Below, piece after piece: positions 1 to 64,000 of a stretch of 64,000 bases of DNA (the stretch's first letter is position 1; each line of letters begins with the position of its first letter). The translations under genes and the position numbers were made by a program. The DNA is from Atopobiaceae bacterium (GTDB lineage: Bacteria > Actinomycetota > Coriobacteriia > Coriobacteriales > Atopobiaceae): contig JAKVOB010000001.1 in the NCBI GenBank assembly GCA_022483015.1, positions 1,140,902 to 1,204,901 on the forward strand. Reading direction: 5' to 3'. Under the pieces are notes generated by a model. It made no database searches. It was not told the DNA's origin and saw only the letters and a list, made by a program, of their open reading frames with translations.

Positions 1-1035
1 TTCGTACCTGTGGCCCGCGCCGTCATCGGCCTGGCACACCTCAAGGTCATCTCGTTCGGCCCGCGCCCCCAGGACTTCTTCGCCTGCAACGCCCCCATCA
101 AGGGGCTCTATGAGCTGGGCATCGAGGTCGAGGAGAACTCCGAGCTCGACCTGCTCGTCTCGTACAAGGAGCACGCCGGTGACGCGCGCATCGACGGGGT
201 CTGCGCCGACATGGCCGCCGAGATGGGGGAGGGCAACTACTACAAGGACCTGCTCCCTCGCATGGCGCAGTTCGAGCTGACCCTTCTCGACTGGGCCGAG
301 GCGCACAAGGGCAGCCGCGACTACGTGGCCTTCGCCGACAAGTGCTGGCCTGCCTTCCCGAGCCAGTTCGGCTTCGAGCCCTGCTATGTCAACAGCCGCC
401 TCGTGAGCCGTGGCATTCCCGTCTCCTGCGAGGTCGACATCTACGGTGCCGTCTCCGAGTACATCGGGATGTGCGCGAGCGATGACACCGTGACCCTGCT
501 CGACATCAACAACTCCGTGCCCAAGAGCCTCTATGACGCCGAGATCGCGCCGACCACGGACTGCGACCTCACCGACACCTTCATGGGCTTCCACTGCGGC
601 AACACCCCGAGCTGCAAGATGTGCTCGGACCGCGCCGTGCGCTACCAGCTCATCCAGCACCGTCTGCTCGAGCCAGAGGGCTCGGACCCCGACTTCACGC
701 GCGGCACGCTCGAGGGGGACATCGCGGCGAGCCCCATCACGTTCTTCCGCCTCCAGTGCGACTCGGAGGGCCAGCTGCGCTCCTACGTCGCCGAGGGCGA
801 CATCCTGCCCGCGGCCACGCACTCCTTCGGAGGTCGCGCCATCTTCGACATCCCCGAGATGGGCCGCTTCTATCGCCATGTCCTTCTCCAGAAGCACTTC
901 CCGCACCACGGTGCCGTGGCCTTCAGGCATTGCGGCAAGGCGCTGTTCGACATCTTCACCTACCTGGGCGTGGACGACATCTCGTACAACCAGCCCAAGT
1001 CCCTTCCGTACCCTTCCGAGAACCCCTTCGCGTAA
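1..1035 (+). CDS. FucI/AraA-fold sugar isomerase, 5' end outside window
   Basis: Aldose-ketose isomerase of the L-fucose/L-arabinose isomerase superfamily, acting in cytoplasmic sugar catabolism. The frame is open to base 1, so the N-terminal part lies outside the window; the GTG at base 10 is internal and has no ribosome-binding site. Candidate metal ligands of the family are the Glu in CEVDIYGA (codon at 430), the Asp in LLDINN (codon at 502) and the His in GFHCGN (codon at 592). The last ~110 residues (ILPAATHSFGG onward) look like the FucI C-terminal domain. Cys-rich GFHCGNTPSCKMC is typical of FucI-like proteins rather than of the best studied FucI or AraA enzymes. The true substrate cannot be fixed from this fragment. 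A strong hairpin follows at 1047. Confidence 0.8.
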   Translation, partial: FVPVARAVIGLAHLKVISFGPRPQDFFACNAPIKGLYELGIEVEENSELDLLVSYKEHAGDARIDGVCADMAAEMGEGNYYKDLLPRMAQFELTLLDWAEAHKGSRDYVAFADKCWPAFPSQFGFEPCYVNSRLVSRGIPVSCEVDIYGAVSEYIGMCASDDTVTLLDINNSVPKSLYDAEIAPTTDCDLTDTFMGFHCGNTPSCKMCSDRAVRYQLIQHRLLEPEGSDPDFTRGTLEGDIAASPITFFRLQCDSEGQLRSYVAEGDILPAATHSFGGRAIFDIPEMGRFYRHVLLQKHFPHHGAVAFRHCGKALFDIFTYLGVDDISYNQPKSLPYPSENPFA

Positions 1036-1046
1036 GGAGGAGCGGT

Positions 1047-1083
1047 CGCGCGCGGCCTTGCCTGACCCCCATGGCCGCGCGCG
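1047..1083 (+). terminator. GC-rich hairpin after the sugar isomerase
   Basis: An 11-bp perfect inverted repeat (CGCGCGCGGCC at 1047-1057 and its complement at 1073-1083, 15-nt loop) begins 12 bases after the TAA stop. It is followed by a pyrimidine-rich but not T-only stretch. Position and stem strength suggest an intrinsic terminator isolating the isomerase from the mutase downstream. Confidence 0.55.
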
Positions 1084-1210
1084 TCGTCCTCTTCCGGAAG
1101 TCCCTTCCGCTTGCAGATGCGTGCCGCACGCCGACGCCCTCGGTGGGTACCATGTGACGTGAGGGCCGCACGTCGGGCCGACCTATCTCATGCCAACAGA
1201 GGGGATTCCC

Positions 1211-2935
1211 ATGGACAAGAGCATCGAGGACAGCGTACGTACCTGGCAGGAGAGCGTCACGGAGCCCGACCTGGCGGCCGAGCTCGACGGGCTCGTCTCG
1301 GCCGGTGACGAGGAGGCCCTCTCGGATGCCTTCTACCGGAGCCTCGAGTTCGGCACGGCCGGCCTTCGCGGCGTCATCGGCGTGGGCACCAACCGCATGA
1401 ACGTCTATGTGGTAGCCCAGGCCACGCAGGGCCTCGCCAACTACCTCAACGCCCATTACACGAACCCCTCCGTCGCCATCGCGCGCGACTCGCGCAACAA
1501 GGGCGAGGACTTCCAGAAGGCCGCCGCCAGCGTGCTCGCGGCAAACGGGATCCACGTCTACGTCTACCCGCGCATCGAGCCGGTCCCCACGCTCTCGTTC
1601 GCGGTGCGCCACCTCCACACCTCAGCCGGCATCGCGCTCACGGCCAGCCACAACCCGGCCAAGTACAACGGTTACAAGGCCTATGACGACAACGGCTGCC
1701 AGATTGCCACGGAGGCGGCCGACGAGATCTCGGCATCGATCGCCGACGTCGACATCTTCCATGGCGTGAAGCGCATGGACTTCGACGAGGCGATCGAGAA
1801 GGGCCTCGTGGAGTGGACGCCCGACGAGGTCATCGACGCCTTCATCGACGCCGTGGCGAAGCAGTCCGTCCCGGGCTTCAAGGCCTCCGAGGACTTCAGC
1901 GTGGTCTACACGCCGCTCAACGGCACGGGCATGGAGTGTGTGAGCAAGATCCTGGCCCGCATCGGTGTCAAGAACGTCACCGTGGTGCCCGAGCAGGCCG
2001 AGCCTGACGGGAACTTCCCCACCTGCACCTATCCCAACCCCGAGTTCGTCGAGGCGCTCGACCTGGGTCTCAAGCTGTGCGACAAGGTCAAGCCCGACCT
2101 GCTCATCGCCACCGACCCCGACGCCGACCGCATGGGCACGGCCATCCCGCACAAGGGCGAGTACAAGCTGCTCACCGGCAACGAGATGGGAGTCCTCCTC
2201 CTCGACTGGCTTGCCACGATGAGGAAGGAGGCCGGCGAGGACGTCCATGCCAAGGTCGCCGTCTCCACGATCGTCTCCTCGGCCATGCCTGACGCGCTGG
2301 CAGAGGACTACGGCTTCGAGATGCGCCGCGTCCTCACGGGATTCAAGTACATCGGCGGCCAGATCGATTTGCTGAAGGATGCCGGCGAGGAGGACCGCTA
2401 CCTCATGGGCTTCGAGGAGAGCTATGGCTACCTCGTGGGCACCCATGCGCGCGACAAGGACGCCATCGTGGCCTCCATGCTCGCCGTCGAGATGGCAGCC
2501 TATTATGCCGAGCGTGGCATGGACCTCTACGAGGCGATGGACGCCCTGTACCAGAGGTACGGCTATTACATCAACGGCATCGTGAACGTGAGCTTCCCCG
2601 GTGAGTCCGGCGCGGGCAAGATGGCGGGTATCATGGGCGGCCTTCGCGAGAACCAGCCCGCGAGCATCGCCGGCCTGGCCGTCGAGGGCTTCACCGACTA
2701 CGACACCTGCGCCCCCATGCCCGTGGTCTCCGGTCTCCAGAAGGATGCGCCGCAGACGCTTCCCGCAGCCAACGTGCTGGAGTTCCGCCTGGCCGAGGGC
2801 TGCAAGGTCATCATCCGTCCGTCGGGCACCGAGCCCAAGATCAAGGCTTACCTGTTCACCAAGGAGGCCACGCGTGAGGCAGCCCTGGCCCTCCAGGACA
2901 AGCTCGCCGCAGCGGCAAAGGAGCTCCTCAGCTAG
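1211..2935 (+). CDS. pgcA: Phosphohexomutase (phosphoglucomutase/phosphomannomutase)
   Basis: Interconverts hexose 1- and 6-phosphates (glucose and/or mannose) through a phosphoserine intermediate, linking central sugar metabolism with cell-envelope precursor synthesis. The 574-residue protein has all four family signatures: TASHNPAKYNG with the phospho-accepting Ser at about 146, the Mg loop TDPDADR at 301-307, GFEESYGYL near 400 for sugar binding, and RPSGTEPKIKAY near 545 for phosphate contact. The length fits the long PgcA-type (B. subtilis about 580 aa) rather than the 450-aa GlmM/ManB type. The ATG at 1211 is chosen because GAGGGG stands just upstream; an in-frame ATG at 1190 lacks a site. 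It stands alone, with hairpins on both sides. Confidence 0.92.
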   Translation: MDKSIEDSVRTWQESVTEPDLAAELDGLVSAGDEEALSDAFYRSLEFGTAGLRGVIGVGTNRMNVYVVAQATQGLANYLNAHYTNPSVAIARDSRNKGEDFQKAAASVLAANGIHVYVYPRIEPVPTLSFAVRHLHTSAGIALTASHNPAKYNGYKAYDDNGCQIATEAADEISASIADVDIFHGVKRMDFDEAIEKGLVEWTPDEVIDAFIDAVAKQSVPGFKASEDFSVVYTPLNGTGMECVSKILARIGVKNVTVVPEQAEPDGNFPTCTYPNPEFVEALDLGLKLCDKVKPDLLIATDPDADRMGTAIPHKGEYKLLTGNEMGVLLLDWLATMRKEAGEDVHAKVAVSTIVSSAMPDALAEDYGFEMRRVLTGFKYIGGQIDLLKDAGEEDRYLMGFEESYGYLVGTHARDKDAIVASMLAVEMAAYYAERGMDLYEAMDALYQRYGYYINGIVNVSFPGESGAGKMAGIMGGLRENQPASIAGLAVEGFTDYDTCAPMPVVSGLQKDAPQTLPAANVLEFRLAEGCKVIIRPSGTEPKIKAYLFTKEATREAALALQDKLAAAAKELLS

Positions 2936-2953
2936 GAGCTCGGACACGCCTTC

Positions 2954-3044
2954 GGTCGGCCCCGTATCAAGTCCCTGCTCGAGCACTCCTCGCCGCAAAG
3001 GGCGCGGCTGCGGAACTCGCGACGGACTTGATGCGGGGCCGACC
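2954..3044. repeat. Long intergenic inverted repeat, 21-bp arms
   Basis: Bases 2954-2974 and 3024-3044 are complementary over 21 positions with a single G-U/T-C change, separated by 49 bases that can form smaller stems (GCCGC/GCGGC). It lies 18 bases after the mutase stop and 123 bases beyond the stop of the convergent C39 gene. There is no T-tract and the loop is long, so it is not a typical intrinsic terminator. It could be a REP-like palindrome, a structured RNA or an mRNA 3' stabiliser. Confidence 0.6.
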
Positions 3045-3167
3045 TCTTCCGAGATGTCCCTGGCGGCCTAAGGTCAAAGAGTGCCTTGTGCCGCTGCGGG
3101 CCTTGGCTTCGACCTGCTGTTCCTATCGTCGCCCCTTGGCAGTCGAGGCCCTCCGACCGAATCGCGC

Positions 3168-4364
3168 CTATTCCGTGGCTGCCGTGGTCGCTGCGGTCGT
3201 GGATGCCGAGAGGCCCCATGCGCCGCTCGCGGAGCTCACGATGGTGGAATAGCTCCACTCGTGCGACGAGACCTCCGTCGAGGTGGGGTCATACACGGTG
3301 AGCGTGGTGTTGTCATTCTCCTTGGCGAGGACCACGAAGTGGTCGACCGTCGTGAGCGTGTCGGCCTTGACCTCGCAGATCACGACCTGCCCGGCCTTCA
3401 GGGCCGTAGAGATGCTCGTCGCGTCGACGGAGACCGCGACGCCGGTCAGGCCGAGGTCCCCGGCCTTCTGGGCGATGAACGAGCCATCCATGCCGCCGTC
3501 CCCGGTGGCCATGCCCGCATCGGTCACGCGCACCGAGACGTCGCCCGGCGTCTTGTCGTTCGCGCCCGTGAGACCCATGTAGCCCATCGCCACGCAGGTG
3601 GGGCCTGACCCCTTCACGCCCAAGGGAGACCCGGCGTAGTCGAGGTTGCCCCACCGGGTGTCGAACATCATGAGCTGCGGGACGGTGCCCTTGGTCACGG
3701 CATCGGTGTAGGCGGAGGCGGTCTTGTCGGAGTCGGGCCAGTCGCGGACGAAGGACACCGCTGCGGGCTCGTCCACGGCCAGGTCGATCATGGACGTGGG
3801 ATAGAGGCCGGCGTTCGCGGCGATCCAGGAGAGCTGGTCGCCTCGGTCGAGCGCGGTCGTGAGCTCTGCGGTCGTGGTCTCGTCGACGCCTGCCGCCACG
3901 CGCGAGTCCTGCGCGTTCACCTCGGTGGTCGCCGCCTGCTCTGCCGAGTCGGTGGCCGCCTGCGAGCAGCCTCTCACGCAGCTCGAGATGACGAGGACGA
4001 TGATGACGAGGAGCGCGATCGCGATGACGACGAGCGCGACGCGCCTTCCGTCGAGGCCGTCGCGGCCGCGCCCTCCACGGCCTCCCATGCGCCGGTCCGA
4101 GAAGTTGATGTTGCGGGAATGCAGCGAATACCCGGTAGGCCTGCTGGCGGCGCCGTTGAGGCTCCTTCCGCCGACCTGGCTGCGACCTTGGCGCGGGCGC
4201 TGCCCCTCGTGAGGGGCCTGCCTGGGCCGAGAGGGGTGGCCTGCACCGCTGCGTGGCTGCGAGGGGCGGCCGGTGAGCTGCGTGGGACCACGATAGCCCT
4301 GGGGCGGCCTCCCTTGGACGTTGCCTCGTGAGTCCCGACCATCGGTGGGCTGCCGGCCTGCCAT
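3168..4364 (-). CDS. Membrane-anchored C39-like cysteine peptidase domain protein
   Basis: A 398-residue protein. Residues 1-108 are basic, Gly/Pro/Gln/Arg-rich and probably disordered and cytoplasmic. Residues 109-128 form one hydrophobic segment ending in SSC. The rest is outside, with a C39-like papain-fold domain from about 230 to 385. Likely catalytic residues are Cys257 in GSGPTCVAMGYM, His342 in VDHFVVL and Asp359 in VYDPTS, the Cys-His-Asp order of C39/C39_2 peptidases. No ABC transporter is attached, so it is not a bacteriocin processing exporter; a wall or surface protease role is inferred. The start at 4364 follows GGAGGTG; the frame extends upstream, but as low-complexity sequence antisense to gtrA. 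It diverges from the GtrA gene. Confidence 0.75.
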   Translation of the reverse strand: MAGRQPTDGRDSRGNVQGRPPQGYRGPTQLTGRPSQPRSGAGHPSRPRQAPHEGQRPRQGRSQVGGRSLNGAASRPTGYSLHSRNINFSDRRMGGRGGRGRDGLDGRRVALVVIAIALLVIIVLVISSCVRGCSQAATDSAEQAATTEVNAQDSRVAAGVDETTTAELTTALDRGDQLSWIAANAGLYPTSMIDLAVDEPAAVSFVRDWPDSDKTASAYTDAVTKGTVPQLMMFDTRWGNLDYAGSPLGVKGSGPTCVAMGYMGLTGANDKTPGDVSVRVTDAGMATGDGGMDGSFIAQKAGDLGLTGVAVSVDATSISTALKAGQVVICEVKADTLTTVDHFVVLAKENDNTTLTVYDPTSTEVSSHEWSYSTIVSSASGAWGLSASTTAATTAATE

Positions 4365-4568
4365 GAGATGCACCTCCGGGAAGTGATCTGTCGCCTCGTC
4401 ATGCGCGCCTGTCGCCGCATCAAGGGCATCGTAGCCTATTGGCCGACCCGTACCTGCGCCGTTGTTATGAACGGTGTGAGTTGGTCCTCCCATTGGAGTA
4501 TCGTGGTGCCCGTTGGTCGGCAGATGGCGTCTCGGCCTGCCGGGACACCTCCCTCGAGAAGGACATCC

Positions 4569-4988
4569 ATGAAGAAGCTCATCGAGCAGTTCCTCAAGTT
4601 CGGCGTCGTCGGCGTGATCGCCTTCGCAATCGACTATGGCGTGCTCATGCTGCTTAACGTCGGCTTCGGTATGGATTCGGTCGTCGCCGCCGCCATCTCG
4701 TTCACCATCTCGGTCGTCTTCAACTACGTGGCCTCGATGCGCTTCGTGTTCACGCATCGCGAGGACCTCTCGAAGACCAAGGAGTTCATCATCTTCGTGG
4801 TGCTCTCCGTGATCGGCCTCATCATCAACGAGCTCTGCATGTGGGCTGGTCAGGGCATCCTGGGCGTCACGCCCTTCGACGTCACCGTGACCAAGCTGTT
4901 CGCGACGGCCGTGGTGATGGTCTGGAACTTCTTCAGCCGCAAGAAGTGGCTCGACGCAGGGGACGCCCCGCAGGCGGAGGCCAAGTAG
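4569..4988 (+). CDS. GtrA-family membrane protein
   Basis: A 139-residue protein with four predicted membrane helices (about 10-30, 36-58, 72-94, 102-122) and the GtrA pattern: FLKFGVVGVIAFAIDYG at the start, FNYVASMRFVF after helix 2 and NFFSRKKW at the end. Family members help flip undecaprenyl-linked sugars or partner with glycosyltransferases in wall polysaccharide decoration. AGAAGGA lies 5 bases upstream of the ATG. It diverges from the C39 gene and converges on the holin-like gene, so no glycosyltransferase partner is adjacent. The exact substrate is unknown. Confidence 0.85.
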   Translation: MKKLIEQFLKFGVVGVIAFAIDYGVLMLLNVGFGMDSVVAAAISFTISVVFNYVASMRFVFTHREDLSKTKEFIIFVVLSVIGLIINELCMWAGQGILGVTPFDVTVTKLFATAVVMVWNFFSRKKWLDAGDAPQAEAK

Positions 4989-5001
4989 GTCCCACGCGAG
5001 G

Positions 5002-5391
5002 TCAGTCCTTGGTGATGCCGCCGAGCAGCGCCGTCACGATCGAGATGACGAGCGCCCCCAGGATGGCCGAGGAGAACGAGTCGATCGTGATGCCCACGGC
5101 AAAGAGGTTGCGGGCGAGCCAGCTTGCCAGCTCGAGCATCATGGCATTGATGACGAGTGAGAATATCCCCAGCGTGAGGCAGGTGATGGGGAGGCTCACG
5201 AGCTGCATGAGCGGCTTCACGCACATGTTGACGAGGGCAAGCAGCAGGGCCGTGAGGATGGGCCCCATGTAGGAGGCCTCCACGGTGTAGCCACTCACGG
5301 AGGCCATGCCCACGGGTTGGATCCCTGGCACGAGCCAGATGGCGGCGGCCACCGCAAGGGCGGTGACGAGCCAGCGAAGCATGAACCGCAT
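5002..5391 (-). CDS. Phage-holin-4 (YvlD-like) membrane protein
   Basis: A 129-residue four-helix membrane protein opening with MRFMLRWLVTALAV and WLVPGIQPVG, the signature of the phage_holin_4_2/YvlD family, which is widespread in Actinobacteria and Firmicutes chromosomes. Despite the name, chromosomal members have no shown lytic role; in Bacillus the family sits in envelope-stress operons. The start at 5391 follows GAGAGGGG. A TATACT -10 box on the minus strand lies at 5434-5439 with no obvious -35. There are no phage genes nearby, so it is not prophage residue. Confidence 0.82.
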   Translation of the reverse strand: MRFMLRWLVTALAVAAAIWLVPGIQPVGMASVSGYTVEASYMGPILTALLLALVNMCVKPLMQLVSLPITCLTLGIFSLVINAMMLELASWLARNLFAVGITIDSFSSAILGALVISIVTALLGGITKD

Positions 5392-5527
5392 GGGTGCCCC
5401 TCTCGACGTGTCGTCCCTCCGGATGTGGGAACCAGTATAGCCGCTCGTCGCGAGCTGACGGGGACATGCGACGTGGGGCGCCGCATGTCCGATGGGCCCT
5501 CGGCAGGGTGCGCCTCTCGTGGGAGGC

Positions 5528-5545
5528 ACTTTAATGCGCTAAAGT
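5528..5545. promoter_or_regulatory. Palindromic operator overlapping the promoter of the YerC-like gene
   Basis: ACTTTA (5528-5533), six bases ATGCGC, and TAAAGT (5540-5545) form a perfect 6+6 bp inverted repeat 50 bases before the ATG. The right arm TAAAGT is itself a good -10 hexamer. An AT-rich palindrome in GC-rich surroundings over the promoter of a TrpR-fold repressor suggests autoregulation. This is inference. Confidence 0.45.
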
Positions 5546-5594
5546 AGTGACGCGCGGACGACCGCGTCCTACCATCGCCTCCGAGGAGGGTCCC

Positions 5595-5888
5595 ATGCAG
5601 ATCGACGAGCTCATGGCCACACCTGAGGTACGCCAGCTCGAGCGGGCGCTCTGCCTGCCGGCCACCACAGACGACGCCCAGGCGCTCCTCCTCGACCTCT
5701 GCACCCCCAAGGAGATCTCCGACCTGGCCCAACGCCTCGATGTGGCCCGGCTCCTCGCGGCAGGGGAGTCGTATCACGAGGTGAGCCGGGTCACGGGTGC
5801 GAGCTCGACCACGGTGAGCCGCGTCTCGAAGTGCCTCAACGGCAAGCGGGGCGGGTACCGCATGGTCCTCGACCGCATGGAGGGATAG
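5595..5888 (+). CDS. YerC/YecD family TrpR-related transcriptional regulator
   Basis: A 97-residue protein of the TrpR/YerC/YecD family. It is all-helical, with a helix-turn-helix at about residues 56-82 (GESYHEVSRVTGASSTTVSRVSKCL), where TGASSTTVSRV is the recognition part, and the family motif LCTPKEISDLAQRLDVARLL before it. Members resemble the tryptophan repressor but their ligand and regulon are mostly unknown. The ATG at 5595 follows a strong GAGGAGGG. No tryptophan genes are nearby, which argues against a local trp operon role; the palindrome at 5528 suggests autoregulation. It lies upstream of addB but 175 bases separate them, so cotranscription is uncertain. Confidence 0.88.
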   Translation: MQIDELMATPEVRQLERALCLPATTDDAQALLLDLCTPKEISDLAQRLDVARLLAAGESYHEVSRVTGASSTTVSRVSKCLNGKRGGYRMVLDRMEG

Positions 5889-6063
5889 CCCCCTCCCAAG
5901 GTCCCTTGGCATCCCATGAGGCATGACGTGGTCCGACTGACCATGTCCCTGCGGTGGTCGTTCATGTCCCATGAGCGCGCTACGATGGATGCAGACGGGG
6001 ACGCCTCGTGGCCTCCCTGCGATGGGGCCGCGCTCCCTCGTCGCGTGACCAGGAAGGTTTCCC

Positions 6064-9000
6064 ATGGCACTGCACATCCTCAGGACCCCCGATGACGCCC
6101 TGCTCCCGCGGCAGGCGCTCACGCTGCTCGCACATGCATCCGAGGCCTCCCAGGAGGTCATGGTGCTCGTCCCTGACCAGGCCCGCGCGGACCAGGTCCG
6201 TCGCTCCCTCGCGTCCACCTCCTCGGCCCTGGGTGCCAGGGTGTGCACCCCCTCGGTCTGGGTGCGCGATGCCTGGCATCTCTATGGAGACGGGACCGAG
6301 CTGGTGGAGCGGGGCGTGCGGAGGCTGCTCGTACGGCGTGCCCTGCTCGATGCTCCCGCCTTCGGCGAGGGAGGCCTCGACCACGGTCCTGGCACGCTCG
6401 ACCTCGTCTGCCAGGTCGTGGCCCATCATCTGCCTGACCTGCCCCTGCGACCGGACGGTGGACTCGATGCCGAGGCCCTGGCTGCGCGGGACCTCGCCGA
6501 TGCCGAGCGGGCCCTCCTCGCGGTCGTGGATGCCTACCTCGGCCTCCTGCGTGACCATCACCTGACGGAGCCATGCATGGCCCTGCTCGGGGCACCGGCC
6601 CTCGTGGCCGCCGCGTGCGGTGGTGCCGGCACGGGGCAGGTGCTCTCGGTCGGCTTCGATGCCATGGGGCCCGAGGTCCGCTCGTTCGTGGTCTCGCTGT
6701 CCCGGGAGTCCTCGGTCGAGGTCCTCCTGCCTGCTGCCCACGGCCCTGCCTATGCGGCTGTCGAGCGCCTCGCGCATGACCTCGTCGCGGCTGCGGTCGA
6801 TGCCGGCATCGAGGCGGACTCGTCCGACTGCGAGGATGCCGGTGCCATCGGCGTGGCGGGGACTTCGTCCGACGGTCGCGCCCCCGAGCTTGCCTCCCTG
6901 TGTGACACCATCTTCCGCATCGGCGAGAGGGACGTCCCTCCGGTCGAGCCCACGGGTGCGGCGAGCCTCCTCGAGCCATCGGGACCATCGGCCGAGGCCG
7001 AGCTCGTCTGTCAGCGGGTCGACGGGCTGGCGCAGGCCGGGGCGTCTCGCGTGGTCGTCGTCACCCCGGACGTCGCCTCCGCCTGGCGCGAGCTCGCGCC
7101 CAAGCTCGCTGCCCGAGGCCTCTCCGTCCGCGCGACGCTCGCGCGCCCCTTCGCTGGTACCTCGGCTGGCGGGGCCCTGCTCGGCTGGCTCAGGACGGTG
7201 GCCCATCTCTCCGAGCTCGCGGCCACGTGGCCCGTGCTCTCCGATGACGCCTCCTCGCTCTCCCTGGGACCCATGGACTGGTGGCCCCCTCGCGACCTCA
7301 CCGACTTCCTCCTCTCGCCCGTGAGCGGTGTGGGCGCGGGCGCCGCATGGCGTCTCGATGCCACCTGGCGTGGCGACCGTCTGCTCACGCCCAAGATGGT
7401 GCTCTCCACGCTCTCGAAGCCCAGTCGGACCTCGGCGGCCTGTGCCCAGGCCACGCAGGACCTGCTCAAGGGGCGCGTGGGCACGGCGGCGCATGACCTC
7501 ATGCGTGGTCTGGAGCCTCCCCAGGGCGAGGACGCCGATGGTTGCGAGGGGCCGTGTGCCGTGTCCCCGGCGGTCCCGTCGGCGGTCCCGGGCGCGGAGG
7601 TCACCGGCGCGCTCGCCGCCTTGGCCGATGCCGCCGAGTCACTTCGCGCCGCGGGCATATCGCCCACCCACGCGCCCTTGGTCGAGGTCGTCTCCGCGGT
7701 GACGTGCGTCCTTGCCGACGCGACCGTCACCATGCGTCCGACCCTCGACGTGCCTGGGTCCACCTGCGCCGTCGAGCTCCTGTCACCCCAGGCCGCCTCC
7801 GCCCTGCCTGCGGCCTCGGCGGACGCCGTGGCCATCATGGGGCTCACCACCGAGCTGGCACCGCTCGCAGCCTCGGACGATGCCCTCTCGCTGCTTCTGG
7901 GTGACCTCGGGCTCGACGTCGGCACGGACCCGCTCGAGCGGGCACGCCTCCTGTTCATGCGCCAGCTCCGCGTCCCCCGCACGCGCCTGCTCCTCGAGCG
8001 CCCCCTCTACGACGCTGCCTCGAAGCCCACCTATCCGGCCGTCATGCTGTCCGAGCTCCTCGGGGCCTATGGGGTCGCCGACGACGATGACGCCCGGCCG
8101 CTCGCGTGCGTCTCGCATGGCGAGGACGCCATCTGCGAGAACCTCTCTCCTGCCGGGGCGTCCCCGCAGGCGCAGGCCGTCGACGAGCCGGCGGAGGCGG
8201 GTGAGCTCACCGGCGCGGCGGCGTCGTTCGTGGTGGTCCCCCGCAACGGCGAGGCCTCGCTCCCTGATGGCCGGCCCTCGCTGTCCGCCTCGCAGGTCGA
8301 GGTCTACCTGGAGTGTCCCTACAAGTGGTTCTCGCTCAGGCGCCTGGGCCTCGAGGACGTCGATGCCGGCTTCGGCGGCATGGAGATGGGCACCTTCGCG
8401 CATCGCGTGCTCGAGGTCACCCGGACCCGCATGCTGGCCGATGCCACGCATGCCGCAGGGCTCGTGGGGGAGGACGGCATGCCTGTGGACGTCCCGTCCG
8501 ACCCATGCCTCCGTGTGCCAGGGTCGCGCGTGGAGGCATCGAGTCTGGCGCATGCCACCGAGCTGCTCGACGCCGAGTTCGACGAGCACCGCGCGCATCA
8601 GTATCACAAGGCTCACCGTCCGCAGGACCAGGCCCTCGTTCCTCACACGCAGACCGAGGGCTACCTGCTCGACCAGCTCCGCCACGACCTCCACTCCGAG
8701 CTCTCCTTCGAGGGGGGCCTCTTCGAGGGGTTCGAGCCCCGGTTCTTCGAGCTCCGCTTCGGTGGCCGCTCCGGCGTGCCCGTGACCTATGCGGGCGCGG
8801 ACTTCGTGGGGAGCATCGACCGCGTGGACGTGGACGAGGCGGGCCATGCCCTCGTGATCGACTACAAGCACAAGGCGCCGGCAGCCCTCATGGGGGAGTA
8901 CCCGCTCTGGCCCTCGTCAGGGGCCCCTGATGCCTTCGTGCTCCCTCGTCGTGTCCAGACCCTCATCTATGCCTCCGCCGCACGGGCCTGCCTTCCAGGT

Positions 9001-9297
9001 CTCACGGTGGTCGGTTCCGTCTACCTGGGGACCAAGGGCAACCACGCCTTGGCCGGCGCGGTCTCGCCAGCCATGGCGGAGCGGGTGTTCGGGGCCTCCG
9101 CGAGCGAACGCCGTCTTGCGCGCATGCGGGCCGAGGGCGCGGGGCTCACCGGCTTCGACGAGCTGCTCGACCGCTCCGAGGACGCCATCGCGGAGGCGGT
9201 GTCGCGCATGCTCCAAGGTCACGTCGAGGCCGATCCCATCGACCGGCGCGCGTGCGACTGGTGTCCCGTCACCCACTGCGAGAGGAGGATGGGCTAG
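6064..9297 (+). CDS. addB: ATP-dependent nuclease subunit B (AddB-like, PD-(D/E)XK, Fe-S)
   Basis: A 1077-residue partner of AddA in double-strand break end resection before RecA loading. The N-terminal two thirds is a divergent helicase-like region. The C-terminal RecB-type nuclease starts near LSASQVEVYLECPYKW, and the catalytic core is VIDYKHKA (Asp at 933, Lys two residues on). Cys751 (ECPYKW) with Cys1064, Cys1067 and Cys1072 (RACDWCPVTHC) match the split four-Cys 4Fe-4S staple of AddB and bacterial RecB-family nucleases. The N terminus (MALHILRTPDDALLPRQ) lacks the P-loop that many AddB proteins keep, so this subunit probably does not bind ATP. Its TAG stop directly abuts the addA ATG, indicating an addBA operon. 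Confidence 0.85.
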   Translation: MALHILRTPDDALLPRQALTLLAHASEASQEVMVLVPDQARADQVRRSLASTSSALGARVCTPSVWVRDAWHLYGDGTELVERGVRRLLVRRALLDAPAFGEGGLDHGPGTLDLVCQVVAHHLPDLPLRPDGGLDAEALAARDLADAERALLAVVDAYLGLLRDHHLTEPCMALLGAPALVAAACGGAGTGQVLSVGFDAMGPEVRSFVVSLSRESSVEVLLPAAHGPAYAAVERLAHDLVAAAVDAGIEADSSDCEDAGAIGVAGTSSDGRAPELASLCDTIFRIGERDVPPVEPTGAASLLEPSGPSAEAELVCQRVDGLAQAGASRVVVVTPDVASAWRELAPKLAARGLSVRATLARPFAGTSAGGALLGWLRTVAHLSELAATWPVLSDDASSLSLGPMDWWPPRDLTDFLLSPVSGVGAGAAWRLDATWRGDRLLTPKMVLSTLSKPSRTSAACAQATQDLLKGRVGTAAHDLMRGLEPPQGEDADGCEGPCAVSPAVPSAVPGAEVTGALAALADAAESLRAAGISPTHAPLVEVVSAVTCVLADATVTMRPTLDVPGSTCAVELLSPQAASALPAASADAVAIMGLTTELAPLAASDDALSLLLGDLGLDVGTDPLERARLLFMRQLRVPRTRLLLERPLYDAASKPTYPAVMLSELLGAYGVADDDDARPLACVSHGEDAICENLSPAGASPQAQAVDEPAEAGELTGAAASFVVVPRNGEASLPDGRPSLSASQVEVYLECPYKWFSLRRLGLEDVDAGFGGMEMGTFAHRVLEVTRTRMLADATHAAGLVGEDGMPVDVPSDPCLRVPGSRVEASSLAHATELLDAEFDEHRAHQYHKAHRPQDQALVPHTQTEGYLLDQLRHDLHSELSFEGGLFEGFEPRFFELRFGGRSGVPVTYAGADFVGSIDRVDVDEAGHALVIDYKHKAPAALMGEYPLWPSSGAPDAFVLPRRVQTLIYASAARACLPGLTVVGSVYLGTKGNHALAGAVSPAMAERVFGASASERRLARMRAEGAGLTGFDELLDRSEDAIAEAVSRMLQGHVEADPIDRRACDWCPVTHCERRMG

Positions 9298-12200
9298 ATG
9301 TCTGACCTCACTGGTCTCACCCCAGAGCAAGGACCCATCGTCATGACGCTCGACCGCCCGCTGTTCGTGGCGGCCGGTGCCGGCTCCGGCAAGACCGCCA
9401 CGCTCACGCGACGCATCGCCTGGGCCCTCGAGGAGGGCTCGGGCAAGGCCGGCGCACCCTTCGTGGACAGCCTCGACCAGGTGCTCGTCATCACGTTCAC
9501 CGCCGCGGCCGCATCCGAGATCCGCGAGCGCGTCCGCTCGCGCCTCCGCGCCGACGGCCTGGTGGAGGCGGCGCTTGCGGTCGACTCCGCCTGGATCGGC
9601 ACCATCCATGGCATGTGCTCGCGCATCCTCCATCGCCACGCCCTCGAGCTGGGACTCGACCCGGACTTCGTCGTGGCAGGCGAGCAGGACGCGCGCGTCA
9701 TGCGCGAGCAGGCGGTCGAGCAGGTCTTCTCCGAGGTCCGCGACGACCCGGCCTTCTCGGCGCTCTTTGCGGCCTATCCTGCCCGGGGACGTTCCATGGG
9801 CGGGGGGGACTCGGCATCGACCGTCTTCGGCATGGTCTCGACACTCGTCGACAAGGCATGCACCGCGCCCGGTGGCCTGGGCTCGCTGCGCTTCGCCGGC
9901 GAGGTCCCCGATGTCACGCACGAGATGAGCCGCCTGCTCGTCGCCTATGAGACGTTCCTCGGCGAGGCCGCTCCCTCGTCGAAGAACACCGAGGCCCTGG
10001 CGGCATGCCATGCCTCGCGCGATGCCCTCGCAGGATTCCTGACGAGCCCTCCCTCGGGACGTACCCCGGCTGCGGCCATGGCCCTTCTCGAGGGGGAGGT
10101 CGCACGTCCGAGCGGCACCTTCTTCCGGAAGCAAGGGGCCAAGGACTGCCGCTCGGTGCTCGATGACGTGAGGGCGGGCCTGGCCCTCGCCGAGGCCAGC
10201 GAGCTGTCGGGTGACCTGGTCGAGCTGGCACGTCGCGTGGGCTCCGTGTACGACGCCCGCAAGCACGATGCCGCCATGCTCGACAACGACGACCTCCTGA
10301 GGCTGGGCCTGGCGGCCCTCCGGGACCATCCCGCCATCGCGGAGTCCTATGCGGAGCGCTTCCGCCTGGTCATGGTCGACGAGTTCCAGGACACCTCGGC
10401 CCAGCAGGTCGAGCTGGTGAAGCTCCTCTCGGGCGGTGGCGCGCGCCTCGCCACCGTGGGCGACGCCCAGCAGTCGATCTACCGCTTCCGTGGCGCGGAC
10501 GTCGAGGTCTTCAGGCGCAGGCAGGCCGAGGCCGGCGACGACGTGGCCCACCTCACCGTGAACTTCCGCAGCCACGATGACGTGCTTCGCTTCGTGGCCG
10601 CCACGTGCGGTGGCGCGGGGCCTGCCGGCGGCGCCCCGCTGCTCCCTGACTTCATGGACCTCGCGGCGGCGCCCGAGCGTAGGCATGCGCTCAGGATGGC
10701 TGGCCCCCGGGCCTTCGTGGAGCTCACGTCCACCACCAAGGTGCGGGTGGGGAGGAGCAGCTCGGCACCCTCGACCGACCTGCGGGTGGCCGTCGAGGCG
10801 GCTCAGGTGGCAGACCGCCTGGCCTCGCTCGTCACCGACGCCACCGATGGGTCCGACGCGATCCGGCCAGGCGACATGGCGCTGCTCCTGGGGCGTCTCA
10901 AGAACGCCCAGGTCTTCATCGACGCCCTGCGCGCGCGCGGCCTCGACTGCGTGATGACGGGTGGATCGACCTTCTCGGCCACGCCCGAGGTACAGACCGT
11001 GGCGGCCCTGCTCCATGCCCTGGCCAATCCCAAGGACACCAGAAGCGGTCTGTTCCCCCTGCTCTCGAGCGACATGTTCCGCCTTGACGCGAACGACTTC
11101 TGCACCCTGGGGACCACGGTCCAGGAGGCCCTGGACGCCCCCACCAAGCGCACCATCGACCGTGGGCTTGCGGGGGGCTCCTTCCTCGAGGGGCTCCCTC
11201 CCTCGCCGCGTCTTGCGGTCGCGCGTGACGTGCTGCCACGCGCCTGGGGGCGCCTGGGGGCAGAACCCGTCGCGGACGTGATGCTCGCAGCCATCCGCGA
11301 GAGCGGGTGGCTGGCCAGGCTCGAGGCCGGTGGTGTCGAGGGTCGTGCCACGGCGGCGAACGTCCTGGCGGCCGTACGCTACGTCCGTGACCTCACCGAG
11401 GATGCCGGTCTGGGTGCCTCGCGTGCTGCCGAGGAGTTCGACCGGTGGCTCGAGGTGGCGAAGGTGGGCCCCGCATCGCTTCGTGGTGGGGCCTCGAGCG
11501 CCGTGTCCATCATGACGGTCCACGGGTCCAAGGGGCTCGAGTTCCCCGTGGTGGCCGTGGCAGAGTGCACCCAGGCACGCCAACAGGACGCTCCCGACCT
11601 CGTGGCTTCTGACCTCGCTGATGCGACCGTGCTGTCGCTCAAGCCGGACGGGATGTCGCTTCCCAAGGACGTCGAGGTCCCCGCCGAGGCCTCCGAGTGC
11701 CACACGTTCCTCGACTGGCGCTCCTTCCTCGAGGCACACGAGCGCTCGGGCGAGGATGCCGAGAAGGCGCGCCTGCTCTATGTGGCGCTCACCCGCGCAC
11801 GCGAGGCCGTCGTGCTCTCCGTCGACTGTCCCCTGTCCGCCCAGGGCTCGCTTCCCGACCGTGCGCTCGCGTCGTCCGTGGTGCGGGCCCTCCTCGGCGG
11901 CACGCTGCCCGACCCGGGGTCCTCGGGGCTTGCCTTCGGGGGCAGCGCCGATGGCGTGGTGCGTCGGGTGGACCTCACCCTCGCGGACGACCCGTCCTGC
12001 GTTCACGTGACGTCGGCCGGCTCGATGCCTGCCTTCGACGGTGACCTGCCGGCAGACGTTCCCTCCCTGGTCACGGCAGGTGCGGCAGGGGGCTCGGCCG
12101 CGGCCGCGCAGCCGTTCACGCTCTTCTCGCCCGAGAGGGACGACCTCCCGTCCGTGGGCACATGGTCCGCGCGTGACGGCGTCCTCAGCTATTCCGGCGC

Positions 12201-12834
12201 TCATGCCCAAGAGGGGGCTGCAGCCGTCGATGCGCAGTCATACGCGACCGCGACCGTCTCGCCCTTCGACGAGGCCGACCAGTCCCATCCCGATACGACC
12301 CCTGCCGAGGTCGAGCGCGCCACGAACCTAGGCACCGCCTTCCACGAGGCGGCACGTCTCCTCATCGAGACGGGGCGGGCCCCCTCGGCCGAGCGCCTCG
12401 ACGTGCTCTGCCGTGCCGATGGGGTGCTGCGCACCCAACGCCCGCGCCTCGAGGAGGCGCTCGCGCGCTGGCAGGCGTCGTCGATGCGCACCGAGCTCCT
12501 CGCCTGCGCCCACGTGGGCGCCGAGGTCCCGTTCTGCGTGCCCGTCGTCTCGGATCAGGGGGGCCTGCTCGAGGGGGCCATCGACGCGCTCGGCACCGAC
12601 GACGCCCATGAGGCCGCCCTCGTGGTGGACTACAAGACGGGGGACGCCGGGCTCACACCCGCCGAACTCACGCAGGCCCATCAGATGCAGGCGCGCTACT
12701 ATGCCCATGTGCTCAAGGGACAGGGCTATGCCCGCGTCTCGTGCGCCTTCGTCTGCGTCGAGCTCGTGGCCGCCGACGGTGGCCCCGTGGTGGTGCGCTA
12801 CGAGTGGCCCGATGGCTGTGATGCCGCGCTGTAG
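9298..12834 (+). CDS. addA: ATP-dependent helicase/nuclease subunit A (AddA)
   Basis: A 1178-residue UvrD/RecB-like superfamily 1A helicase with a C-terminal nuclease; the motor of the AddAB end-processing enzyme. Motif I is AAGAGSGKTATLT (Lys32), motif Ia LVITFTAAAASEIRERV, motif II MVDEFQDTS (Asp361-Glu362), then GDAQQSIYRFRGA, VNFRSH, TVHGSKGLEFPVV and YVALTRAREAV. The nuclease core is VVDYKTGD (Asp1111, Lys1113). AGAGGAGG precedes the ATG, which touches the addB stop. Both subunits keep a nuclease site, as expected for a two-nuclease AddAB. Function is secure; recombination hotspot specificity cannot be read from sequence. Confidence 0.93.
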   Translation: MSDLTGLTPEQGPIVMTLDRPLFVAAGAGSGKTATLTRRIAWALEEGSGKAGAPFVDSLDQVLVITFTAAAASEIRERVRSRLRADGLVEAALAVDSAWIGTIHGMCSRILHRHALELGLDPDFVVAGEQDARVMREQAVEQVFSEVRDDPAFSALFAAYPARGRSMGGGDSASTVFGMVSTLVDKACTAPGGLGSLRFAGEVPDVTHEMSRLLVAYETFLGEAAPSSKNTEALAACHASRDALAGFLTSPPSGRTPAAAMALLEGEVARPSGTFFRKQGAKDCRSVLDDVRAGLALAEASELSGDLVELARRVGSVYDARKHDAAMLDNDDLLRLGLAALRDHPAIAESYAERFRLVMVDEFQDTSAQQVELVKLLSGGGARLATVGDAQQSIYRFRGADVEVFRRRQAEAGDDVAHLTVNFRSHDDVLRFVAATCGGAGPAGGAPLLPDFMDLAAAPERRHALRMAGPRAFVELTSTTKVRVGRSSSAPSTDLRVAVEAAQVADRLASLVTDATDGSDAIRPGDMALLLGRLKNAQVFIDALRARGLDCVMTGGSTFSATPEVQTVAALLHALANPKDTRSGLFPLLSSDMFRLDANDFCTLGTTVQEALDAPTKRTIDRGLAGGSFLEGLPPSPRLAVARDVLPRAWGRLGAEPVADVMLAAIRESGWLARLEAGGVEGRATAANVLAAVRYVRDLTEDAGLGASRAAEEFDRWLEVAKVGPASLRGGASSAVSIMTVHGSKGLEFPVVAVAECTQARQQDAPDLVASDLADATVLSLKPDGMSLPKDVEVPAEASECHTFLDWRSFLEAHERSGEDAEKARLLYVALTRAREAVVLSVDCPLSAQGSLPDRALASSVVRALLGGTLPDPGSSGLAFGGSADGVVRRVDLTLADDPSCVHVTSAGSMPAFDGDLPADVPSLVTAGAAGGSAAAAQPFTLFSPERDDLPSVGTWSARDGVLSYSGAHAQEGAAAVDAQSYATATVSPFDEADQSHPDTTPAEVERATNLGTAFHEAARLLIETGRAPSAERLDVLCRADGVLRTQRPRLEEALARWQASSMRTELLACAHVGAEVPFCVPVVSDQGGLLEGAIDALGTDDAHEAALVVDYKTGDAGLTPAELTQAHQMQARYYAHVLKGQGYARVSCAFVCVELVAADGGPVVVRYEWPDGCDAAL

Positions 12835-12956
12835 GAGGTCGCTTCCGCGCGGTGCTGGAGGGTCCCTCCTCCTGTACCGATGCCGCGCGCCTTCGCTTCA
12901 GTTTCATGCCCTACCATGGCCCCGGCTGAAAGAGGTACAAGGTCTGGGGAGACGGC

Positions 12957-14417
12957 ATGTCACAGGGTAACGACTTCGATACGGGACGACCGTCGGGCGC
13001 GGGGGCGGTGCCCGTGCCTCGGGTGCTCGACCGACGCCTCGTCCTCTCGGTGGTGGCGTGCGGCATCATGTCGTTTGCCGGCGTGGTGGTCGAGACGGCC
13101 ATGAACGTGGCCTTCCCCGCGCTCATGGCGGAGTTCTCGATCGACACCGCCACCGTCCAGTGGATGACGACGGGCTACCTCGTGGTGCTCGCCGCCGTCA
13201 TCCCCACGTCGGCCTTCCTGGGTCGCCGCTTCCCCACGCGTCGCCTCTTCGTCGCGGCTGCCCTGACCTTCCTCGTGGGCCTCCTGGTGTGTGCGGCCGC
13301 CCCGAGCTTCCCCGTCCTTCTCGTCGGCCGGCTCGTGCAGGGGCTGGGCACCGGCGTGGCCCTTCCGCTCATGTTCAACGTCATCATCGAGCAGACCCCC
13401 CACGAGCGCATGGGTCTCATGATGGGCGTGGGCTCGCTCGTGACCGCCTTGGCACCTGCCGTGGGGCCCTCGGTGGGTGGCCTCGTGATCGAGCTCTGGG
13501 GGTGGCGCATGGTCTTCGTCTGCCTCATGCCGCTGCTGGCCGTCGCGCTCGTCCTAGGACTTGCCACGCTTCGTCAGGCCGGCAGGCTCGATGCCTCGGT
13601 GCGCTTCGATGCCAGGGGAGAGGGACTCCTCGCGCTTCTCTTCTCGTCGTTCATCGTGGCGATCTCGCTGGGGACGAGCCAGGGCATCACGAGCCCGGTG
13701 GTGCTGGTCGCGGCGGTGCTGGCCGTCCTGTCCGCGCTCGGGTCCGTGCGTCACGCGCGTAGCGCCGAGGGGGCCATCCTCGACCTGCGGGTCTTCAGGA
13801 GCCGCGGCTTCTCCCTCGGCATCGCGGCCCTCATGCTGCTCCAGCTCGTGGTGCTGGCGTTGGGATACCTCATCCCCAACTACTCCCAGCTCGTCTGCGG
13901 CGAGGGGGCTGCCGTGGCGGGGAGCCTCATGCTCCCCGGGTGCCTGCTGGGTGCCCTGCTGGCACCGGTGAGCGGCCGCATCCTCGACACCTTCGGGGCG
14001 AGGCGGCCGATCCTTCTGGGGAACTGCCTCGTGGTCCTGGCCGTGGGGCTCATGCTGTGCTTCTCGCAGGTCCTCTCGACGCCCACCTTCATCGGGTTCT
14101 ATGTCGTCTTCACCCTGGGTCAGGGCCTCACGGTGGGCAACACGATGACGAGCAGCCTCGCGACGCTCCCCGCCGCCCTCAAGGCCGACGGCAACGCCGT
14201 CGTCAACACGTCGCAGCAGCTGGCTGGTGCCATGGGGACGGCGATCGTGACGGGGATGGTCTCGTCGGCCCAGGCTGCGAGCGTGGGTGACGTCGCATCC
14301 GCCACGGTCTCGGGATGCTCGGCGGCCCTCGTGGTGCTTCTCGTCTGCGCGTGTGCGATGCTCGGCTGCTCCGTGGCCATGCTTGGGGGTCATGCGTCAG
14401 GGACCCATGCCTCCTGA
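12957..14417 (+). CDS. DHA2-family (EmrB/QacA-like) MFS exporter
   Basis: A 486-residue major facilitator with about 14 membrane helices, as in the DHA2 drug:H+ antiporter family. Family motifs visible are FAGVVVETAMNVAFPALMAEF in helix 1 (motif D1), WMTTGYLVVLAAVIPTSAFLG, GRLVQGLGTGVALPLM, and the antiporter motif C region GVGSLVTALAPAVGPSVGG. It likely exports drugs, bile acids or other amphiphiles at the plasma membrane. The ATG at 12957 follows GGGGAGACGGC. It is a single gene between addA and dnaE with no adjacent regulator, so substrate and control are unknown. Confidence 0.87.
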   Translation: MSQGNDFDTGRPSGAGAVPVPRVLDRRLVLSVVACGIMSFAGVVVETAMNVAFPALMAEFSIDTATVQWMTTGYLVVLAAVIPTSAFLGRRFPTRRLFVAAALTFLVGLLVCAAAPSFPVLLVGRLVQGLGTGVALPLMFNVIIEQTPHERMGLMMGVGSLVTALAPAVGPSVGGLVIELWGWRMVFVCLMPLLAVALVLGLATLRQAGRLDASVRFDARGEGLLALLFSSFIVAISLGTSQGITSPVVLVAAVLAVLSALGSVRHARSAEGAILDLRVFRSRGFSLGIAALMLLQLVVLALGYLIPNYSQLVCGEGAAVAGSLMLPGCLLGALLAPVSGRILDTFGARRPILLGNCLVVLAVGLMLCFSQVLSTPTFIGFYVVFTLGQGLTVGNTMTSSLATLPAALKADGNAVVNTSQQLAGAMGTAIVTGMVSSAQAASVGDVASATVSGCSAALVVLLVCACAMLGCSVAMLGGHASGTHAS

Positions 14418-14446
14418 CCTGGGAACCCAGCGGGGATCATGGGTCC
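14401..14446 (+). terminator. Hairpin spanning the MFS stop codon
   Basis: GGACCCATG (14401-14409) pairs with CATGGGTCC (14438-14446), enclosing an inner CTGGG-AA-CCCAG hairpin; the TGA stop lies inside the loop. There is no T-run, so a terminator role is possible but unproven. Confidence 0.35.
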
Positions 14447-14576
14447 GACCTGCACGAACATGGGTCCTGTGGTGAGCGTCCGCGAGCGCGTCCGGGATCC
14501 CTCCCATGGGCTATCTTAGAGGGGAGAGAAACGTGCCGCGCGTGACCTCGCCCGGCATCACCTGAAAGGCTTCCCC

Positions 14577-17500
14577 ATGGCATTCGTGCACCTCCACAAC
14601 CATACCGACTACTCCATGCTCGACGGTGCCACCCGCATCCCCGCCATGGTCAAGCGTGCCGTCGACCTGGGGATGCCTGCCGTCGCCATCACCGACCATG
14701 GCTACATGTACGGCGTGCCCGACCTCGCGCTCGAGTGCGACAAGTACAACCACGCGCTGGCCGACTTCAAGCAGTGGTCGCACGACAAGGAGTGCTTCGA
14801 GAAGGGCCGTGAGCTCGAGGAGCCTCCCGCCGACGCCGCGGACGCCGGTGTCCATGACCACGTCCACGACCAGTGGGCCAGAGACGTCGCCGCCCATGAG
14901 GCGGGGGCGGACCTCGCCACCACCAAGCCGACCCCGCTCGTCAAGCCGATCATCGGCTGCGAGGTCTACTTCACGCCCGACTCGTCCCTCTCGCGTGACC
15001 GCAAGCCCGACCTCTACCACATGATCCTCATCGCCAAGAACATGGTTGGCTACGTCAACCTCATGCAGGTCGTCTCCGACGCCGCCACGCGCGGCTACTA
15101 CTACAAGCCCCGTGTCACCCTCGAGATGCTCCAGGAGCACGCCGAGGGCCTCATCTGCAGCTCCGCCTGCGTGGCCGGCATCATCCCCAAGCGCCTGCTC
15201 GCAGACCAGCCCGACGAGGCGCTCAAGTGGGCCCGCACCTTCAAGGAGACCTTCGCCCCCGGCGACTTCTACATCGAGATTCAGGACCATGGCAACGTCT
15301 TCAACAACGGCAGCGTGACCGACCGCGCCCTCGACGAGCGGCTCGTCCAGGTCGCGAGCACCGTGGGCGTGAAGGTCATCGCGACCAACGACTTCCACTA
15401 CCTCGTGCGCGAGGACGCCGCCACCCAGGACCTCATGATGTGCATCGGCATGGGCAAGCACCTCGACGACGAGAACCGCATGCGCATGGAGGGCACCGAG
15501 TACTACATGAAGACCGAGGAGGAGATGCGCGAGCTCTTCTCATGGATTCCCGAGGCATGTGACACCACGGTCGAGATCGCCGACAAGTGCGACGTCGAGC
15601 TCGAGTGGGGCAAGATCCTCCTGCCTGCCTACCCGCTGGACCCCGGCGAGACCAACGAGAGCCAGTTCAGGCGTGAGTGCATCGACGGCCTGGCCCGACG
15701 CTACGGTCCCGACTGGAAGAACGTCGAGGTCGCGGGCATAAACGTCGAGGAACGCTTCGAGTACGAGTATAAGATCATCTGCGACAAGGGCTTCGCCGCC
15801 TACTTCCTCATCGTCCAGGACTACGTGCGCTGGGCCAAGGAGAACGGCATCGGCGTGGGGCCTGGCCGCGGCAGCGCCGCCGGTGCCATCGTCGCCTACG
15901 CCATGGACATCACGAGCTTCGACCCCCTCGAGAACGGCCTCATGTTCGAGAGGTTCCTCTCGCCCCAGCGTACCGAGATGCCCGATATCGACATGGACTT
16001 CGACGACGAGCGAAGGCTCGAGGTCGTCGAGTACGTGCGCCAGCGCTATGGTGCCGACCACGTCACGCACGTCATCACCTACTCCACGATCAAGGCCAAG
16101 CAGGCCATCAACGATGCCAACCGCGTGCTCGACTTCCCCGTGTTCAAGGGCCAGCGCCTCTCCAAGATGATCTCGGGCGACCCGTCGGCCAAGCTCAGGT
16201 TCGCCCTCACCAAGACGGAGGGCCACGAGGACCAGTACAGCCCCGACTTCGCCGAGGCCTATGCCAAGGACCCCGACGACCATCGCATCATCGACGCGGC
16301 CCTCTCGATCGAGGGCCTCACCCGCGGCGAGGGCGTCCATGCCTGCGCCGTCCTCATCGCCCCCGGCCCGGTGCGCGAGCACGTGCCCACCAAGCTCGAC
16401 ACCAAGGGCGGCGTCGAGATCACGCAGTACGAGGGCCATACCGTGGCCGACATGGGCCTGCTCAAGATGGACTTCCTGGGCCTGCGTACCCTCACGGTCA
16501 TCTCGAAGGCCCTCAAGAACATCCATGACAACACGGGTACCGACGTCGACGTCAACGCCGTCCCCTTCGACGACCCGGCCATCTACAAGCTCATGGGCGA
16601 AGGGCGGACGGCCGGCGTCTTCCAGGTCGAGTCCGCCGGCATGACGGCCACGATCAAGCAGATGAAGCCTACCGAGTACAAGCACATGGTCGCCCTCATC
16701 GCCCTCTACCGCCCTGGCCCCCTGGGTGCCGGCATGGTCGCCGACTACATCGACCGCATGAACGGCAAGAAGGAGGTCGTCTACTACGACGACCGCCTGG
16801 CCCCCATCCTGGAGGAGACCTACGGCACCATCGTCTACCAGGAACAGGTCATGCAGATCTCCATGAAGATGAGCGGCTTCTCGGCCGGCGAGTCCGACAA
16901 GGTCAGAAAGGCCGTGGCCAAGAAGAAGATCAAGCTCATGCAGGAGGTCGTCCAGCACTGGGACGACGGTACCGACGAGACGATGGAGGACCACTGGATG
17001 AACGGCGCCGTGCGCAACGGCTACAGCCGTGCCATCGCCGAGAAGATCTGGTCGGACGTCCTGAAGTTCGCCTCCTACGCTTTCAACAAGTCGCACTCCG
17101 CGGGCTATGCCATCCTCGTCATGCAGACGGCGTGGCTCAAGGCCCACTATCCGCACGAGTACATGGCGGCCGTCCTCACGAGCTACACCGGCAAGACCGA
17201 GAAGATCGTCCACTACGTCTCCGCGTGCCGTCACGAGGGCATCGCCATCCTGCCTCCTGACATCAACGAGTCCGGCACCGAGTTCACGGCCGTCCCCGAG
17301 GGCGTGCGCTTCGGCCTGGCCGGCATCCGTGGCGTGGGCGAGGGCGCGGCCGAGTGCATCCTGGCCGAGCGCGCGGCGGGCGGCCCCTTCAAGACCCTGC
17401 ATGACTTCGTGGACCGGGTCGACGCCACCCAGGCCAACCGCCGCGTGGTCGAGGCCCTCATCAAGGCCGGCGCCTTCGACTCCACCGGCTACACCCGCAT

Positions 17501-18365
17501 GCAGCTCACCGGGTTCGTCGACAAGAACAACCCCGAGAACATCATCGACTCCGCCACCAAGCGCCAGAAGGACCGTGCCGCCGGGCAGAGCTCGCTCTTC
17601 GACATGTTCGGGGACGTGGACGGGTCCGGCTTCGACGCCGAGGTCCCCGCCCCGAACGGCCAGGAGTGGGACCGTCACGTCAAGCTCGCCCAAGAGAAGG
17701 ACGTGCTGGGTATCTACGTGTCCGACCACCCCCTGCGACCCTACGAGTACGCGCTCTCGAAGGCGCGCGACTGCTCGATCACGGAGCTCCTCGCCGGCCG
17801 CATGGCCGACGGTACGGCGCGCCACGACGAGTCGTCCTCCTGCTGGATCGCGGGCATGGTCTCGGGCCTTGCCAAGAAGACCACCAAGAAGGGCGACGCC
17901 ATGGCGGTGCTCACCCTCGAGGACATGGAGGGCGAGATCACGGTCGTGGTCTTCCCCAAGACGTATCGCCAGTCCGCTTCGGCGCTCACGGGCGAGGTCG
18001 ACGAGCAGGGCAACGCCACGGGAGACGTCTTCGTGCGCATCCTGGGGCGCATCGACCGCGGCGACCGCGGTGACCAGTTCATGGCACAGAAGGTGGAGCC
18101 GCTCCAGCTTGACGAGAGGACCAATCGGCCCAAGGTGCTCGAGGTTATGATTCCGAGCCACGACCTGTCGCGCTCGTTCATGGAACGTCTGCAGAGCGTG
18201 TTCAAGCAGTATCCTGGCCTGGACCACGTGGAGCTGCGCGTCGAGTCCGGGAGCGGCGGCACCATGCGCATGGAGATCCCCACCACCGTGGACGCCCACA
18301 ACGTGGTGCTCTTCGCCGAGGTCACTGACCTTATCGGCAACGAGGGCAAGGCTGTCATCGCGTAG
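14577..18365 (+). CDS. dnaE: DNA polymerase III alpha subunit (DnaE)
   Basis: Replicative C-family DNA polymerase, 1262 residues. The PHP domain opens the protein (FVHLHNHTDYSMLDG) and keeps the metal-binding His pattern, consistent with intrinsic PHP proofreading as in actinobacterial DnaE1. The polymerase active site has PDIDMDF with Asp470 and Asp472 and a third Asp in KMDFLGLR. A tandem HhH region follows (VRFGLAGIRGVGEGAAE), and an OB-fold near 1080-1150 (WIAGMVSGLAKK). Relative to typical DnaE (about 1160-1180 aa) there is an insertion of about 60 residues, rich in Asp, His and Ala, at roughly 60-120 within the PHP domain. Start: ATG after GAAAGG. No proofreading exonuclease is adjacent. 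Confidence 0.96.
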   Translation: MAFVHLHNHTDYSMLDGATRIPAMVKRAVDLGMPAVAITDHGYMYGVPDLALECDKYNHALADFKQWSHDKECFEKGRELEEPPADAADAGVHDHVHDQWARDVAAHEAGADLATTKPTPLVKPIIGCEVYFTPDSSLSRDRKPDLYHMILIAKNMVGYVNLMQVVSDAATRGYYYKPRVTLEMLQEHAEGLICSSACVAGIIPKRLLADQPDEALKWARTFKETFAPGDFYIEIQDHGNVFNNGSVTDRALDERLVQVASTVGVKVIATNDFHYLVREDAATQDLMMCIGMGKHLDDENRMRMEGTEYYMKTEEEMRELFSWIPEACDTTVEIADKCDVELEWGKILLPAYPLDPGETNESQFRRECIDGLARRYGPDWKNVEVAGINVEERFEYEYKIICDKGFAAYFLIVQDYVRWAKENGIGVGPGRGSAAGAIVAYAMDITSFDPLENGLMFERFLSPQRTEMPDIDMDFDDERRLEVVEYVRQRYGADHVTHVITYSTIKAKQAINDANRVLDFPVFKGQRLSKMISGDPSAKLRFALTKTEGHEDQYSPDFAEAYAKDPDDHRIIDAALSIEGLTRGEGVHACAVLIAPGPVREHVPTKLDTKGGVEITQYEGHTVADMGLLKMDFLGLRTLTVISKALKNIHDNTGTDVDVNAVPFDDPAIYKLMGEGRTAGVFQVESAGMTATIKQMKPTEYKHMVALIALYRPGPLGAGMVADYIDRMNGKKEVVYYDDRLAPILEETYGTIVYQEQVMQISMKMSGFSAGESDKVRKAVAKKKIKLMQEVVQHWDDGTDETMEDHWMNGAVRNGYSRAIAEKIWSDVLKFASYAFNKSHSAGYAILVMQTAWLKAHYPHEYMAAVLTSYTGKTEKIVHYVSACRHEGIAILPPDINESGTEFTAVPEGVRFGLAGIRGVGEGAAECILAERAAGGPFKTLHDFVDRVDATQANRRVVEALIKAGAFDSTGYTRMQLTGFVDKNNPENIIDSATKRQKDRAAGQSSLFDMFGDVDGSGFDAEVPAPNGQEWDRHVKLAQEKDVLGIYVSDHPLRPYEYALSKARDCSITELLAGRMADGTARHDESSSCWIAGMVSGLAKKTTKKGDAMAVLTLEDMEGEITVVVFPKTYRQSASALTGEVDEQGNATGDVFVRILGRIDRGDRGDQFMAQKVEPLQLDERTNRPKVLEVMIPSHDLSRSFMERLQSVFKQYPGLDHVELRVESGSGGTMRMEIPTTVDAHNVVLFAEVTDLIGNEGKAVIA

Positions 18366-18410
18366 GGGGCTGCCATCCTGGCGACCTTCTGTCGCCCTTC
18401 TCGTCGAATA

Positions 18411-18429
18411 TGTTACAATACAAGTAACA
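18411..18429. promoter_or_regulatory. Palindrome in the desulfoferrodoxin promoter
   Basis: TGTTAC and GTAACA, seven bases apart, form a perfect 6+6 palindrome 98 bases before the dfx ATG. TACAAT within it (18414-18419) could be the -10 hexamer. An AT-rich dyad over the promoter of an oxidative-stress gene suggests a redox or metal-responsive repressor, but it does not match the Fur/PerR consensus closely and the regulator is unknown. Confidence 0.45.
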
Positions 18430-18526
18430 CATGCGGACTCCGTGGAGCGTGCATCGCGGGGCGACGTTGTGGATACATAGCAACACGAGGATGCACGCCT
18501 CAGGCGTGCCGACAGAAGGAGCAGAT

Positions 18527-18913
18527 ATGTCCGACATCAAGTTCTGGCGCTGCAACCATTGCGGGAACCTCCTCTACACGTTGCACGACGGCGGTGTCAA
18601 TCCGCTGTGCTGCGGCGAGAAGATGCAGCTTCTGGAGGCCAACTCGACCGACGCCGCCACCGAGAAGCACGTGCCGGTGGTCGAGCGCATCGCTGACGGC
18701 CATGCCCTCAAGGTCAGCGTGGGCTCCGTTGCCCACCCCATGACCGAGGAGCATCACATCGAGTGGATCGCCGTCGTCTCGGACGGCCGCGTCGACTTCG
18801 CGACCCTCGCTGCGGGCGACGAGCCCAGCGCCATCTTTGCTGGCGAGACCCACAAGTCGGGTACGGTCTACGCATACTGCAACCTCCACGGCCTCTGGAA
18901 GGCCGAGTTCTAG
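18527..18913 (+). CDS. dfx: Desulfoferrodoxin (2Fe superoxide reductase)
   Basis: Reduces superoxide to hydrogen peroxide without making oxygen; a cytoplasmic defence of anaerobes. It has 128 residues with both iron centres. Center I (desulforedoxin-like, FeCys4) uses Cys9, Cys12, Cys28 and Cys29 (CNHC...CC). Center II (FeHis4Cys) uses His48, His70, His76 or His77, Cys118 and His121 (YCNLHGLW). The EKHVP motif supplies the catalytic Lys47 next to the iron. The start at 18527 follows AGAAGGA. It is monocistronic, with a palindromic promoter element upstream and a clear terminator downstream. Electrons presumably come from a rubredoxin encoded elsewhere. Confidence 0.95.
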   Translation: MSDIKFWRCNHCGNLLYTLHDGGVNPLCCGEKMQLLEANSTDAATEKHVPVVERIADGHALKVSVGSVAHPMTEEHHIEWIAVVSDGRVDFATLAAGDEPSAIFAGETHKSGTVYAYCNLHGLWKAEF

Positions 18914-18962
18914 GAAGGCTCGTGGATGGCATCTGCCATCGGGCGACCCATGTGCGGACAGA

Positions 18963-18999
18963 GGGTGGGCGACGGGTCCTTGGCGACCGTCGCCCACCC
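18963..18999 (+). terminator. Terminator of the desulfoferrodoxin gene
   Basis: A perfect 13-bp stem (GGGTGGGCGACGG and its complement, 11-nt loop), 49 bases after the stop, followed by TTCGCG. Strong hairpin with a weak T-tail, typical of terminators in this GC-rich sequence. Confidence 0.65.
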
Positions 19000-19062
19000 T
19001 TCGCGTTAGGGTAGGAATCGCATACGATATGCAGACGTCAGCTCGACCAAGGGGAGCGCTCC

Positions 19063-20884
19063 ATGAAGATAGCCATCTCGCAGATGAACGTCACGACCGG
19101 TGACCTCGGGTCCGTGAGCTCGCGCATGGTCGCCCAGGCCGATGCGGCCCGTGCCAAGGGTGCCGACCTGATCGTGTTCCCCTCGACCGTCCTCACGGGG
19201 AGCGTCGGCGGAGGGCCTGCTCGACTCCGACGCCTTCAGGGACGACCTCGCCCACACGCTCATGGACCTTGCCCAGCGCATGCAGCTCCCGGCACTCGTC
19301 CCCTTCGCCTACACCAACAGCGTCGCCTCATTCCACGAGGTCGCGCTCATGGTCAACGGTCAGGCCATGCCACTCCGCTCCGCGACCTACGCAGGCATGC
19401 TCGCACGCGAGAGGGACTTCGATGACGACGACCTGGCGCATGCCGCCGAGATGCCCGTCACCTTCGAGCTGGGGGACGCACGTGTGGGCGTCGCCTTCGA
19501 CTACACCCAGCTCTCCGCCATCCCCCAGTCGCCAGACCATGTCGACGTCGTGGTCTACCTGCCCTCGGACCCCTTCGTCGCCGCTGATGAGCGCACCTCG
19601 GCGGCCGAGTCGGTCCATGACGGCTGCTACCTCCAGGATGCGTCCCGTTCAGGTTCCTGGCTCGTCGTCGTGAACCCTGTGGGCGGTTTCGACGACCTGG
19701 TCTACGTGGGTGCGAGCTTCGTGATGGCCCCCTGGGGCGAGCTCGCGTATGTGGCGCCTACCTGCGAGGAGTCCTTCTCGGTGGCCGAGCTCGACCTTGC
19801 GTCCGAAGGCCCGCTCGCAGCTGTCGTCGCCCCACCGCACACCGATGCCCGCCTCGTGCTCTGGCACGCGCTCTCCCTTGCCTTGGGTGACTTCGTCACC
19901 AAGTCGGGCCATGCGGACGTCTGCCTCCTGCTCGACGGCACCCTTGCCTCCTCGGTGTGCGCGACCCTGGCTGTCGACGCCCTGGGCCCGTGCCACGTCC
20001 ATGGCCTGCTGGCGCCGCTCGCCGGCTCGGAGGCGCTCGCCGACGCCCGCACCCTCGCCTCGAACCTCCGTCTTGGCACGCACGAGGTCGATGGCGAGGT
20101 CCTCTCGGACGTCGCCTCGACGCTTGCTGGGGTCCCGGCAGGCTCGGCGGGGGCGGACCTCCGGCGCGACGTCGCCTTCGCGCGCCTCGCCGACCTCGCG
20201 CGGTCGACGGGTGGCCTGGTCATGGCCGACGTCGACAAGACGTCCGTCGCGCTCGGCCCCCTGCACCTGCCGACTGCGGCCTCCTTCGCCCCGATCGCTG
20301 ACGTCTATCGCTCCGACGTCGCCGACATGGCCCGCATCCGTCAGACCGTCTCGCCGGTCTTCCCGCCCTCGGTCCTCACACGCATCGAGGTACCCGAGGG
20401 ACTCCTCCCGGAAGGGGAACTCCCTGCCGAGCAACGTCTCGCGCGCATCGAGGCCATCTGCTACCTGCATGTGGAGCAGAACCTCTGCCTGGCCGAGCTC
20501 GGCGGTGACGCCTCTCGGCTCGAGCTCGCGCCTGCGGTCCTCGAGCGCATCCGCACCTCCGAGCTCGCCCGCAGGACGCTGCCTGTCTTTCCTGCCGTCT
20601 CAGAGTGCGCGTTCGACGTCAGGCGCTGGCCGGTGGGGCTTGCCTGGAGCGATGACGACCACCCGCTTCCCAAGGATGGTGACGCCGCCTCGCCCCATGG
20701 CTCCTCCATCGAGGCGATGCTCCAGGCCCTCCTCGGGTCCGACGAGCCCGCCATCGCCGACGAGGCGGACCTCCAGGACCAGGAGCGTGATGCCATGGGG
20801 TTCCTGCGTGACATCGCCGAGGGCGGTGGGCTCGACGCCTCCTCGGATGACATCTTCGGGACGGGCATGTTCTCCGACAACTGA
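19063..20884 (+). pseudogene. NadE-like (glutamine-dependent NAD synthetase) relative, frameshifted, catalytic residues lost
   Basis: Two frames together read as a full-length relative of two-domain NAD synthetase. Frame one starts at ATG 19063 (MKIAISQMNVTTGDL, nitrilase domain). The match moves by +1 at about 19208-19211 (an extra G in GGCGGAG) and continues to 20884; the second part could also start at ATG 19262 (540 aa). Homology is plain (VNPVGGFDDLVYVGASFV; TLAVDALGPCHVHGL; ASFAPIADVYRSDVADMA). However, the nitrilase Glu (FPEL becomes FPST), the Lys and the Cys (ICED becomes AFDY) are all missing, and the synthetase P-loop SGGxDS is LDGTLASS. The rest has no stops and keeps normal codon use, so it may have been a maintained non-catalytic protein before, or despite, the frameshift. 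A sequencing error could explain the shift but not the lost residues. Confidence 0.7.
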
Positions 20885-20950
20885 GATGCTGCACGGCTGT
20901 GGTATCATAGAACGCATGTTCGTGAGCCGGGCTCTGGTCAGGAGGCGCAT

Positions 20951-21487
20951 GTGGTCATCATCGGCATAGACCCAGGGCTGGCCAACACCGGATGGGGCGT
21001 CGTCGAGACCCGCGGCCCGGTATGCCGTGCGCGGGCCTATGGCTGCATAGAGACCTCGGCGGGCTCTCCGCTCAACGTGCGCCTCGGACATATCTTCACC
21101 GAGCTCTCTGCCGTGATCGAGCGCTACCATCCCACGGACGTCTCGGTCGAGGGCATCTACTTCGGTCAGAACACGAAGTCCGCCATCGCGACGGCCCATG
21201 CACGCGGGGCTGCCCTCGTTGCGTGCTCGGTCTGCGGCTGCGAGGTGGGGGAGTACACCCCCATGCAGATCAAGCAGGCGGTGGTCGGTACCGGCACGGC
21301 CGACAAGCGTCAGGTCACCTTCATGGTCCGTCAGGTGCTCGGCCTCGACCACGACCCCAAGCCCGACCACTGCGCGGATGCACTCGCCGCGGCGGTCTGC
21401 CATGCCCATCTCTCCCGCACCAAGGCCCTCTGTGAGCCTGCGTGCGAGGGCCACCTCTCGCCTTCGACCGTAAGGACCAGCGCATGA
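20951..21487 (+). CDS. ruvC: Holliday junction endonuclease RuvC
   Basis: A 178-residue RNase H-fold resolvase that cuts Holliday junctions moved by RuvAB. Acidic catalytic residues are Asp7 (GIDPGLANTGWG), Glu67 (VSVEGIYFG), Asp139 and Asp143 (PDHCADALA). Starts with GTG at 20951, preceded by AGGAGGCGCAT; no ATG alternative fits the conserved N terminus. A TATCAT -10-like hexamer is at 20903-20908. Its last codon overlaps ruvA as ATGA, so ruvCAB are translationally coupled. The C-terminal tail ([15 protein letters not shown]) is longer than in E. coli. Confidence 0.96.
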   Translation: MVIIGIDPGLANTGWGVVETRGPVCRARAYGCIETSAGSPLNVRLGHIFTELSAVIERYHPTDVSVEGIYFGQNTKSAIATAHARGAALVACSVCGCEVGEYTPMQIKQAVVGTGTADKRQVTFMVRQVLGLDHDPKPDHCADALAAAVCHAHLSRTKALCEPACEGHLSPSTVRTSA

Positions 21488-22113
21488 TCGTCCAGCTCAC
21501 CGGAACCCTCATCGAGGCAGCTCCCACCCATGTCGTCCTCGACGTGGCTGGCGTAGGCTACGAGCTCGGCATCTCGGCCACCACTGCCGCCGAGCTGCCT
21601 GCCGTCGGGGAGGCCGGCGTCACCCTGCTCGTGCGCATGCTCGTGCGCGAGGACGGCATCTCGCTCTACGGCTTCTCGTCCCGGGAGGAGCGGGCCCTCT
21701 TCGACAGGCTCTGCGCCATCGCCGGTGTCGGCCCCAAGCTTGCCCTCTCCGTGCTCTCGACATTCTCGCCTGCGGCACTCGCTAACGTGGTCGATGCCAA
21801 GGACGCCTCCCTCATGTCCAGCGTGCCCGGCGTGGGCCGCAAGAAGGCAGACCGTCTCATCCTCGAGCTCGAGGGCGTCTTCGCACAGGACGCCGACCTC
21901 GCTGCGCTCGTGGGCGCGCCGGTGCCCACGCGTGCCTCGGCGGCCTCGTCCGTCTCGGCCGACCCCGTGGCCGACGTGACGGCAGCACTCCTGTCCATGG
22001 GCTTCACCCAGCAGGAGGCCGACCTCGCCCTCGACGGCCACGAGGAGGCTGGCGCCACTGGGGTCTCGGGCATGCTGGCCTTCGCGCTGCACCGTCTGGG
22101 AGGTGGCGCCTGA
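21484..22113 (+). CDS. ruvA: Holliday junction DNA helicase subunit RuvA
   Basis: A 209-residue junction-recognition subunit. The N-terminal OB-fold ([26 protein letters not shown]), the two helix-hairpin-helix motifs ([14 protein letters not shown] and [17 protein letters not shown]), and a C-terminal three-helix domain ([16 protein letters not shown]) that contacts RuvB are all present. It overlaps ruvC by four bases (ATGA) and ruvB by one base (TGATG), a tight operon order that keeps the subunits balanced. Confidence 0.96.
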
Positions 22114-23168
22114 TGTGGGAGGCAGACACCTCTGACCTGTTCCCGTCTGCCGCGGGGGACCATCCCTCCCCGCGCAGCGTCACTGCCGAGCTCACCGAGG
22201 ACGACCTCGAGGTCGACCGTACCCTCCGTCCGCAGACCCTCGACGAGTACTGCGGCCAGGCTCGCGTCTGCGAGAACCTCCGCGTGCTCATCGATGCTGC
22301 ACGCTCCCGCAACGAGCCCCTCGACCATGTGATCTTCTCGGGTCCCCCGGGCCTGGGCAAGACCACGCTCGCCTCCGTCCTTGCCAACGAGATGGGCGCG
22401 AAGATCCATACCACGAGCGGCCCTGCCATCGAGCGTACCGGTGACCTCGCGGCCATCCTCACCAACCTCGAGCCCGGCGACGTCCTCTTCATCGATGAGA
22501 TCCATCGTCTCAACCATGCGGTCGAGGAGGTCCTCTATCCGGCCATGGAGGACTTCGCCCTCGACATCGTCATCGGCAAGGGGCCTGCCGCCAGGTCCAT
22601 CAGGCTCGACGTCCCTCGCTTCACCCTCGTGGGTGCCACCACGCGCACAGGCCTGCTCACCGGACCCCTGCGCGATCGCTTCGGGATCTCGTTCCGCCTC
22701 GACTACTACACCGAGGCCGAGCTCGCCCAGATCGTGCGGCGCTCTGCCGGCATCCTCGGGGTCGGCATCGATGACCAGGGCGCGGCTGAGATCGCGAGCC
22801 GGAGCCGCGGTACGCCGCGCCTTGCCAACCGCCTGCTCAAGCGCGTTCGCGACTACGCCCAGGTCCGTGCCGGGGGCAGCATAGACGTGGACGTCGCCCG
22901 CCAGGCACTCTCGTTCTTCGAGATCGACGAGATGGGTCTCGACTGGATGGACGTCAAGGTCCTCCGTGCCCTCACCACGACCTTCCGGGGGCGCCCCGTG
23001 GGCCTCACCACCATCGCGAGCGCGGTGGGCGAGGACCCGTCCACCCTCGAGGACGTCTACGAGCCCTACCTGATCCAGCGTGGTCTCATCATCCGCACGC
23101 CCCAAGGCCGGCAGGCCACACCTACGGCCTTCGAGCATCTCGGTCTCGAGCCTCCCGCCACGTCGTGA
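22113..23168 (+). CDS. ruvB: Holliday junction branch-migration ATPase RuvB
   Basis: A 351-residue AAA+ motor that pumps DNA through the RuvA tetramer. Walker A is [12 protein letters not shown], Walker [10 protein letters not shown], sensor 1 GATTRTG, arginine-finger region GPLRDRFGI, and the C-terminal winged helix reads [16 protein letters not shown] and [10 protein letters not shown]. The conserved core begins at [13 protein letters not shown], so the first ~30 residues ([15 protein letters not shown]) are a lineage-specific acidic extension. The ATG at 22113 overlaps the ruvA stop. Confidence 0.97.
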
Positions 23169-23225
23169 GGATGTGTCCCTAGAACCCTCGATGCAAAGCC
23201 CGTCACAACGGACTAGGATGGTGCC

Positions 23226-23636
23226 ATGCTGCAACACGACTACATCGTCGACCTCATCCAGAACTTCGTCGCTGCGATCACCGCAGCCCTGAAGGGTGCC
23301 CTCATGCATGGCGACAAGCCGTCGCTTGAGGTGGCCGAGTCGAGCGTCGCGGAGCTCCTCGACCTCGACAGGGAGACGGCCTTCTCGCTGTCCCCTGGCT
23401 CGCTCGTCACGATGATGCAGCTGTCGGGCATCGGCGACTCCACGGCTGGCTATGTCTCATATGCGCTCCGTCGCATCGGGGATGCCTATGCCAAGGACGG
23501 CGAGTCCGACGTCGCCGCCGTGAGACGCGCGCAGTCAAATGCCATCGCAGACGCCTTCGGCTGCCCCAGGGGGCAGGTACCCAAGGAGTTTCAGGGGATG
23601 GAACAGGACATCCAGGACGAACAGGGACAGGAGTAG
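23226..23636 (+). CDS. Small helical protein, possibly DUF6483 family
   Basis: 136 residues, mostly predicted helix, with no cysteine cluster, signal peptide or membrane segment. The opening [24 protein letters not shown] resembles the DUF6483 family of uncharacterised Firmicutes/Actinobacteria proteins (typically M-x-Q-x-D-Y-I at the start), which I recall without being able to check. Lies 57 bases after ruvB and ends two bases before the fhs ATG, so it is probably translated with fhs. Function unknown; the C-terminal tail is acidic and Gln-rich. Confidence 0.6.
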
Positions 23637-23638
23637 GG

Positions 23639-25306
23639 ATGCTATCTGATATCGAGATCGCACAGGCCGCAAGCCCCAAGCCTATCGAGGAGGTGGCCTC
23701 CGAGCTCGGCATCGAGCCCGAGGACCTCATCCCCTACGGCCACGACAAGGCCAAGGTAGACATCTCCGTGCTGCGGCCGGGCGATGCCCATGCAGCCAAG
23801 CTGGTGCTCGTGACGGCCATCAACCCCACGCCTGCGGGCGAGGGCAAGACCACCACGACCATCGGGCTGGCCGATGCCATGCGCCGTCTGGGCACCAGCT
23901 CCGTCTGCGCCCTGCGCGAGCCTAGCCTGGGACCCGTCTTCGGCATCAAGGGCGGCGCTGCCGGTGGCGGCTATGCCCAGGTTGTCCCCATGGAGGACAT
24001 CAACCTCCACTTCACCGGTGACTTCCATGCCATCGGTGCCGCCAACAACCTGCTCGCTGCCCTCATCGACAATCACATCAAGCAAGGTAACGAGCTCAAC
24101 ATCGACCCCCGTCGCATCACCTGGCACCGCTGCGTCGACATGAACGACCGCCAGCTCAGGCACGTCGTCGACGGGCTGGGCGGCGTGGCTGACGGCACCC
24201 CGCGCGAGGACTCCTATGACATCACCGTGGCCTCCGAGGTCATGGCGGTGCTCTGCCTTGCCAACTCGATCGCAGACCTCAAGGAGCGTCTGGGCCGCAT
24301 CGTCGTGGGCTATACGTACGACAAGAAGCCCGTGGTGGCCTCGCAGCTCAAGGCCCAGGGTGCCATGGCCGCCCTCCTCAAGGACGCCCTGAAGCCCAAC
24401 CTCGTCCAGACCCTCGAGCACACCCCTGCCTTCGTCCACGGCGGTCCCTTCGCCAACATCGCGCACGGCTGCAACTCCGTCATGGCCACCCGCATGGCCA
24501 TGCACTACGGCGACGTCTGCGTCACGGAGGCCGGCTTCGGCGCCGACCTCGGTGCCGAGAAGTTCCTCGACATCAAGTGCCGTATGGCGGGCCTGCGTCC
24601 TGACGCCGTGGTCGTCGTGGCCACGGTGCGTGCGCTCAAGTACAACGGCGGCGTGGCGAAGGCGGACCTCGGCGAGGAGAACCTCGACGCCCTCCGTGCC
24701 GGCATGCCCAACCTGCTCCGTCACGTCTCCAACATGCGTGACGTCTACGGCCTGCCCTGCGTGGTCGCGCTCAATCGCTTCCCCACGGACACCGAGGCCG
24801 AGCTCAAGCTTGTCGAGAACCAGTGCGCCAAGCTTGGCGTCAACGTCTGCCTCTCCGAGGTCTGGGCCAAGGGCGGGGAAGGTGGCGAGGACCTCGCCCG
24901 TGAGGTGCTCCGTCTCATGGACGAGCCCAACCACTTCGACTTCTCGTATGCCACGGGAACCCCCATCGACGTCGCCATAGAGACCGTCGCCAAGCGCATC
25001 TACCATGCGGACGGTGTCGACTTCACGCCTGCGGCCGCCAAGCAGCTGGCCACGCTCAAGGCTGACGGCTTCGGCGAGCTCCCTGTCTGCATCGCCAAGA
25101 CCCAGTACTCGTTCACGGACGACCAGCACAAGCTCGGCGCGCCCGAGGGGTTCCGCATCACGGTCCGCGACATCCACGTGGCGGCGGGTGCCGGCTTCGT
25201 GGTCGCGATCACGGGTGCCATCATGACGATGCCAGGTCTGCCCAAGCACCCTGCTGCCGAGAACATCGACGTCACCGATGACGGTAGGATCTGCGGCCTG
25301 TTCTGA
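23639..25306 (+). CDS. fhs: Formate-tetrahydrofolate ligase
   Basis: ATP-dependent synthesis of 10-formyl-tetrahydrofolate from formate and THF, feeding purine and methionyl-tRNA formylation and one-carbon pathways in anaerobes. 555 residues, the usual family length. The P-loop is [14 protein letters not shown], followed by [23 protein letters not shown]-equivalent [12 protein letters not shown], and C-terminal [14 protein letters not shown]. The ATG at 23639 follows CAGGAGTAGGG and sits two bases after the small upstream gene. A strong hairpin terminator follows at 25342. FolD or other Wood-Ljungdahl genes are not in the window. Confidence 0.97.
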
Positions 25307-25341
25307 TCCTCTCATCGGCAAACGGTATGGGTCAGATTCCT

Positions 25342-25376
25342 GATATGGGGTGCCAGATGGTATGGCACCCCATATC
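25342..25376 (+). terminator. Terminator of fhs
   Basis: A perfect 14-bp stem (GATATGGGGTGCCA and its complement) with a 7-nt loop, 35 bases after the fhs stop and followed by TTGT. It separates fhs from the cold-shock promoter. Confidence 0.75.
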
Positions 25377-25435
25377 TTGTGCACATGTGTCCGTGTCCTG
25401 TGCCGCTTTGACCGCCCGTCCATTTTTTGGGGCCA

Positions 25436-25541
25436 TTCGGCCGAACGTGGGGTACACTAGGCCACGTGGCCAGTTGGTCACATGTTCCGCGCGCAAGCGC
25501 ACTGGTTTTGTCCTGAGGGACAAACGAAAGAAAGGCACGTC
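25436..25541 (+). promoter_or_regulatory. Promoter and structured leader of the first csp gene
   Basis: The palindrome TTCGGCCGAA (25436-25445) stands 7 bases before the -10 hexamer TACACT (25453-25458). The leader can form three hairpins: GGCCACGTGGCC (25460-25471), GCGC-GCAA-GCGC with a GNRA tetraloop (25489-25500), and TTTGTCC-TGAG-GGACAAA (25507-25524), the last ending just before the ribosome-binding site GAAAGAAAGG. The same order is kept in the second csp leader. A cold-responsive mRNA structure is plausible. Confidence 0.6.
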
Positions 25542-25748
25542 ATGGCTCAGGGTACTGTTAAGTGGTTCAATCCGGACAAGGGCTACGGCTTCATCTCTCG
25601 CGAGGATGGCGACGACCTGTTCGTCCATTACTCCGAGATTCAGATGGACGGCTTCAAGACGCTGGACGAGGGCCAGGCTGTCGAGTTTGACATCACCACC
25701 GGTCAGAACGGCAAGCTCCAGGCTTCCAACGTTCGCAAGGCTCAGTAA
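25542..25748 (+). CDS. cspA: Cold-shock domain protein (copy 1)
   Basis: A 68-residue single cold-shock domain that binds single-stranded nucleic acid and melts mRNA structure. RNP1 is KGYGFISRE and RNP2 is LFVHYSEI; the basic start [10 protein letters not shown] is standard. It differs from the copy at 28017 at only five positions (residues 3, 35, 36 and the last two). GAAAGAAAGG precedes the ATG. Highly expressed-type codon use and its own promoter and terminator make it monocistronic. Confidence 0.97.
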
Positions 25749-25776
25749 GTAGTCCTACTTACATAGGCTCGAACAC

Positions 25777-25804
25777 GGAAGGGACGCCTGCGGGCGCCCC
25801 TTCC
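25777..25804 (+). terminator. Terminator of csp copy 1
   Basis: GGAAGGG and CGCC arms pair with GGCG and CCCTTCC across a TGCG loop with one internal mismatch, followed by TTTATG. Preceded by a short AAGTAG-TC-CTACTT dyad at the stop codon that recurs in altered form after csp copy 2. Confidence 0.7.
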
Positions 25805-25832
25805 TTTATGCGTCGATTCCAACCTGCTCCCA

Positions 25833-25892
25833 TCGATACTCGCATCTCGGCACCTTTCTGGGGTGGCAAAGGTGCCGGGATGCGAGTATCGA
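25833..25892. repeat. Long palindrome with 24-bp arms and CTCGGCA core
   Basis: Bases 25833-25856 and 25869-25892 are complementary over 24 positions with one T/C difference (a G-U pair in RNA), loop of 12. It lies between the csp terminator and the glycosyltransferase gene, on no coding frame. It has no T-tract. It shares CTCGGCA with the repeats at 39004, 40492 and 61015. Confidence 0.65.
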
Positions 25893-26020
25893 CATCTGGT
25901 GGCGACGGGGCGGTCAGCGTTCCCGGTCGAGCCTGCCTGCAGGCGTGGTGTTGCCTTGTGCACCTTGGTATGCAAAGGTTGATGGCATCGGGATGGGGCG
26001 GCAGGAAGGACACATTCGGG

Positions 26021-27223
26021 ATGGTCATCGCGTTCGTCATGGATGATGTGGGGACGTCCACCAACGGCACCGCCATCACGGCCCGGCGCTATGCGCAGGC
26101 GCTTCGGGCGCAGGGCCACGAGGTCCGCATCGTCGCCCATGGGGCTACGGGCCCGTATGGGTATCCACTCGAGGAGCGTCACATCCCCGTGGTGAGTGCT
26201 GTCTCGGCCCGCCAGTCCTTCCTCTTCGCAAGACCCGACAACGAAGTGTTCGACCGCGCCTTCGCAGGGGTGGACATCATCCATGTGTTCCTGCCGTTCA
26301 AGTTGGGCGGGGCGGCCGTCTCCTATGCCCGCGCCCACGGCATCCCGGTCTCGGCAGCCTTCCACCTCCAGCCCGAGAACGTCACCTACAACGCGTGGCT
26401 TGGCGGCTCAAGTGCCGTCTGCAGCCTCATCTACAGGCTCTTTCGTCGCTGGCTCTATGACGGTGTCCGCCACGTGCACTGCCCCTCGGCCATGATCGCC
26501 GCACAGCTTCGTGACCATGGCTATACCAACGAGCTCCATGTGATCTCGAACGGGGTTCCCAAGGAATACCATCCGGCGCCGGCCACCCATCCCTTCGAGG
26601 ACGGGTACTTCCACATCCTCACCGTGGGGCGTCTCGCCCCCGAGAAGGACCAGGCTACGCTCGTACGTGCCGTCGCCCTCTCGCGTCATGCCGACCGCAT
26701 CATGCTCCATGTGGCGGGCTCCGGCGCCCTGCGCCCCCATCTCAGGCGCTTGGGGGCCAAGCTTCCCAATGGGATCGACATCGCCTTCCACGAGCCGGAT
26801 GACCTCATCGAGCTCATCCGCTCGTGCGACCTCTACGTCCACTCCGCCAAGGCGGACATCGAGGCCATCTCGTGCATGGAGGCCTTCTCGTGCGGCGTGG
26901 TCCCGGTGATCGCGACCTCGCCCCGGTCCGCCACGAGCCAGTTCGCGCTCATGCCCGAGAGCCTCTATCCCGTGGGTGACGAGCAGGCGCTCGCGGATCG
27001 CATCGACTGGTGGCTCGAGCACCCGGAGGCTCGTGCCCAGGCATCGGTCGAGTACGTGGCCGAGGGAGACCGCTATCGCATCTCGGCCTGCGTCGGGCGC
27101 TTCGTCGACATGGAGCGAGAGGCGATCGATGACGACCTGGTGGGCTACGGCAGGCAGTCCGAGGTCGGAAGGGCGCGTGTCCCGGCCGTCAGCGGAGGCG
27201 GCACCGAAGATGGCCTGCGCTGA
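26021..27223 (+). CDS. GT4-family glycosyltransferase, probably diacylglycerol glycosyltransferase
   Basis: A 400-residue retaining GT-B glycosyltransferase. N-terminal Rossmann half: MVIAFVMDDVGTSTNGTAITARRYAQALRAQGHEV, with a Gly/Thr loop for the acceptor. C-terminal half: TVGRLAPEKDQATLVRA and the nucleotide-sugar site KADIEAISCMEAFSCGVVPVIA, which carries the EX7E pattern in a divergent form. It resembles the Gram-positive 1,2-diacylglycerol 3-glucosyltransferases that build glycolipids and lipoteichoic acid anchors. The ATG at 26021 is preceded by GGAAGGA. It overlaps the acyltransferase gene by 14 bases, so the two are one lipid operon. Acceptor is inferred. Confidence 0.8.
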   Translation: MVIAFVMDDVGTSTNGTAITARRYAQALRAQGHEVRIVAHGATGPYGYPLEERHIPVVSAVSARQSFLFARPDNEVFDRAFAGVDIIHVFLPFKLGGAAVSYARAHGIPVSAAFHLQPENVTYNAWLGGSSAVCSLIYRLFRRWLYDGVRHVHCPSAMIAAQLRDHGYTNELHVISNGVPKEYHPAPATHPFEDGYFHILTVGRLAPEKDQATLVRAVALSRHADRIMLHVAGSGALRPHLRRLGAKLPNGIDIAFHEPDDLIELIRSCDLYVHSAKADIEAISCMEAFSCGVVPVIATSPRSATSQFALMPESLYPVGDEQALADRIDWWLEHPEARAQASVEYVAEGDRYRISACVGRFVDMEREAIDDDLVGYGRQSEVGRARVPAVSGGGTEDGLR

Positions 27224-27869
27224 GGTCGATGCGCCCACATCCCATCCGTCGGCCCGATCACGTCTCTACCGGTGTGCCGTGGCGGTGCTACGGCCATGGT
27301 GCCGTCTCTGGTATGGCATGCGCATACGCCTGCCCCAAGGTGGCATGCCGGACGTCTCGGGTGCGGTCGTGGTCTGCAACCATGTGGCCGTGCTCGACTG
27401 TGCCATGCTCTCCTGTGCCTGCGCGCCGGCTCAGCTGACGTTCCTCTCGGAGGCTGGTAACGCTCGTGGCCTCATCGGCCTCCTCACGCGGGCCTTGGGC
27501 TGCGTCTTCGTGGACACCGAGCACGGCCTTGCGGGGTCGCGTCGCATGTTCGACCGCCTGCGCGAGACGATTCTTGCTGGTGGGACGGTGGCGGTCTATC
27601 CCGAGGGTGTGCGCGAGCAATGGAGGTGCGGCCTCGCGACCTTCCGCGAGGGGGCCTTCCGCCTCGCACAGATGTGCAACGCGGCGGTCCTGCCGGTCGT
27701 CATCGCGCAGACGCCGGTCCACCATGGCCTCTGCCGCATCATGGGCGGACGGCCTGGGCTCGAGGTGCGTGTGGGCGAGTTGGTGCATGCCGGTGCTGGA
27801 AGGACGGGTGAGGTCATCGCCGACCTGCAACATGAGGTCACCGAGCAGATGGAGTCCTTGCTTGCATAG
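27210..27869 (+). CDS. plsC: 1-acyl-sn-glycerol-3-phosphate acyltransferase (PlsC-like)
   Basis: A 219-residue membrane-bound acyltransferase that makes phosphatidic acid or acylates a related lipid. The catalytic HX4D is NHVAVLD (His58, Asp63). The second family motif appears as FVDTEHGLAGSRR, the FPEGTRS block as the variant YPEGVREQ, and block four as AAVLPVVI. The missing Thr/Ser after EG is unusual. Starts inside the 3' end of the glycosyltransferase gene (overlap 27210-27223) after GGAGGCGG, so translation is coupled. Together they suggest glycolipid or lipoteichoic anchor synthesis. Confidence 0.82.
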   Translation: MACAEVDAPTSHPSARSRLYRCAVAVLRPWCRLWYGMRIRLPQGGMPDVSGAVVVCNHVAVLDCAMLSCACAPAQLTFLSEAGNARGLIGLLTRALGCVFVDTEHGLAGSRRMFDRLRETILAGGTVAVYPEGVREQWRCGLATFREGAFRLAQMCNAAVLPVVIAQTPVHHGLCRIMGGRPGLEVRVGELVHAGAGRTGEVIADLQHEVTEQMESLLA

Positions 27870-27910
27870 GTCGTGGCCATTCGGTCGCGGGAAGGCATGT
27901 CTGGGGGCTC

Positions 27911-28016
27911 TTCGGCCGAACGTGGGGTACACTATGGAACATGGCCGTAAGGCCATACATCTCGCGCGCAAGCGCATAGGTCTTGTCCCGAGGGACAAAC
28001 GAACGAAGGGCACGTC
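27911..28016 (+). promoter_or_regulatory. Promoter and structured leader of the second csp gene
   Basis: Same architecture as the first csp leader: TTCGGCCGAA (27911-27920), seven bases, TACACT (27928-27933), then GGCC-GTAA-GGCC (27943-27954), GCGC-GCAA-GCGC (27964-27975) and TTGTCC-CGAG-GGACAA (27983-27998) before the ribosome-binding site. The first hairpin differs in sequence from its counterpart but keeps pairing, a sign of selection on structure. Confidence 0.6.
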
Positions 28017-28223
28017 ATGGCTAAGGGTACCGTCAAGTGGTTCAATCCGGACAAGGGCTACGGCTTCATCTCTCGCGAGGATGGCGACGATCTGTTCGTC
28101 CATTACTCTGAGATCCAGACGGAGGGCTTCAAGACGCTGGACGAGGGCCAGGCTGTCGAGTTTGACATCACCACCGGTCAGAACGGCAAGCTTCAGGCTT
28201 CCAACGTCCGCAAGCTTTCGTAA
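28017..28223 (+). CDS. cspA: Cold-shock domain protein (copy 2)
   Basis: 68 residues, a single CSD with RNP1 KGYGFISRE and RNP2 LFVHYSEI. Near-identical to the copy at 25542 (63 of 68 residues), including third positions over long stretches, so the duplication is recent or kept by gene conversion. [10 protein letters not shown] carries Lys in place of Gln3. Its own promoter and leader precede it, a perfect hairpin terminator follows. Confidence 0.97.
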
Positions 28224-28250
28224 GTAGTCTTTACTTACATAGGCTCAGAC

Positions 28251-28282
28251 AGAGGAGGGGCACCCGCGGGTGCCCCTCCTCT
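28251..28282. terminator. Terminator between csp copy 2 and the EamA gene
   Basis: A perfect 15-bp inverted repeat (AGAGGAGGGGCACCC and complement) with a minimal loop. It serves csp on the plus strand and may also stop the convergent EamA transcript. Confidence 0.75.
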
Positions 28283-28353
28283 TGCGTACGTTGCGATGAT
28301 GTCCCGCTGATGGCAATGGCCGATGCCCATCATGCTGGTTCGTGCATGGCTCG

Positions 28354-29235
28354 TTATGCCACGAGCATCGCAAGCGTGCCGCCCACGATGAGGGCGAGCC
28401 CCACCGCGGCCTTGCGGCTGAGCCGCTCATGGAAGACGACGTACGAGAAGGCGATCGTGACGAGGATCGAGAGCTTGTCGATGGGCACGACCACGCTTGC
28501 CAGGCCGTCCTGCAGCGCCTTGTAGTAGCACAGCCACGAGGCACCGGTCGCAAGCCCCGAGAGGCAGATGAAGCCCAGCTCGTTCCTCTCGACGGTCCTG
28601 ACCTGCCCCTGCTTGCCGGTGGCGAAGACCATGACCCAGCTCATCACCAGTACCACGCAGGTGCGGATGGCCGTGCCCAGGTTCGATTCGACGCCCTCGA
28701 TGCCCACCTTGCCGAGAATGGCGGTCAGGGCCGCGAAGACGGCTGACCCCGCGGCGAAGAGGAGCCACGAGCTGCCATGGGCCCTCTCGACGGGCCCGGC
28801 GGCACCCGCGGCGTCGGGCTTGCGTTGGATCATGAGGTAGGTGCCGATGCCGATGGCCACCACCGCGACGCCCTTCACGGGGGTGATGGGCTCGCCGAGG
28901 AAGATGAAGGCCAGGATGATGGTGAGGACGGTCGAGGCCTTGTCGACGGGCACGACCTTGTTCACGTCGCCGATCTGGAGGGCATGGAAGTAGCAGAGCC
29001 ACGAGGCGCCGGTCGCAAGCCCCGACAGGATGAGGAAGAGCCAGGTATGCGGTGTGATCTGGCCGATGGTGCCGGCGGAGCCCACGATGGCCACCATGAG
29101 CCACGAGAAGACGAGCACCACGATGGTCCGGATGGCAGTGGCCACGGTGGAGTCCGTGTGCTTGATGCCGAGCTTGGCGAGGATCGCCGTGATGCCGGCG
29201 AACAGGGCGCTACCGAACGCGAACAGGACCCACAT
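28354..29235 (-). CDS. EamA/DMT-family transporter
   Basis: A 293-residue inner-membrane carrier with ten predicted helices made of two homologous EamA halves. The internal repeat is striking: FAFGSALFAGITAILAKLGI in the first half and FAAGSAVFAALTAILGKVGI in the second, with ILSGLATGASWLCYFHAL and CLSGLATGASWLCYYKAL also duplicated. The family moves small metabolites (amino acids, nucleosides, sugars). Starts at ATG 29235 after GGAGG. Substrate is unknown. Convergent to csp copy 2; upstream on the same strand lies the HAD phosphatase, 107 bases away. Confidence 0.88.
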   Translation of the reverse strand: MWVLFAFGSALFAGITAILAKLGIKHTDSTVATAIRTIVVLVFSWLMVAIVGSAGTIGQITPHTWLFLILSGLATGASWLCYFHALQIGDVNKVVPVDKASTVLTIILAFIFLGEPITPVKGVAVVAIGIGTYLMIQRKPDAAGAAGPVERAHGSSWLLFAAGSAVFAALTAILGKVGIEGVESNLGTAIRTCVVLVMSWVMVFATGKQGQVRTVERNELGFICLSGLATGASWLCYYKALQDGLASVVVPIDKLSILVTIAFSYVVFHERLSRKAAVGLALIVGGTLAMLVA

Positions 29236-29342
29236 GAGGAGGCCTCCGATGGACGGGCGAGGTGCCAGGTTTCCATCCATGGTAGTGCACACGGGCGGCA
29301 GGGATGCCACCGGTGGCCGCTGACCGTTCTGGGTCGCGTTTC

Positions 29343-30029
29343 CTAGAACAGGTCGCGCCAGTCCTCGAGCCAGGCATCGGCTAGGTCGATGAGCTCGGCC
29401 TCGTCCTGGGTGGGATCGTTCGACCGCACGGCCACGGCATACATGCCGACGCTCTGGGCCGAGGCTATGCCGGGCGCGATGTCCTCGAAGACGATGCAGC
29501 GCTGGGGGGCGACACATATGCGCCGTGCCGCCTCGAGGTAGATGTCGGGGTGGTGCTTTGATCGCTTGACCTCGGCCCCGTGCACGCGCGCGTCGAACAG
29601 GCCGTCGATGTCCACGCGCGGCATGAGCGAGTCGAGGACGTCGGCCGAGTTGGTGGTGGCGAGCGCACAGGGGATGCCGAGCTTGTGCAGGGCCCTCAGG
29701 TAGCGCTCTGCCCCGGCCCTGAGCTCGACCTTCTCGGCGTAGAGGCCCGATGCCATGTCGTTCCACTCGGAGCAGATGTCATCGACCGTCTCGTCGAGCC
29801 CGAAGCGGTCGATGATGAAGCGCGCACCATCGGCAAAGCCCAGCGTCGCGAGCTCGACGGTGACGTCGGGCGTGTAGGTGAGCCGGCGCCTGGCCATGAA
29901 GTCGTGGTCCACCTGGTTCCAGATGTCGCCCGAGTAGGCAAGGGTCCCGTCGAAGTCGAAGATGGCGCCATCGAAGGAGGGCGGCCAGAGCTCGGGTCGG
30001 CGATGTGCGGATGCGCGCGAAGGTGTCAT
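29343..30029 (-). CDS. HAD-superfamily hydrolase (beta-phosphoglucomutase-like)
   Basis: 228 residues, subfamily IA. Motif I is AIFDFDGTLAYSG (Asp25, Asp27), motif II LATTNSA, motif III Lys in EVKRSKHHPDIY, motif IV IVFEDIAPGIASAQSVG. The helical cap between 40 and 100 and the KxxKPxPD-like KRSKHHPD put it near beta-phosphoglucomutase or sugar-phosphatase members. Reaction not determinable. ATG at 30029 follows TTGGAGG. It probably shares a transcript with the EamA gene downstream. Confidence 0.85.
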   Translation of the reverse strand: MTPSRASAHRRPELWPPSFDGAIFDFDGTLAYSGDIWNQVDHDFMARRRLTYTPDVTVELATLGFADGARFIIDRFGLDETVDDICSEWNDMASGLYAEKVELRAGAERYLRALHKLGIPCALATTNSADVLDSLMPRVDIDGLFDARVHGAEVKRSKHHPDIYLEAARRICVAPQRCIVFEDIAPGIASAQSVGMYAVAVRSNDPTQDEAELIDLADAWLEDWRDLF

Positions 30030-30186
30030 GGGCCTCCAAGGGTCGGGGTGCGGTCACATGGTCGAGTCTACCCCCTTCGTGCCCCCTTGGTCGCTCCGTG
30101 CGCCCTCGTCTGAGGCCGTGGGGATGAGGGGCCCTGTCCCCGTCGTCCTTCGGCAAGGTGAAGCCCCTGTGACCTCACCAAAATAG

Positions 30187-30227
30187 CCCTACTCTGGTAG
30201 CATTAAACGGCCCTATGAGGGTATAGT
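30187..30227 (+). promoter_or_regulatory. Promoter region of sufCB with two related boxes
   Basis: CCCTACTCTGGTA (30187) and CCCTATGAGGGTA (30211) are two similar 13-mers 24 bases apart. The second runs into TATAGT (30222-30227), a good -10 hexamer. The repeat spacing of about two helical turns suggests a pair of repressor sites, perhaps for an Rrf2-type (IscR/SufR-like) regulator. No regulator gene is adjacent and this is inference. Confidence 0.35.
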
Positions 30228-30312
30228 GCTAACGGCGCGCCCCACGGCACGCCAGGCATCCGATCGATCGGCTTCTCGCGCGGACCCGTCCGCGCCCACG
30301 TTAGGGGATCAC

Positions 30313-31128
30313 ATGCTCCAGATCACAGACCTCACGTATACGGTCAAGCCCGGCGAGGGCTCCTATGACGACCATGACCACCAGATCATCCGTGGTCTTA
30401 CCAGCACCATCGACACGGGCAGGCTCGTGGTGGTGACCGGGCCCAACGGGGGCGGCAAGTCCACCACCGCTAAGCTCGTCATGGGCATCGAGCAGCCGAC
30501 CTCGGGCACCATCACCTTCGACGGCACCGACATCACGCACCTGCCTGTGGACGAGCGCGCACGCCTCGGCATCGGCTACGGCTTCCAGCAGCCGGCCAAG
30601 TTCACCGGCATGAAGGTCGGCAAGCTCATCCGCCTCGCCTCTGGCGAGAAGCTCACGGCTGCCTCGTGCAACAGGTACCTCATGAGCGTCGGGCTGTGCT
30701 CCGCCGACTACCTCAACCGTGACGTCGACAAGTCGCTCTCGGGCGGCGAGCTCAAGCGCATCGAGATCGCCACGGTCCTGGCCAGGAACCCCAAGCTCGC
30801 CATCTTCGACGAGCCCGAGGCCGGCATCGACCTCTGGAGCTTCGAGCGCCTCTGCGAGACGTTCCGTGAGCTCCACGAGTCGCAGCCCGACCATACCATC
30901 GTGATCATCTCGCACCAGGAGCGCATCATGCAGCTCGCCGACGAGATCATGGTCATCGAGGACGGCCGGGTGCTTCGCCAGGGTCCACGCGACCAGATCC
31001 TGCCCACGCTCGGCTTCGATGCCAACGCGATGCCGGGATGCGCCTTCACGCGTGAGAAGAACGTCAACTTCGATGCGGCTGCCAGGGCTGCCGCTGCCGC
31101 GGCGTCCGCAGACGCCAGCAAGGAGTAA
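30313..31128 (+). CDS. sufC: SufC-like ABC ATPase for Fe-S assembly
   Basis: A 271-residue soluble ABC ATPase that pairs with SufB-type scaffolds. Walker A GPNGGGKSTTAK (Lys49), Q-loop GYGFQQPAKF, signature LSGGELKRIEIA, Walker B LAIFDEPEAGID and switch His in IISHQERI. SufC-type rather than importer-type is supported by the EPEAGID Walker B and the partner gene. The N-terminal insertion PGEGSYDDHDHQIIRGL is longer than in E. coli SufC. Start ATG 30313 after AGGGGATC; two bases separate its stop from sufB. No cysteine desulfurase (SufS) or SufU follows, the two-gene minimal form. Confidence 0.88.
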   Translation: MLQITDLTYTVKPGEGSYDDHDHQIIRGLTSTIDTGRLVVVTGPNGGGKSTTAKLVMGIEQPTSGTITFDGTDITHLPVDERARLGIGYGFQQPAKFTGMKVGKLIRLASGEKLTAASCNRYLMSVGLCSADYLNRDVDKSLSGGELKRIEIATVLARNPKLAIFDEPEAGIDLWSFERLCETFRELHESQPDHTIVIISHQERIMQLADEIMVIEDGRVLRQGPRDQILPTLGFDANAMPGCAFTREKNVNFDAAARAAAAAASADASKE

Positions 31129-31130
31129 CC

Positions 31131-32132
31131 ATGGATTCCACGCCCACGCTCATAGCCCCTGCACCCGAGTCAGCCGCTGCCGGCGAGAGGGACACGGTCG
31201 TCAAGCAGGCTGACCTCGACGCCATCAGCAAGGAGATGCTCGGTGTCATCGCCGACATGCACGGCGAGACTCCCGGCGCGGTCAACATCCGCGCGAACGG
31301 CTGCCTCGCGGCGCGCACCAACTCCGACAACATCCGCATCGAGTCCAAGAAGGACAAGCCCGGCATCGACATCATCGTCGCCCCGCATACCAAGGGCGAG
31401 CAGGTGCACATCCCGGTGGTCCTCACCGAGACCGGCGAGAACGACGTGGTCTACAACGACTTCTACATCGGCGAGGGTGCCGACGTCTACATCGTGGCCG
31501 GCTGCGGCATCCACAACGATGGCGACTGCGCGAGCGAGCACGACGGCATCCACACGTTCTACCTCGAGCCTAACTCCCACGTGGTCTATGTCGAGAAGCA
31601 CTACGGGGAGGGCGAGGGCACGGGCGAGCGGATCCTCAACCCCACGACCGAGGTCCACATGAAGGAGGGCTCCTCGATCGAGATGGAGATGGACCAGATC
31701 GAGGGCGTCTCCTCAACGGTCCGTACCACCAGGGGCGAGCTCGCCGACGACTGCCGCCTGCTCGTGGTCGAGAAGCTCATGACCCATGGTCACCAGACGG
31801 CCGAGAGCGACCTCGACTTCGTGATGAACGGCGACAACTCCAGCGTGCGTGTCGTGTCGCGCTCGGTTGCCAAGGACGAGAGCTCGCAGCTCTTCCAACC
31901 GGTCGTCACGGGCAAGGCTTCCTGCCGTGGGCATGTCCAGTGCGATGCCATCATCATGGACCATGCTCAGGTCAAGAGCGTCCCTGCCATCGATGCCCGT
32001 TCCACCGAGGCCCAGCTCGTGCACGAGGCCGCCATCGGCAAGATCGCCGGTGACGCCATCGTGAAGCTCGAGACCCTGGGGCTCACCGAGGCCCAGGCCG
32101 AGGAGCAGATCCTCGAGGACTTCCTGAGCTGA
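31131..32132 (+). CDS. sufB: SufB/SufD-family Fe-S scaffold protein
   Basis: 333 residues, a shortened SufB/D beta-helix protein. Conserved stretches are KGEQVHIPVVLTETG, VYIVAGCGIHNDGDC, HDGIHTFYLEPNSHVVYVEKHYGEG, and the C-terminal FQPVVTGKASCRGHVQCDAIIMDHAQVKSVPAI with DARSTEAQLVHEAAIGKI (the SufC-binding end). Candidate cluster ligands are the Cys in VAGCGIH and in SCRGHVQCD, plus HEA. The standard 470-aa SufB N-terminal domain is absent. Two bases after sufC. A perfect terminator lies at 32166. Together with sufC it fits the reduced SufBC-type systems of anaerobes. Confidence 0.87.
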   Translation: MDSTPTLIAPAPESAAAGERDTVVKQADLDAISKEMLGVIADMHGETPGAVNIRANGCLAARTNSDNIRIESKKDKPGIDIIVAPHTKGEQVHIPVVLTETGENDVVYNDFYIGEGADVYIVAGCGIHNDGDCASEHDGIHTFYLEPNSHVVYVEKHYGEGEGTGERILNPTTEVHMKEGSSIEMEMDQIEGVSSTVRTTRGELADDCRLLVVEKLMTHGHQTAESDLDFVMNGDNSSVRVVSRSVAKDESSQLFQPVVTGKASCRGHVQCDAIIMDHAQVKSVPAIDARSTEAQLVHEAAIGKIAGDAIVKLETLGLTEAQAEEQILEDFLS

Positions 32133-32165
32133 TCGGCCCGCCCTCCAGACCCATCTTGGATGTGG

Positions 32166-32207
32166 CAAGACAAGGGGAGGCCCTCGCCGGGGCCTCCCCT
32201 TGTCTTG
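32166..32207. terminator. Bidirectional terminator between sufB and the GH3 gene
   Basis: An 18-bp perfect inverted repeat (left arm CAAGACAAGGGGAGGCCC at 32166-32183, right arm 32190-32207, 6-nt loop) between two convergent genes. T-rich on the plus-strand exit (TTGTCTTGCGCTT). Confidence 0.8.
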
Positions 32208-32219
32208 CGCTTGCATGCC

Positions 32220-34610
32220 TTAGCTCTCGTTGGCCTTCTGCACCAGACGCCGCGCCAAGGCCTCGGGGAAGATCCCACGCGAGTTGTTGATGAGCGACGA
32301 GAGGCTCGCGTCCAGCGCGCTGTCCTCCATCATCCTTACCGTGGCGGCATCGGCGTGCGTATCTCCTGCCTGTCCCTTCGCCACGCGGCGTACGAGTCCT
32401 GCGATGTGGCTGGCGAGCGCCGAGGTGCCCTCGAGCTCGACGAGGGTCGACTCCATGGAGTACGTCCCTGGGGCGGGCGCGGCAGCCTCGGGGACGGAGC
32501 GTCCCATGAGGGCCTCGAAGGCCTCCTGGCTGGGAAGCCCCTCGGGCTTGGCGTACCAGGTGCCGGGACCCTCCACCTGCCATTCCTCGGCCGTGACGGC
32601 ATCTCCCGCCACCTCGAGCGTGGCGGTGAGGTCGGTGTCGTGCGCGGAGTGGCCCACGCAGATGTGGTAGGTGCCGCCGGGGATGCGCCATCCCTCCTCG
32701 GTCCAGATCGAGAAGGCCTCGCTGTCGAGCGGAATCGTGACGCGCGCGAGCTCGTAGGGGGCAAGTGGTACCTTCGACCAGCCCACGAGCACGCGCGCCG
32801 GTCGATAGGGGCCGCCTGTCGGCGGCTCGGCATAGACCTGGACGAGGCAGGAGCCGATGTCGCTGCCGGCGTTCCTCACCGACACGGAGACATGGTCCGT
32901 CGTGACCTCGAGGTCGGACATGACGAAGCTCGTGTATGCGAGGCCATGCCCGAAGGGCCAGCGTACGGCCACGTCAGCCGTCTCGTAGTAGCGATAGCCC
33001 ACATAGAGGCCCTCGCGATAGCTTGCGGTGCGGTGCGGTTTGCCGAAGCACTCCGAGCTCGGGACGTCCGCGTAGCCCATAGGCCAGCTCTCGGCGAGAT
33101 GCCCCGAAGGTGATACGTATCCCGAGAGGATGCGATAGAGGGCCTCCCCACCCTCCTGGCCGGGAAGTCCCGCCCAGAGGATGGCGGCCACGTCATCGGC
33201 CCAGGGGCATTCGACGGCCGACCCCGAGAAGAGCACGACCACCGTATGGGGGTTCTCGGCGGCGACGGCGGCGAGCATGCGCTCCTGGCCGGCCGGGAGC
33301 TTGAGGTCCTCGCGGTCGAACCCCTCGGACTCGAGGCTCGCGGGGACACCCACGCACACGACGCAGACCTCGGCCTTCCGTGCCAGCGTGGCCGCCTCGT
33401 CCACCAGCTCGTCCGTGGTGCTCCCGTCCTCGAGGCATCCCCGTGCGAAGTCCCATCGGGGGCTTGCGCCGAGCAGGCTCGAGAGATGCGTCGCGTTGAC
33501 GTGGCTCGACCCGGACCCCTGGTAGCGGGGGTTCTGGGCCATGTCGCCGAAGAGGGCCACGCGGCATCCCGAGGCAAGTGGGAGGGTCCCGTCGTTCGCG
33601 AGCAGCACGCAGGACTGCTCGGCCGCCTCGCGTGCGAGGTCGTCATGTTCCTCTGACGAGAAGGACGCCTGCTCGGGTTGGCTCGGGTCGTGGTGCTCCG
33701 CATGGCGGAGCGCCAACGTGATGACACGGCCGGCCGCGCGCTCCACGTCGGACGAGGCTATGGCCCCCGACCTCAGGGCTGCCTTGAGCTGGGACACATG
33801 ATGCGGGGCAGGTCCCGGCATCGCGAGGTCCAGGCCGGCCTTCAGGGCGGTGACGCGGTCGTGCGTTCCGCCCCAGTCGCTCATGACCAGCCCCTCGAAT
33901 CCCCACTCGTGGCGGAGGGTCTGGTCGAGCAGCTCGGCGTTGTCGCTCGAGTGGGTGCCGTTGACCAGGTTATACGAGCTCATGAGGCACTCGGGGTGGC
34001 TCTCGCGCACCACGATCTCGAACGCGCGCAGGTAGAGCTCATGGAGCGTCCGCTCGTCCAGGACGCTGTCGGACGAGAACCGCTTGTACTCCTGGGAGTT
34101 CGCCGCGAAGTGCTTGACGCAGGCGCCCGTCCCCGTGGACTGCAGGCCACGTATCCAGGCCGCACCCATGCGCCCGGCCAGGAGCGGGTCCTCCGAGTAG
34201 TACTCGAAGCTCCTGCCGCCCAAGGGGTTGCGCTTGATGTTGACACCGGGCCCCAGCACCACGTCGACGCCCGCGGCACGCGCCTCCTCGCCCACGGCCT
34301 CGCCGATGCGGGTCATGAGGGCCTCGTCCCAGGTCGCCGCGCAGGTGGCAGGGGAGGGGAAGCAGGTGGCGGGAATCGAGTCGTTGAGGCCCTTGGAACC
34401 CGGGGCCTGATAGCGAAGGCCGCTCGGGCCGTCGGTGAGGATGGCACCGGGGACGCCCGACCGTGGGACGGGCTTGGTGGTCCAGGGGCCTCCGCCTGCC
34501 AGGAGCTCGAGTCGGTTGGTCCGACCCATACTGCTCGCGATCTCGGCCGCCTCGGGGCAGATTCCCTGCTCGGAGGCATCGCCTTGCTGTCCTGACTGCG
34601 TCTGGGCCAT
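32220..34610 (-). CDS. Glycoside hydrolase family 3 beta-glycosidase
   Basis: A 796-residue GH3 enzyme, probably cytoplasmic since no signal peptide is seen. N-terminal barrel: VDVVLGPGVNIKRNPLGGRSFEYYSEDP and ACVKHFAANSQE, then the nucleophile Asp245 in GLVMSDWGGTHD. The alpha/beta sandwich domain follows (LANDGTLPLASG...VVLFSGSAVECPW), then a fibronectin-III-like domain (SVSVRNAGSDIGSCLVQVYAE), and a C-terminal ~100-residue alpha-helical extension typical of beta-glucosidases of the GGRSFEYYSEDP type. Cleaves terminal beta-linked glucose or related sugars from taken-up oligosaccharides. Start ATG 34610 after GAGAGGGG. Divergent from the dipeptidase gene. Confidence 0.92.
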   Translation of the reverse strand: MAQTQSGQQGDASEQGICPEAAEIASSMGRTNRLELLAGGGPWTTKPVPRSGVPGAILTDGPSGLRYQAPGSKGLNDSIPATCFPSPATCAATWDEALMTRIGEAVGEEARAAGVDVVLGPGVNIKRNPLGGRSFEYYSEDPLLAGRMGAAWIRGLQSTGTGACVKHFAANSQEYKRFSSDSVLDERTLHELYLRAFEIVVRESHPECLMSSYNLVNGTHSSDNAELLDQTLRHEWGFEGLVMSDWGGTHDRVTALKAGLDLAMPGPAPHHVSQLKAALRSGAIASSDVERAAGRVITLALRHAEHHDPSQPEQASFSSEEHDDLAREAAEQSCVLLANDGTLPLASGCRVALFGDMAQNPRYQGSGSSHVNATHLSSLLGASPRWDFARGCLEDGSTTDELVDEAATLARKAEVCVVCVGVPASLESEGFDREDLKLPAGQERMLAAVAAENPHTVVVLFSGSAVECPWADDVAAILWAGLPGQEGGEALYRILSGYVSPSGHLAESWPMGYADVPSSECFGKPHRTASYREGLYVGYRYYETADVAVRWPFGHGLAYTSFVMSDLEVTTDHVSVSVRNAGSDIGSCLVQVYAEPPTGGPYRPARVLVGWSKVPLAPYELARVTIPLDSEAFSIWTEEGWRIPGGTYHICVGHSAHDTDLTATLEVAGDAVTAEEWQVEGPGTWYAKPEGLPSQEAFEALMGRSVPEAAAPAPGTYSMESTLVELEGTSALASHIAGLVRRVAKGQAGDTHADAATVRMMEDSALDASLSSLINNSRGIFPEALARRLVQKANES

Positions 34611-34784
34611 GACGTTTCCCCTCTCGTCGGCGCTTTCCTCCAAGCTTACCAATCGGTGCCGTGCGACGGCTGAACAGCTCCTGACATCACAGGCGCTCCA
34701 AGTGTCCCTGGCCTTTCGTGGGCCTCGCTTCTGCGGTAGGCTAGGTGGCGTCGAACACGCAGCGTACGCACAAGGAGACAGACC

Positions 34785-36200
34785 ATGGCCCAGACGCCTG
34801 ATGACGCCCTACTCAAGCAGCAGATAGACACCTATGTGGACAAGGTCTGGCCGGACGTCGTGGCCGACGTCGCCACGCTCGTCGCCATCCCCTCCGTGGA
34901 GGATCCCTCGACCGTCGAGGACGGCAAGCCCTGGGGCGCGGGCCCCAACGCCGCCCTCGTCGCGGCGGAGGGAATCGCCGCACGCCTGGGCCTGGACGTC
35001 CATGACTGCGAAGGCCGTCTGGGCTATGCCGACCTTCCCGGCAGGTCGGAGAAGCAGGTCGCGACCATCGCGCACACCGACATCGTCCCTGTGGGCACCG
35101 GCTGGCACCAGGACCCCTACACCCTCACGCGCAAGGACGGCTACCTCATCGGGCGCGGCGTGCAGGATGACAAGGGCCCCTGCGTGTTGTCGTTCTATGC
35201 AGCCAGGTTCTTCCTTGATGCCGGTGAGGAGCTGCCCTACACGCTACGCTGCATCATCGGCAACAACGAGGAGACGCGCATGGGCGACGTCGACTACTAC
35301 CTCGAGCGCTATCCGCAGCCCGAGTTCCTCTTCACGCCCGATGCCGACTTCCCTGTCTGCTGCGGCGAGAAGGGCGGCTTCTCGGCGACCATCACGTCCG
35401 CCGACCTCACGGGTGGCGTCATCGTCGACTTCGACGGCGGCACCGTGGGCAATGCCATCCCCCGGGTCGCCACCGTGCGCGTGCGCGCTGACGCGTCGAC
35501 GCTTGCCGCGGCACCTGACATCGACATCGAACCTGCGGGTGAGGGGCTGGCAAAGCTCGTGGCCCATGGTATCGGGGGTCATGCCTCGATGCCCGCCGGC
35601 ACCAGGAACGCCATCGGCATGCTCGTGGAGTATCTCCTGGCCAACGGCCTGTGCTCGCCAGCCGAGCGTGACTTCCTCGAGCTCGAGCACCTCGTCTTCG
35701 CCTCGACGGACGGCTCCACCCTGGGCATAGCGGCCACGGACGACGTCTTCGAGCCCCTGACCTGCATCGGCGGCACCATCCGCACCGAGGGCGGCCACCT
35801 CGTGCAGACCATCGACGCGCGCTATCCCAAGTCGACCACCGCTGAGGCGATCGGCAGGCAGGTCACGGCCGTATGCGCCGAGCATGCCTCGACGCTGGCC
35901 GTGGACCGCGAGATGGTACCGTTCTACGTCGACCCTGACGGTCGCGAGATACAGACGCTGCTTGCCTGCTGGGAGGAGTACACGGGCCGCACGGGCGCGC
36001 CCTTCACCATCGGTGGCGGCACCTACGCACGCCACTTCAGGAACGCCGCGAGCTTCGGCCCGGCTGACGAGGACGAGGTGAAGCCCGACTGGGTCGGCTC
36101 CGAGCATGGTCCCGACGAGGGAATCTCTGAGGAGCGCCTACGGCAGTCGCTGAAGATCTACATCCTGGCCATCGCCCGGCTCATGCGCATCGACTTCTGA
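34785..36200 (+). CDS. pepV: M20 family dipeptidase (PepV/Sapep-like)
   Basis: A 471-residue dinuclear metallopeptidase that splits dipeptides in the cytoplasm. Metal and catalytic motifs of the family are IAHTDIVPVGTGW, GVQDDKGPCVLSF, NNEETRMGDVDYYL, TPDADFPVCCGEKG, and C-terminal GGGTYARHFRNA. The inserted lid domain spans about 185-385. The GVQDDKGP form is typical of PepV/Sapep rather than of aminoacylases. ATG 34785 after AAGGAG. Ends ten bases before the convergent unknown gene, with no obvious terminator in the gap. Confidence 0.92.
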   Translation: MAQTPDDALLKQQIDTYVDKVWPDVVADVATLVAIPSVEDPSTVEDGKPWGAGPNAALVAAEGIAARLGLDVHDCEGRLGYADLPGRSEKQVATIAHTDIVPVGTGWHQDPYTLTRKDGYLIGRGVQDDKGPCVLSFYAARFFLDAGEELPYTLRCIIGNNEETRMGDVDYYLERYPQPEFLFTPDADFPVCCGEKGGFSATITSADLTGGVIVDFDGGTVGNAIPRVATVRVRADASTLAAAPDIDIEPAGEGLAKLVAHGIGGHASMPAGTRNAIGMLVEYLLANGLCSPAERDFLELEHLVFASTDGSTLGIAATDDVFEPLTCIGGTIRTEGGHLVQTIDARYPKSTTAEAIGRQVTAVCAEHASTLAVDREMVPFYVDPDGREIQTLLACWEEYTGRTGAPFTIGGGTYARHFRNAASFGPADEDEVKPDWVGSEHGPDEGISEERLRQSLKIYILAIARLMRIDF

Positions 36201-36209
36201 GGCCGCTGC

Positions 36210-38804
36210 CTAGCGGTCCGGCTCGGTCTCGATCGAGCGCATGATGTCGACCATCACGTCATCGCCGGTGAGCGCACCCAGCAACGTCGCGAAGTTGCGC
36301 GCCACCGGGAAGACCTCGGCATCGGTCGCCGCCTCCGCGCAGGTCACCAATGCGTCGCTGACCTCGCGTGTCGGGGCGAGCGGAATCTCATGGGCCACGA
36401 GGACCTTGTCCGTCTCGGTCGTGTCGTCCGTGACCTGCGCGGGCCCGGAGCCCGTGGAGACCTCGAGCGTCCTCAGCTCCATCGCTGCCATGGCCCTGCA
36501 GCTCGACGAGAAGCCCAGGCTCTTGCGGTAGCAGGCGCCTGCGGCAAGGATGTTGCCGGCATGCCACTCCATGAAGGCCAGCCGGTAGTAGCCCACCCCG
36601 AGGCTCTCGGGGTCGTGCGCCAGCCTGAGCATGTCCATGAGCACGTGGGTCGCCTCGTCCCATTGCTCGAGGTTCTCGTGTGCACGGGCCGCCCTGAGGT
36701 AGCCGCGGGCATCGAGGGGTGCCACCTGCATGGCGCGCTCGGCGTGCTCGAGGGCCCCCTGTGCATCCTCCTGGAGGATGCACGCGCTCGAGAGGAGCAG
36801 GTGCGCCTCGAGGTAGGCGTCTGGCACGAGGTTGACCTGCTCTCCCTCCTTCGCGAGGAGCTTGTTGTAGAGGGCGCGCGACACGTAGCTCGAGAAGTAG
36901 CGCCAGGTGGTGGTGCCGTCGTCCTCGTAGAGGCCGAAGGAGTCGATCGGGTCGAGCGCGTCGGCGAGGAGGCGCGAGGCCGTGCTGGCATCATGGGCCT
37001 CGAGCAGGTCGCTCGCGCGCTCGATGGCATGCGAGAGCTCGTCGCCGCTCACGAACTCGCGCTCGACGTCGAGGGCGTCGTGCTCGTCCAAGGTCCCGTC
37101 GATGAGGCCTGTCACGGTGCGTCGCGCCGCATACGCGACCGTAGGGTCGGGGTCTCCCTGTGTGAGGTCGAGGATCATGCGGACGTTCTTCTCGGTGGAC
37201 TCGGAAAGGTTGCGAGCGATGGCATCCGCCATGTGCTCGCGACGGGCCTCCTCGTGTATCGCGAGGTCAGAGACGCGGTCAGCGTGGAGTACCTCAGCCG
37301 GCATGCCGGTCAGGCGGCGGTCCGACAGGTCGACCGACTCGTAGCGGCGGGCCGGGCAGAAGCGCTCGTCGTCGAGCGAGAAGCCTTGGACGATGGGGGT
37401 GAGCACGCCTCCGACCAGGTCTACCGTGGCGTCGAACGAGGCGTAGGCGGCCTGTGGGTCTGCGAGGTCTCCGAGGTCGATACGACGGAAACGCCTCCGG
37501 TCGAAGCATACGGAGTAGTAGCAGCGGTGCGTCGACCCGTTGTCGAGGATTCCGGCCACATGGACGGTGTCGACGCGCTCGGAGCAGCGGAAGGCATGGG
37601 CGGCCACGAGGATGCCGACCCGGAGGGCATAGTCGCTCGCGAGCTGGCGGCGCATGGTGGAGGTGGTGGGGATGACGCGGCCGAGCTCGCCTGACCAGAC
37701 GCTGGTGGGGAAGGCCTCGGCAGGGGTGACGTCGACCTCGAACGCCGCGCGTCGCTCGGCCACGTTCAGGCGGAAGTCCGTCGCGAGGCGGTAGGGGAGG
37801 CGGAACGACTCGACGCCCACGGCGAGCGCCTGGCGGACGCTCCACTCGCCGAGCTGGTTGACCTCGGGCGGCCTGCCGATGGGGGAGTCCTCGGGAGGGA
37901 GCTGGGCGGTGACCGACGACTCGATGCGCGCCGCGACCTCGTAGCACTCCTCTATGCTGGCGTGTGCCGGGTCATCTACGCAGAGTGCGGCGAAGAGGGT
38001 CGCGTTGAGGGCGGCCTCGATCGAGACCACGCGGACCTTCGCGAGGTAGGGAAACGACTCCTCCTCGATGCGGAGGTAGAACAGGCCACTCCGATGGGGA
38101 CGCACCACGTCGATGGCGGGAAGGTCGACGTCCTTCGAGAAGAGGCCGGCCTCCTCGAGCGTCCGCGCGAGATAGCTCTCGAGTCCGCAGGGCGCGAGCT
38201 CGGGGACCTCGGGGTGGGCCGTGAGGCCGGAGGCATGGGCCTCGCGCGTGCGGATGTCACCGACGACGAGCTTGAGGTCGGCGATGGGGTCCGCCGAGTC
38301 GAGGAGCTGGGACGAGAGCGCGTCGAGGTCGAACCTCGAGGTGGCGGGGGCGGCTGGCTGCTGCGTCTGCCGGGGTGCCAGCCCCTGGGTCTGCGCGCCG
38401 GCTGCTGGTTCGGGCGCTGCGGGCGACGTGGGTGCGGCAGGCGCCGCGGCGTCGGCGTGGCGTGCGGCCTGCGTGGCGGCGAGCGTCGACGAGGGGGGCA
38501 CGGGCAGGCCCGTATCGGCGTGGGGACCTACCGGCTTGCCGATCCTTCTCGCCAATGCCGTGGCGAGCGCCCAGACCGCGAGCGGGCAGCCGACGAGCAT
38601 GAGGAAGAGGCCCACGGACGTCGGTGCCCCTACGGCCGCGTCGACGAGGAGGAGTGCCGCCGAGAGGAGCACGCACAGGAGGGCCGAGCAGGCCAGGTGG
38701 AGGGCGTGGCGGTGCGGGGAGACGCCGCAGGGGGAAGCCTCGCCGTCTGCGGCGGGGTGCTGCTCCGTGCCTGCGGGCATGTCGTTCTTCTCGGCGTCGT
38801 CCAT
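36210..38804 (-). CDS. Large membrane protein with C-terminal TPR-like repeats, unknown function
   Basis: I do not recognise this 864-residue protein. It starts with an acidic cytoplasmic stretch, then two membrane helices close together (about 30-50 and 60-85), then a Pro/Ala/Gln-rich linker (about 95-165). The large soluble part has a first domain (190-500) with no motif I can name. The C-terminal third has TPR-like helices (YLEAHLLLSSACILQED...GALEHAERAMQVAPLDARGYLRAARAHENLEQWDEATHVL...). ATG 38804 follows GGGAGGAGG; a TATCAT -10-like site on the minus strand is at 38862-38867. It is probably cytoplasmic-facing, perhaps a scaffold. No neighbours in operon. Confidence 0.6.
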   Translation of the reverse strand: MDDAEKNDMPAGTEQHPAADGEASPCGVSPHRHALHLACSALLCVLLSAALLLVDAAVGAPTSVGLFLMLVGCPLAVWALATALARRIGKPVGPHADTGLPVPPSSTLAATQAARHADAAAPAAPTSPAAPEPAAGAQTQGLAPRQTQQPAAPATSRFDLDALSSQLLDSADPIADLKLVVGDIRTREAHASGLTAHPEVPELAPCGLESYLARTLEEAGLFSKDVDLPAIDVVRPHRSGLFYLRIEEESFPYLAKVRVVSIEAALNATLFAALCVDDPAHASIEECYEVAARIESSVTAQLPPEDSPIGRPPEVNQLGEWSVRQALAVGVESFRLPYRLATDFRLNVAERRAAFEVDVTPAEAFPTSVWSGELGRVIPTTSTMRRQLASDYALRVGILVAAHAFRCSERVDTVHVAGILDNGSTHRCYYSVCFDRRRFRRIDLGDLADPQAAYASFDATVDLVGGVLTPIVQGFSLDDERFCPARRYESVDLSDRRLTGMPAEVLHADRVSDLAIHEEARREHMADAIARNLSESTEKNVRMILDLTQGDPDPTVAYAARRTVTGLIDGTLDEHDALDVEREFVSGDELSHAIERASDLLEAHDASTASRLLADALDPIDSFGLYEDDGTTTWRYFSSYVSRALYNKLLAKEGEQVNLVPDAYLEAHLLLSSACILQEDAQGALEHAERAMQVAPLDARGYLRAARAHENLEQWDEATHVLMDMLRLAHDPESLGVGYYRLAFMEWHAGNILAAGACYRKSLGFSSSCRAMAAMELRTLEVSTGSGPAQVTDDTTETDKVLVAHEIPLAPTREVSDALVTCAEAATDAEVFPVARNFATLLGALTGDDVMVDIMRSIETEPDR

Positions 38805-39003
38805 GCTTCCTCCTCCCATCGGCCCTTGGCTCGTGTGGGAGCCGCTGCCTTCTACCTACCCATGATACGACGCCATCATGACCGATGGATGACAGGTGGC
38901 TTGTGGGGGCCGCGTGCTGGAGTGGGTGCGGCAGGCCACCTGCGTTGCTGCCTGCCTTGTGGCGTGCGGCCTGAGGTAGCCTCTTCGCCTGAGCCGCGGC
39001 GAT

Positions 39004-39122
39004 GGCTCCGACTTGTTACACAACCCCACGTCCTCGGCAGGATTCCTGCGAACAGGCGGGGTTGTGTGACGGATTCCTGCCGAATGCGGCCACTTGTGTA
39101 ACAGGGTGGGTCCGGGCGCGTC
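39004..39122. repeat. 119-bp direct repeat, copy A
   Basis: Identical over all 119 bases to 40492-40610. It has internal symmetry: GTTACACAA (39015-39023) pairs with TTGTGTAAC (39094-39102), TCGGCAGGA (39034-39042) with TCCTGCCGA (39075-39083). ACACAACCCC (39018-39027) can alternatively pair with GGGGTTGTGT (39058-39067). GCAGGATTCCTGC at 39037 is a local palindrome. So the element is a nested palindrome, not a simple direct repeat. It carries no frame of its own and stands left of the DUF559-like gene. Confidence 0.9.
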
Positions 39123-39240
39123 GAATATGTCTGGCCAACCATCCTGGTGCGTCACGTGAGACACCTGCTGTCGCGCGTGTCATACTGCACGCGACCTACC
39201 TCCTACAGGTCTCAGTACGTTGCGTGTGGCAGGGTGCCGT

Positions 39241-39286
39241 CTCGGTGTCGATGCCAATGGCCTTGCATTGCCAACCTCCTGCCGAG
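39241..39286. repeat. Decayed relative of the CTCGGCA palindrome
   Basis: CTCGGTGTCGATGCC (39241-39255) and GCATTGCC (39265-39272) followed after seven bases by TGCCGAG (39280-39286) reproduce, with changes, the arms of the hairpins at 61015 (CTCGGCAAGCAATGCC ... GCATTGCCTGCCGAG). It looks like a mutated copy. Confidence 0.35.
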
Positions 39287-39327
39287 AAGCACCTCTCCGC
39301 TCTCGCGGCGCATGATAGCGTGTGCCC

Positions 39328-40374
39328 ATGACCATCTTCTTTGGATATCGGACGGGCATCGAGCTTTGGCGTAGGCCGGAGATCTGCTTGCATGCCTCGT
39401 TCTCGACGTCGGTCGAGGTCGAGGTCCCCGATGACGTGCCCGAGGGGCCATGGCACATCGCGGGCACGGTATCGACCATCATGGGAGATACCATCAACAG
39501 GCTCGAACGTCCTTGGGACCTCATCACCTCCAAGAGACATCGCCCCTCTTCAGAGGGCGATGTCACCTGGCATCTGTGCACCGTGAGGCTCCCACCGGGT
39601 AGCGGTAGCAAACTTGATGATGACGTCTTCCTCTCTACTCCCGAGTTCTGCCTCCTTCAGATGGCCGAGGTGCTTTCGTTGCCAGCTCTCGTCGAACTCA
39701 TGGACGAGTTCTGTGGCACCTATCGACCTCGCATGGCTGACGAGCCCCATGACGGCGAGAAGGACACGCTCGTCCAGCGCGACCCCCTTACTTCCCGTGC
39801 CCGAATCGCGGATTTCCTTGACTCGTGTCCCGGGCTGAGAGGCAACCGCCGCGCGCGGCAGGCCCTCGCCCATGTTGTCGACGGGTCTGCCTCGCCCAAG
39901 GAGGCCCAAGCTGAGATGCTCTTCTCACTGCCGAGGTCCTGGGGCGGCAGAGGCCTCCCAAGGCCTGTGATGAACGCGCGCTTCCCCGTACCCGGCCACC
40001 TGAGGCGGCCGGGTGATAGCGCATATGTCGTCTGTGACATCTGCTGGCCTGTGAGGCTTGGTGGCTCGGTGCTCTATGTCGCCGTCGAGTATCAATCGAC
40101 TGCATGGCACGTGGGGGCGGAGAAGCTTGCGGCCGACTCGCGCCGTCGCAACCTGCTCGAGAGCATGGGGGTCCATGTCATAACGCTCACGGCGGCAGAG
40201 CTCTATTCGCAGGAGGGGTTTGACAGGGTTGCCGACCTGGTGTTCTCGGCAATCGGCCTGCGCGATCGCTCGACGGTGCCACCTGAGGTCCGTGCCGCCC
40301 AGGCGGCCGAGCTGAGGGAGGAGCTTCTCCATCGGGCGACGGCTGAAGGCGAGCGGCCTAGTCCGCAGATGTGA
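39328..40374 (+). CDS. Orphan DUF559-like (Vsr/PD-(D/E)XK-type) protein between direct repeats
   Basis: 348 residues. The C-terminal part (about 225-315) resembles the DUF559 fold of Vsr-like nucleases: VLYVAVEYQSTAWHVGAEKLAADSRRRNLLESMGVHVITLTAAEL, with the acidic VEYQS core and the KxxxDxxRRNxL helix. The middle (FLSTPEFCLLQMAEVLSLPALVELMDEF ... SPKEAQAEMLFSL...GLPRPVMNARF) matches the architecture of actinobacterial AbiEi-like/DUF559 proteins, minus their N-terminal HTH. Whether it cuts DNA is unknown. No partner toxin is adjacent. ATG 39328 (GTG 39322 also possible) lacks a Shine-Dalgarno; a leaderless mRNA is possible. Codon use is less GC3-biased than in neighbours. It stands exactly between two identical 119-bp repeats. 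Confidence 0.65.
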   Translation: MTIFFGYRTGIELWRRPEICLHASFSTSVEVEVPDDVPEGPWHIAGTVSTIMGDTINRLERPWDLITSKRHRPSSEGDVTWHLCTVRLPPGSGSKLDDDVFLSTPEFCLLQMAEVLSLPALVELMDEFCGTYRPRMADEPHDGEKDTLVQRDPLTSRARIADFLDSCPGLRGNRRARQALAHVVDGSASPKEAQAEMLFSLPRSWGGRGLPRPVMNARFPVPGHLRRPGDSAYVVCDICWPVRLGGSVLYVAVEYQSTAWHVGAEKLAADSRRRNLLESMGVHVITLTAAELYSQEGFDRVADLVFSAIGLRDRSTVPPEVRAAQAAELREELLHRATAEGERPSPQM

Positions 40375-40491
40375 CGTCCCTTGCTGCCACACGATTGCTG
40401 GAGGCAGCGGAGGCATGCCTATGGATGCGCGGACGTGGCTGGCACGACTCTCACATGCCACGAGGCCCTTGGGGCATGTCTTAGGACGCGC

Positions 40492-40610
40492 GGCTCCGAC
40501 TTGTTACACAACCCCACGTCCTCGGCAGGATTCCTGCGAACAGGCGGGGTTGTGTGACGGATTCCTGCCGAATGCGGCCACTTGTGTAACAGGGTGGGTC
40601 CGGGCGCGTC
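40492..40610. repeat. 119-bp direct repeat, copy B
   Basis: Perfect copy of 39004-39122 in the same orientation. Flanking bases diverge at once on both sides (the base before is T in A, C in B; after it GAATAT in A and CCTCCT in B), so identity ends exactly at the element. The pair encloses 1369 bases, including the DUF559-like gene. Confidence 0.9.
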
Positions 40611-40683
40611 CCTCCTCTCCTGGCAGGCTGGCCAGTGCGGTCAGTGACATCCCGCATCGGCGCATGCATGCCCTTGCGGACCC

Positions 40684-40742
40684 TTGCGCGTCCCGTCCTT
40701 CTCGCTATACTCAGATGTGAACATATGAACAGATGCTCATAT
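40684..40742 (+). promoter_or_regulatory. arsR-zntA promoter with SmtB-type operator
   Basis: -35 TTGCGC (40684-40689), 16 bases, -10 TATACT (40706-40711). The operator 40723-40742 is ATATGAACA, GA, TGCTCATAT: nine-base arms with one mismatch around a two-base centre, with TGAACA-N2-TGxTCA as in the 12-2-12 boxes of SmtB/CadC/ZiaR repressors. It lies at the start of transcription, where repressor binding would block RNA polymerase and metal would release it. Confidence 0.75.
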
Positions 40743-40761
40743 ACACATCGAGAGGAACGAC

Positions 40762-41187
40762 ATGACCCCTGACGCCGTATCCACCAGAAGCTCAGCCCCC
40801 AGTGGCTCCACCGCTCCCGCCGCCTGCACCCCTGCGCTCGATGCCTCGGCCCTCGCCTCGGCGCTGGCTGACGACTCGGTGGTCTACGCCGCGACACAGA
40901 TCTTCGACGCCCTCTCCGACTACACGCGCTTCCAGATCCTGGCGGCCCTCGCACAGGGCCCGTGCTGCGTGGCTGACCTCACTGACGTGTGCCACGTGTC
41001 GCAGTCGGCCATCTCGCACCAGCTCAGGCTCCTGCGCGATCGGGGCCTCGTGGCCGTCCGTCGCGACGGGCAGCGTCAGGTCTACTCGTTGGACGACGAC
41101 CACGTGGCACTTCTCATCCAGCTGGGCCTGGCGCACGCCGTCGAGCATCCGGACCCCACGGTCGCACAAGACCCCAGGGAGGCGTGA
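40762..41187 (+). CDS. ArsR/SmtB-family metal-sensing repressor
   Basis: 141 residues. After a variable Ser/Ala-rich start (1-35) comes the winged helix: LSDYTRFQILAALAQG, VSQSAISHQLRLLRDRGLVAVRRDGQRQVYSL. The alpha-5 metal site is an exact D-x-H-x10-H-x2-E: Asp112, His114, His125, Glu128, the Zn/Co site of SmtB and CzrA. PCCVADL at 67-73 offers two cysteines near the alpha-3 position of CadC-type sensors (ELCVxD), so a second soft-metal site is possible. ATG 40762 after AGAGG; three bases before zntA. The operator upstream shows autoregulated, metal-inducible export. Confidence 0.92.
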   Translation: MTPDAVSTRSSAPSGSTAPAACTPALDASALASALADDSVVYAATQIFDALSDYTRFQILAALAQGPCCVADLTDVCHVSQSAISHQLRLLRDRGLVAVRRDGQRQVYSLDDDHVALLIQLGLAHAVEHPDPTVAQDPREA

Positions 41188-41190
41188 GCC

Positions 41191-43389
41191 ATGGCACCCC
41201 ACCCCGCTTCGGCCCCTGTCACCTTCACCTACGAGGTCACCGGCCTCGACTGCCCGGCATGTGCCCTCACCTGCCAGAATGCGGTGCGTAACCTCGAGTG
41301 TGTCGAGGCGGCCGAGCTCAACTACGCCACGGCCACCCTCGAGGTCACCAAGAGGCCTGCTGCCGAGCTTGCGCACTGCAAGCGCCATGTGCTCTCGACG
41401 GTCCGTTCCTGTGGTGAGGACCTCGTGCTCGATGATGCCGAGAAGCACACGCTCGAGGCCGAGCGCCCCTGGGCGGTCGAGCATCGTGAGGAGCTGCTCG
41501 TCGGCTGCTCGGGTGCCTTCGTGGCCGCCGGCCTCGTGTGCGGGCATGTCACGGGACTCGCCGGCGTCTCGACGCCTCTCTATCTGGTCGCGGCCGTGGC
41601 GGGCCTCATCTATATCGCGCCACTTGCCGTGGCCTCGCTCAGGCGGCGTTCCTGCGACATGAACGTCCTCATGTTCGTGGCCGTGGTGGGTGCGCTCGCC
41701 CTCGGGAGCTATGAGGAGGCGGCCATCGTCATCTTCCTCGACCAGGTGGGGGAGTGGCTCGAGGGGTGGTCCATGCGCAAGACGCGTGGGTCGATCTCCG
41801 AGCTCATGGCATTGGCGCCGGACATGGCGCACCTCATCGGCGAGGACGGTACGGTGGCTGACGTCGATGCCGATGACGTCAGGGAGGGCTCGCGCATCCG
41901 CATCCTCGCCGGCGAGCGCGTACCGCTCGACGGCCGCATCGTGGATGGTGCCTCGAGCTTCGACGAGGCCGCCATCACGGGGGAGTCGGTCCCTGCCGAC
42001 AAGGGCGTCGGTGCCGAAGTCTTCGCGGGCACGCTCAACACGTCGGGGGTCGTCGAGGTCGAGGCCACGGCCGAGGCCGACGAGTCCACCCTCTCGAGGA
42101 TCGTCACGATGGTGCAGGGTGCCCAGGCCGAGAAGGCCCCCTACGAGGCCTTCGTGGACCGCTTCGCCGCCGTGTACACGCCTGCGGTGGTGGCCGCCGC
42201 TGCCGTGATCGCCCTCGTGGTGCCCCTGACCATCGGCCTTGTCACGGGCTTCGACACCGTCGCCTGGCGCGACTGGGTCTATCGCGCGCTCACGATGCTC
42301 GTCATCGCCTGCCCCTGCGCCCTGGTGATCTCCACGCCGGTCTCGTTCGTCTCGGCCATCACGCGCGCGGCACGCATGGGCGTGCTCGTGAAGGGCGGGG
42401 CCTACTTCGACATCGCCTGCAAGGTGGGGGCCATCACCTTCGACAAGACCGGCACGCTGACCACGGGGTCGCCGGCCGTGAGCGACGTCATCTGCCTCGA
42501 CGCTGCTGAGAGGGACGAGGTGCTCGCGACCGCGGCCGCACTCGAGGCAGGCTCCACCCACCCGCTGGCGCGAGCGGTCGTCGCGGCCTCCCCGTCGAAC
42601 GGCGTAGCCGCCTCGGTCGCCTCGATATGTGAGGTCGCCGCCTGCGGCATGCGGGGCATGGTGGAAGGGGAGGCCGCCGTGGTGGGCAAGCCCGCCTTCG
42701 TGGCCGATGAGGTTCGTCAGGCCGGGGGCCAGGTCCCCGCCTCCCTTGTCGCTGCGGTCGACGAGGTGACCTCCAAGGGGGCCTCGGCCCTCGCGGTGTC
42801 TTGCGGGAGCCGTGTGCTGGGCGTCATCGGCGTGGCTGACACGCTGCGGCCCAGCACGCCCGCCGCCATCGCGCGGCTGCGCGACCACGACCATATCCCC
42901 TCCCTCGAGATGCTCACCGGCGACAACGCACGGGCCGCCGTGGCCATGGGCGAGGTCGCCGGCGTGACGCATGTCTCGGCCGAGCTGCTGCCTGACGGCA
43001 AGGTTGAGCGCATCCGTGCGCTGCAGGCGGAAGGGTCGGTCGTGGCACATGTGGGCGACGGCGTGAACGATGCCCCGGCCCTCGCCGCGGCGGACCTCGG
43101 CATCACGATGGGTGCGGCGAGCTCGGACACCGCCCTCGAGGTGGCCGACGTGGCGCTGCTCTCGGGCGACCTCGCCGAGCTTCCGTCCTTCTTCGAGCTG
43201 GCGCGCCGCACCATGAACGTGGTGCGCGAGAACGTGGTCTTCGCCATCGGCGTGAAGGCCGTCATCATGGTGCTCGCCATCATGGGCGTGGTCGGCATGG
43301 GTGCGGCGGTCTTCGCGGACACGGGTGTGGCCCTCATCGTGATCGTGAACGGCATGCGCCTCATGACGGGCGCCGACACGCGCTGGTAG
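41191..43389 (+). CDS. zntA: P1B-2-type Zn/Cd/Pb-exporting ATPase
   Basis: A 732-residue heavy-metal P-type ATPase in the membrane. The N-terminal HMA domain carries CPAC (21-24). Helix 6 has CPCALVISTP (CPC-x4-S-x-P), helix 7 N-x7-K (NVVFAIGVK), and twenty residues on D-T-G-x7-N: the full P1B-2 signature for Zn, Cd and Pb. Catalytic motifs are TGES, DKTGTLT (phosphorylated Asp), the HP motif STHPLA, TGDN and GDGVND. AGGGAGGCG precedes the ATG. Cotranscribed with and controlled by the SmtB-type repressor just upstream. Confidence 0.95.
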   Translation: MAPHPASAPVTFTYEVTGLDCPACALTCQNAVRNLECVEAAELNYATATLEVTKRPAAELAHCKRHVLSTVRSCGEDLVLDDAEKHTLEAERPWAVEHREELLVGCSGAFVAAGLVCGHVTGLAGVSTPLYLVAAVAGLIYIAPLAVASLRRRSCDMNVLMFVAVVGALALGSYEEAAIVIFLDQVGEWLEGWSMRKTRGSISELMALAPDMAHLIGEDGTVADVDADDVREGSRIRILAGERVPLDGRIVDGASSFDEAAITGESVPADKGVGAEVFAGTLNTSGVVEVEATAEADESTLSRIVTMVQGAQAEKAPYEAFVDRFAAVYTPAVVAAAAVIALVVPLTIGLVTGFDTVAWRDWVYRALTMLVIACPCALVISTPVSFVSAITRAARMGVLVKGGAYFDIACKVGAITFDKTGTLTTGSPAVSDVICLDAAERDEVLATAAALEAGSTHPLARAVVAASPSNGVAASVASICEVAACGMRGMVEGEAAVVGKPAFVADEVRQAGGQVPASLVAAVDEVTSKGASALAVSCGSRVLGVIGVADTLRPSTPAAIARLRDHDHIPSLEMLTGDNARAAVAMGEVAGVTHVSAELLPDGKVERIRALQAEGSVVAHVGDGVNDAPALAAADLGITMGAASSDTALEVADVALLSGDLAELPSFFELARRTMNVVRENVVFAIGVKAVIMVLAIMGVVGMGAAVFADTGVALIVIVNGMRLMTGADTRW

Positions 43390-43445
43390 GGTCGGTCACA
43401 CCCGCTGTCGGTAGGTCGGTCCCTCTCGGCTGCTATCCTGTCTCC

Positions 43446-44840
43446 TTGGACACATCGAGATGGGGAGTGGTCACGACGGCAGGGAACGGCACGGGACAGG
43501 CGGACATCACGCGCGCGACGGCGAACATGGCCGCCCACCATCGGCGCATCGCATGGCATGAGGCCGCCACGGCCGGGGACGAGCCGGCCAGCTCGGCACC
43601 CCTTGCCGACAAGGCCGACCTCGTGGGCCGCGTGGGGCTGATGCTCCTGGCGGCCGGGACCGGTGCCTGGCGCGTGCGCGAGGCGATGAACCGGATGAGT
43701 GACGTTCTGGGTGTGACCTGCGTGGCCGACGTGGGCCTCACGAGCATCTCGGCCTCCGTCAGGGATGGCGACGAGCTCACCAACGTGGTGCTCTCGCTTC
43801 CCAGCAGCGGTGTCAACACCGAGAGGATCTGGCTGCTCGAACGGGCCGTGGCCGACCTCGAGGCGTCAGGTGCCGACCTCACCGTGCATGAGTGGCACGA
43901 CAAGCTCGACCGCATCGAGCGGGTCCCGGGCAGGTACGCCCCCTGGGCGGCGGGGCTCGCCTCGGCGTTCGCCTGCGGCGCCTTCGTGTTCCTGCTGGGC
44001 GGTGGCCCCATAGAGATGCTCTGCGCCTTCGTGGGCGCCGGCATCGGCAACTGGCTGCGCCGCCTCATGCTCGACCGCCACATCAACCAGTTCTGCGCCA
44101 TAGGCGGCTCGGTCGCCTGTGCGTGCCTGGCCTATCTCGCGGTGCTCAACCTGCTCCCGCTCGTGGGCGTGGCGGACGCCGCCAGCCACGAGGTCGGCTA
44201 CATCGGCGCCATGCTCTTCGTGATTCCCGGCTTCCCGCTCATCACGAGCGGGCTCGACCTCATGAAGCTCGACCTCAGGAGTGGTATCGAGCGGCTCGTC
44301 TATGCGGTCGCCGTCATCTTCGTGGCGACGCTCGTGGCATGGCTCGTGGCCTCGTTCGTGGCACTCACCCCTGGCGACTTCGAGAAGATGGGGCTGACGC
44401 CGCTCGCCTACTGCCTCCTGCGTCTGGTGGCCTCGTTCGTGGGGGTCTACGGCTTCTCGGTGATGTTCAACAGCCCCCCGCGCATGGCTGCCACGGCAGG
44501 CCTCATCGGCATGGTGGCGAACACCCTGCGTCTCGAGCTCGTGAGCCTGGCGGGGACGCCTCCCGAGGCCGCTGCCTTCGCAGGTGCGCTCACGGCAGGG
44601 CTCCTGGCGAGCGCGGTCTGTCGCAGGGTGGGCTTCCCCAGGATCTCGCTCACGGTGCCGTCGATTGTGATCATGGTACCTGGCCTCTACATGTACAAGG
44701 CCATCTACTACATGGGCATCTTCGACGCTGCCAACATGACGGCCTGGCTCGCCCGTGCCGTGATCATCGTGGCGTTCCTGCCGCTGGGCCTGGGGCTCGC
44801 CCGTGCCCTCACCGACACCCGTTGGCGTCACTGCAGCTAG
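43446..44840 (+). CDS. ThrE-type threonine/serine exporter family protein (fused)
   Basis: About 464 residues with some ten membrane helices. The first half carries the ThrE (DUF1212) domain: a soluble N-terminal part (LVGRVGLMLLAAGTGAWRVREAMNRM) then helices from about 160 on, with FVIPGFPLITSGLDLMKLD. The second is a ThrE_2 (DUF3815) region (LVASFVGVYGFSVMFNSPPRMAATAGLIGMVANTLRLE). Both parts are often separate genes elsewhere. Export of small amino acids is inferred. The start is unsure: TTG 43446, GTG 43467 or ATG 43527; none has a clear ribosome-binding site. It lies between two metal-efflux modules but shares no transcript signal with them. Confidence 0.8.
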   Translation: MDTSRWGVVTTAGNGTGQADITRATANMAAHHRRIAWHEAATAGDEPASSAPLADKADLVGRVGLMLLAAGTGAWRVREAMNRMSDVLGVTCVADVGLTSISASVRDGDELTNVVLSLPSSGVNTERIWLLERAVADLEASGADLTVHEWHDKLDRIERVPGRYAPWAAGLASAFACGAFVFLLGGGPIEMLCAFVGAGIGNWLRRLMLDRHINQFCAIGGSVACACLAYLAVLNLLPLVGVADAASHEVGYIGAMLFVIPGFPLITSGLDLMKLDLRSGIERLVYAVAVIFVATLVAWLVASFVALTPGDFEKMGLTPLAYCLLRLVASFVGVYGFSVMFNSPPRMAATAGLIGMVANTLRLELVSLAGTPPEAAAFAGALTAGLLASAVCRRVGFPRISLTVPSIVIMVPGLYMYKAIYYMGIFDAANMTAWLARAVIIVAFLPLGLGLARALTDTRWRHCS

Positions 44841-44880
44841 GCCAAGGGGAGCGACGGGGATGGATGGCCGATGGACGCGC

Positions 44881-45093
44881 CTATCCCTCGTCGATGACGC
44901 ACTCGTAGCCGGCATCGGCCACGGCAGCGCGGATGGCGGCCACGTCGAGGCCGGGGTCGCATTCGATGGTGGCCGTGCCGCCCTCGAGGTCGACCGAGAC
45001 GGACGACACGCCTTCGAGCCCCTCGAGGGCCTCGGTGACATGAGCCTTGCAGTGGTCGCACATCATTCCCTGTACCTCGAACGTCCGCTTCAT
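44881..45093 (-). other. CopZ-like domain at the CopA C terminus, with its own RBS and ATG
   Basis: The last 70 codons of copA read MKRTFEVQGMMCDHCKAHV... and form a complete HMA copper-chaperone domain with CDHC. In front of this internal ATG (45093) stands GAGAGGGG, seven bases away, as strong as any start in the window. So a free CopZ may be made by internal initiation besides the fused form. In many genomes copZ is a separate gene just after copA. Confidence 0.55.
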
Positions 45094-47490
45094 CTTTGTT
45101 CCCCTCTCGTCGTGTGGCACGGTCTGGTTGATACCCGTATCGGGGGTCCTCTCACACGGGGCGGTGCCGGTGGTCTCGCCATGGCTCATCGTCGGCTTCC
45201 AGGTGCGCAGGCGCAAGGCGTTGGTGACGACGAAGATCGAGCTCAGACTCATGGCGGCAGCGGCGAGCATGGGCGAGAGCGTGAGGCCTGCCCATGAGAG
45301 GGCCCCTGCGGCCACGGGGATGCAGATGGTGTTGTAGGCCAGCGCCCAGAACAGGTTCTGCCGGATGGTGCGCATGGTCGCGCGACCCAGCTGCAACGAG
45401 GCCACGGCATCGGCGAGGTCGGAGTGCACGAGCACGACGTCGGCCGACGAGATCGCGATGTCGGTGCCGGCGCCTATCGCGATGCCCACGTCGGCGCGGG
45501 CCAGCGCCGGGGCGTCGTTGACGCCGTCACCCACCATGGCGACCACGGCCCCCGCTGCCTGACGCGAGCGCACCTGGGCCTCCTTGTCGGCGGGAAGCAC
45601 CCCTGCCTCGAATGACGCTATGCCGGTGGTGCGGGCGACGGCTGCGGCCGTGACCTCGGCATCGCCGGTGAGCATCGTGGTCGTGACGCCCATGCGGGCA
45701 AGCTCTGCCACGGCGGCGGCGCTCGACGGCTTGATGACGTCAGAGATCGAGAGGAGCCCCAGTGCCTTGCCGCCGGCCGCCACGTAGAGCGTGGTCGCCC
45801 CGGAGGCAGCCCTGCTCTCGGCTGACGCCTCGAGGGCGTCCACGCCCACGCCGTGCTGGACCATGAGACGCCTGTTGCCGACGAGGCAGCGGGCACCGTC
45901 CACGCTGCCGATGACGCCGCCTCCTGCGACCTGCGAGAACCCCGTCACGTCACCTGATGGCACCATGCCTACCGCTCCCTCGCAGACGGCACGTGCCAGG
46001 GGGTGCTCGCTCCTGGCCTCCAGCGAGACGGCGCAGGCGAGGACCTCGTCGCGGGTGACGTCCGGGGCACAGGTCACGTCCACGAGGCGGGGCCTGCCCT
46101 CGGTCAAGGTACCCGTCTTGTCGAGAAGCACGGTGTCGACCTTGGCGCTCGTCTCGAGGGCCTCTGCCGACTTCACGAGGATGCCCAGGCGGGCCCCACG
46201 TCCCGTGCCGACCATGACGGCACAGGGCGTGGCAAGTCCCAGGGCACAGGGGCACGAGATGACGAGCACCGAAATGGCATGCGTGAGGGCGACGGAGATG
46301 CCGGCGTCGGCGGCGAGCCAGGCCACGAGCGTCGCGAGCGACACGCCGATGACGACAGGCACGAAGATGCCGCTCACGCGGTCTGCCACGCGCTCGATCG
46401 GGGCCTTGGTGGAGGTGGCCTCGTCCACGAGCCGGATGATCCCGGCCAAGGTCGTGGCCTCGCCTACGCGGGTGGCCGTGAGGCAGGCCCAGCCGCTCGA
46501 GACGATGGTGCCACCGGTGAGCTCGTCGCCGACGCCCTTGTCGACAGGGATCGGCTCTCCCGTGATGGCACTCTCGTCGAGCGTGGCTGCCCCCTCGCTC
46601 ACGCGTCCGTCCACGGGCACGTGCTCGCCCGTGCGCACGACCACCATGTCTCCGACCTGCACCTGCTCGACCGGCACGACCTGCTCCGCGTTCCCATGGC
46701 GCACGCGCGCCGTCCTGGGTGAGAGGGCCATGAGCCCGGCGAGGGCGTCGGTCGTGTGACCCTTGGCATGTGCCTCGAAGTACTTGCCGAGGGTGATGAG
46801 GGTGAGGATCATGCCGGCCGAGTCGAGGTAGAGGTCCTGGGAGGCAGCGTCGAGTGCGGAGGCGTCCCCCGCGGTCGCTGCCGCGGCCATGCGGTAGAGC
46901 GCGGCGATGCCATAGGCGATCGAGGCCGTGGCGCCCAGGGCTATGAGCGAGTCCATGGTGGGGGCACGATGCACGAGTGCCCTGAAGCCTCCGGAGAAGT
47001 ACGAGCGGTTCTCGACCACGATGGGTGCCAGGAGCAGGAGCTCGGTGAGGGCGCGGGGGAGGAGACCTGCATGCCCGGCGAGCGGTGCCGGGACGGGCCA
47101 GCCCCACATGGGTCCCATGGCGAGGTAGAAGAGGGGAACGCAGAAGGCGACCGAGGCGATGAGACGCCGACGCATGGCAGCCTCGGCCCTCGCTGCGGGC
47201 GACTCGACCGATGCCGACCTTCCCTGGGCGGGGACCTCGGCATCACGGTGGGGTGATGCCTCGTAGCCTGCCGCATGCACGGCGCGCTCGACGGCGGACG
47301 AGACGTCTGCCGGGTCCGCGCCCTGCCCCAGCGTGACCTCCATCGAGTTCTTGAGCAGGTTCACGGTCGCGTCACCGACGCCTGCGACGCCTGCGGCCGC
47401 CTTCTGGACATGGGCCGAGCAGGAGGCGCAGGTCATTCCTGTGACATCGAAGCCGAGGGTGGCCGGGGACGGGTCGGTGCCGCTGCTCAT
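44881..47490 (-). CDS. copA: Copper-exporting P1B-1 ATPase (CopA) with N- and C-terminal HMA domains
   Basis: 869 residues. N-terminal HMA with CASC (21-24), eight helices, and the P1B-1 copper signature: CPCALGLATP, N-x6-YN-x4-P (NLFWALAYNTICIP) and MSLSS. Catalytic motifs TGEP, DKTGTLTEG, SEHPLA, GDAEVT (TGD) and GDGVND are all present. After the last helix, a 30-residue low-complexity linker (HGETTGTAPCERTPDTGINQ) leads to a second HMA domain (800-869, CDHC). The start at 47490 follows AGGAGG and overlaps the csoR stop by four bases (ATGA), so repressor and pump are coupled. Exports Cu(I) from the cytoplasm. Confidence 0.94.
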   Translation of the reverse strand: MSSGTDPSPATLGFDVTGMTCASCSAHVQKAAAGVAGVGDATVNLLKNSMEVTLGQGADPADVSSAVERAVHAAGYEASPHRDAEVPAQGRSASVESPAARAEAAMRRRLIASVAFCVPLFYLAMGPMWGWPVPAPLAGHAGLLPRALTELLLLAPIVVENRSYFSGGFRALVHRAPTMDSLIALGATASIAYGIAALYRMAAAATAGDASALDAASQDLYLDSAGMILTLITLGKYFEAHAKGHTTDALAGLMALSPRTARVRHGNAEQVVPVEQVQVGDMVVVRTGEHVPVDGRVSEGAATLDESAITGEPIPVDKGVGDELTGGTIVSSGWACLTATRVGEATTLAGIIRLVDEATSTKAPIERVADRVSGIFVPVVIGVSLATLVAWLAADAGISVALTHAISVLVISCPCALGLATPCAVMVGTGRGARLGILVKSAEALETSAKVDTVLLDKTGTLTEGRPRLVDVTCAPDVTRDEVLACAVSLEARSEHPLARAVCEGAVGMVPSGDVTGFSQVAGGGVIGSVDGARCLVGNRRLMVQHGVGVDALEASAESRAASGATTLYVAAGGKALGLLSISDVIKPSSAAAVAELARMGVTTTMLTGDAEVTAAAVARTTGIASFEAGVLPADKEAQVRSRQAAGAVVAMVGDGVNDAPALARADVGIAIGAGTDIAISSADVVLVHSDLADAVASLQLGRATMRTIRQNLFWALAYNTICIPVAAGALSWAGLTLSPMLAAAAMSLSSIFVVTNALRLRTWKPTMSHGETTGTAPCERTPDTGINQTVPHDERGTKMKRTFEVQGMMCDHCKAHVTEALEGLEGVSSVSVDLEGGTATIECDPGLDVAAIRAAVADAGYECVIDEG

Positions 47491-47822
47491 GAGAACCTCC
47501 TGATGAGGTCCATGACCTCGTCGACCACGTCGACGTTCCCTGCCTGGACCTGCTCGACCACGCAGGTCTCGAGGTGGTCCTGGAGCACGGTCGCCGAGAC
47601 GGACCTCACGGCCTTCTCGACGGCGGCGAGCTGGGTGAGCACGTCCGCGCAGTAGCGGTCGTCTTCGATCATGGCCTCGATGCCCGCGACCTGTCCCGAG
47701 ATGCGGTGGAGACGACAGGCGAGGTCGTGCTTGAGGTCATCGGTGCGCGGCGTCGCCTTGTGCTGGCAGGTGCAGGCACCCGTCGTGGCCCTGTGCGTGG
47801 ATGCCGTCTGGCCGGTGGGCAT
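47487..47822 (-). CDS. csoR: CsoR-family copper-sensing repressor
   Basis: A 111-residue all-helical repressor. The copper site is Cys58 (DRYCADVL), His83 and Cys87 (QDHLETCVV), the C-H-x3-C set of CsoR. The family core LKHDLACRLHRISGQVAGIEAMIEDDRYC is plain. A Cys/His-rich N-terminal stretch (GACTCQH) is an extra feature. ATG 47822 follows GAGAGGGG. The CsoR operator lies 36 bases upstream. Cu(I) binding releases the operator and induces csoR-copA. Confidence 0.95.
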   Translation of the reverse strand: MPTGQTASTHRATTGACTCQHKATPRTDDLKHDLACRLHRISGQVAGIEAMIEDDRYCADVLTQLAAVEKAVRSVSATVLQDHLETCVVEQVQAGNVDVVDEVMDLIRRFS

Positions 47823-47857
47823 GGTGGTCCCCTCTCTGATGCTCGTGTGGGACCAAT

Positions 47858-47880
47858 CATATACCCCCATGGGGTATATG
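47858..47880. promoter_or_regulatory. CsoR operator
   Basis: CATATACCCC and GGGGTATATG, perfect 10-bp arms around CAT. Close to the TATACCCC-N-GGGGTATA consensus of CsoR boxes. It lies between csoR (minus strand) and the acyltransferase (start 47968, plus strand). Most likely it controls csoR-copA, but an effect on the divergent gene is possible. Confidence 0.85.
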
Positions 47881-47967
47881 TCATACAGGTTGCGGGCCAT
47901 TCGAGAAGGACGCCGTGCTAGAGTCTGTTCAGGTTATGTTCTGGCTCCATCAGCTGGAAGGGGTCCC

Positions 47968-50547
47968 GTGGCTGCTGCAGGCGCTGGGGGAGTAGGCCAG
48001 TCGGCTGGACGGACACCCGTCCCGCGCACCCCTCCGCATGCCTCGCGCCCTGCCTCAGATGTCGTTGCCTCTCCCCGGCGCTCCCATCGCAACCCCTCCA
48101 TCGAGGGGCTCCGTGCGGTCGCCATCGTCTCGATAGTCCTCTATCACCTGGGGACCACCTGGCTGCCCAGCGGGCACATGGGCGTCGTCATCTTCTTCGT
48201 CCTCACGGGATACCTCGTGAGCTGCTCGCTCATGAGGGAGCATGCCCGTACGGGTGCGGTCGCGCCGGCGCGCTTCTGGCTTCGTCGGCTCAGGCGCGTC
48301 TGGCCGGCGATGGCGGTCATGGTCGTCGTCGTGTGCGCCCTCTGCGTCCTGCTCGACCATGTGCTGCTCACCAAGATGCGGCCCGACATCATCCCATCGT
48401 TGGCATTCGCCTCGAACTGGAGCTACATCGTTCGCGGCGTCTCGTACTTCCAGCAGATCGGGGGCCCCTCGCCGCTCACGCACCTGTGGTTCCTGGGGGT
48501 CTCCGAGCAGCTCTGCCTGGTCTGGCCGCTCGTGATGCTGCTCGTGCTCAGGCACGGTGGGGCCCACGTCTGGGCGCGTCGCGCGTGCCTCGCGGGCGCG
48601 GTGGCGAGCGCGCTGCTGATGGCGGTGCTCTATGACCCCGCGGCCGACTCGAGTCGCGTCTACTATGGCACGGACACGAGGGCCTTCGCCTTCCTGCTGG
48701 GGGCATGGCTCGCCTTCGCCTGGCCCGTGGGCGGCCGTCCTCGGGTGAGGGTCCCCTCGCAGCGGGTGGTCGGCGCATGCGGGGCGGCTGCGGCCACGGC
48801 CCTGGTGGCCATGATGGTGCTCGTGCCGAGCACCTCGGATGCGCTCTATCGCGGGGGGATGCTGCTGGTGGCGGCGCTCACCGTCGTGCTCCTGGCCGCG
48901 CTCCAGGTGCCGGGCTCGGCGATGGCACGTGTCCTCTCCGCACGGCCGCTCGCCTGGCTCGGGTCGCGCTCGTTCGGGATCTACCTCTGGCATTATCCCA
49001 TCATCCAGCTGCTGGGTGCTGGTACCACCGAGGCGCCCTGGTGGCTCAAGGCCCTCGCCGTGGCCCTCTCGGTCGGGGCGGCCGAGCTCTCCTGGCGCCT
49101 CGTGGAGCGTCCCTTCGCCGAGGGGAGGCCGGCTGCCTTCCTGAGGTCCCTGCGCACGGCCGACCGCCCGACCCGTCGTGCGGCCATCCTGTCGCACAAG
49201 GCGGTCCTCTCGGCATGCGTCATCGTGCTCGGCATCGCGCTGGTGGGCTGTGCCGTCGTCCCTGACGAGACGCTCGTACCTGCCGATGCCATCAAGAGCA
49301 CCGGGGTCGATGCGGCAAGCGCCATGAACGCGGAACAGCGTGCCGCCGCGCGAGCCAGCGTGACGGCGACCACGTCCACGGCTTCGTCAGCGGTGAGCCA
49401 GCAGGCGCTCTCGGAGGTGGAGTCGGCCGATCTCTCGACCACCCTCCTCGGGACGCTCCACGCCTCGAGCGACGAGACCATACGCGGCCAGTCCGACCCG
49501 CTCGTGGTGGCCGACTCCATCATGGGCGACGCGCAGGATGCCTTCGAACAGGCATTCCCCGACGGGCTCCTCGACTCCTACGTGGGACGCCGGCCCGACC
49601 AGGCGCTCGCCGTGCTCGAGGACTACCTCTCGCAGGGCGTCGTCGGGCACGTGGTCGTGCTCTCGTGCTTCTCGAACAACATCGTGACCGACGACGAGCT
49701 GCAGCAGATGATCGACGCCTGCGGCACGGACCGTGAGGTCTACCTCGTGAACACCTTCATGCCTGACGAGGAGCAGGACACGATCAACCAGATCCTTGCC
49801 GATGCCGCCGCCACCCACGACAACGTGCACCTCGTGGACTGGAACTCCGTGGCCACGGGCCATGACGAGTACCTCTGGGCCGACAAGACCCATCCCAACG
49901 AGACGGGCCAGCCCGTCTATATGAACATGCTGCTCAAGGCTATCGCAGGCGACGTGATCGACGCTGGCGGCTCGCTCACGACCCCCACCACCGAGGCCGC
50001 GGCGACGGCGGCAGCCGATGGGTCCACGGTCCTCAGGGCCTCGGACGCAGACCGCGTGGCTGGCCACGACTCGCCGCTCCTCATTGGCGATTCCGTCCCG
50101 GGTGACCTTGGTGATGCGTTCTACCAGGAGTTCCCCGACGGGCTCACCGACTGCGTGGTGGGGCGGCGGCCCGAGCAGCTCAAGGACGTCTACCAGCAGT
50201 ACGTCGACCAGGGCGTGGTGGGGGACGTGGTCGTGTTCGCCGGATTCTCGAACACGACGCCGCGTGCCGACACGCTCGAGGACCTCATCGCGGCCGTCGG
50301 CTCCGACAAGCAGGTCTACCTGGTGGGGATCGTCGAGCCCTATGGGTTCCAGGACACGGCCAACGCGAACCTCTCGGCGGCGGCCGACGCCTACGACAAC
50401 GTGCACTTCGTCGACTGGGCGTCGGCCTGTGCGGGGCACGAGGCTGACTACCTCTATGACGACCACACGCATCTCACGCCCGACGGCCAGGCGGCCTACC
50501 TCTCCATGATCGCGCAGGCGGTGTCAGGCGACCTCGTCAAGGGCTGA
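47968..50547 (+). CDS. OafA-type O-acyltransferase with two tandem SGNH domains
   Basis: 859 residues. Residues about 45-400 form the acyltransferase-3 membrane domain with some ten helices (IEGLRAVAIVSIVLYHLG holds the conserved His). Then comes a helix at about 410-430, an Ala/Ser/Thr-rich linker and two SGNH-like modules of ~190 residues. Module 1: ADSIMGD (Ser517), FSNN, WADKTHP (Asp639, His642). Module 2: IGDSVPGD (Ser709), FSNT, DDHTHL (Asp832, His835). Both keep Ser, Asn and Asp-x-x-His. OafA/OatA proteins normally have one. It likely O-acylates wall glycans at the outer face. GTG 47968 after GGAAGGGG is preferred; the frame upstream is not protein-like. Confidence 0.88.
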   Translation: MAAAGAGGVGQSAGRTPVPRTPPHASRPASDVVASPRRSHRNPSIEGLRAVAIVSIVLYHLGTTWLPSGHMGVVIFFVLTGYLVSCSLMREHARTGAVAPARFWLRRLRRVWPAMAVMVVVVCALCVLLDHVLLTKMRPDIIPSLAFASNWSYIVRGVSYFQQIGGPSPLTHLWFLGVSEQLCLVWPLVMLLVLRHGGAHVWARRACLAGAVASALLMAVLYDPAADSSRVYYGTDTRAFAFLLGAWLAFAWPVGGRPRVRVPSQRVVGACGAAAATALVAMMVLVPSTSDALYRGGMLLVAALTVVLLAALQVPGSAMARVLSARPLAWLGSRSFGIYLWHYPIIQLLGAGTTEAPWWLKALAVALSVGAAELSWRLVERPFAEGRPAAFLRSLRTADRPTRRAAILSHKAVLSACVIVLGIALVGCAVVPDETLVPADAIKSTGVDAASAMNAEQRAAARASVTATTSTASSAVSQQALSEVESADLSTTLLGTLHASSDETIRGQSDPLVVADSIMGDAQDAFEQAFPDGLLDSYVGRRPDQALAVLEDYLSQGVVGHVVVLSCFSNNIVTDDELQQMIDACGTDREVYLVNTFMPDEEQDTINQILADAAATHDNVHLVDWNSVATGHDEYLWADKTHPNETGQPVYMNMLLKAIAGDVIDAGGSLTTPTTEAAATAAADGSTVLRASDADRVAGHDSPLLIGDSVPGDLGDAFYQEFPDGLTDCVVGRRPEQLKDVYQQYVDQGVVGDVVVFAGFSNTTPRADTLEDLIAAVGSDKQVYLVGIVEPYGFQDTANANLSAAADAYDNVHFVDWASACAGHEADYLYDDHTHLTPDGQAAYLSMIAQAVSGDLVKG

Positions 50548-50577
50548 GCCATGCCGGTCGAGAAGGACGACCCTGCC

Positions 50578-51834
50578 CTAGAGCCGATGCACGAACAGGC
50601 CGCTCCTGAGCTTGGGCTCGAACCAGGTCGACTTGGGCGGCATGAGCAGGCCCGCGTCTGCCACGGCCATGAGCTCGTCGATCGAGGTCGCGTGCATCGA
50701 GAAGGCCACGCCGTCCGTGCCTGCGCGACGCTCGAGCTCGTCGGTGCCGCGGATGCCGCCCACGAAGTCGATGCGGGGGTCGCGCCGGGGGTCCGTGATG
50801 CCCAGGATGGGGGAGAGCACGCCTTCCTGCAGCACGCTCGTGTCGAGACGACCAACCGGGTCCGCATCCTCGACCTTGGCGGCCAGTGCCTCGCCGAGCG
50901 AGAGCTCGTACCACGAGCCGTCAGTAAGGAGGCCGAAGTGGCCGCGGTCCGCGGGCTCGACCGCGTCCGTCGAGGGCGTGACCTCGAAGCCCGTGTCCTG
51001 CACGGCCTCGATGAGCTCGGCAGGCGTGCGGCCGGCACGGTCGGCGACCACACGGTTGTAGGCGAGGACCTCGAGCTGGCTTGCCGGGAACAGGACCGAG
51101 AGGAACGTGTCGTAGGGCCGGTCATGGCCAAGGTCGGGGTTGCCTGCCTGCTCGGCGGCCTCGCGCCTGGCAAGGCTCGCCTTCACGGCGCTCGCGGCGC
51201 GATGGTGACCGTCGGCGATGTAGGAGCAGGGGAGGGCTGCGAAGGTGAGCTGGATGGCCTCGACGGCCTCGGGACGGGCTATGCGCCAGACGGTGTTGCG
51301 CACGCCCTCGTCATCGGTGAAGTCGTAGAGGGGCTCTGCGGCGCTCGCGGCCGACACGATGAGGTCGAGGGCCATGTCATCGCGATACGCCAGGAAGATC
51401 GGTCCCGTCTGGGCCGAGAGGGCCTCGATGTGACGGATGCGGTCGGTCTCCTTGGCCTCGACGGTGTTCTCGTGGCGCTTGATGGTGCCATCCAGGTAGT
51501 CGTCCACGGCACAGCATGCCACGATGCCCGTCTGAGCATGCCCTGCCATCTCGAGGCGGTAGAGGTAGTAGCATCGCGCGGGGTCGGGAACGTAGGTCCC
51601 GTCGGCCAGAGCCGCGTCCATGAGCGAGGCCGCCTTGGCGTAGACGTCGTCGGCATAGGGGTCGTGGTCGGCGCCGAACTGCGTCTCGGGCCGGTCGATG
51701 GCCAGGAAGCTGCCGGGGTGCGCCGCCACGTAGGTGGCGGCCTCGGCGCGGTCGAACACGTCATAGGGGGGAGCCGCCACGGTGGCGGCCTTGTCGGGTG
51801 CGGGGCGCAGGCAGCTGAACGGTTCGACCTTCAT
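50578..51834 (-). CDS. DUF1015 family protein
   Basis: 418 residues of the DUF1015 family, often found beside serine-biosynthesis genes in Firmicutes and Actinobacteria. Conserved stretches are FSCLRPAPDKAATVAAPPYDVF, GFLAIDRPE-like FLAIDRPET, HENT, PIFLAYRD, YIADGHHRAASAVKA (a family hallmark with ADGHHR) and VLFPASQLEVLAYNRVV. Biochemical role unknown; a kinase or phosphatase in the serine path has been suggested by context only. ATG 51834 follows AAGGAG; 14 bases after serA. Convergent to the acyltransferase. Confidence 0.88.
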   Translation of the reverse strand: MKVEPFSCLRPAPDKAATVAAPPYDVFDRAEAATYVAAHPGSFLAIDRPETQFGADHDPYADDVYAKAASLMDAALADGTYVPDPARCYYLYRLEMAGHAQTGIVACCAVDDYLDGTIKRHENTVEAKETDRIRHIEALSAQTGPIFLAYRDDMALDLIVSAASAAEPLYDFTDDEGVRNTVWRIARPEAVEAIQLTFAALPCSYIADGHHRAASAVKASLARREAAEQAGNPDLGHDRPYDTFLSVLFPASQLEVLAYNRVVADRAGRTPAELIEAVQDTGFEVTPSTDAVEPADRGHFGLLTDGSWYELSLGEALAAKVEDADPVGRLDTSVLQEGVLSPILGITDPRRDPRIDFVGGIRGTDELERRAGTDGVAFSMHATSIDELMAVADAGLLMPPKSTWFEPKLRSGLFVHRL

Positions 51835-51848
51835 GGGATGCTCCTTAG

Positions 51849-53012
51849 CTACTTGATCACGCGGACGCGCCACATGCTGGGGATGGCCTTCAGCTGCTCG
51901 ATGATCTCGGGCTCGAGGTGCTCGTCGGTGTCGAACATCGTGTAGGCGTTGGTGCCGGCGTTCTCGTTGGTCATGCGCTGCACGTTGGCGCTGGCACGGC
52001 CCACGACGTCGGTGATCTTGCCGAGCATGCCCGGGACGTTGGCATGGAGGCACGCCACACGGCTGGCGCCACGGCAGGCTCCCATGTCGCAGGCGGGGTA
52101 GTTGACGGCGTTGGTGATGTTGCCGTTCTCGAGGTAGTCCTTGAGCTCCTCGATCGCCATGCACGCGCAGTTCTCCTCGGCCTCGCCCGTGCCGGCACCG
52201 GCGTGCGGCGTCACCATGGTGTTGGGCATCTGCATGGTCTTGGGCGTGGCGAAGTCGGTCGCGAAGCGCGAGAGCTTGCCGCTCTTGAGCGCGTCTGCCA
52301 CGGCGTCCTCGTCGATGACGTCCTCACGGGCGTAGTTGAGCAGCACCGCGTCGTCGTTCACGAGGGCGAGCTGCTGGGCCCCGATCATGTGGAGCGTGTC
52401 CTCCTTGGCGGGCACGTGGATGGTGAGGTAGTCGCAGTCGCGGCACAGGTCGTCGAGGTCGTTCACGCGATGGACGTCACGTGAGAGCTGCCAGGCATGT
52501 TCGACCGAGAGGAACGGGTCATAGCCGTAGACCTCCATGCCGAGCTCGACGGCGGCGCTTGCCACCTTGGAGCCGACGTTGCCGAGGCCGATGATGCCGA
52601 TGCGACGGCCCTTCACCTCGCGTCCCACGAAGGCCTTCTTGTGCGCCTCGACGCCGGCGCGGATGTCCTCGTCGTCTGCATGGCTGCGGCACCAGCGCAT
52701 GCCCCCGAGCACGTCGCGCGAGCACATCATGATGAGCCCGATCACGAGCTCCTTGACGGCGTTGGCGTTGGCTCCCGGGGTGTTGAAGACGACGACGCCC
52801 GTCTTGGCATACTCCTCGACGGGGATGTTGTTCACGCCCGCGCCGCAGCGTGCGATGGCACGGATGCCGCTGGGCAGCTCGTAGCCGTGCAGGTCGGTCG
52901 AGCGCATGAGGATGGCGTCTGCAGCGTCGGCGTCGTCCACGATCTCATAGCCTGCCCCGAGGGTGTCGAGGCCGTTCTTGGTGATGTCGTCGATGATCTT
53001 GATCTTGCGCAT
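51849..53012 (-). CDS. serA: D-3-phosphoglycerate dehydrogenase
   Basis: NAD-dependent first step of serine synthesis (3-phosphoglycerate to phosphohydroxypyruvate). 387 residues, the short form. NAD site GIIGLGNVGSKVA, catalytic Arg in LLNYARED, Glu in the following helix region, His in TPHAGAGTGEAEEN. The C-terminal ACT domain (SRVACLHANVPGMLGKITDVVG) is the place for serine feedback. ATG 53012 (MRKIKI) is chosen because AAGGAG is ten bases upstream; ATG 53021 is too close to the site. Middle gene of serC-serA-DUF1015. Confidence 0.94.
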   Translation of the reverse strand: MRKIKIIDDITKNGLDTLGAGYEIVDDADAADAILMRSTDLHGYELPSGIRAIARCGAGVNNIPVEEYAKTGVVVFNTPGANANAVKELVIGLIMMCSRDVLGGMRWCRSHADDEDIRAGVEAHKKAFVGREVKGRRIGIIGLGNVGSKVASAAVELGMEVYGYDPFLSVEHAWQLSRDVHRVNDLDDLCRDCDYLTIHVPAKEDTLHMIGAQQLALVNDDAVLLNYAREDVIDEDAVADALKSGKLSRFATDFATPKTMQMPNTMVTPHAGAGTGEAEENCACMAIEELKDYLENGNITNAVNYPACDMGACRGASRVACLHANVPGMLGKITDVVGRASANVQRMTNENAGTNAYTMFDTDEHLEPEIIEQLKAIPSMWRVRVIK

Positions 53013-53081
53013 GGATGGCATGCTCCTTGGATGTGAGGTGAGGGGGAGGGTTACGCATGGGATAGCCGACCAGAAGGCCGG

Positions 53082-54200
53082 CTAGAAAGATCGCGGGGCG
53101 CTCCCGGCGACCTCACCTGCGTGGGCCTGCTCGAACTCGTGCATGTAGGAGACCAGCTTGCGCACGCCCTCCACGGGAACGGCGTTGTAGACGCTCGCGC
53201 GCATGCCGCCCGTGAGGCGGTGGCCCTTGGTGCCCTTGAGGCCGCGGGCATCGGCGCCCGCCACGAAGGCGGCGTCGAGCTCGTCGGAGCCGGTACGGAA
53301 GCAGACGTTCGAGATCGAGCGGCTCTCGGGGGAGGCCGTGGGACGGAAGAGGTCGCTGGCGTCGAGGGCGTCATAGAGCAGCCCCGCCTTCTCGCGGTTG
53401 CGCCTCTCCATGACGGCAAGGCCGCCTTGCTCCTCGACCCAGCGGAAGACCTTGCCTGACAGGTAGATGCCCCAGGTGTTGGGCGTGTTCAGCATGGAGT
53501 CCTTGGCAGCCTGGGTGCGGTAGTCGAGGTAGCTGGGACAGATGTCGAGCGCGGGACCGTCGCTCACGAGGTCGTCGCGGACGATGATGACGGTGGTGCC
53601 GGCGGGACCGGCGTTCTTCTGGGCACCCGCATAGATGAGGCCGTAGCGGCTCACGTCGAGCGGCATGGAGAGGAAGCAGCTCGAGACGTCGGCCACGAGC
53701 GGCACGTCCCCGCAGGCGGGGAGCTCGTTGAACATGGTCCCGAAGATGGTGTTGTTCTGGCAGATGTAGACGTAGTCGAGCGCAGGGTCCACGTTGACGT
53801 CGGCCATGGGCGGGATGCGGTCGAAGCCGGTGTCCTCGCTGGAGGCGAGCACGTCGGCCTTGCCGTAGCGCTGGGCCTCCTGCCAGGCCTTGCGCGCGAA
53901 GTTGCCCGTCACGAGGTAGCCGGCGTGCTGGGTGCGCATGAGGTTCATCGGGATGCCCGCGAACTCGAGGGTGGCCCCTCCCTGGAGGAACAGCACATGG
54001 TAGCCATCGGGGATGGACAGGAGCCTCCTGAGCGTGGCCTCGGCGTCGTCGATGACGGCCTGGAACTCGGGGCTGCGGTGGCTCATCTCGAGGATCGACA
54101 TGCCGGACCCCTGGTAGTCGAGCAGCTCCGCACCGGCAGATGACAGGACGCTCTCGGGGATGGCGGCTGGACCGGGCAGGAAGGTATAGACGCGCGACAT
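53082..54200 (-). CDS. serC: Phosphoserine aminotransferase
   Basis: PLP enzyme, second step of serine synthesis (and of the PLP precursor). 372 residues. The start VYTFLPGPAAIPESVL, substrate site SHRSPEF, the PLP Lys in YAGAQKNAGPAG and GMRASVYNAVP at the end are diagnostic. Lacks any fusion. ATG 54200 after AGAGGA. First gene of the operon with serA 69 bases on. Phosphoserine phosphatase is not in the operon. Confidence 0.95.
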   Translation of the reverse strand: MSRVYTFLPGPAAIPESVLSSAGAELLDYQGSGMSILEMSHRSPEFQAVIDDAEATLRRLLSIPDGYHVLFLQGGATLEFAGIPMNLMRTQHAGYLVTGNFARKAWQEAQRYGKADVLASSEDTGFDRIPPMADVNVDPALDYVYICQNNTIFGTMFNELPACGDVPLVADVSSCFLSMPLDVSRYGLIYAGAQKNAGPAGTTVIIVRDDLVSDGPALDICPSYLDYRTQAAKDSMLNTPNTWGIYLSGKVFRWVEEQGGLAVMERRNREKAGLLYDALDASDLFRPTASPESRSISNVCFRTGSDELDAAFVAGADARGLKGTKGHRLTGGMRASVYNAVPVEGVRKLVSYMHEFEQAHAGEVAGSAPRSF

Positions 54201-54371
54201 GCAGTTCCTCTCGTCTGCGCGCGGTCATGTCGGCCACGCATTTCAGGTAATGATAGCCGAGGCGGCGCCGCCGTGGGTTTCGGATATGAAACCAGTACAA
54301 AGGGGCCTATGCGGCGCAGCTCGTCCCGGAGGCCCGTCATGTGGCATGATGCGAGGCGGAGGTACCGCCTG

Positions 54372-55079
54372 ATGATGACCGAGAAGAACGTCCTGACAGA
54401 TGCCGCGTCCGGCCTGGCCTCGCGTGGCTGCGTCCTGTTCGACTTCGACGGGACGCTGGCCGACACGCGCTCGGGCATCGTGGCCGTGGCCCGTGAGGTC
54501 CTCTCTGACTGGGGCCTCACGTCCGAGGAGATAGGGGATGCCGGTCGCATCGTGGGCCCACCGTTCCCGGGTGCCTTCTCGGAGGTCTATGGCATGTCCG
54601 CGGCGGACGCCGCCGAGGTGTGCCGACGCTATCGCAAGGCCTATGCCGAGCTCGGCCCCGAGACCCATCCGCTCTTTCCGGGGATCGCGCACATGCTGTC
54701 CGTGCTGGCGGGGTCGGGTCGCCGCCTCGCGGTGACCACGTCGAAGCGCGAGCCGACGGCGCTCGCGATGCTCGCCGACGACGGTGTGCTCGACCTGTTC
54801 GAGGTGGTGGTGGGCCAGACCGACCCGGCACGTGCCGACAAGGCCTCGCTCGTGGCCGACACGCTCGTCGCGCTGGGGACGACCTCGGACGACGCCGTCA
54901 TGGTCGGTGACCGCTTCTATGACGTGGAGGGGGCTCGTGCCAACGGCGTTCCCTGCGTAGGCGCCCTCTTCGGCACCGCCACGCGGTCGGAGCTGGCAGA
55001 TGCCGGTGCCGTCGCCATCGTCGAGTCTGCCGACGACCTCCTTACGGTCTTGCAAGGTAGTGTTTCCCATCGGGCTTGA
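54372..55079 (+). CDS. HAD-superfamily phosphatase (phosphoglycolate-phosphatase-like)
   Basis: 235 residues, HAD subfamily IA. Motif I is VLFDFDGTLADTRSG (Asp24, Asp26), motif II AVTTSKREP, Lys in ARADKASL, motif IV AVMVGDRFYDVEGARANG. It resembles Gph/PgmB-type phosphatases. The serC operon is divergent from it, and a phosphoserine phosphatase is missing there, so a role on phosphoserine is conceivable, though subfamily I with a C1 cap is not the SerB type. Start ATG 54372 or 54375, both after GGAGGT; the conserved core begins at GCVLFDFDG. Confidence 0.85.
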   Translation: MMTEKNVLTDAASGLASRGCVLFDFDGTLADTRSGIVAVAREVLSDWGLTSEEIGDAGRIVGPPFPGAFSEVYGMSAADAAEVCRRYRKAYAELGPETHPLFPGIAHMLSVLAGSGRRLAVTTSKREPTALAMLADDGVLDLFEVVVGQTDPARADKASLVADTLVALGTTSDDAVMVGDRFYDVEGARANGVPCVGALFGTATRSELADAGAVAIVESADDLLTVLQGSVSHRA

Positions 55080-55157
55080 GGGGTAGACTGCCTGTAGGTA
55101 GAACCTGCACGTATGGGATTCGCACGGGGCCTCAGGCCCCAGTCAGAGGAGGACATG

Positions 55158-55520
55158 ATGGCAGATCTCAACCTTGACCTCACGAGTGGTCTTCGCACGA
55201 TCTTCCTGGCAGGCGTGGGCGCCATGGCCACGAGTGCCGAGAAGGGCGAGGAGGTCATCTCGGACCTCGTCAAGAAGGGCGAGCTCACGGTCGAGCAGGG
55301 CAAGGCCCTGAACCAGGAGCTCACGGTGAAGGCCAAGGCTGCCACCACCGACGCCTCGGACACGCTGCTCCGCTCCAAGCTCGCCACGATGAGCGCGGAC
55401 GAGCGTGCCGCCTACGTCAAGCATGTGACCGAGGTCGCCGACGACGTGGCCGCAGGTTCCTGCAAGGTCGACGTCGAGGCCGACGAGCCTTCCGAGAAGC
55501 CGGCCGAGAAGGCCGAGTAG
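55158..55520 (+). CDS. Phasin-like small helical protein
   Basis: 120 residues, mostly helix, with the amphipathic repeat pattern of phasin-like proteins (DLTSGLRTIFLAGVGAMATSAEKGEEVISDLVKKGELTVEQGKALNQEL) and an acidic/Lys tail (PSEKPAEKAE). In Firmicutes and Actinobacteria such small proteins often sit directly before a UbiB-type kinase, as here (six bases apart). No polyhydroxyalkanoate synthesis gene is nearby, so a granule role is doubtful; membrane-surface binding is more likely. ATG 55158 has AGGAGG five bases ahead; ATG 55155 is too close. A TAGACT -10-like site is at 55084. Confidence 0.72.
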   Translation: MADLNLDLTSGLRTIFLAGVGAMATSAEKGEEVISDLVKKGELTVEQGKALNQELTVKAKAATTDASDTLLRSKLATMSADERAAYVKHVTEVADDVAAGSCKVDVEADEPSEKPAEKAE

Positions 55521-55526
55521 GCCCGG

Positions 55527-57356
55527 ATGCCAACAGGCGACAAAACGCAGCAGCCCGGATACCGCCAGCGTGACGAGGTGGCCGAGCTCGAGGAGGATGA
55601 CGCGCAGCGCCGCAGGCGCATGCGTGGCGATGATGCTTCCGCGGAGTCCGATGGCCCGGCGGTCGAGGGTGGCACCTCGGGCTCGGACGACCCCGAGGAG
55701 GACGAGGAGACCATCGGGCTTCTCGGCGGCTTTGCCACCTCGGGGACGAGCCGGTACAACCTCACCAAGGCGGGGCGGCGCGAGCGGCTCCTGCAGATGT
55801 TCTCGATCGTGCGGAAGTACGACGTCTTCCATGGCCTCACCCCCGTCAAGCTGCGGCGCATGCTCGAGGAGCTCGGCCCCACCTTCGTGAAGGCCGGCCA
55901 GATCCTGTCCATGCGCTCAGAGATCCTGCCTGACCGCTTCTGCCAGGAGCTCACGAAGCTGCGTGCCGACGTCGATCCCATGCCGTTCGACCTGGTGCGC
56001 GAGACGCTCGAGGCCGAGTACGGGCGTCCCCTCGACACCATGTTCGCCAGCATCGACCCCAAGCCCTTGGGATCGGCCTCGGTGGCCCAGGTCCATAGGG
56101 CGACGCTCCTGGACGGCACGCAGGTCGCCGTGAAGGTGCAGCGCCCCCGCGTGCAGGAGATCATGGCCCAGGACATCGACATCATGCGCTCCGTCTCGAG
56201 ACGCATGGCCCGCTTCATCAAGGGCGACCAGTTCATCGACCTGGCGAGCGTCGTCGAGGAGCTCTGGGAGAACTTCCGCCTCGAGACGGACTTCCTCGTG
56301 GAGGCCCGCAACCTCGAGGAGTTCAAGGAGGACAACGCCGACTGCGCCTTCGTGGACTGCCCGAGCCCCCACATGGCGCTCTGCACCGAGCACGTGGTCG
56401 TGATGGACTACGTGGACGGCATCACCATCTCGAAGCCGGCCAAGCTCGAGGCCGCCGGCTACGACCTCACCGAGATCGGCACCAAGCTCGTGGACAACTA
56501 TGCCACGCAGGTGCTCGACGTCGGCTTCTTCCATGCCGATCCGCACCCCGGCAACATCATGGTGGCCGGGCGCAAGATCGTCTTCATCGACCTCGGCATG
56601 ATGGGCCGGCTCTCGGTACGCTACCGCTCGCTCATGCGCCAGATGGTCTTCGCCGTGGCCGAGCACGACACGCCTGCGCTCAAGGAGGGCCTGCTCAGCT
56701 TCTCGACGGGCTCCGTCGAGGACGTGGACCATGCGGCCCTGCTCGACGACCTCGACCGCATCGTGGACGAGTACGGCAGCATGAGCCTCGAGGACCTCGA
56801 CATCGGCGAGTTCCTGGGCCAGATCATCACGCTCGCGCGCCACAACGGCATCGAGCTGCCCGGGGCGGTCACGATGTTCGCCCGTGGCATGGTCACGCTC
56901 GAGGGCGTCATCGACGAGTTCCTCCCGGGCGTGAGCATCATCGAGATCATCAAGAACCACATCAAGGGCGTCGAGAGCCCTACCGACCTCATGAGGAAGG
57001 AGGTCGAGACCCTCGCGCCCGAGTCCCACAAGGCGCTCCACGGCATGCTGGGGGCGGCCTCGCAGGCCGACCTTGCCATGGGCATGCTCACACGTGGCCA
57101 GCTCAAGCTCAACATGGACTTCGTGGGCTCAGAGGACCCCATCGACGACCTCTCGCACATCGCCGACCGCCTCACCACGGGCGTCATCACGGCCGGGCTC
57201 CTCATCGGCTCGTCGGTGCTGTGCTATGCGAGCACGGTCTCGCCCAGCATGCCCGTCATCGCCTACCTGGGCATCCTGGGGTATCTGGCGGCGCTGCTCG
57301 TCTCGCTGTGGGTCGTGCATGACGTCTATCGCCGACATCGGCGCAGGCACCACTAG
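55527..57356 (+). CDS. ubiB: ABC1/UbiB-family atypical kinase
   Basis: 609 residues. Residues 1-70 are an acidic, disordered lead. The KxGQ motif is VKAGQILSMR (122-125), the Ala-rich nucleotide loop LGSASVAQVHRA (181-191), the catalytic Lys in VAVKVQRP, then FHADPHPGNI and the metal-binding IDLGMMG. Two C-terminal membrane helices (about 552-572 and 578-598) anchor it. Family members are ATPases or small-molecule kinases that support quinone or isoprenoid lipid handling; in a probable anaerobe without ubiquinone the target may be menaquinone or polyprenol lipids. Translated together with the phasin-like gene. Confidence 0.9.
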   Translation: MPTGDKTQQPGYRQRDEVAELEEDDAQRRRRMRGDDASAESDGPAVEGGTSGSDDPEEDEETIGLLGGFATSGTSRYNLTKAGRRERLLQMFSIVRKYDVFHGLTPVKLRRMLEELGPTFVKAGQILSMRSEILPDRFCQELTKLRADVDPMPFDLVRETLEAEYGRPLDTMFASIDPKPLGSASVAQVHRATLLDGTQVAVKVQRPRVQEIMAQDIDIMRSVSRRMARFIKGDQFIDLASVVEELWENFRLETDFLVEARNLEEFKEDNADCAFVDCPSPHMALCTEHVVVMDYVDGITISKPAKLEAAGYDLTEIGTKLVDNYATQVLDVGFFHADPHPGNIMVAGRKIVFIDLGMMGRLSVRYRSLMRQMVFAVAEHDTPALKEGLLSFSTGSVEDVDHAALLDDLDRIVDEYGSMSLEDLDIGEFLGQIITLARHNGIELPGAVTMFARGMVTLEGVIDEFLPGVSIIEIIKNHIKGVESPTDLMRKEVETLAPESHKALHGMLGAASQADLAMGMLTRGQLKLNMDFVGSEDPIDDLSHIADRLTTGVITAGLLIGSSVLCYASTVSPSMPVIAYLGILGYLAALLVSLWVVHDVYRRHRRRHH

Positions 57357-57410
57357 GCCGTCCGCCTGACGAGGCACGCGTCCGCCCGACCGCCCTCGGC
57401 TGCTCGGCCC

Positions 57411-58253
57411 TCATGCCTCGAGGGGATGGAACGTCGGCTCCATGTGGTCGAACGTGCAGAACTCGGTGTATCCCAGAGCTGCGAGCCTCCGTTGGACCAG
57501 CCGGATGTAGGCGCCGAGGTGGGCAGGCTTGTGGGAGTCGGACCCGATGGTCACGATGCGGCCGCCCAGGTCGTGGTAGAGGCGGAGGATCTCCGTGCAG
57601 GGCTGCAGGTCGGCCAGGCCATAGCGGAACGACGAGGTGTTGACCTCGATCCCCTTGCCCGAGGCGATGACGCGCTCGAGGATGGCCGCCACGATGTCGC
57701 GCGTGGCCTCGAACGGATAGGCGCCGGCCGGGTCGTAGCGCTTGATGAGGTCGAGGTGTCCTAGGACGGAGTAGTGGTCGAAGCTTCGGACGACGTCGTA
57801 GAGCTCCTGGTAGTAGGCATCGTTGTACTCCTTCTGGGTCCTGCCCTCCTGGAAGTCGCCCATCCAGAACTCGAGGTCCGCGACCTGGTGGATCGAGAGG
57901 ATCAGGAAGTCCCATTGCTCCTTGTGTGCCTCGTAGAGGCGATCGAACTGCGGCTCGGTGTGCACCTGCACGCCGAACTCCATGCCGCAGCGCACGACGA
58001 GCTCGTCGGCGAACTCCTCCTGCACGCGGGCGACCTCGGGGAAGTAGTGCCGGTAGTCCACGTTGGTCACCGGCAGGCCATTCTCGATGCGGGCCCCGTC
58101 CGGGGCGTCATGGTCAGGCTTGACGCCATAGTCGACGTGGTCGGTGAAGCAGATCTCGTCGAGGTTGAGTCGGACCGCGTCGCGGCAGACCTCCTCCATG
58201 GGGTAGAAAGAGTCGTCCGAGAAGATCGAGTGAACGTGATAGTCAGCTAGCAT
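57411..58253 (-). CDS. PHP-domain phosphatase, HisK-like (histidinol-phosphatase family)
   Basis: 280 residues, polymerase-and-histidinol-phosphatase fold with a trinuclear metal site. Motifs in order: DYHVHSIFSDDS (His6, His8), EICFTDHVDYG, CGMEFGVQ, LSIHQVADLEFW, GHLDLIKRYDP, IEVNTSSFRYG, GSDSHKP. It is close to bacterial HisK-type histidinol-phosphatases. But no histidine gene is near; it overlaps an MFS carrier by seven bases (ATGCTAG) and is divergent from an AraC regulator. So it may act on another phosphate ester, for instance a sugar phosphate. ATG 58253 after AAGGAG. Confidence 0.83.
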   Translation of the reverse strand: MLADYHVHSIFSDDSFYPMEEVCRDAVRLNLDEICFTDHVDYGVKPDHDAPDGARIENGLPVTNVDYRHYFPEVARVQEEFADELVVRCGMEFGVQVHTEPQFDRLYEAHKEQWDFLILSIHQVADLEFWMGDFQEGRTQKEYNDAYYQELYDVVRSFDHYSVLGHLDLIKRYDPAGAYPFEATRDIVAAILERVIASGKGIEVNTSSFRYGLADLQPCTEILRLYHDLGGRIVTIGSDSHKPAHLGAYIRLVQRRLAALGYTEFCTFDHMEPTFHPLEA

Positions 58254-59518
58254 GAGGACTCCTTGTCGTCTGTGGCCGTTCGGCCATGCCTATCCTTGTC
58301 GATCAGATGGTCACCCCAGGTCACGCAGAGTGCCATCAGGAACGTCACGGTGAGGAGGGAGGTGGGGTAGGCCCAGGTGGCACCCGCTCCCAGGAGAAGG
58401 CCCGCGAGCGGCGGGAAGAGGGTCGTGCCCGCGTAGGCGCAGGCCATCTGGAGGCCCATCATCGACTGCGAGCCGGTGCTGCCGAAGCGGGCAGGCGTCT
58501 GCTGGAGCAGCGTGGGATAGATGGGCGCGCATCCCAGGCCTATGAGGAACAGCGCCACACCCATCATGGCGACGCCCGAGCCCAGCATGAGGAGAAGGAC
58601 ACCCATGGCTGCGAGCGCCTGGCCGAGGTGCAGGAGCGAGGTGGCGTCGAGGCGGAGGGTCAGGAACCCTGACACGAGGCGTCCCAGGGTGATTCCCACG
58701 TAGAAGAGGGAGACGAGCGATGCCGCGGTGGCCGTGTCGGCCCCCTGTGCCTGCACGACGTAGGTGGCACCCCAGAGGCCGCATCCGGCCTCGAGGGCGG
58801 TGTAGCAGAGGAACCCGGCCATGACCTGCCAGGTACCAGGTGCCTTGAGCAGCTGCGAGCGTGTCTGACGTGTCTGTGGCCCTGTGGGGGAGCCGTCCTT
58901 CTCGGTGGTCCGTGAGGCAATGCCCTGCGGCGCGTCGACGCCCTCCCCACCCGGCTGCTCGCGCGCGGCCTCCGCGGCCTTCCAGAGCGGCAGGGTCACC
59001 ACGAGCAGGCCTGCAAGGACGGCCTGGACCGCGCCGATCGTGAGGTATCCCGCCTGCCAGCCGGCCATCCTGGCCAGGCATGCCCCCATGACCATCGGTC
59101 CCAGGCTCGCGCCGATGCCCCAGCTGCAGTGCAGCCAGCTCATATGGCTTGCCTGGTAGTGCAGGGCCACGTAGCCGTTGAGGGAGGCGTCGACCGCGCC
59201 CGCCCCTAGGCCATAGGGCACCGCCCAGAGGCAGACCTGCCAGAGGCTCGTGGTGGTCGAGAGGCCTGCGAGCGCCACGGCGGTGAGGCCGACCGACGCC
59301 GCGGTGAGCCGGCCCGTCCCGAACGCGCGTTGGAGGTGGTCGGTGGCGAGGCTGGACACGATGGTGCAGCCTGCGATGAGCATCGAGATGAGTCCCTGGC
59401 TCTCGAGGGCCGTTCCCAAGGACACGTGCATGGCCGGCCAGGCTGACCCCAGGAGGGAGTCGGGGAGCCCGAGGGCCACGAAGGCGAGGTAGATGATGGG
59501 GAGAAGCAGACGCGGCAT
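58247..59518 (-). CDS. MFS transporter (FucP-like sugar/metabolite type)
   Basis: 423 residues, 12 helices in two halves. Start IYLAFVALGLPDSLLGSAWPAMH, middle LNGYVALHYQASHMSWLHCSWGIGASLGP (a motif of FucP-like and YfkF-like MFS carriers), end GLGCAPIYPTLLQQTPARFGS. Imports a sugar or small organic compound; substrate unknown. Ends inside the PHP gene start, so both are coupled. A divergent AraC regulator is 114 bases off. ATG 59518 with GGGAG upstream. Confidence 0.87.
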   Translation of the reverse strand: MPRLLLPIIYLAFVALGLPDSLLGSAWPAMHVSLGTALESQGLISMLIAGCTIVSSLATDHLQRAFGTGRLTAASVGLTAVALAGLSTTTSLWQVCLWAVPYGLGAGAVDASLNGYVALHYQASHMSWLHCSWGIGASLGPMVMGACLARMAGWQAGYLTIGAVQAVLAGLLVVTLPLWKAAEAAREQPGGEGVDAPQGIASRTTEKDGSPTGPQTRQTRSQLLKAPGTWQVMAGFLCYTALEAGCGLWGATYVVQAQGADTATAASLVSLFYVGITLGRLVSGFLTLRLDATSLLHLGQALAAMGVLLLMLGSGVAMMGVALFLIGLGCAPIYPTLLQQTPARFGSTGSQSMMGLQMACAYAGTTLFPPLAGLLLGAGATWAYPTSLLTVTFLMALCVTWGDHLIDKDRHGRTATDDKESSC

Positions 59519-59632
59519 GGAGCTCCCGTCCGGATGGGAATATGGACAATCTCACGGTACTGATGTGTGAGTGTCTGAATAGCAGCATAATAGACAGAAA
59601 GCATCGTAAATCGGACATACCGGGAGGACGCC
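59519..59632. promoter_or_regulatory. Divergent control region of the AraC and MFS-PHP genes
   Basis: 114 bases, clearly more AT-rich than neighbouring sequence, with CATAAT and short dyad TGTCT/AGACA (59571-59595) that could hold the operator and overlapping promoters. Separate -35/-10 pairs cannot be told apart. AraC proteins normally bind such divergent regions. Confidence 0.5.
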
Positions 59633-60541
59633 ATGGCGCTCATCAAGCCGTCCGAGCTGGCCCTCGACGGGGAGGGACACGAGCTCATGCCCCACGGCAC
59701 GGACGACTTCCCGTGTCTGGGCTACGACGAGGAACACGATGACACGCCGGCGGGAGAGCTTCCCTGGCATTGGCATAACGACTTCGAGGCCAACCTTGTC
59801 ATCGAGGGGAACCTGCGCATGCGCGTGCCGGGTACCTCCGTGCTCCTCGGCGCAGGCGACGCCTGCTTCGTCAACGCGAGCGTGCCCCACGAGGCGGCTG
59901 GCGCGCCGCATGCGCGCCTCTACGGTCTCGTCTTCAGTCCCCTGCTCATATGTGGCACGTACGACTCGGTCTTCGCCAGGCGTTATGTCATGCCCCTGGT
60001 GCGGAGGTCCGACCTCCCGGTCGCGCTCCTCTCCCATGACGATCCAGGTGATGCCAGCGCGTTGGGGCTCATGAGGCAGGCCGTCGAGGCGCTGGATGCC
60101 GAGGTCCCGGGATATGAGGTCGCGGTCCGCGAGGCCCTCTCCTGGCTCGTGTGCGACATCCTCGCCCGTGTGGCCGCGCCATCGGCACGACGGGAGGCGA
60201 TCGACGTCGGCTCGACCCGGGTCCGGGTCATGTGCGACTTCGTGGAGGAACACTATGCCGAGCGGATTGGCGTGGGCGACATCGCCCGGGCCGGGGGCGT
60301 CGGGGAGCGGGAGTGCCTCAGGGCCTTCCGTGCCTCGCTCGCGACGTCGCCCTCCGTCTATCTGAGGCAGTGCCGCATGAGACGGGCCGCCGACCTCCTT
60401 GTTCACGAACCGGGGATGAGCGTCGCCGAGGTCGCCCATGAGGTGGGCGTGTCGGGCTCGTCGAGCCTGGCCCAGCTCTTCCGCAAGGACTACCGCTGCA
60501 GCCCGCACGAGTACCGGACTCGTGCGAGAGGCCTCGCATAG
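59633..60541 (+). CDS. AraC-family transcriptional regulator
   Basis: 302 residues. N-terminal cupin-like sensor (about 20-110; LPWHWHNDFEANLVIEGNLRMRVPG), then a C-terminal pair of helix-turn-helix motifs (about 200-300; IGVGDIARAGGVGERECLRAFRASLATSPSVYL and MSVAEVAHEVGVSGSSSLAQLFRKDYRCSPHEYR). AraC-family activators of this plan respond to sugars or related compounds. ATG 59633 has GGAGG five bases upstream. Divergent from the MFS-PHP pair, which is the probable target. Confidence 0.93.
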   Translation: MALIKPSELALDGEGHELMPHGTDDFPCLGYDEEHDDTPAGELPWHWHNDFEANLVIEGNLRMRVPGTSVLLGAGDACFVNASVPHEAAGAPHARLYGLVFSPLLICGTYDSVFARRYVMPLVRRSDLPVALLSHDDPGDASALGLMRQAVEALDAEVPGYEVAVREALSWLVCDILARVAAPSARREAIDVGSTRVRVMCDFVEEHYAERIGVGDIARAGGVGERECLRAFRASLATSPSVYLRQCRMRRAADLLVHEPGMSVAEVAHEVGVSGSSSLAQLFRKDYRCSPHEYRTRARGLA

Positions 60542-60605
60542 GGGCTCATGACGCGCGGCGCATCGGGTCGTCCGAGGGCCATCTCACATGTCGTCGGTAC
60601 CTGGG

Positions 60606-60920
60606 CTAGTGGCGTTCGTGCCGTGGGCGGTAAGGCTTCCTGGACTCGTCGGCGGGGTCGATGTCCTCGCCCTGGCTGTCGACCGTGTAGGTGAGGCTGC
60701 TCTCGAGCGCCTCGCGAGCGGTGGCGAGCACGGGGTAGTCGTCATTGTCCTCGACGCTGGCACGGATGGTGAAGTCGTCGTTGTCGTCCTGGTCGTACAG
60801 GATCGCCGACTTCTTCTGGAGGCGGTCGCGGGCGATGTCGAGCGCCTGGTCATCGTCATCCGCCTCGACATACATGGAGTACGAGATGGTCCGCTTGACC
60901 TTGATGGGATAGTAGCTCAT
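60606..60920 (-). CDS. Small acidic protein of unknown function
   Basis: 104 residues, 60606-60920, start ATG after GGAGG. Opening MSYYPIKVKRTISYSMYVEADDDDQALDIARDRLQKKSAILYDQDDNDDF is rich in Asp and has a beta-alpha-beta look, with basic ends; the tail RKPYRPRHERH is basic. I recognise no domain. It has a convincing ribosome-binding site and is more GC-balanced than shadow frames, so I think it is real. Isolated between an AraC gene and the tandem hairpins. Confidence 0.6.
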   Translation of the reverse strand: MSYYPIKVKRTISYSMYVEADDDDQALDIARDRLQKKSAILYDQDDNDDFTIRASVEDNDDYPVLATAREALESSLTYTVDSQGEDIDPADESRKPYRPRHERH

Positions 60921-61291
60921 GGGCCGCCTCCGCAGGTTGTGCTGTCGTTGCAAGGGTTATACCCAAGCAGGGCAGCCGCCGGGGGCAGGTGGGCGAGCGG
61001 TGCAAGGTCATGACTCGTGGGTCACTCTCGGCAAGCAATGCCGCTGGGTCCTCGCATTGCCTGCCGAGAGTGACCCTGGGTCTGCCCGGAAGCCGCCTCG
61101 TGGGTCACAATCGGCAAGCAATGCCGCTGGGTCCACGCATTGCCTGCCGAGAGTGACCCTGGCATGGCCCGCAGCCGCCCCGTTCCATGTCTGCCCTATT
61201 CCTCGGGGGCACCGTCGTGTGCGGGCCCCCGTGGCGGAACGGGCATGCCCTCGCGCGCGGCGTGGCCCTCGGGCAGGGCGCCCCTCTCGGC
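60921..61291. other. 371-bp gene-free stretch with tandem hairpins
   Basis: From the start of the small acidic gene to the end of the ABC exporter. Holds about 90 plain bases, the two-unit hairpin array (61015-61179), and about 110 bases with a short GGGGGC/GGCCCCC stem (61204-61231) that may end the ABC transcript. No convincing coding frame. Confidence 0.55.
61015..61179. repeat. Two tandem ~83-bp hairpin units with CTCGGCA core
   Basis: Units 61015-61097 and 61098-61179. In unit 1 GGGTCACTCTCGGCA pairs with TGCCGAGAGTGACCC (15 bp), then after one A/C mismatch GCAATGC pairs with GCATTGC around a 12-base loop (61019-61076). Unit 2 differs at few places (CTCT becomes CAAT on the left arm only, so its stem has mismatches) and is one base shorter at its end. 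No T-tract follows either unit. The arms share TCTCGGCA with the palindrome at 25833 and CTCGGCA with the 119-bp repeats. Confidence 0.8.
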
Positions 61292-63244
61292 CTACTCCAG
61301 CTCGAACGCGCCGGTATAGAGCTGGTAGTACGTGCCCTTCTGGGCGAGGAGCTCGTCGTGGGTGCCACGCTCGATGATCCGGCCGTGGTCGAGCACGATG
61401 ATCACGTCGGCATCGCGTACGGTCGAGAGGCGGTGGGCGATGACGAAGGTGGTGCGTCCCTTCATGAGGGCGTCCATCCCCTGCTGCACGATCTTCTCGG
61501 TACGCGTGTCGATGGAGCTCGTGGCCTCGTCGAGGATCATGACGGGCGGGTCGGCCACAGCGGCACGGGCGATGGAGACGAGCTGGCGCTGGCCCTGGGA
61601 AAGCTGGGTCCCGTTGTCGGTGAGGAGGGTGTCATAGCCCTCGGGCAGGCGCTCGATGAAGCCGTTGGCGCCGGCCAGGCGGGCCGCCTCACGGCATTCG
61701 TCGTCGGTGGCGTCGAGTCTTCCGTAGCGGATGTTGTCCATCACGCTGCCATAGAACAGGTTGGTGTCCTGGAGCACCATGCCGAGCGAGTGGCGCAGGT
61801 CGTCCTTGCGGATCTTGTTGATGTTGATGCCGTCGTAGCGGATCTTGCCGTCCTCGATGTCATAGAAGCGGTTGAGGAGGTTGGTGATCGTGGTCTTGCC
61901 GGCACCGGTGGCCCCGACGAAGGCGACCTTCTGGCCGGGCTTGGCGAACAGCGACACGTCGTGGAGCACCACATGTCCCGGCTCGTAGCCGAAGTCGACC
62001 TCGTTCATGCGGACGTCGCCGGCGAGCAGGGTGTAGGTCGTGGTGCCGTCGTGGTGGGGATGCTTCCAGGCCCACATGTTGGTGCGCTCGGGGCACTCGG
62101 TGAGCGCACCGCCCTCGAGCTTGGCGTTGACCAGTGTGACGTAGCCGTCGTCGACCTCGGGCTCCTCGTCGATGAGCTCGAAGATGCGCTCGGCGCCAGC
62201 GATGCCCATGACCACGGCGTTGATCTGCTGGGAGACCTGGCCGATCTGGCCGGCGAACTGCTTGGTGATGTTGAGGAACGGCACGGCCACGGCGATGGTG
62301 AGCGCCATCCCCGAGATGGACAGGTTGGGCGTGCCCATGAGGATGAAGATGCCACCAGCCACGGCCACGCACACGTACAGGACGTTGCCCATGTTCATGA
62401 GGACGGGGCCCAGGATGTTGGTGTAGGTGTTGGCCTTGCGTGCATCCTCGTAGAGGGCGTCGTTCACGCGGTCGAAGGCAGCCTCGCTCTCGCCCTCGTG
62501 GCAGAAGACCTTGATGACCTTCTCGCCGGCCATGGCCTCCTCGGCGAAGCCCTCGGTGGCGCCCAGGGTCTTCTGCTGGCGCAGGAAGAAGTGGGCGCTC
62601 TTGCCGCCGAGGTACTTGGTGAGCACGACCAACAGGCTGACGCCGGCCAGCACGACCAGGGCCATCCACAGGCTGAACCAGAACATGATGAACAGGTCGA
62701 CGCAGATGACGATGCCGGTCACGAACAGCTGCGGCAGCGACTGCGAGATCATCTGGCGCAGGGTGTCGATGTCGTTGGTGTAATGGCTCATGACGTCGCC
62801 GTGGAAGTGCGTGTCGAAGTAGCGGACCGGCAGGGCCTCCATGCGGTCGAACATCATCTCGCGGAACTTCTCGAGGCTGCCCTGGGTGACGGTGGCCATG
62901 AGGCGGTTCCAGACGAAGATCGACACGAGCGAGACGCCATAGAGGGCGGCGAGGATGATGACGAGCTGGGCCATGGGCTCGGCGATCCGCGCCCAGTCGC
63001 CGTCGCGCCAGACGTCGCCCACGAGGGAGAGCGCCTTCTGCATGAAGACGGAGGGGATGGCGCTGATCACGGCGTTCAGGATGATGCAGACGATGATGAT
63101 GGGCAGGAGCTTGGGATAGAACGAGAACAGCGTGCGGATGATGCGGCCCACGACGTGCGACTTCGAGGGTGCGGCCTGCGCGGGCGCGCTGGGGTTGGCG
63201 ATGTCGCCGGCCATGTCGGGGGTGCGCTTGGACGTCTCTGCCAT
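61292..63244 (-). CDS. ABC exporter half with catalytic-site NBD (TM288-like)
   Basis: 650 residues: membrane domain (about 30-345, six helices) then ATPase. Walker A GATGAGKTTI, signature LSQGQRQLVSIARA, Walker B VMILDEATSSID with the catalytic Glu, switch IAHRLSTV. A ~40-residue insertion (CPERTNMWAWKHPHHDGTTTYT) before the ATPase is typical of this subtype. With the upstream partner it forms a heterodimeric exporter of drugs, lipids or peptides. ATG 63244 is preferred over GTG 63253, which would overlap the partner. Last gene of the pair. Confidence 0.9.
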   Translation of the reverse strand: MAETSKRTPDMAGDIANPSAPAQAAPSKSHVVGRIIRTLFSFYPKLLPIIIVCIILNAVISAIPSVFMQKALSLVGDVWRDGDWARIAEPMAQLVIILAALYGVSLVSIFVWNRLMATVTQGSLEKFREMMFDRMEALPVRYFDTHFHGDVMSHYTNDIDTLRQMISQSLPQLFVTGIVICVDLFIMFWFSLWMALVVLAGVSLLVVLTKYLGGKSAHFFLRQQKTLGATEGFAEEAMAGEKVIKVFCHEGESEAAFDRVNDALYEDARKANTYTNILGPVLMNMGNVLYVCVAVAGGIFILMGTPNLSISGMALTIAVAVPFLNITKQFAGQIGQVSQQINAVVMGIAGAERIFELIDEEPEVDDGYVTLVNAKLEGGALTECPERTNMWAWKHPHHDGTTTYTLLAGDVRMNEVDFGYEPGHVVLHDVSLFAKPGQKVAFVGATGAGKTTITNLLNRFYDIEDGKIRYDGININKIRKDDLRHSLGMVLQDTNLFYGSVMDNIRYGRLDATDDECREAARLAGANGFIERLPEGYDTLLTDNGTQLSQGQRQLVSIARAAVADPPVMILDEATSSIDTRTEKIVQQGMDALMKGRTTFVIAHRLSTVRDADVIIVLDHGRIIERGTHDELLAQKGTYYQLYTGAFELE

Positions 63245-63245
63245 G

Positions 63246-64000
63246 TCACTCACCGTCCCTTCCTGAGGTGGCAGGTATCTGGGCCGTGCCGTCCTTCTCG
63301 TCAGCGGACTGCTTGTTCTGCGAGAGGTACGTCTCGCGGTAGATGTCCGAGGTCTGCATGAGCTGGTCGTGCGTGCCCACGGCCGAGATGGCGCCGTCGT
63401 CCATCACGACGATGCGGTCGGCGTCCTCCACCGAGGCCGTGCGCTGGGCGATGATGACCTTGGTGGTGCTGGGGATGAAGTCCTTGAACCCGTCGCGGAT
63501 GAGGGCGTCGGTCTTGGTGTCCACGGCGCTCGTGGAGTCGTCCAGGATGATGACCTTGGGGTTCTTGAGAAGGGCACGTGCGATGCAGAGGCGCTGCTTC
63601 TGGCCGCCCGAGACGTTGGTGCCGCCCTGCTCGATGTAGGTGTCGTACTTGTCGGGGAAGCCCTGGACGAACTCGTCGGCCTGGGCCAGGCGTGTCGCGG
63701 CCTCGACCTCGTCGTCGGTGGCGTCGAGGTCGCCCCAGCGCAGGTTCTCGGCGATGGTCCCCGAGAAGAGCACGTTCTTCTGGAGCACGACGGCGACCTG
63801 GTTGCGCAGGGTGTCGAGGTCATAGTCACGCACGTCGTGGCCGCCCACGCGCACGGTGCCCTCGGTGACGTCATAGAGGCGGCTGATGAGCTGGATGAGG
63901 GTCGACTTGGACGAGCCGGTGCCGCCGACGATGCCGATGGTCTCGCCGCTCCTGATGTGGAGGTCGATGTCCGAGAGGGCCATGCGCTCGGCGCTCTTGG
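63246..64000 (-). CDS. ABC exporter half with degenerate NBD, N terminus outside window
   Basis: Only the ATPase domain and its lead-in are in the window; the frame stays open to base 64000, so the membrane domain lies beyond. Walker A GGTGSSKSTLIQ, signature NVSGGQKQRLCIARA, Walker B VIILDDSTSAVD: the catalytic Glu is Asp, as in the non-catalytic half of TM287/288, BmrC/D and LmrC/D exporters. Ends one base before the partner's ATG. The pair is thus a typical asymmetric heterodimer. Confidence 0.9.
   Translation of the reverse strand, partial: KSAERMALSDIDLHIRSGETIGIVGGTGSSKSTLIQLISRLYDVTEGTVRVGGHDVRDYDLDTLRNQVAVVLQKNVLFSGTIAENLRWGDLDATDDEVEAATRLAQADEFVQGFPDKYDTYIEQGGTNVSGGQKQRLCIARALLKNPKVIILDDSTSAVDTKTDALIRDGFKDFIPSTTKVIIAQRTASVEDADRIVVMDDGAISAVGTHDQLMQTSDIYRETYLSQNKQSADEKDGTAQIPATSGRDGE

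Follow-up and report, generated by a model that had tools for sequence, protein, structure and literature searches.

NAD synthetases are sorted into one-domain and two-domain forms, and the standard evolutionary study of the family is that of De Ingeniis et al. 2012 (PMC3376133), whose main text does not contain the words inactive or Actinobacteria, or words beginning with Coriobacter-. Our searches of the open-access literature on NAD synthetase pseudoenzymes, nitrilase pseudoenzymes and the NadE of Coriobacteriia found nothing relevant. Two described types bear on the locus presented here. The first is the two-domain NadE of NF010588 (PRK13981; PDB 3n05, 4f4h and 5kha), with which the present gene, here called pseudo-NadE, shares domain order, fold and descent. 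However, pseudo-NadE is devoid of catalytic residues in both halves, and adds a C-terminal linker ending in F-S-x-N. The second is the M. tuberculosis-like form of 650-680 residues (NF002730, PRK02628), which is homologous to pseudo-NadE and present in the same genomes, but that copy is catalytic, distantly related and located elsewhere in the genome.

The window, by which we mean the whole 64-kb stretch analysed (G000:C1:1140902-1204901), belongs to a source genome of 2.28 Mb in a single contig. Alignment, tblastn and orthologues place the gene at 19063..20884, with one frame break; it and all features given below lie on the + strand. Its conserved upstream neighbours are dnaE, encoding DNA polymerase III alpha (14577..18365), and the desulfoferrodoxin gene dfx (18527..18913), and its conserved downstream neighbour is ruvC (20951..21487), followed by ruvA and ruvB. 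In the Atopobiaceae (f1) and in a Collinsella-like family (f10, named from likeness to Collinsella ihumii, L192) the gene sits between dfx and ruvCAB, and dnaE lies upstream wherever the retrieved stretch is long enough to include it; in G024 no desulfoferrodoxin match was found at this place. The gene follows desulfoferrodoxin in family f3 and lies near dnaE in f7, and this shared genomic place across families argues for orthology rather than transfer. Elsewhere in the window, a small gene without Pfam match just 3' of ruvB (23226-23636) keeps its placement in several Atopobiaceae genomes. A 350-codon frame (39322-40374), also without Pfam match, lies between the two copies of a perfect 119-nt direct repeat (39004-39122 and 40492-40610, 1488 nt apart), possibly a small duplication or mobile unit.

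The Pfam domains CN_hydrolase and NAD_synthase (the latter at 36.8 bits) both score above gathering level in the order of two-domain NadE, and the VNPVGG, TLAVDALG and FAPIADVY stretches from which the preliminary description derived this ancestry are present in the 540-codon frame. When aligned to catalytic relatives, taken from other orders of the class, the nitrilase-like (glutaminase) half (19063..19820) is seen to have lost its triad: Glu is replaced by Ser (19183-19185), Lys by approximately Ala in a loop that aligns loosely (19382-19384), and Cys by Asp (19499-19501). In the NAD-synthetase-like half (19856..20659) the catalytic loops are lost or deleted. DGTLAS (19934..19951) occupies the place of the SGGxDS loop, SGGIDS in the catalytic relatives, a DKT motif (20234..20242) replaces the catalytic NKSE, and the YGD part of the STLYGD loop is shortened or absent. 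The double active-site loss read earlier from this one gene was thus borne out, and extends to its relatives: the Glu-Lys-Cys triad is replaced in every pseudo and intermediate relative compared, and SGGxDS is absent in 20 of 20 full-length members of the pseudo family. The altered synthetase half has invariant positions of its own, since the K and T of the DKT motif, together with P-x-x-D-x-Y and R-S, are unchanged in 71 aligned sequences. All 71 match NF010588, and the window protein, scored without its N-terminal part, stays below the cut-offs of both NF010588 (119.2 bits versus 479) and TIGR00552 (25.1 bits versus 63.65). The nearest intact or nearly intact orthologue, from the same genus (L115), also falls under the NF010588 cut-off with 139.8 bits, and the low score is therefore not caused by the frameshift in the window.

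This frameshift lies close to the N terminus. Similarity to the orthologues is found in frame 1 as far as about 19200 and continues in frame 2 thereafter, with the tblastn switch at 19199-19200. The first part (19063..19200, MKIAISQMNV...FPSTVLTG) corresponds to the first strand-helix-strand of the nitrilase-like domain and can be aligned to the start of every full-length orthologue. Between LTG and GLL the orthologues have four codons (12 nt) whereas the window gene has 13 nt (19201..19213), which amounts to one net extra base. The single extra G proposed near 19208-19211 is upheld to that extent, but which base is the additional one cannot be assigned. As also described earlier, the remainder (19214..20884) is open and coding-like: it is stop-free for 556 codons, a run with a chance of about 8e-5 at 69% GC from base composition alone, and the gene has GC values by codon position of 0.74/0.48/0.86. 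When comparable window genes were set against the syntenic stretches of three relatives, no further believable frame switch was seen in the 64 kb; two other candidates turned out to be antisense shadow frames, and a high indel rate was rejected. We therefore attribute the break either to a genuine change of recent date or to a rare error of sequencing. Of 65 strongly conserved columns, defined from 74 relatives that themselves differ at 0 to 12 of them, the window protein retains 57, so that this copy is divergent and not visibly eroded, as fits a recent break or an error. The window copy is probably broken, through mutation or sequencing error. Single lesions at other positions of the gene occur in two further genomes: a frameshift in G299 and, in G035, an in-frame TAG behind which the tail is intact.

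A profile of the gene matches 293 of 298 genomes of the class at widely differing levels. Matches are strong and mostly reach the C terminus in Atopobiaceae and the Collinsella-like family, where nearly all genomes have the gene, and are weaker in other families. Across 148 sampled genomes of the phylum, strong matches occur only in these two families; the other genomes give at most 279 bits, and the match stops before the tail. A scan of 84,980 species returned 415 relatives, and the best 80 of these 415 were examined for frame and tail. All 80 come from Coriobacteriia, have an uninterrupted frame and carry F-S-x-N at the C terminus (65 FSEN, 6 FSKN, 3 FSNN, 3 FSQN, 2 FSDN and 1 FSRN), and 20 of 20 members from the Collinsella-like family, retrieved separately, end in FFSxN. 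Orthologues with the same substitutions and an intact frame, which the preliminary description had proposed to look for, are thus found everywhere in both families. In the window the peptide reads FSDN (20870..20881), and the F-S-x-N pattern is invariant in these 80 and 20 orthologues, whereas the preceding linker with its helices (LRDIAEGGG; 20660..20869) is variable and has the highest dN/dS of all parts (0.32). The extreme case is a pseudoenzyme of 1078 residues in G018 (L215 7163-10399), located between dnaE and ruvC, in which a long acidic low-complexity insert precedes a terminal NPFSIN; tether length is evidently free but the last four residues are not. In two genomes of genus g14 (G014 and G197; L083 and L084) internal deletions have shortened the synthetase-like half while leaving the nitrilase-like half and an FSEN tail in place, and not all of the body can thus be equally needed. 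Another genome of this genus, G100 (99% complete, single contig), gave no match for the pseudoenzyme, nor for dnaE or ruvB; a masked or missing stretch is therefore likely, and we do not count this genome as a gene loss. A general role of F-S-x-N as a tag was rejected, as the pattern followed by a stop codon occurs twice in G000 and once in G024, the two genomes searched; the second occurrence in G000 ends a 51-codon frame antisense to a long ORF.

Comparison across the class places the loss of activity in stages. In other orders (f12, f15 and f17) 4 of 4 proteins retain all active-site residues. In seven families of the order (f3-f9), 15 of 15 proteins have Glu, Lys and Cys replaced and keep SGGxDS, NKSE, STLYGD/YGD and YK intact, a pattern shared by one f2 protein; with the triad lost and the synthetase loops in place, these forms are probably ammonia-dependent NadE. 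The three f2 genomes read closely (G037, G083 and G114) encode a short NadE that consists of the synthetase alone, about 290-330 codons in length. In Atopobiaceae and the Collinsella-like family, 20 of 20 compared proteins are without any active-site residue of either half. A protein tree gives this pseudo clade a single origin (support 100/100) and, when rooted on the catalytic forms, places the f3 and f7 sequences next to it. In one f3 protein (G038), whose synthetase loop is intact, the C terminus is already FPIFSKN, and f5 proteins end in the related FLDN, ILEN, FLGN and FLEN, which indicates that the tail arose before catalysis was lost. Relatives in f4 and f6-f9 are tail-less, and the tail is accordingly not required in every nitrilase-dead form.

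The source genome also encodes a catalytic NadE elsewhere, as the earlier reading had suggested checking: an NF002730-type copy (L001) at G000:C1:220826-222769, with 869 bits versus a cut-off of 473. This type is present in 46 of 46 Atopobiaceae and 45 of 45 genomes of the Collinsella-like family sampled. In f3-f9 no match to it was reported at E 1e-60; that absence is qualified by a 649-codon frame with a NAD_synthase domain in G047 (f4), and a 690-codon frame with this domain occurs in G174 (f2). The only f2 genome sampled with an NF002730-type NadE, G102, gave no match to the pseudoenzyme profile, a pattern that suggests transfer of this type within the order. On the proposed history the second enzyme would have taken over NAD synthesis, freeing the old NadE.

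Two further lines of evidence concern what the protein has kept. In twelve close pairs, pooled, dN/dS was 0.135 in the nitrilase half, 0.200 in the synthetase half and 0.316 in the linker, with 0.086 for the last seven codons, where sites are few; most close pairs individually gave 0.07 to 0.3. The dN/dS estimate proposed earlier thus came out well below 1. In the AlphaFold2 prediction for the L115 orthologue the mean pLDDT is 91.9, with values under 50 only in the last 19 residues (574-592), and the best PDB matches of the model in Foldseek are glutamine-dependent NAD synthetases (3n05, TM about 0.7). As modelled, a well-folded body of NadE shape carries the tail as a free disordered tether; a conserved short linear motif on such a tether, as looked for in an adaptor, is found in the invariant F-S-x-N within this low-pLDDT end. 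Taken together, intact-frame orthologues, low dN/dS and a separate catalytic NadE agree with the earlier interpretation that loss of both sites with frame retention marks a pseudoenzyme, and the sequences argue strongly that the gene is one by descent, retained under purifying selection after its catalytic residues were lost.

The reading that we hold to be probable is that of a conserved non-catalytic adaptor derived from the old two-domain NadE, with a folded body and a tethered C-terminal peptide, and with a broken frame in the window copy. The sequences show that an ancestor lost the glutaminase triad and kept the synthetase; that in the Atopobiaceae and Collinsella-like line, with an NF002730-type NadE in every sampled genome, the synthetase loops were lost as well; and that fold, genomic place and F-S-x-N remained, the last kept by selection. 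The rigid NadE-like body may offer one binding surface, and the peptide, on a tether whose length ranges from about 20 to several hundred residues, may dock on a putative partner protein. Since the tail is found on a relative with an intact synthetase, this second function most likely started while the enzyme was still active, as moonlighting, and outlived the activity. The tail could instead serve folding, assembly or turnover. A more specific version, in which F-S-x-N is read by a putative dedicated receptor, possibly tied to the flanking dnaE and ruvCAB, and in which a lineage-specific adaptor was made via living intermediates, we consider doubtful; if true, the receptor-read peptide would amount to a docking system of a new kind. 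Given the flanking genes, a connection with replication or recombination is worth testing, although neighbourhood alone is weak evidence.

Other readings have to be weighed against the adaptor. By analogy with HisZ, a dead relative of histidyl-tRNA synthetase that regulates HisG, the pseudoenzyme might bind the NF002730-type NadE or its substrate and so tune NAD synthesis. The strict co-occurrence of the two genes in both families would fit, and the invariant K-T, P-x-x-D-x-Y and R-S might make up a ligand pocket that has been remodelled. However, co-occurrence is also to be expected if the second NadE did no more than make up for the lost activity, the two genes lie well apart in the source genome (about 221 kb versus 1160 kb), mixed oligomers are not obvious with a distant homologue of another type, and the tail is present in the f3 genome G038, where no NF002730-type NadE was found; we regard a regulatory partner as unlikely. 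The same invariant K, T, D, Y and R positions, together with LDGxLxS, the new majority consensus at the former SGGxDS site, indicate that the replacement loops are non-random, and LDGxLxS and DKT might on this ground form an active site for new chemistry. That the protein is still an enzyme nevertheless seems quite improbable, given that the parent's metal and phosphate loops have been either exchanged or deleted, that the LDGxLxS loop differs among lineages (LDGSL, LTGDL and LEGDL), and that no new invariant catalytic-looking set of Asp, Glu, Cys or His was seen in the nitrilase half.

Decay of a replaced enzyme still to be lost would account for the frameshift in the window, for the disruptions in G299 and G035, each at a different place, and for the shrinking synthetase half in g14. 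We give it hardly any credence. The open frames and F-S-x-N ends of the best 80 of 415 relatives and the low dN/dS led us to reject decay of the family, and a single pseudo clade spans two deeply diverged families with the gene in nearly all of their genomes; a repurposed protein now dying, as once suggested, can describe at most the one allele in the window and not the protein family. It is also very unlikely that this allele is functional, either truncated from ATG 19262 or read through by programmed frameshifting. Its downstream frame is open and most conserved columns are kept, but the proposed truncation would cost about 66 residues and, with them, strand 1, helix 1 and strand 2, the first beta-alpha-beta unit of the nitrilase fold, which full-length orthologues keep; moreover, orthologues are not frameshifted here, and neither a programmed-site stop nor a slippery heptamer is apparent.

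The consequences reach beyond the single locus. The families that keep pseudo-NadE comprise gut and oral bacteria, and automatic annotation would label these genes NAD synthetase, so that a metabolic model built for relatives of Olsenella, Atopobium and Collinsella may treat a dead enzyme as the step that makes NAD. The fixed C-terminal peptide is a concrete starting point for asking what such a protein does after catalysis is gone. Because forms with both sites alive, one dead or both dead coexist within the order, the conversion of an enzyme into a pseudoenzyme can be tested directly in the laboratory.

Among bacterial pseudoenzymes, HisZ and the inactive dihydroorotase partner of aspartate transcarbamoylase serve in regulation or assembly. 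Pseudo-NadE would resemble them in being a dead paralogue or orthologue that is retained because it binds, but differs in fold and pathway, and in having a fixed C-terminal peptide as its most conserved end. Close counterparts are also the nitrilase-dead NadE of f3-f9, which are the same gene by descent with the same dead nitrilase half and, in G038, the same F-S-x-N tail. These forms have intact synthetase loops and no second NadE was found beside them, whereas pseudo-NadE presents the opposite on both counts.
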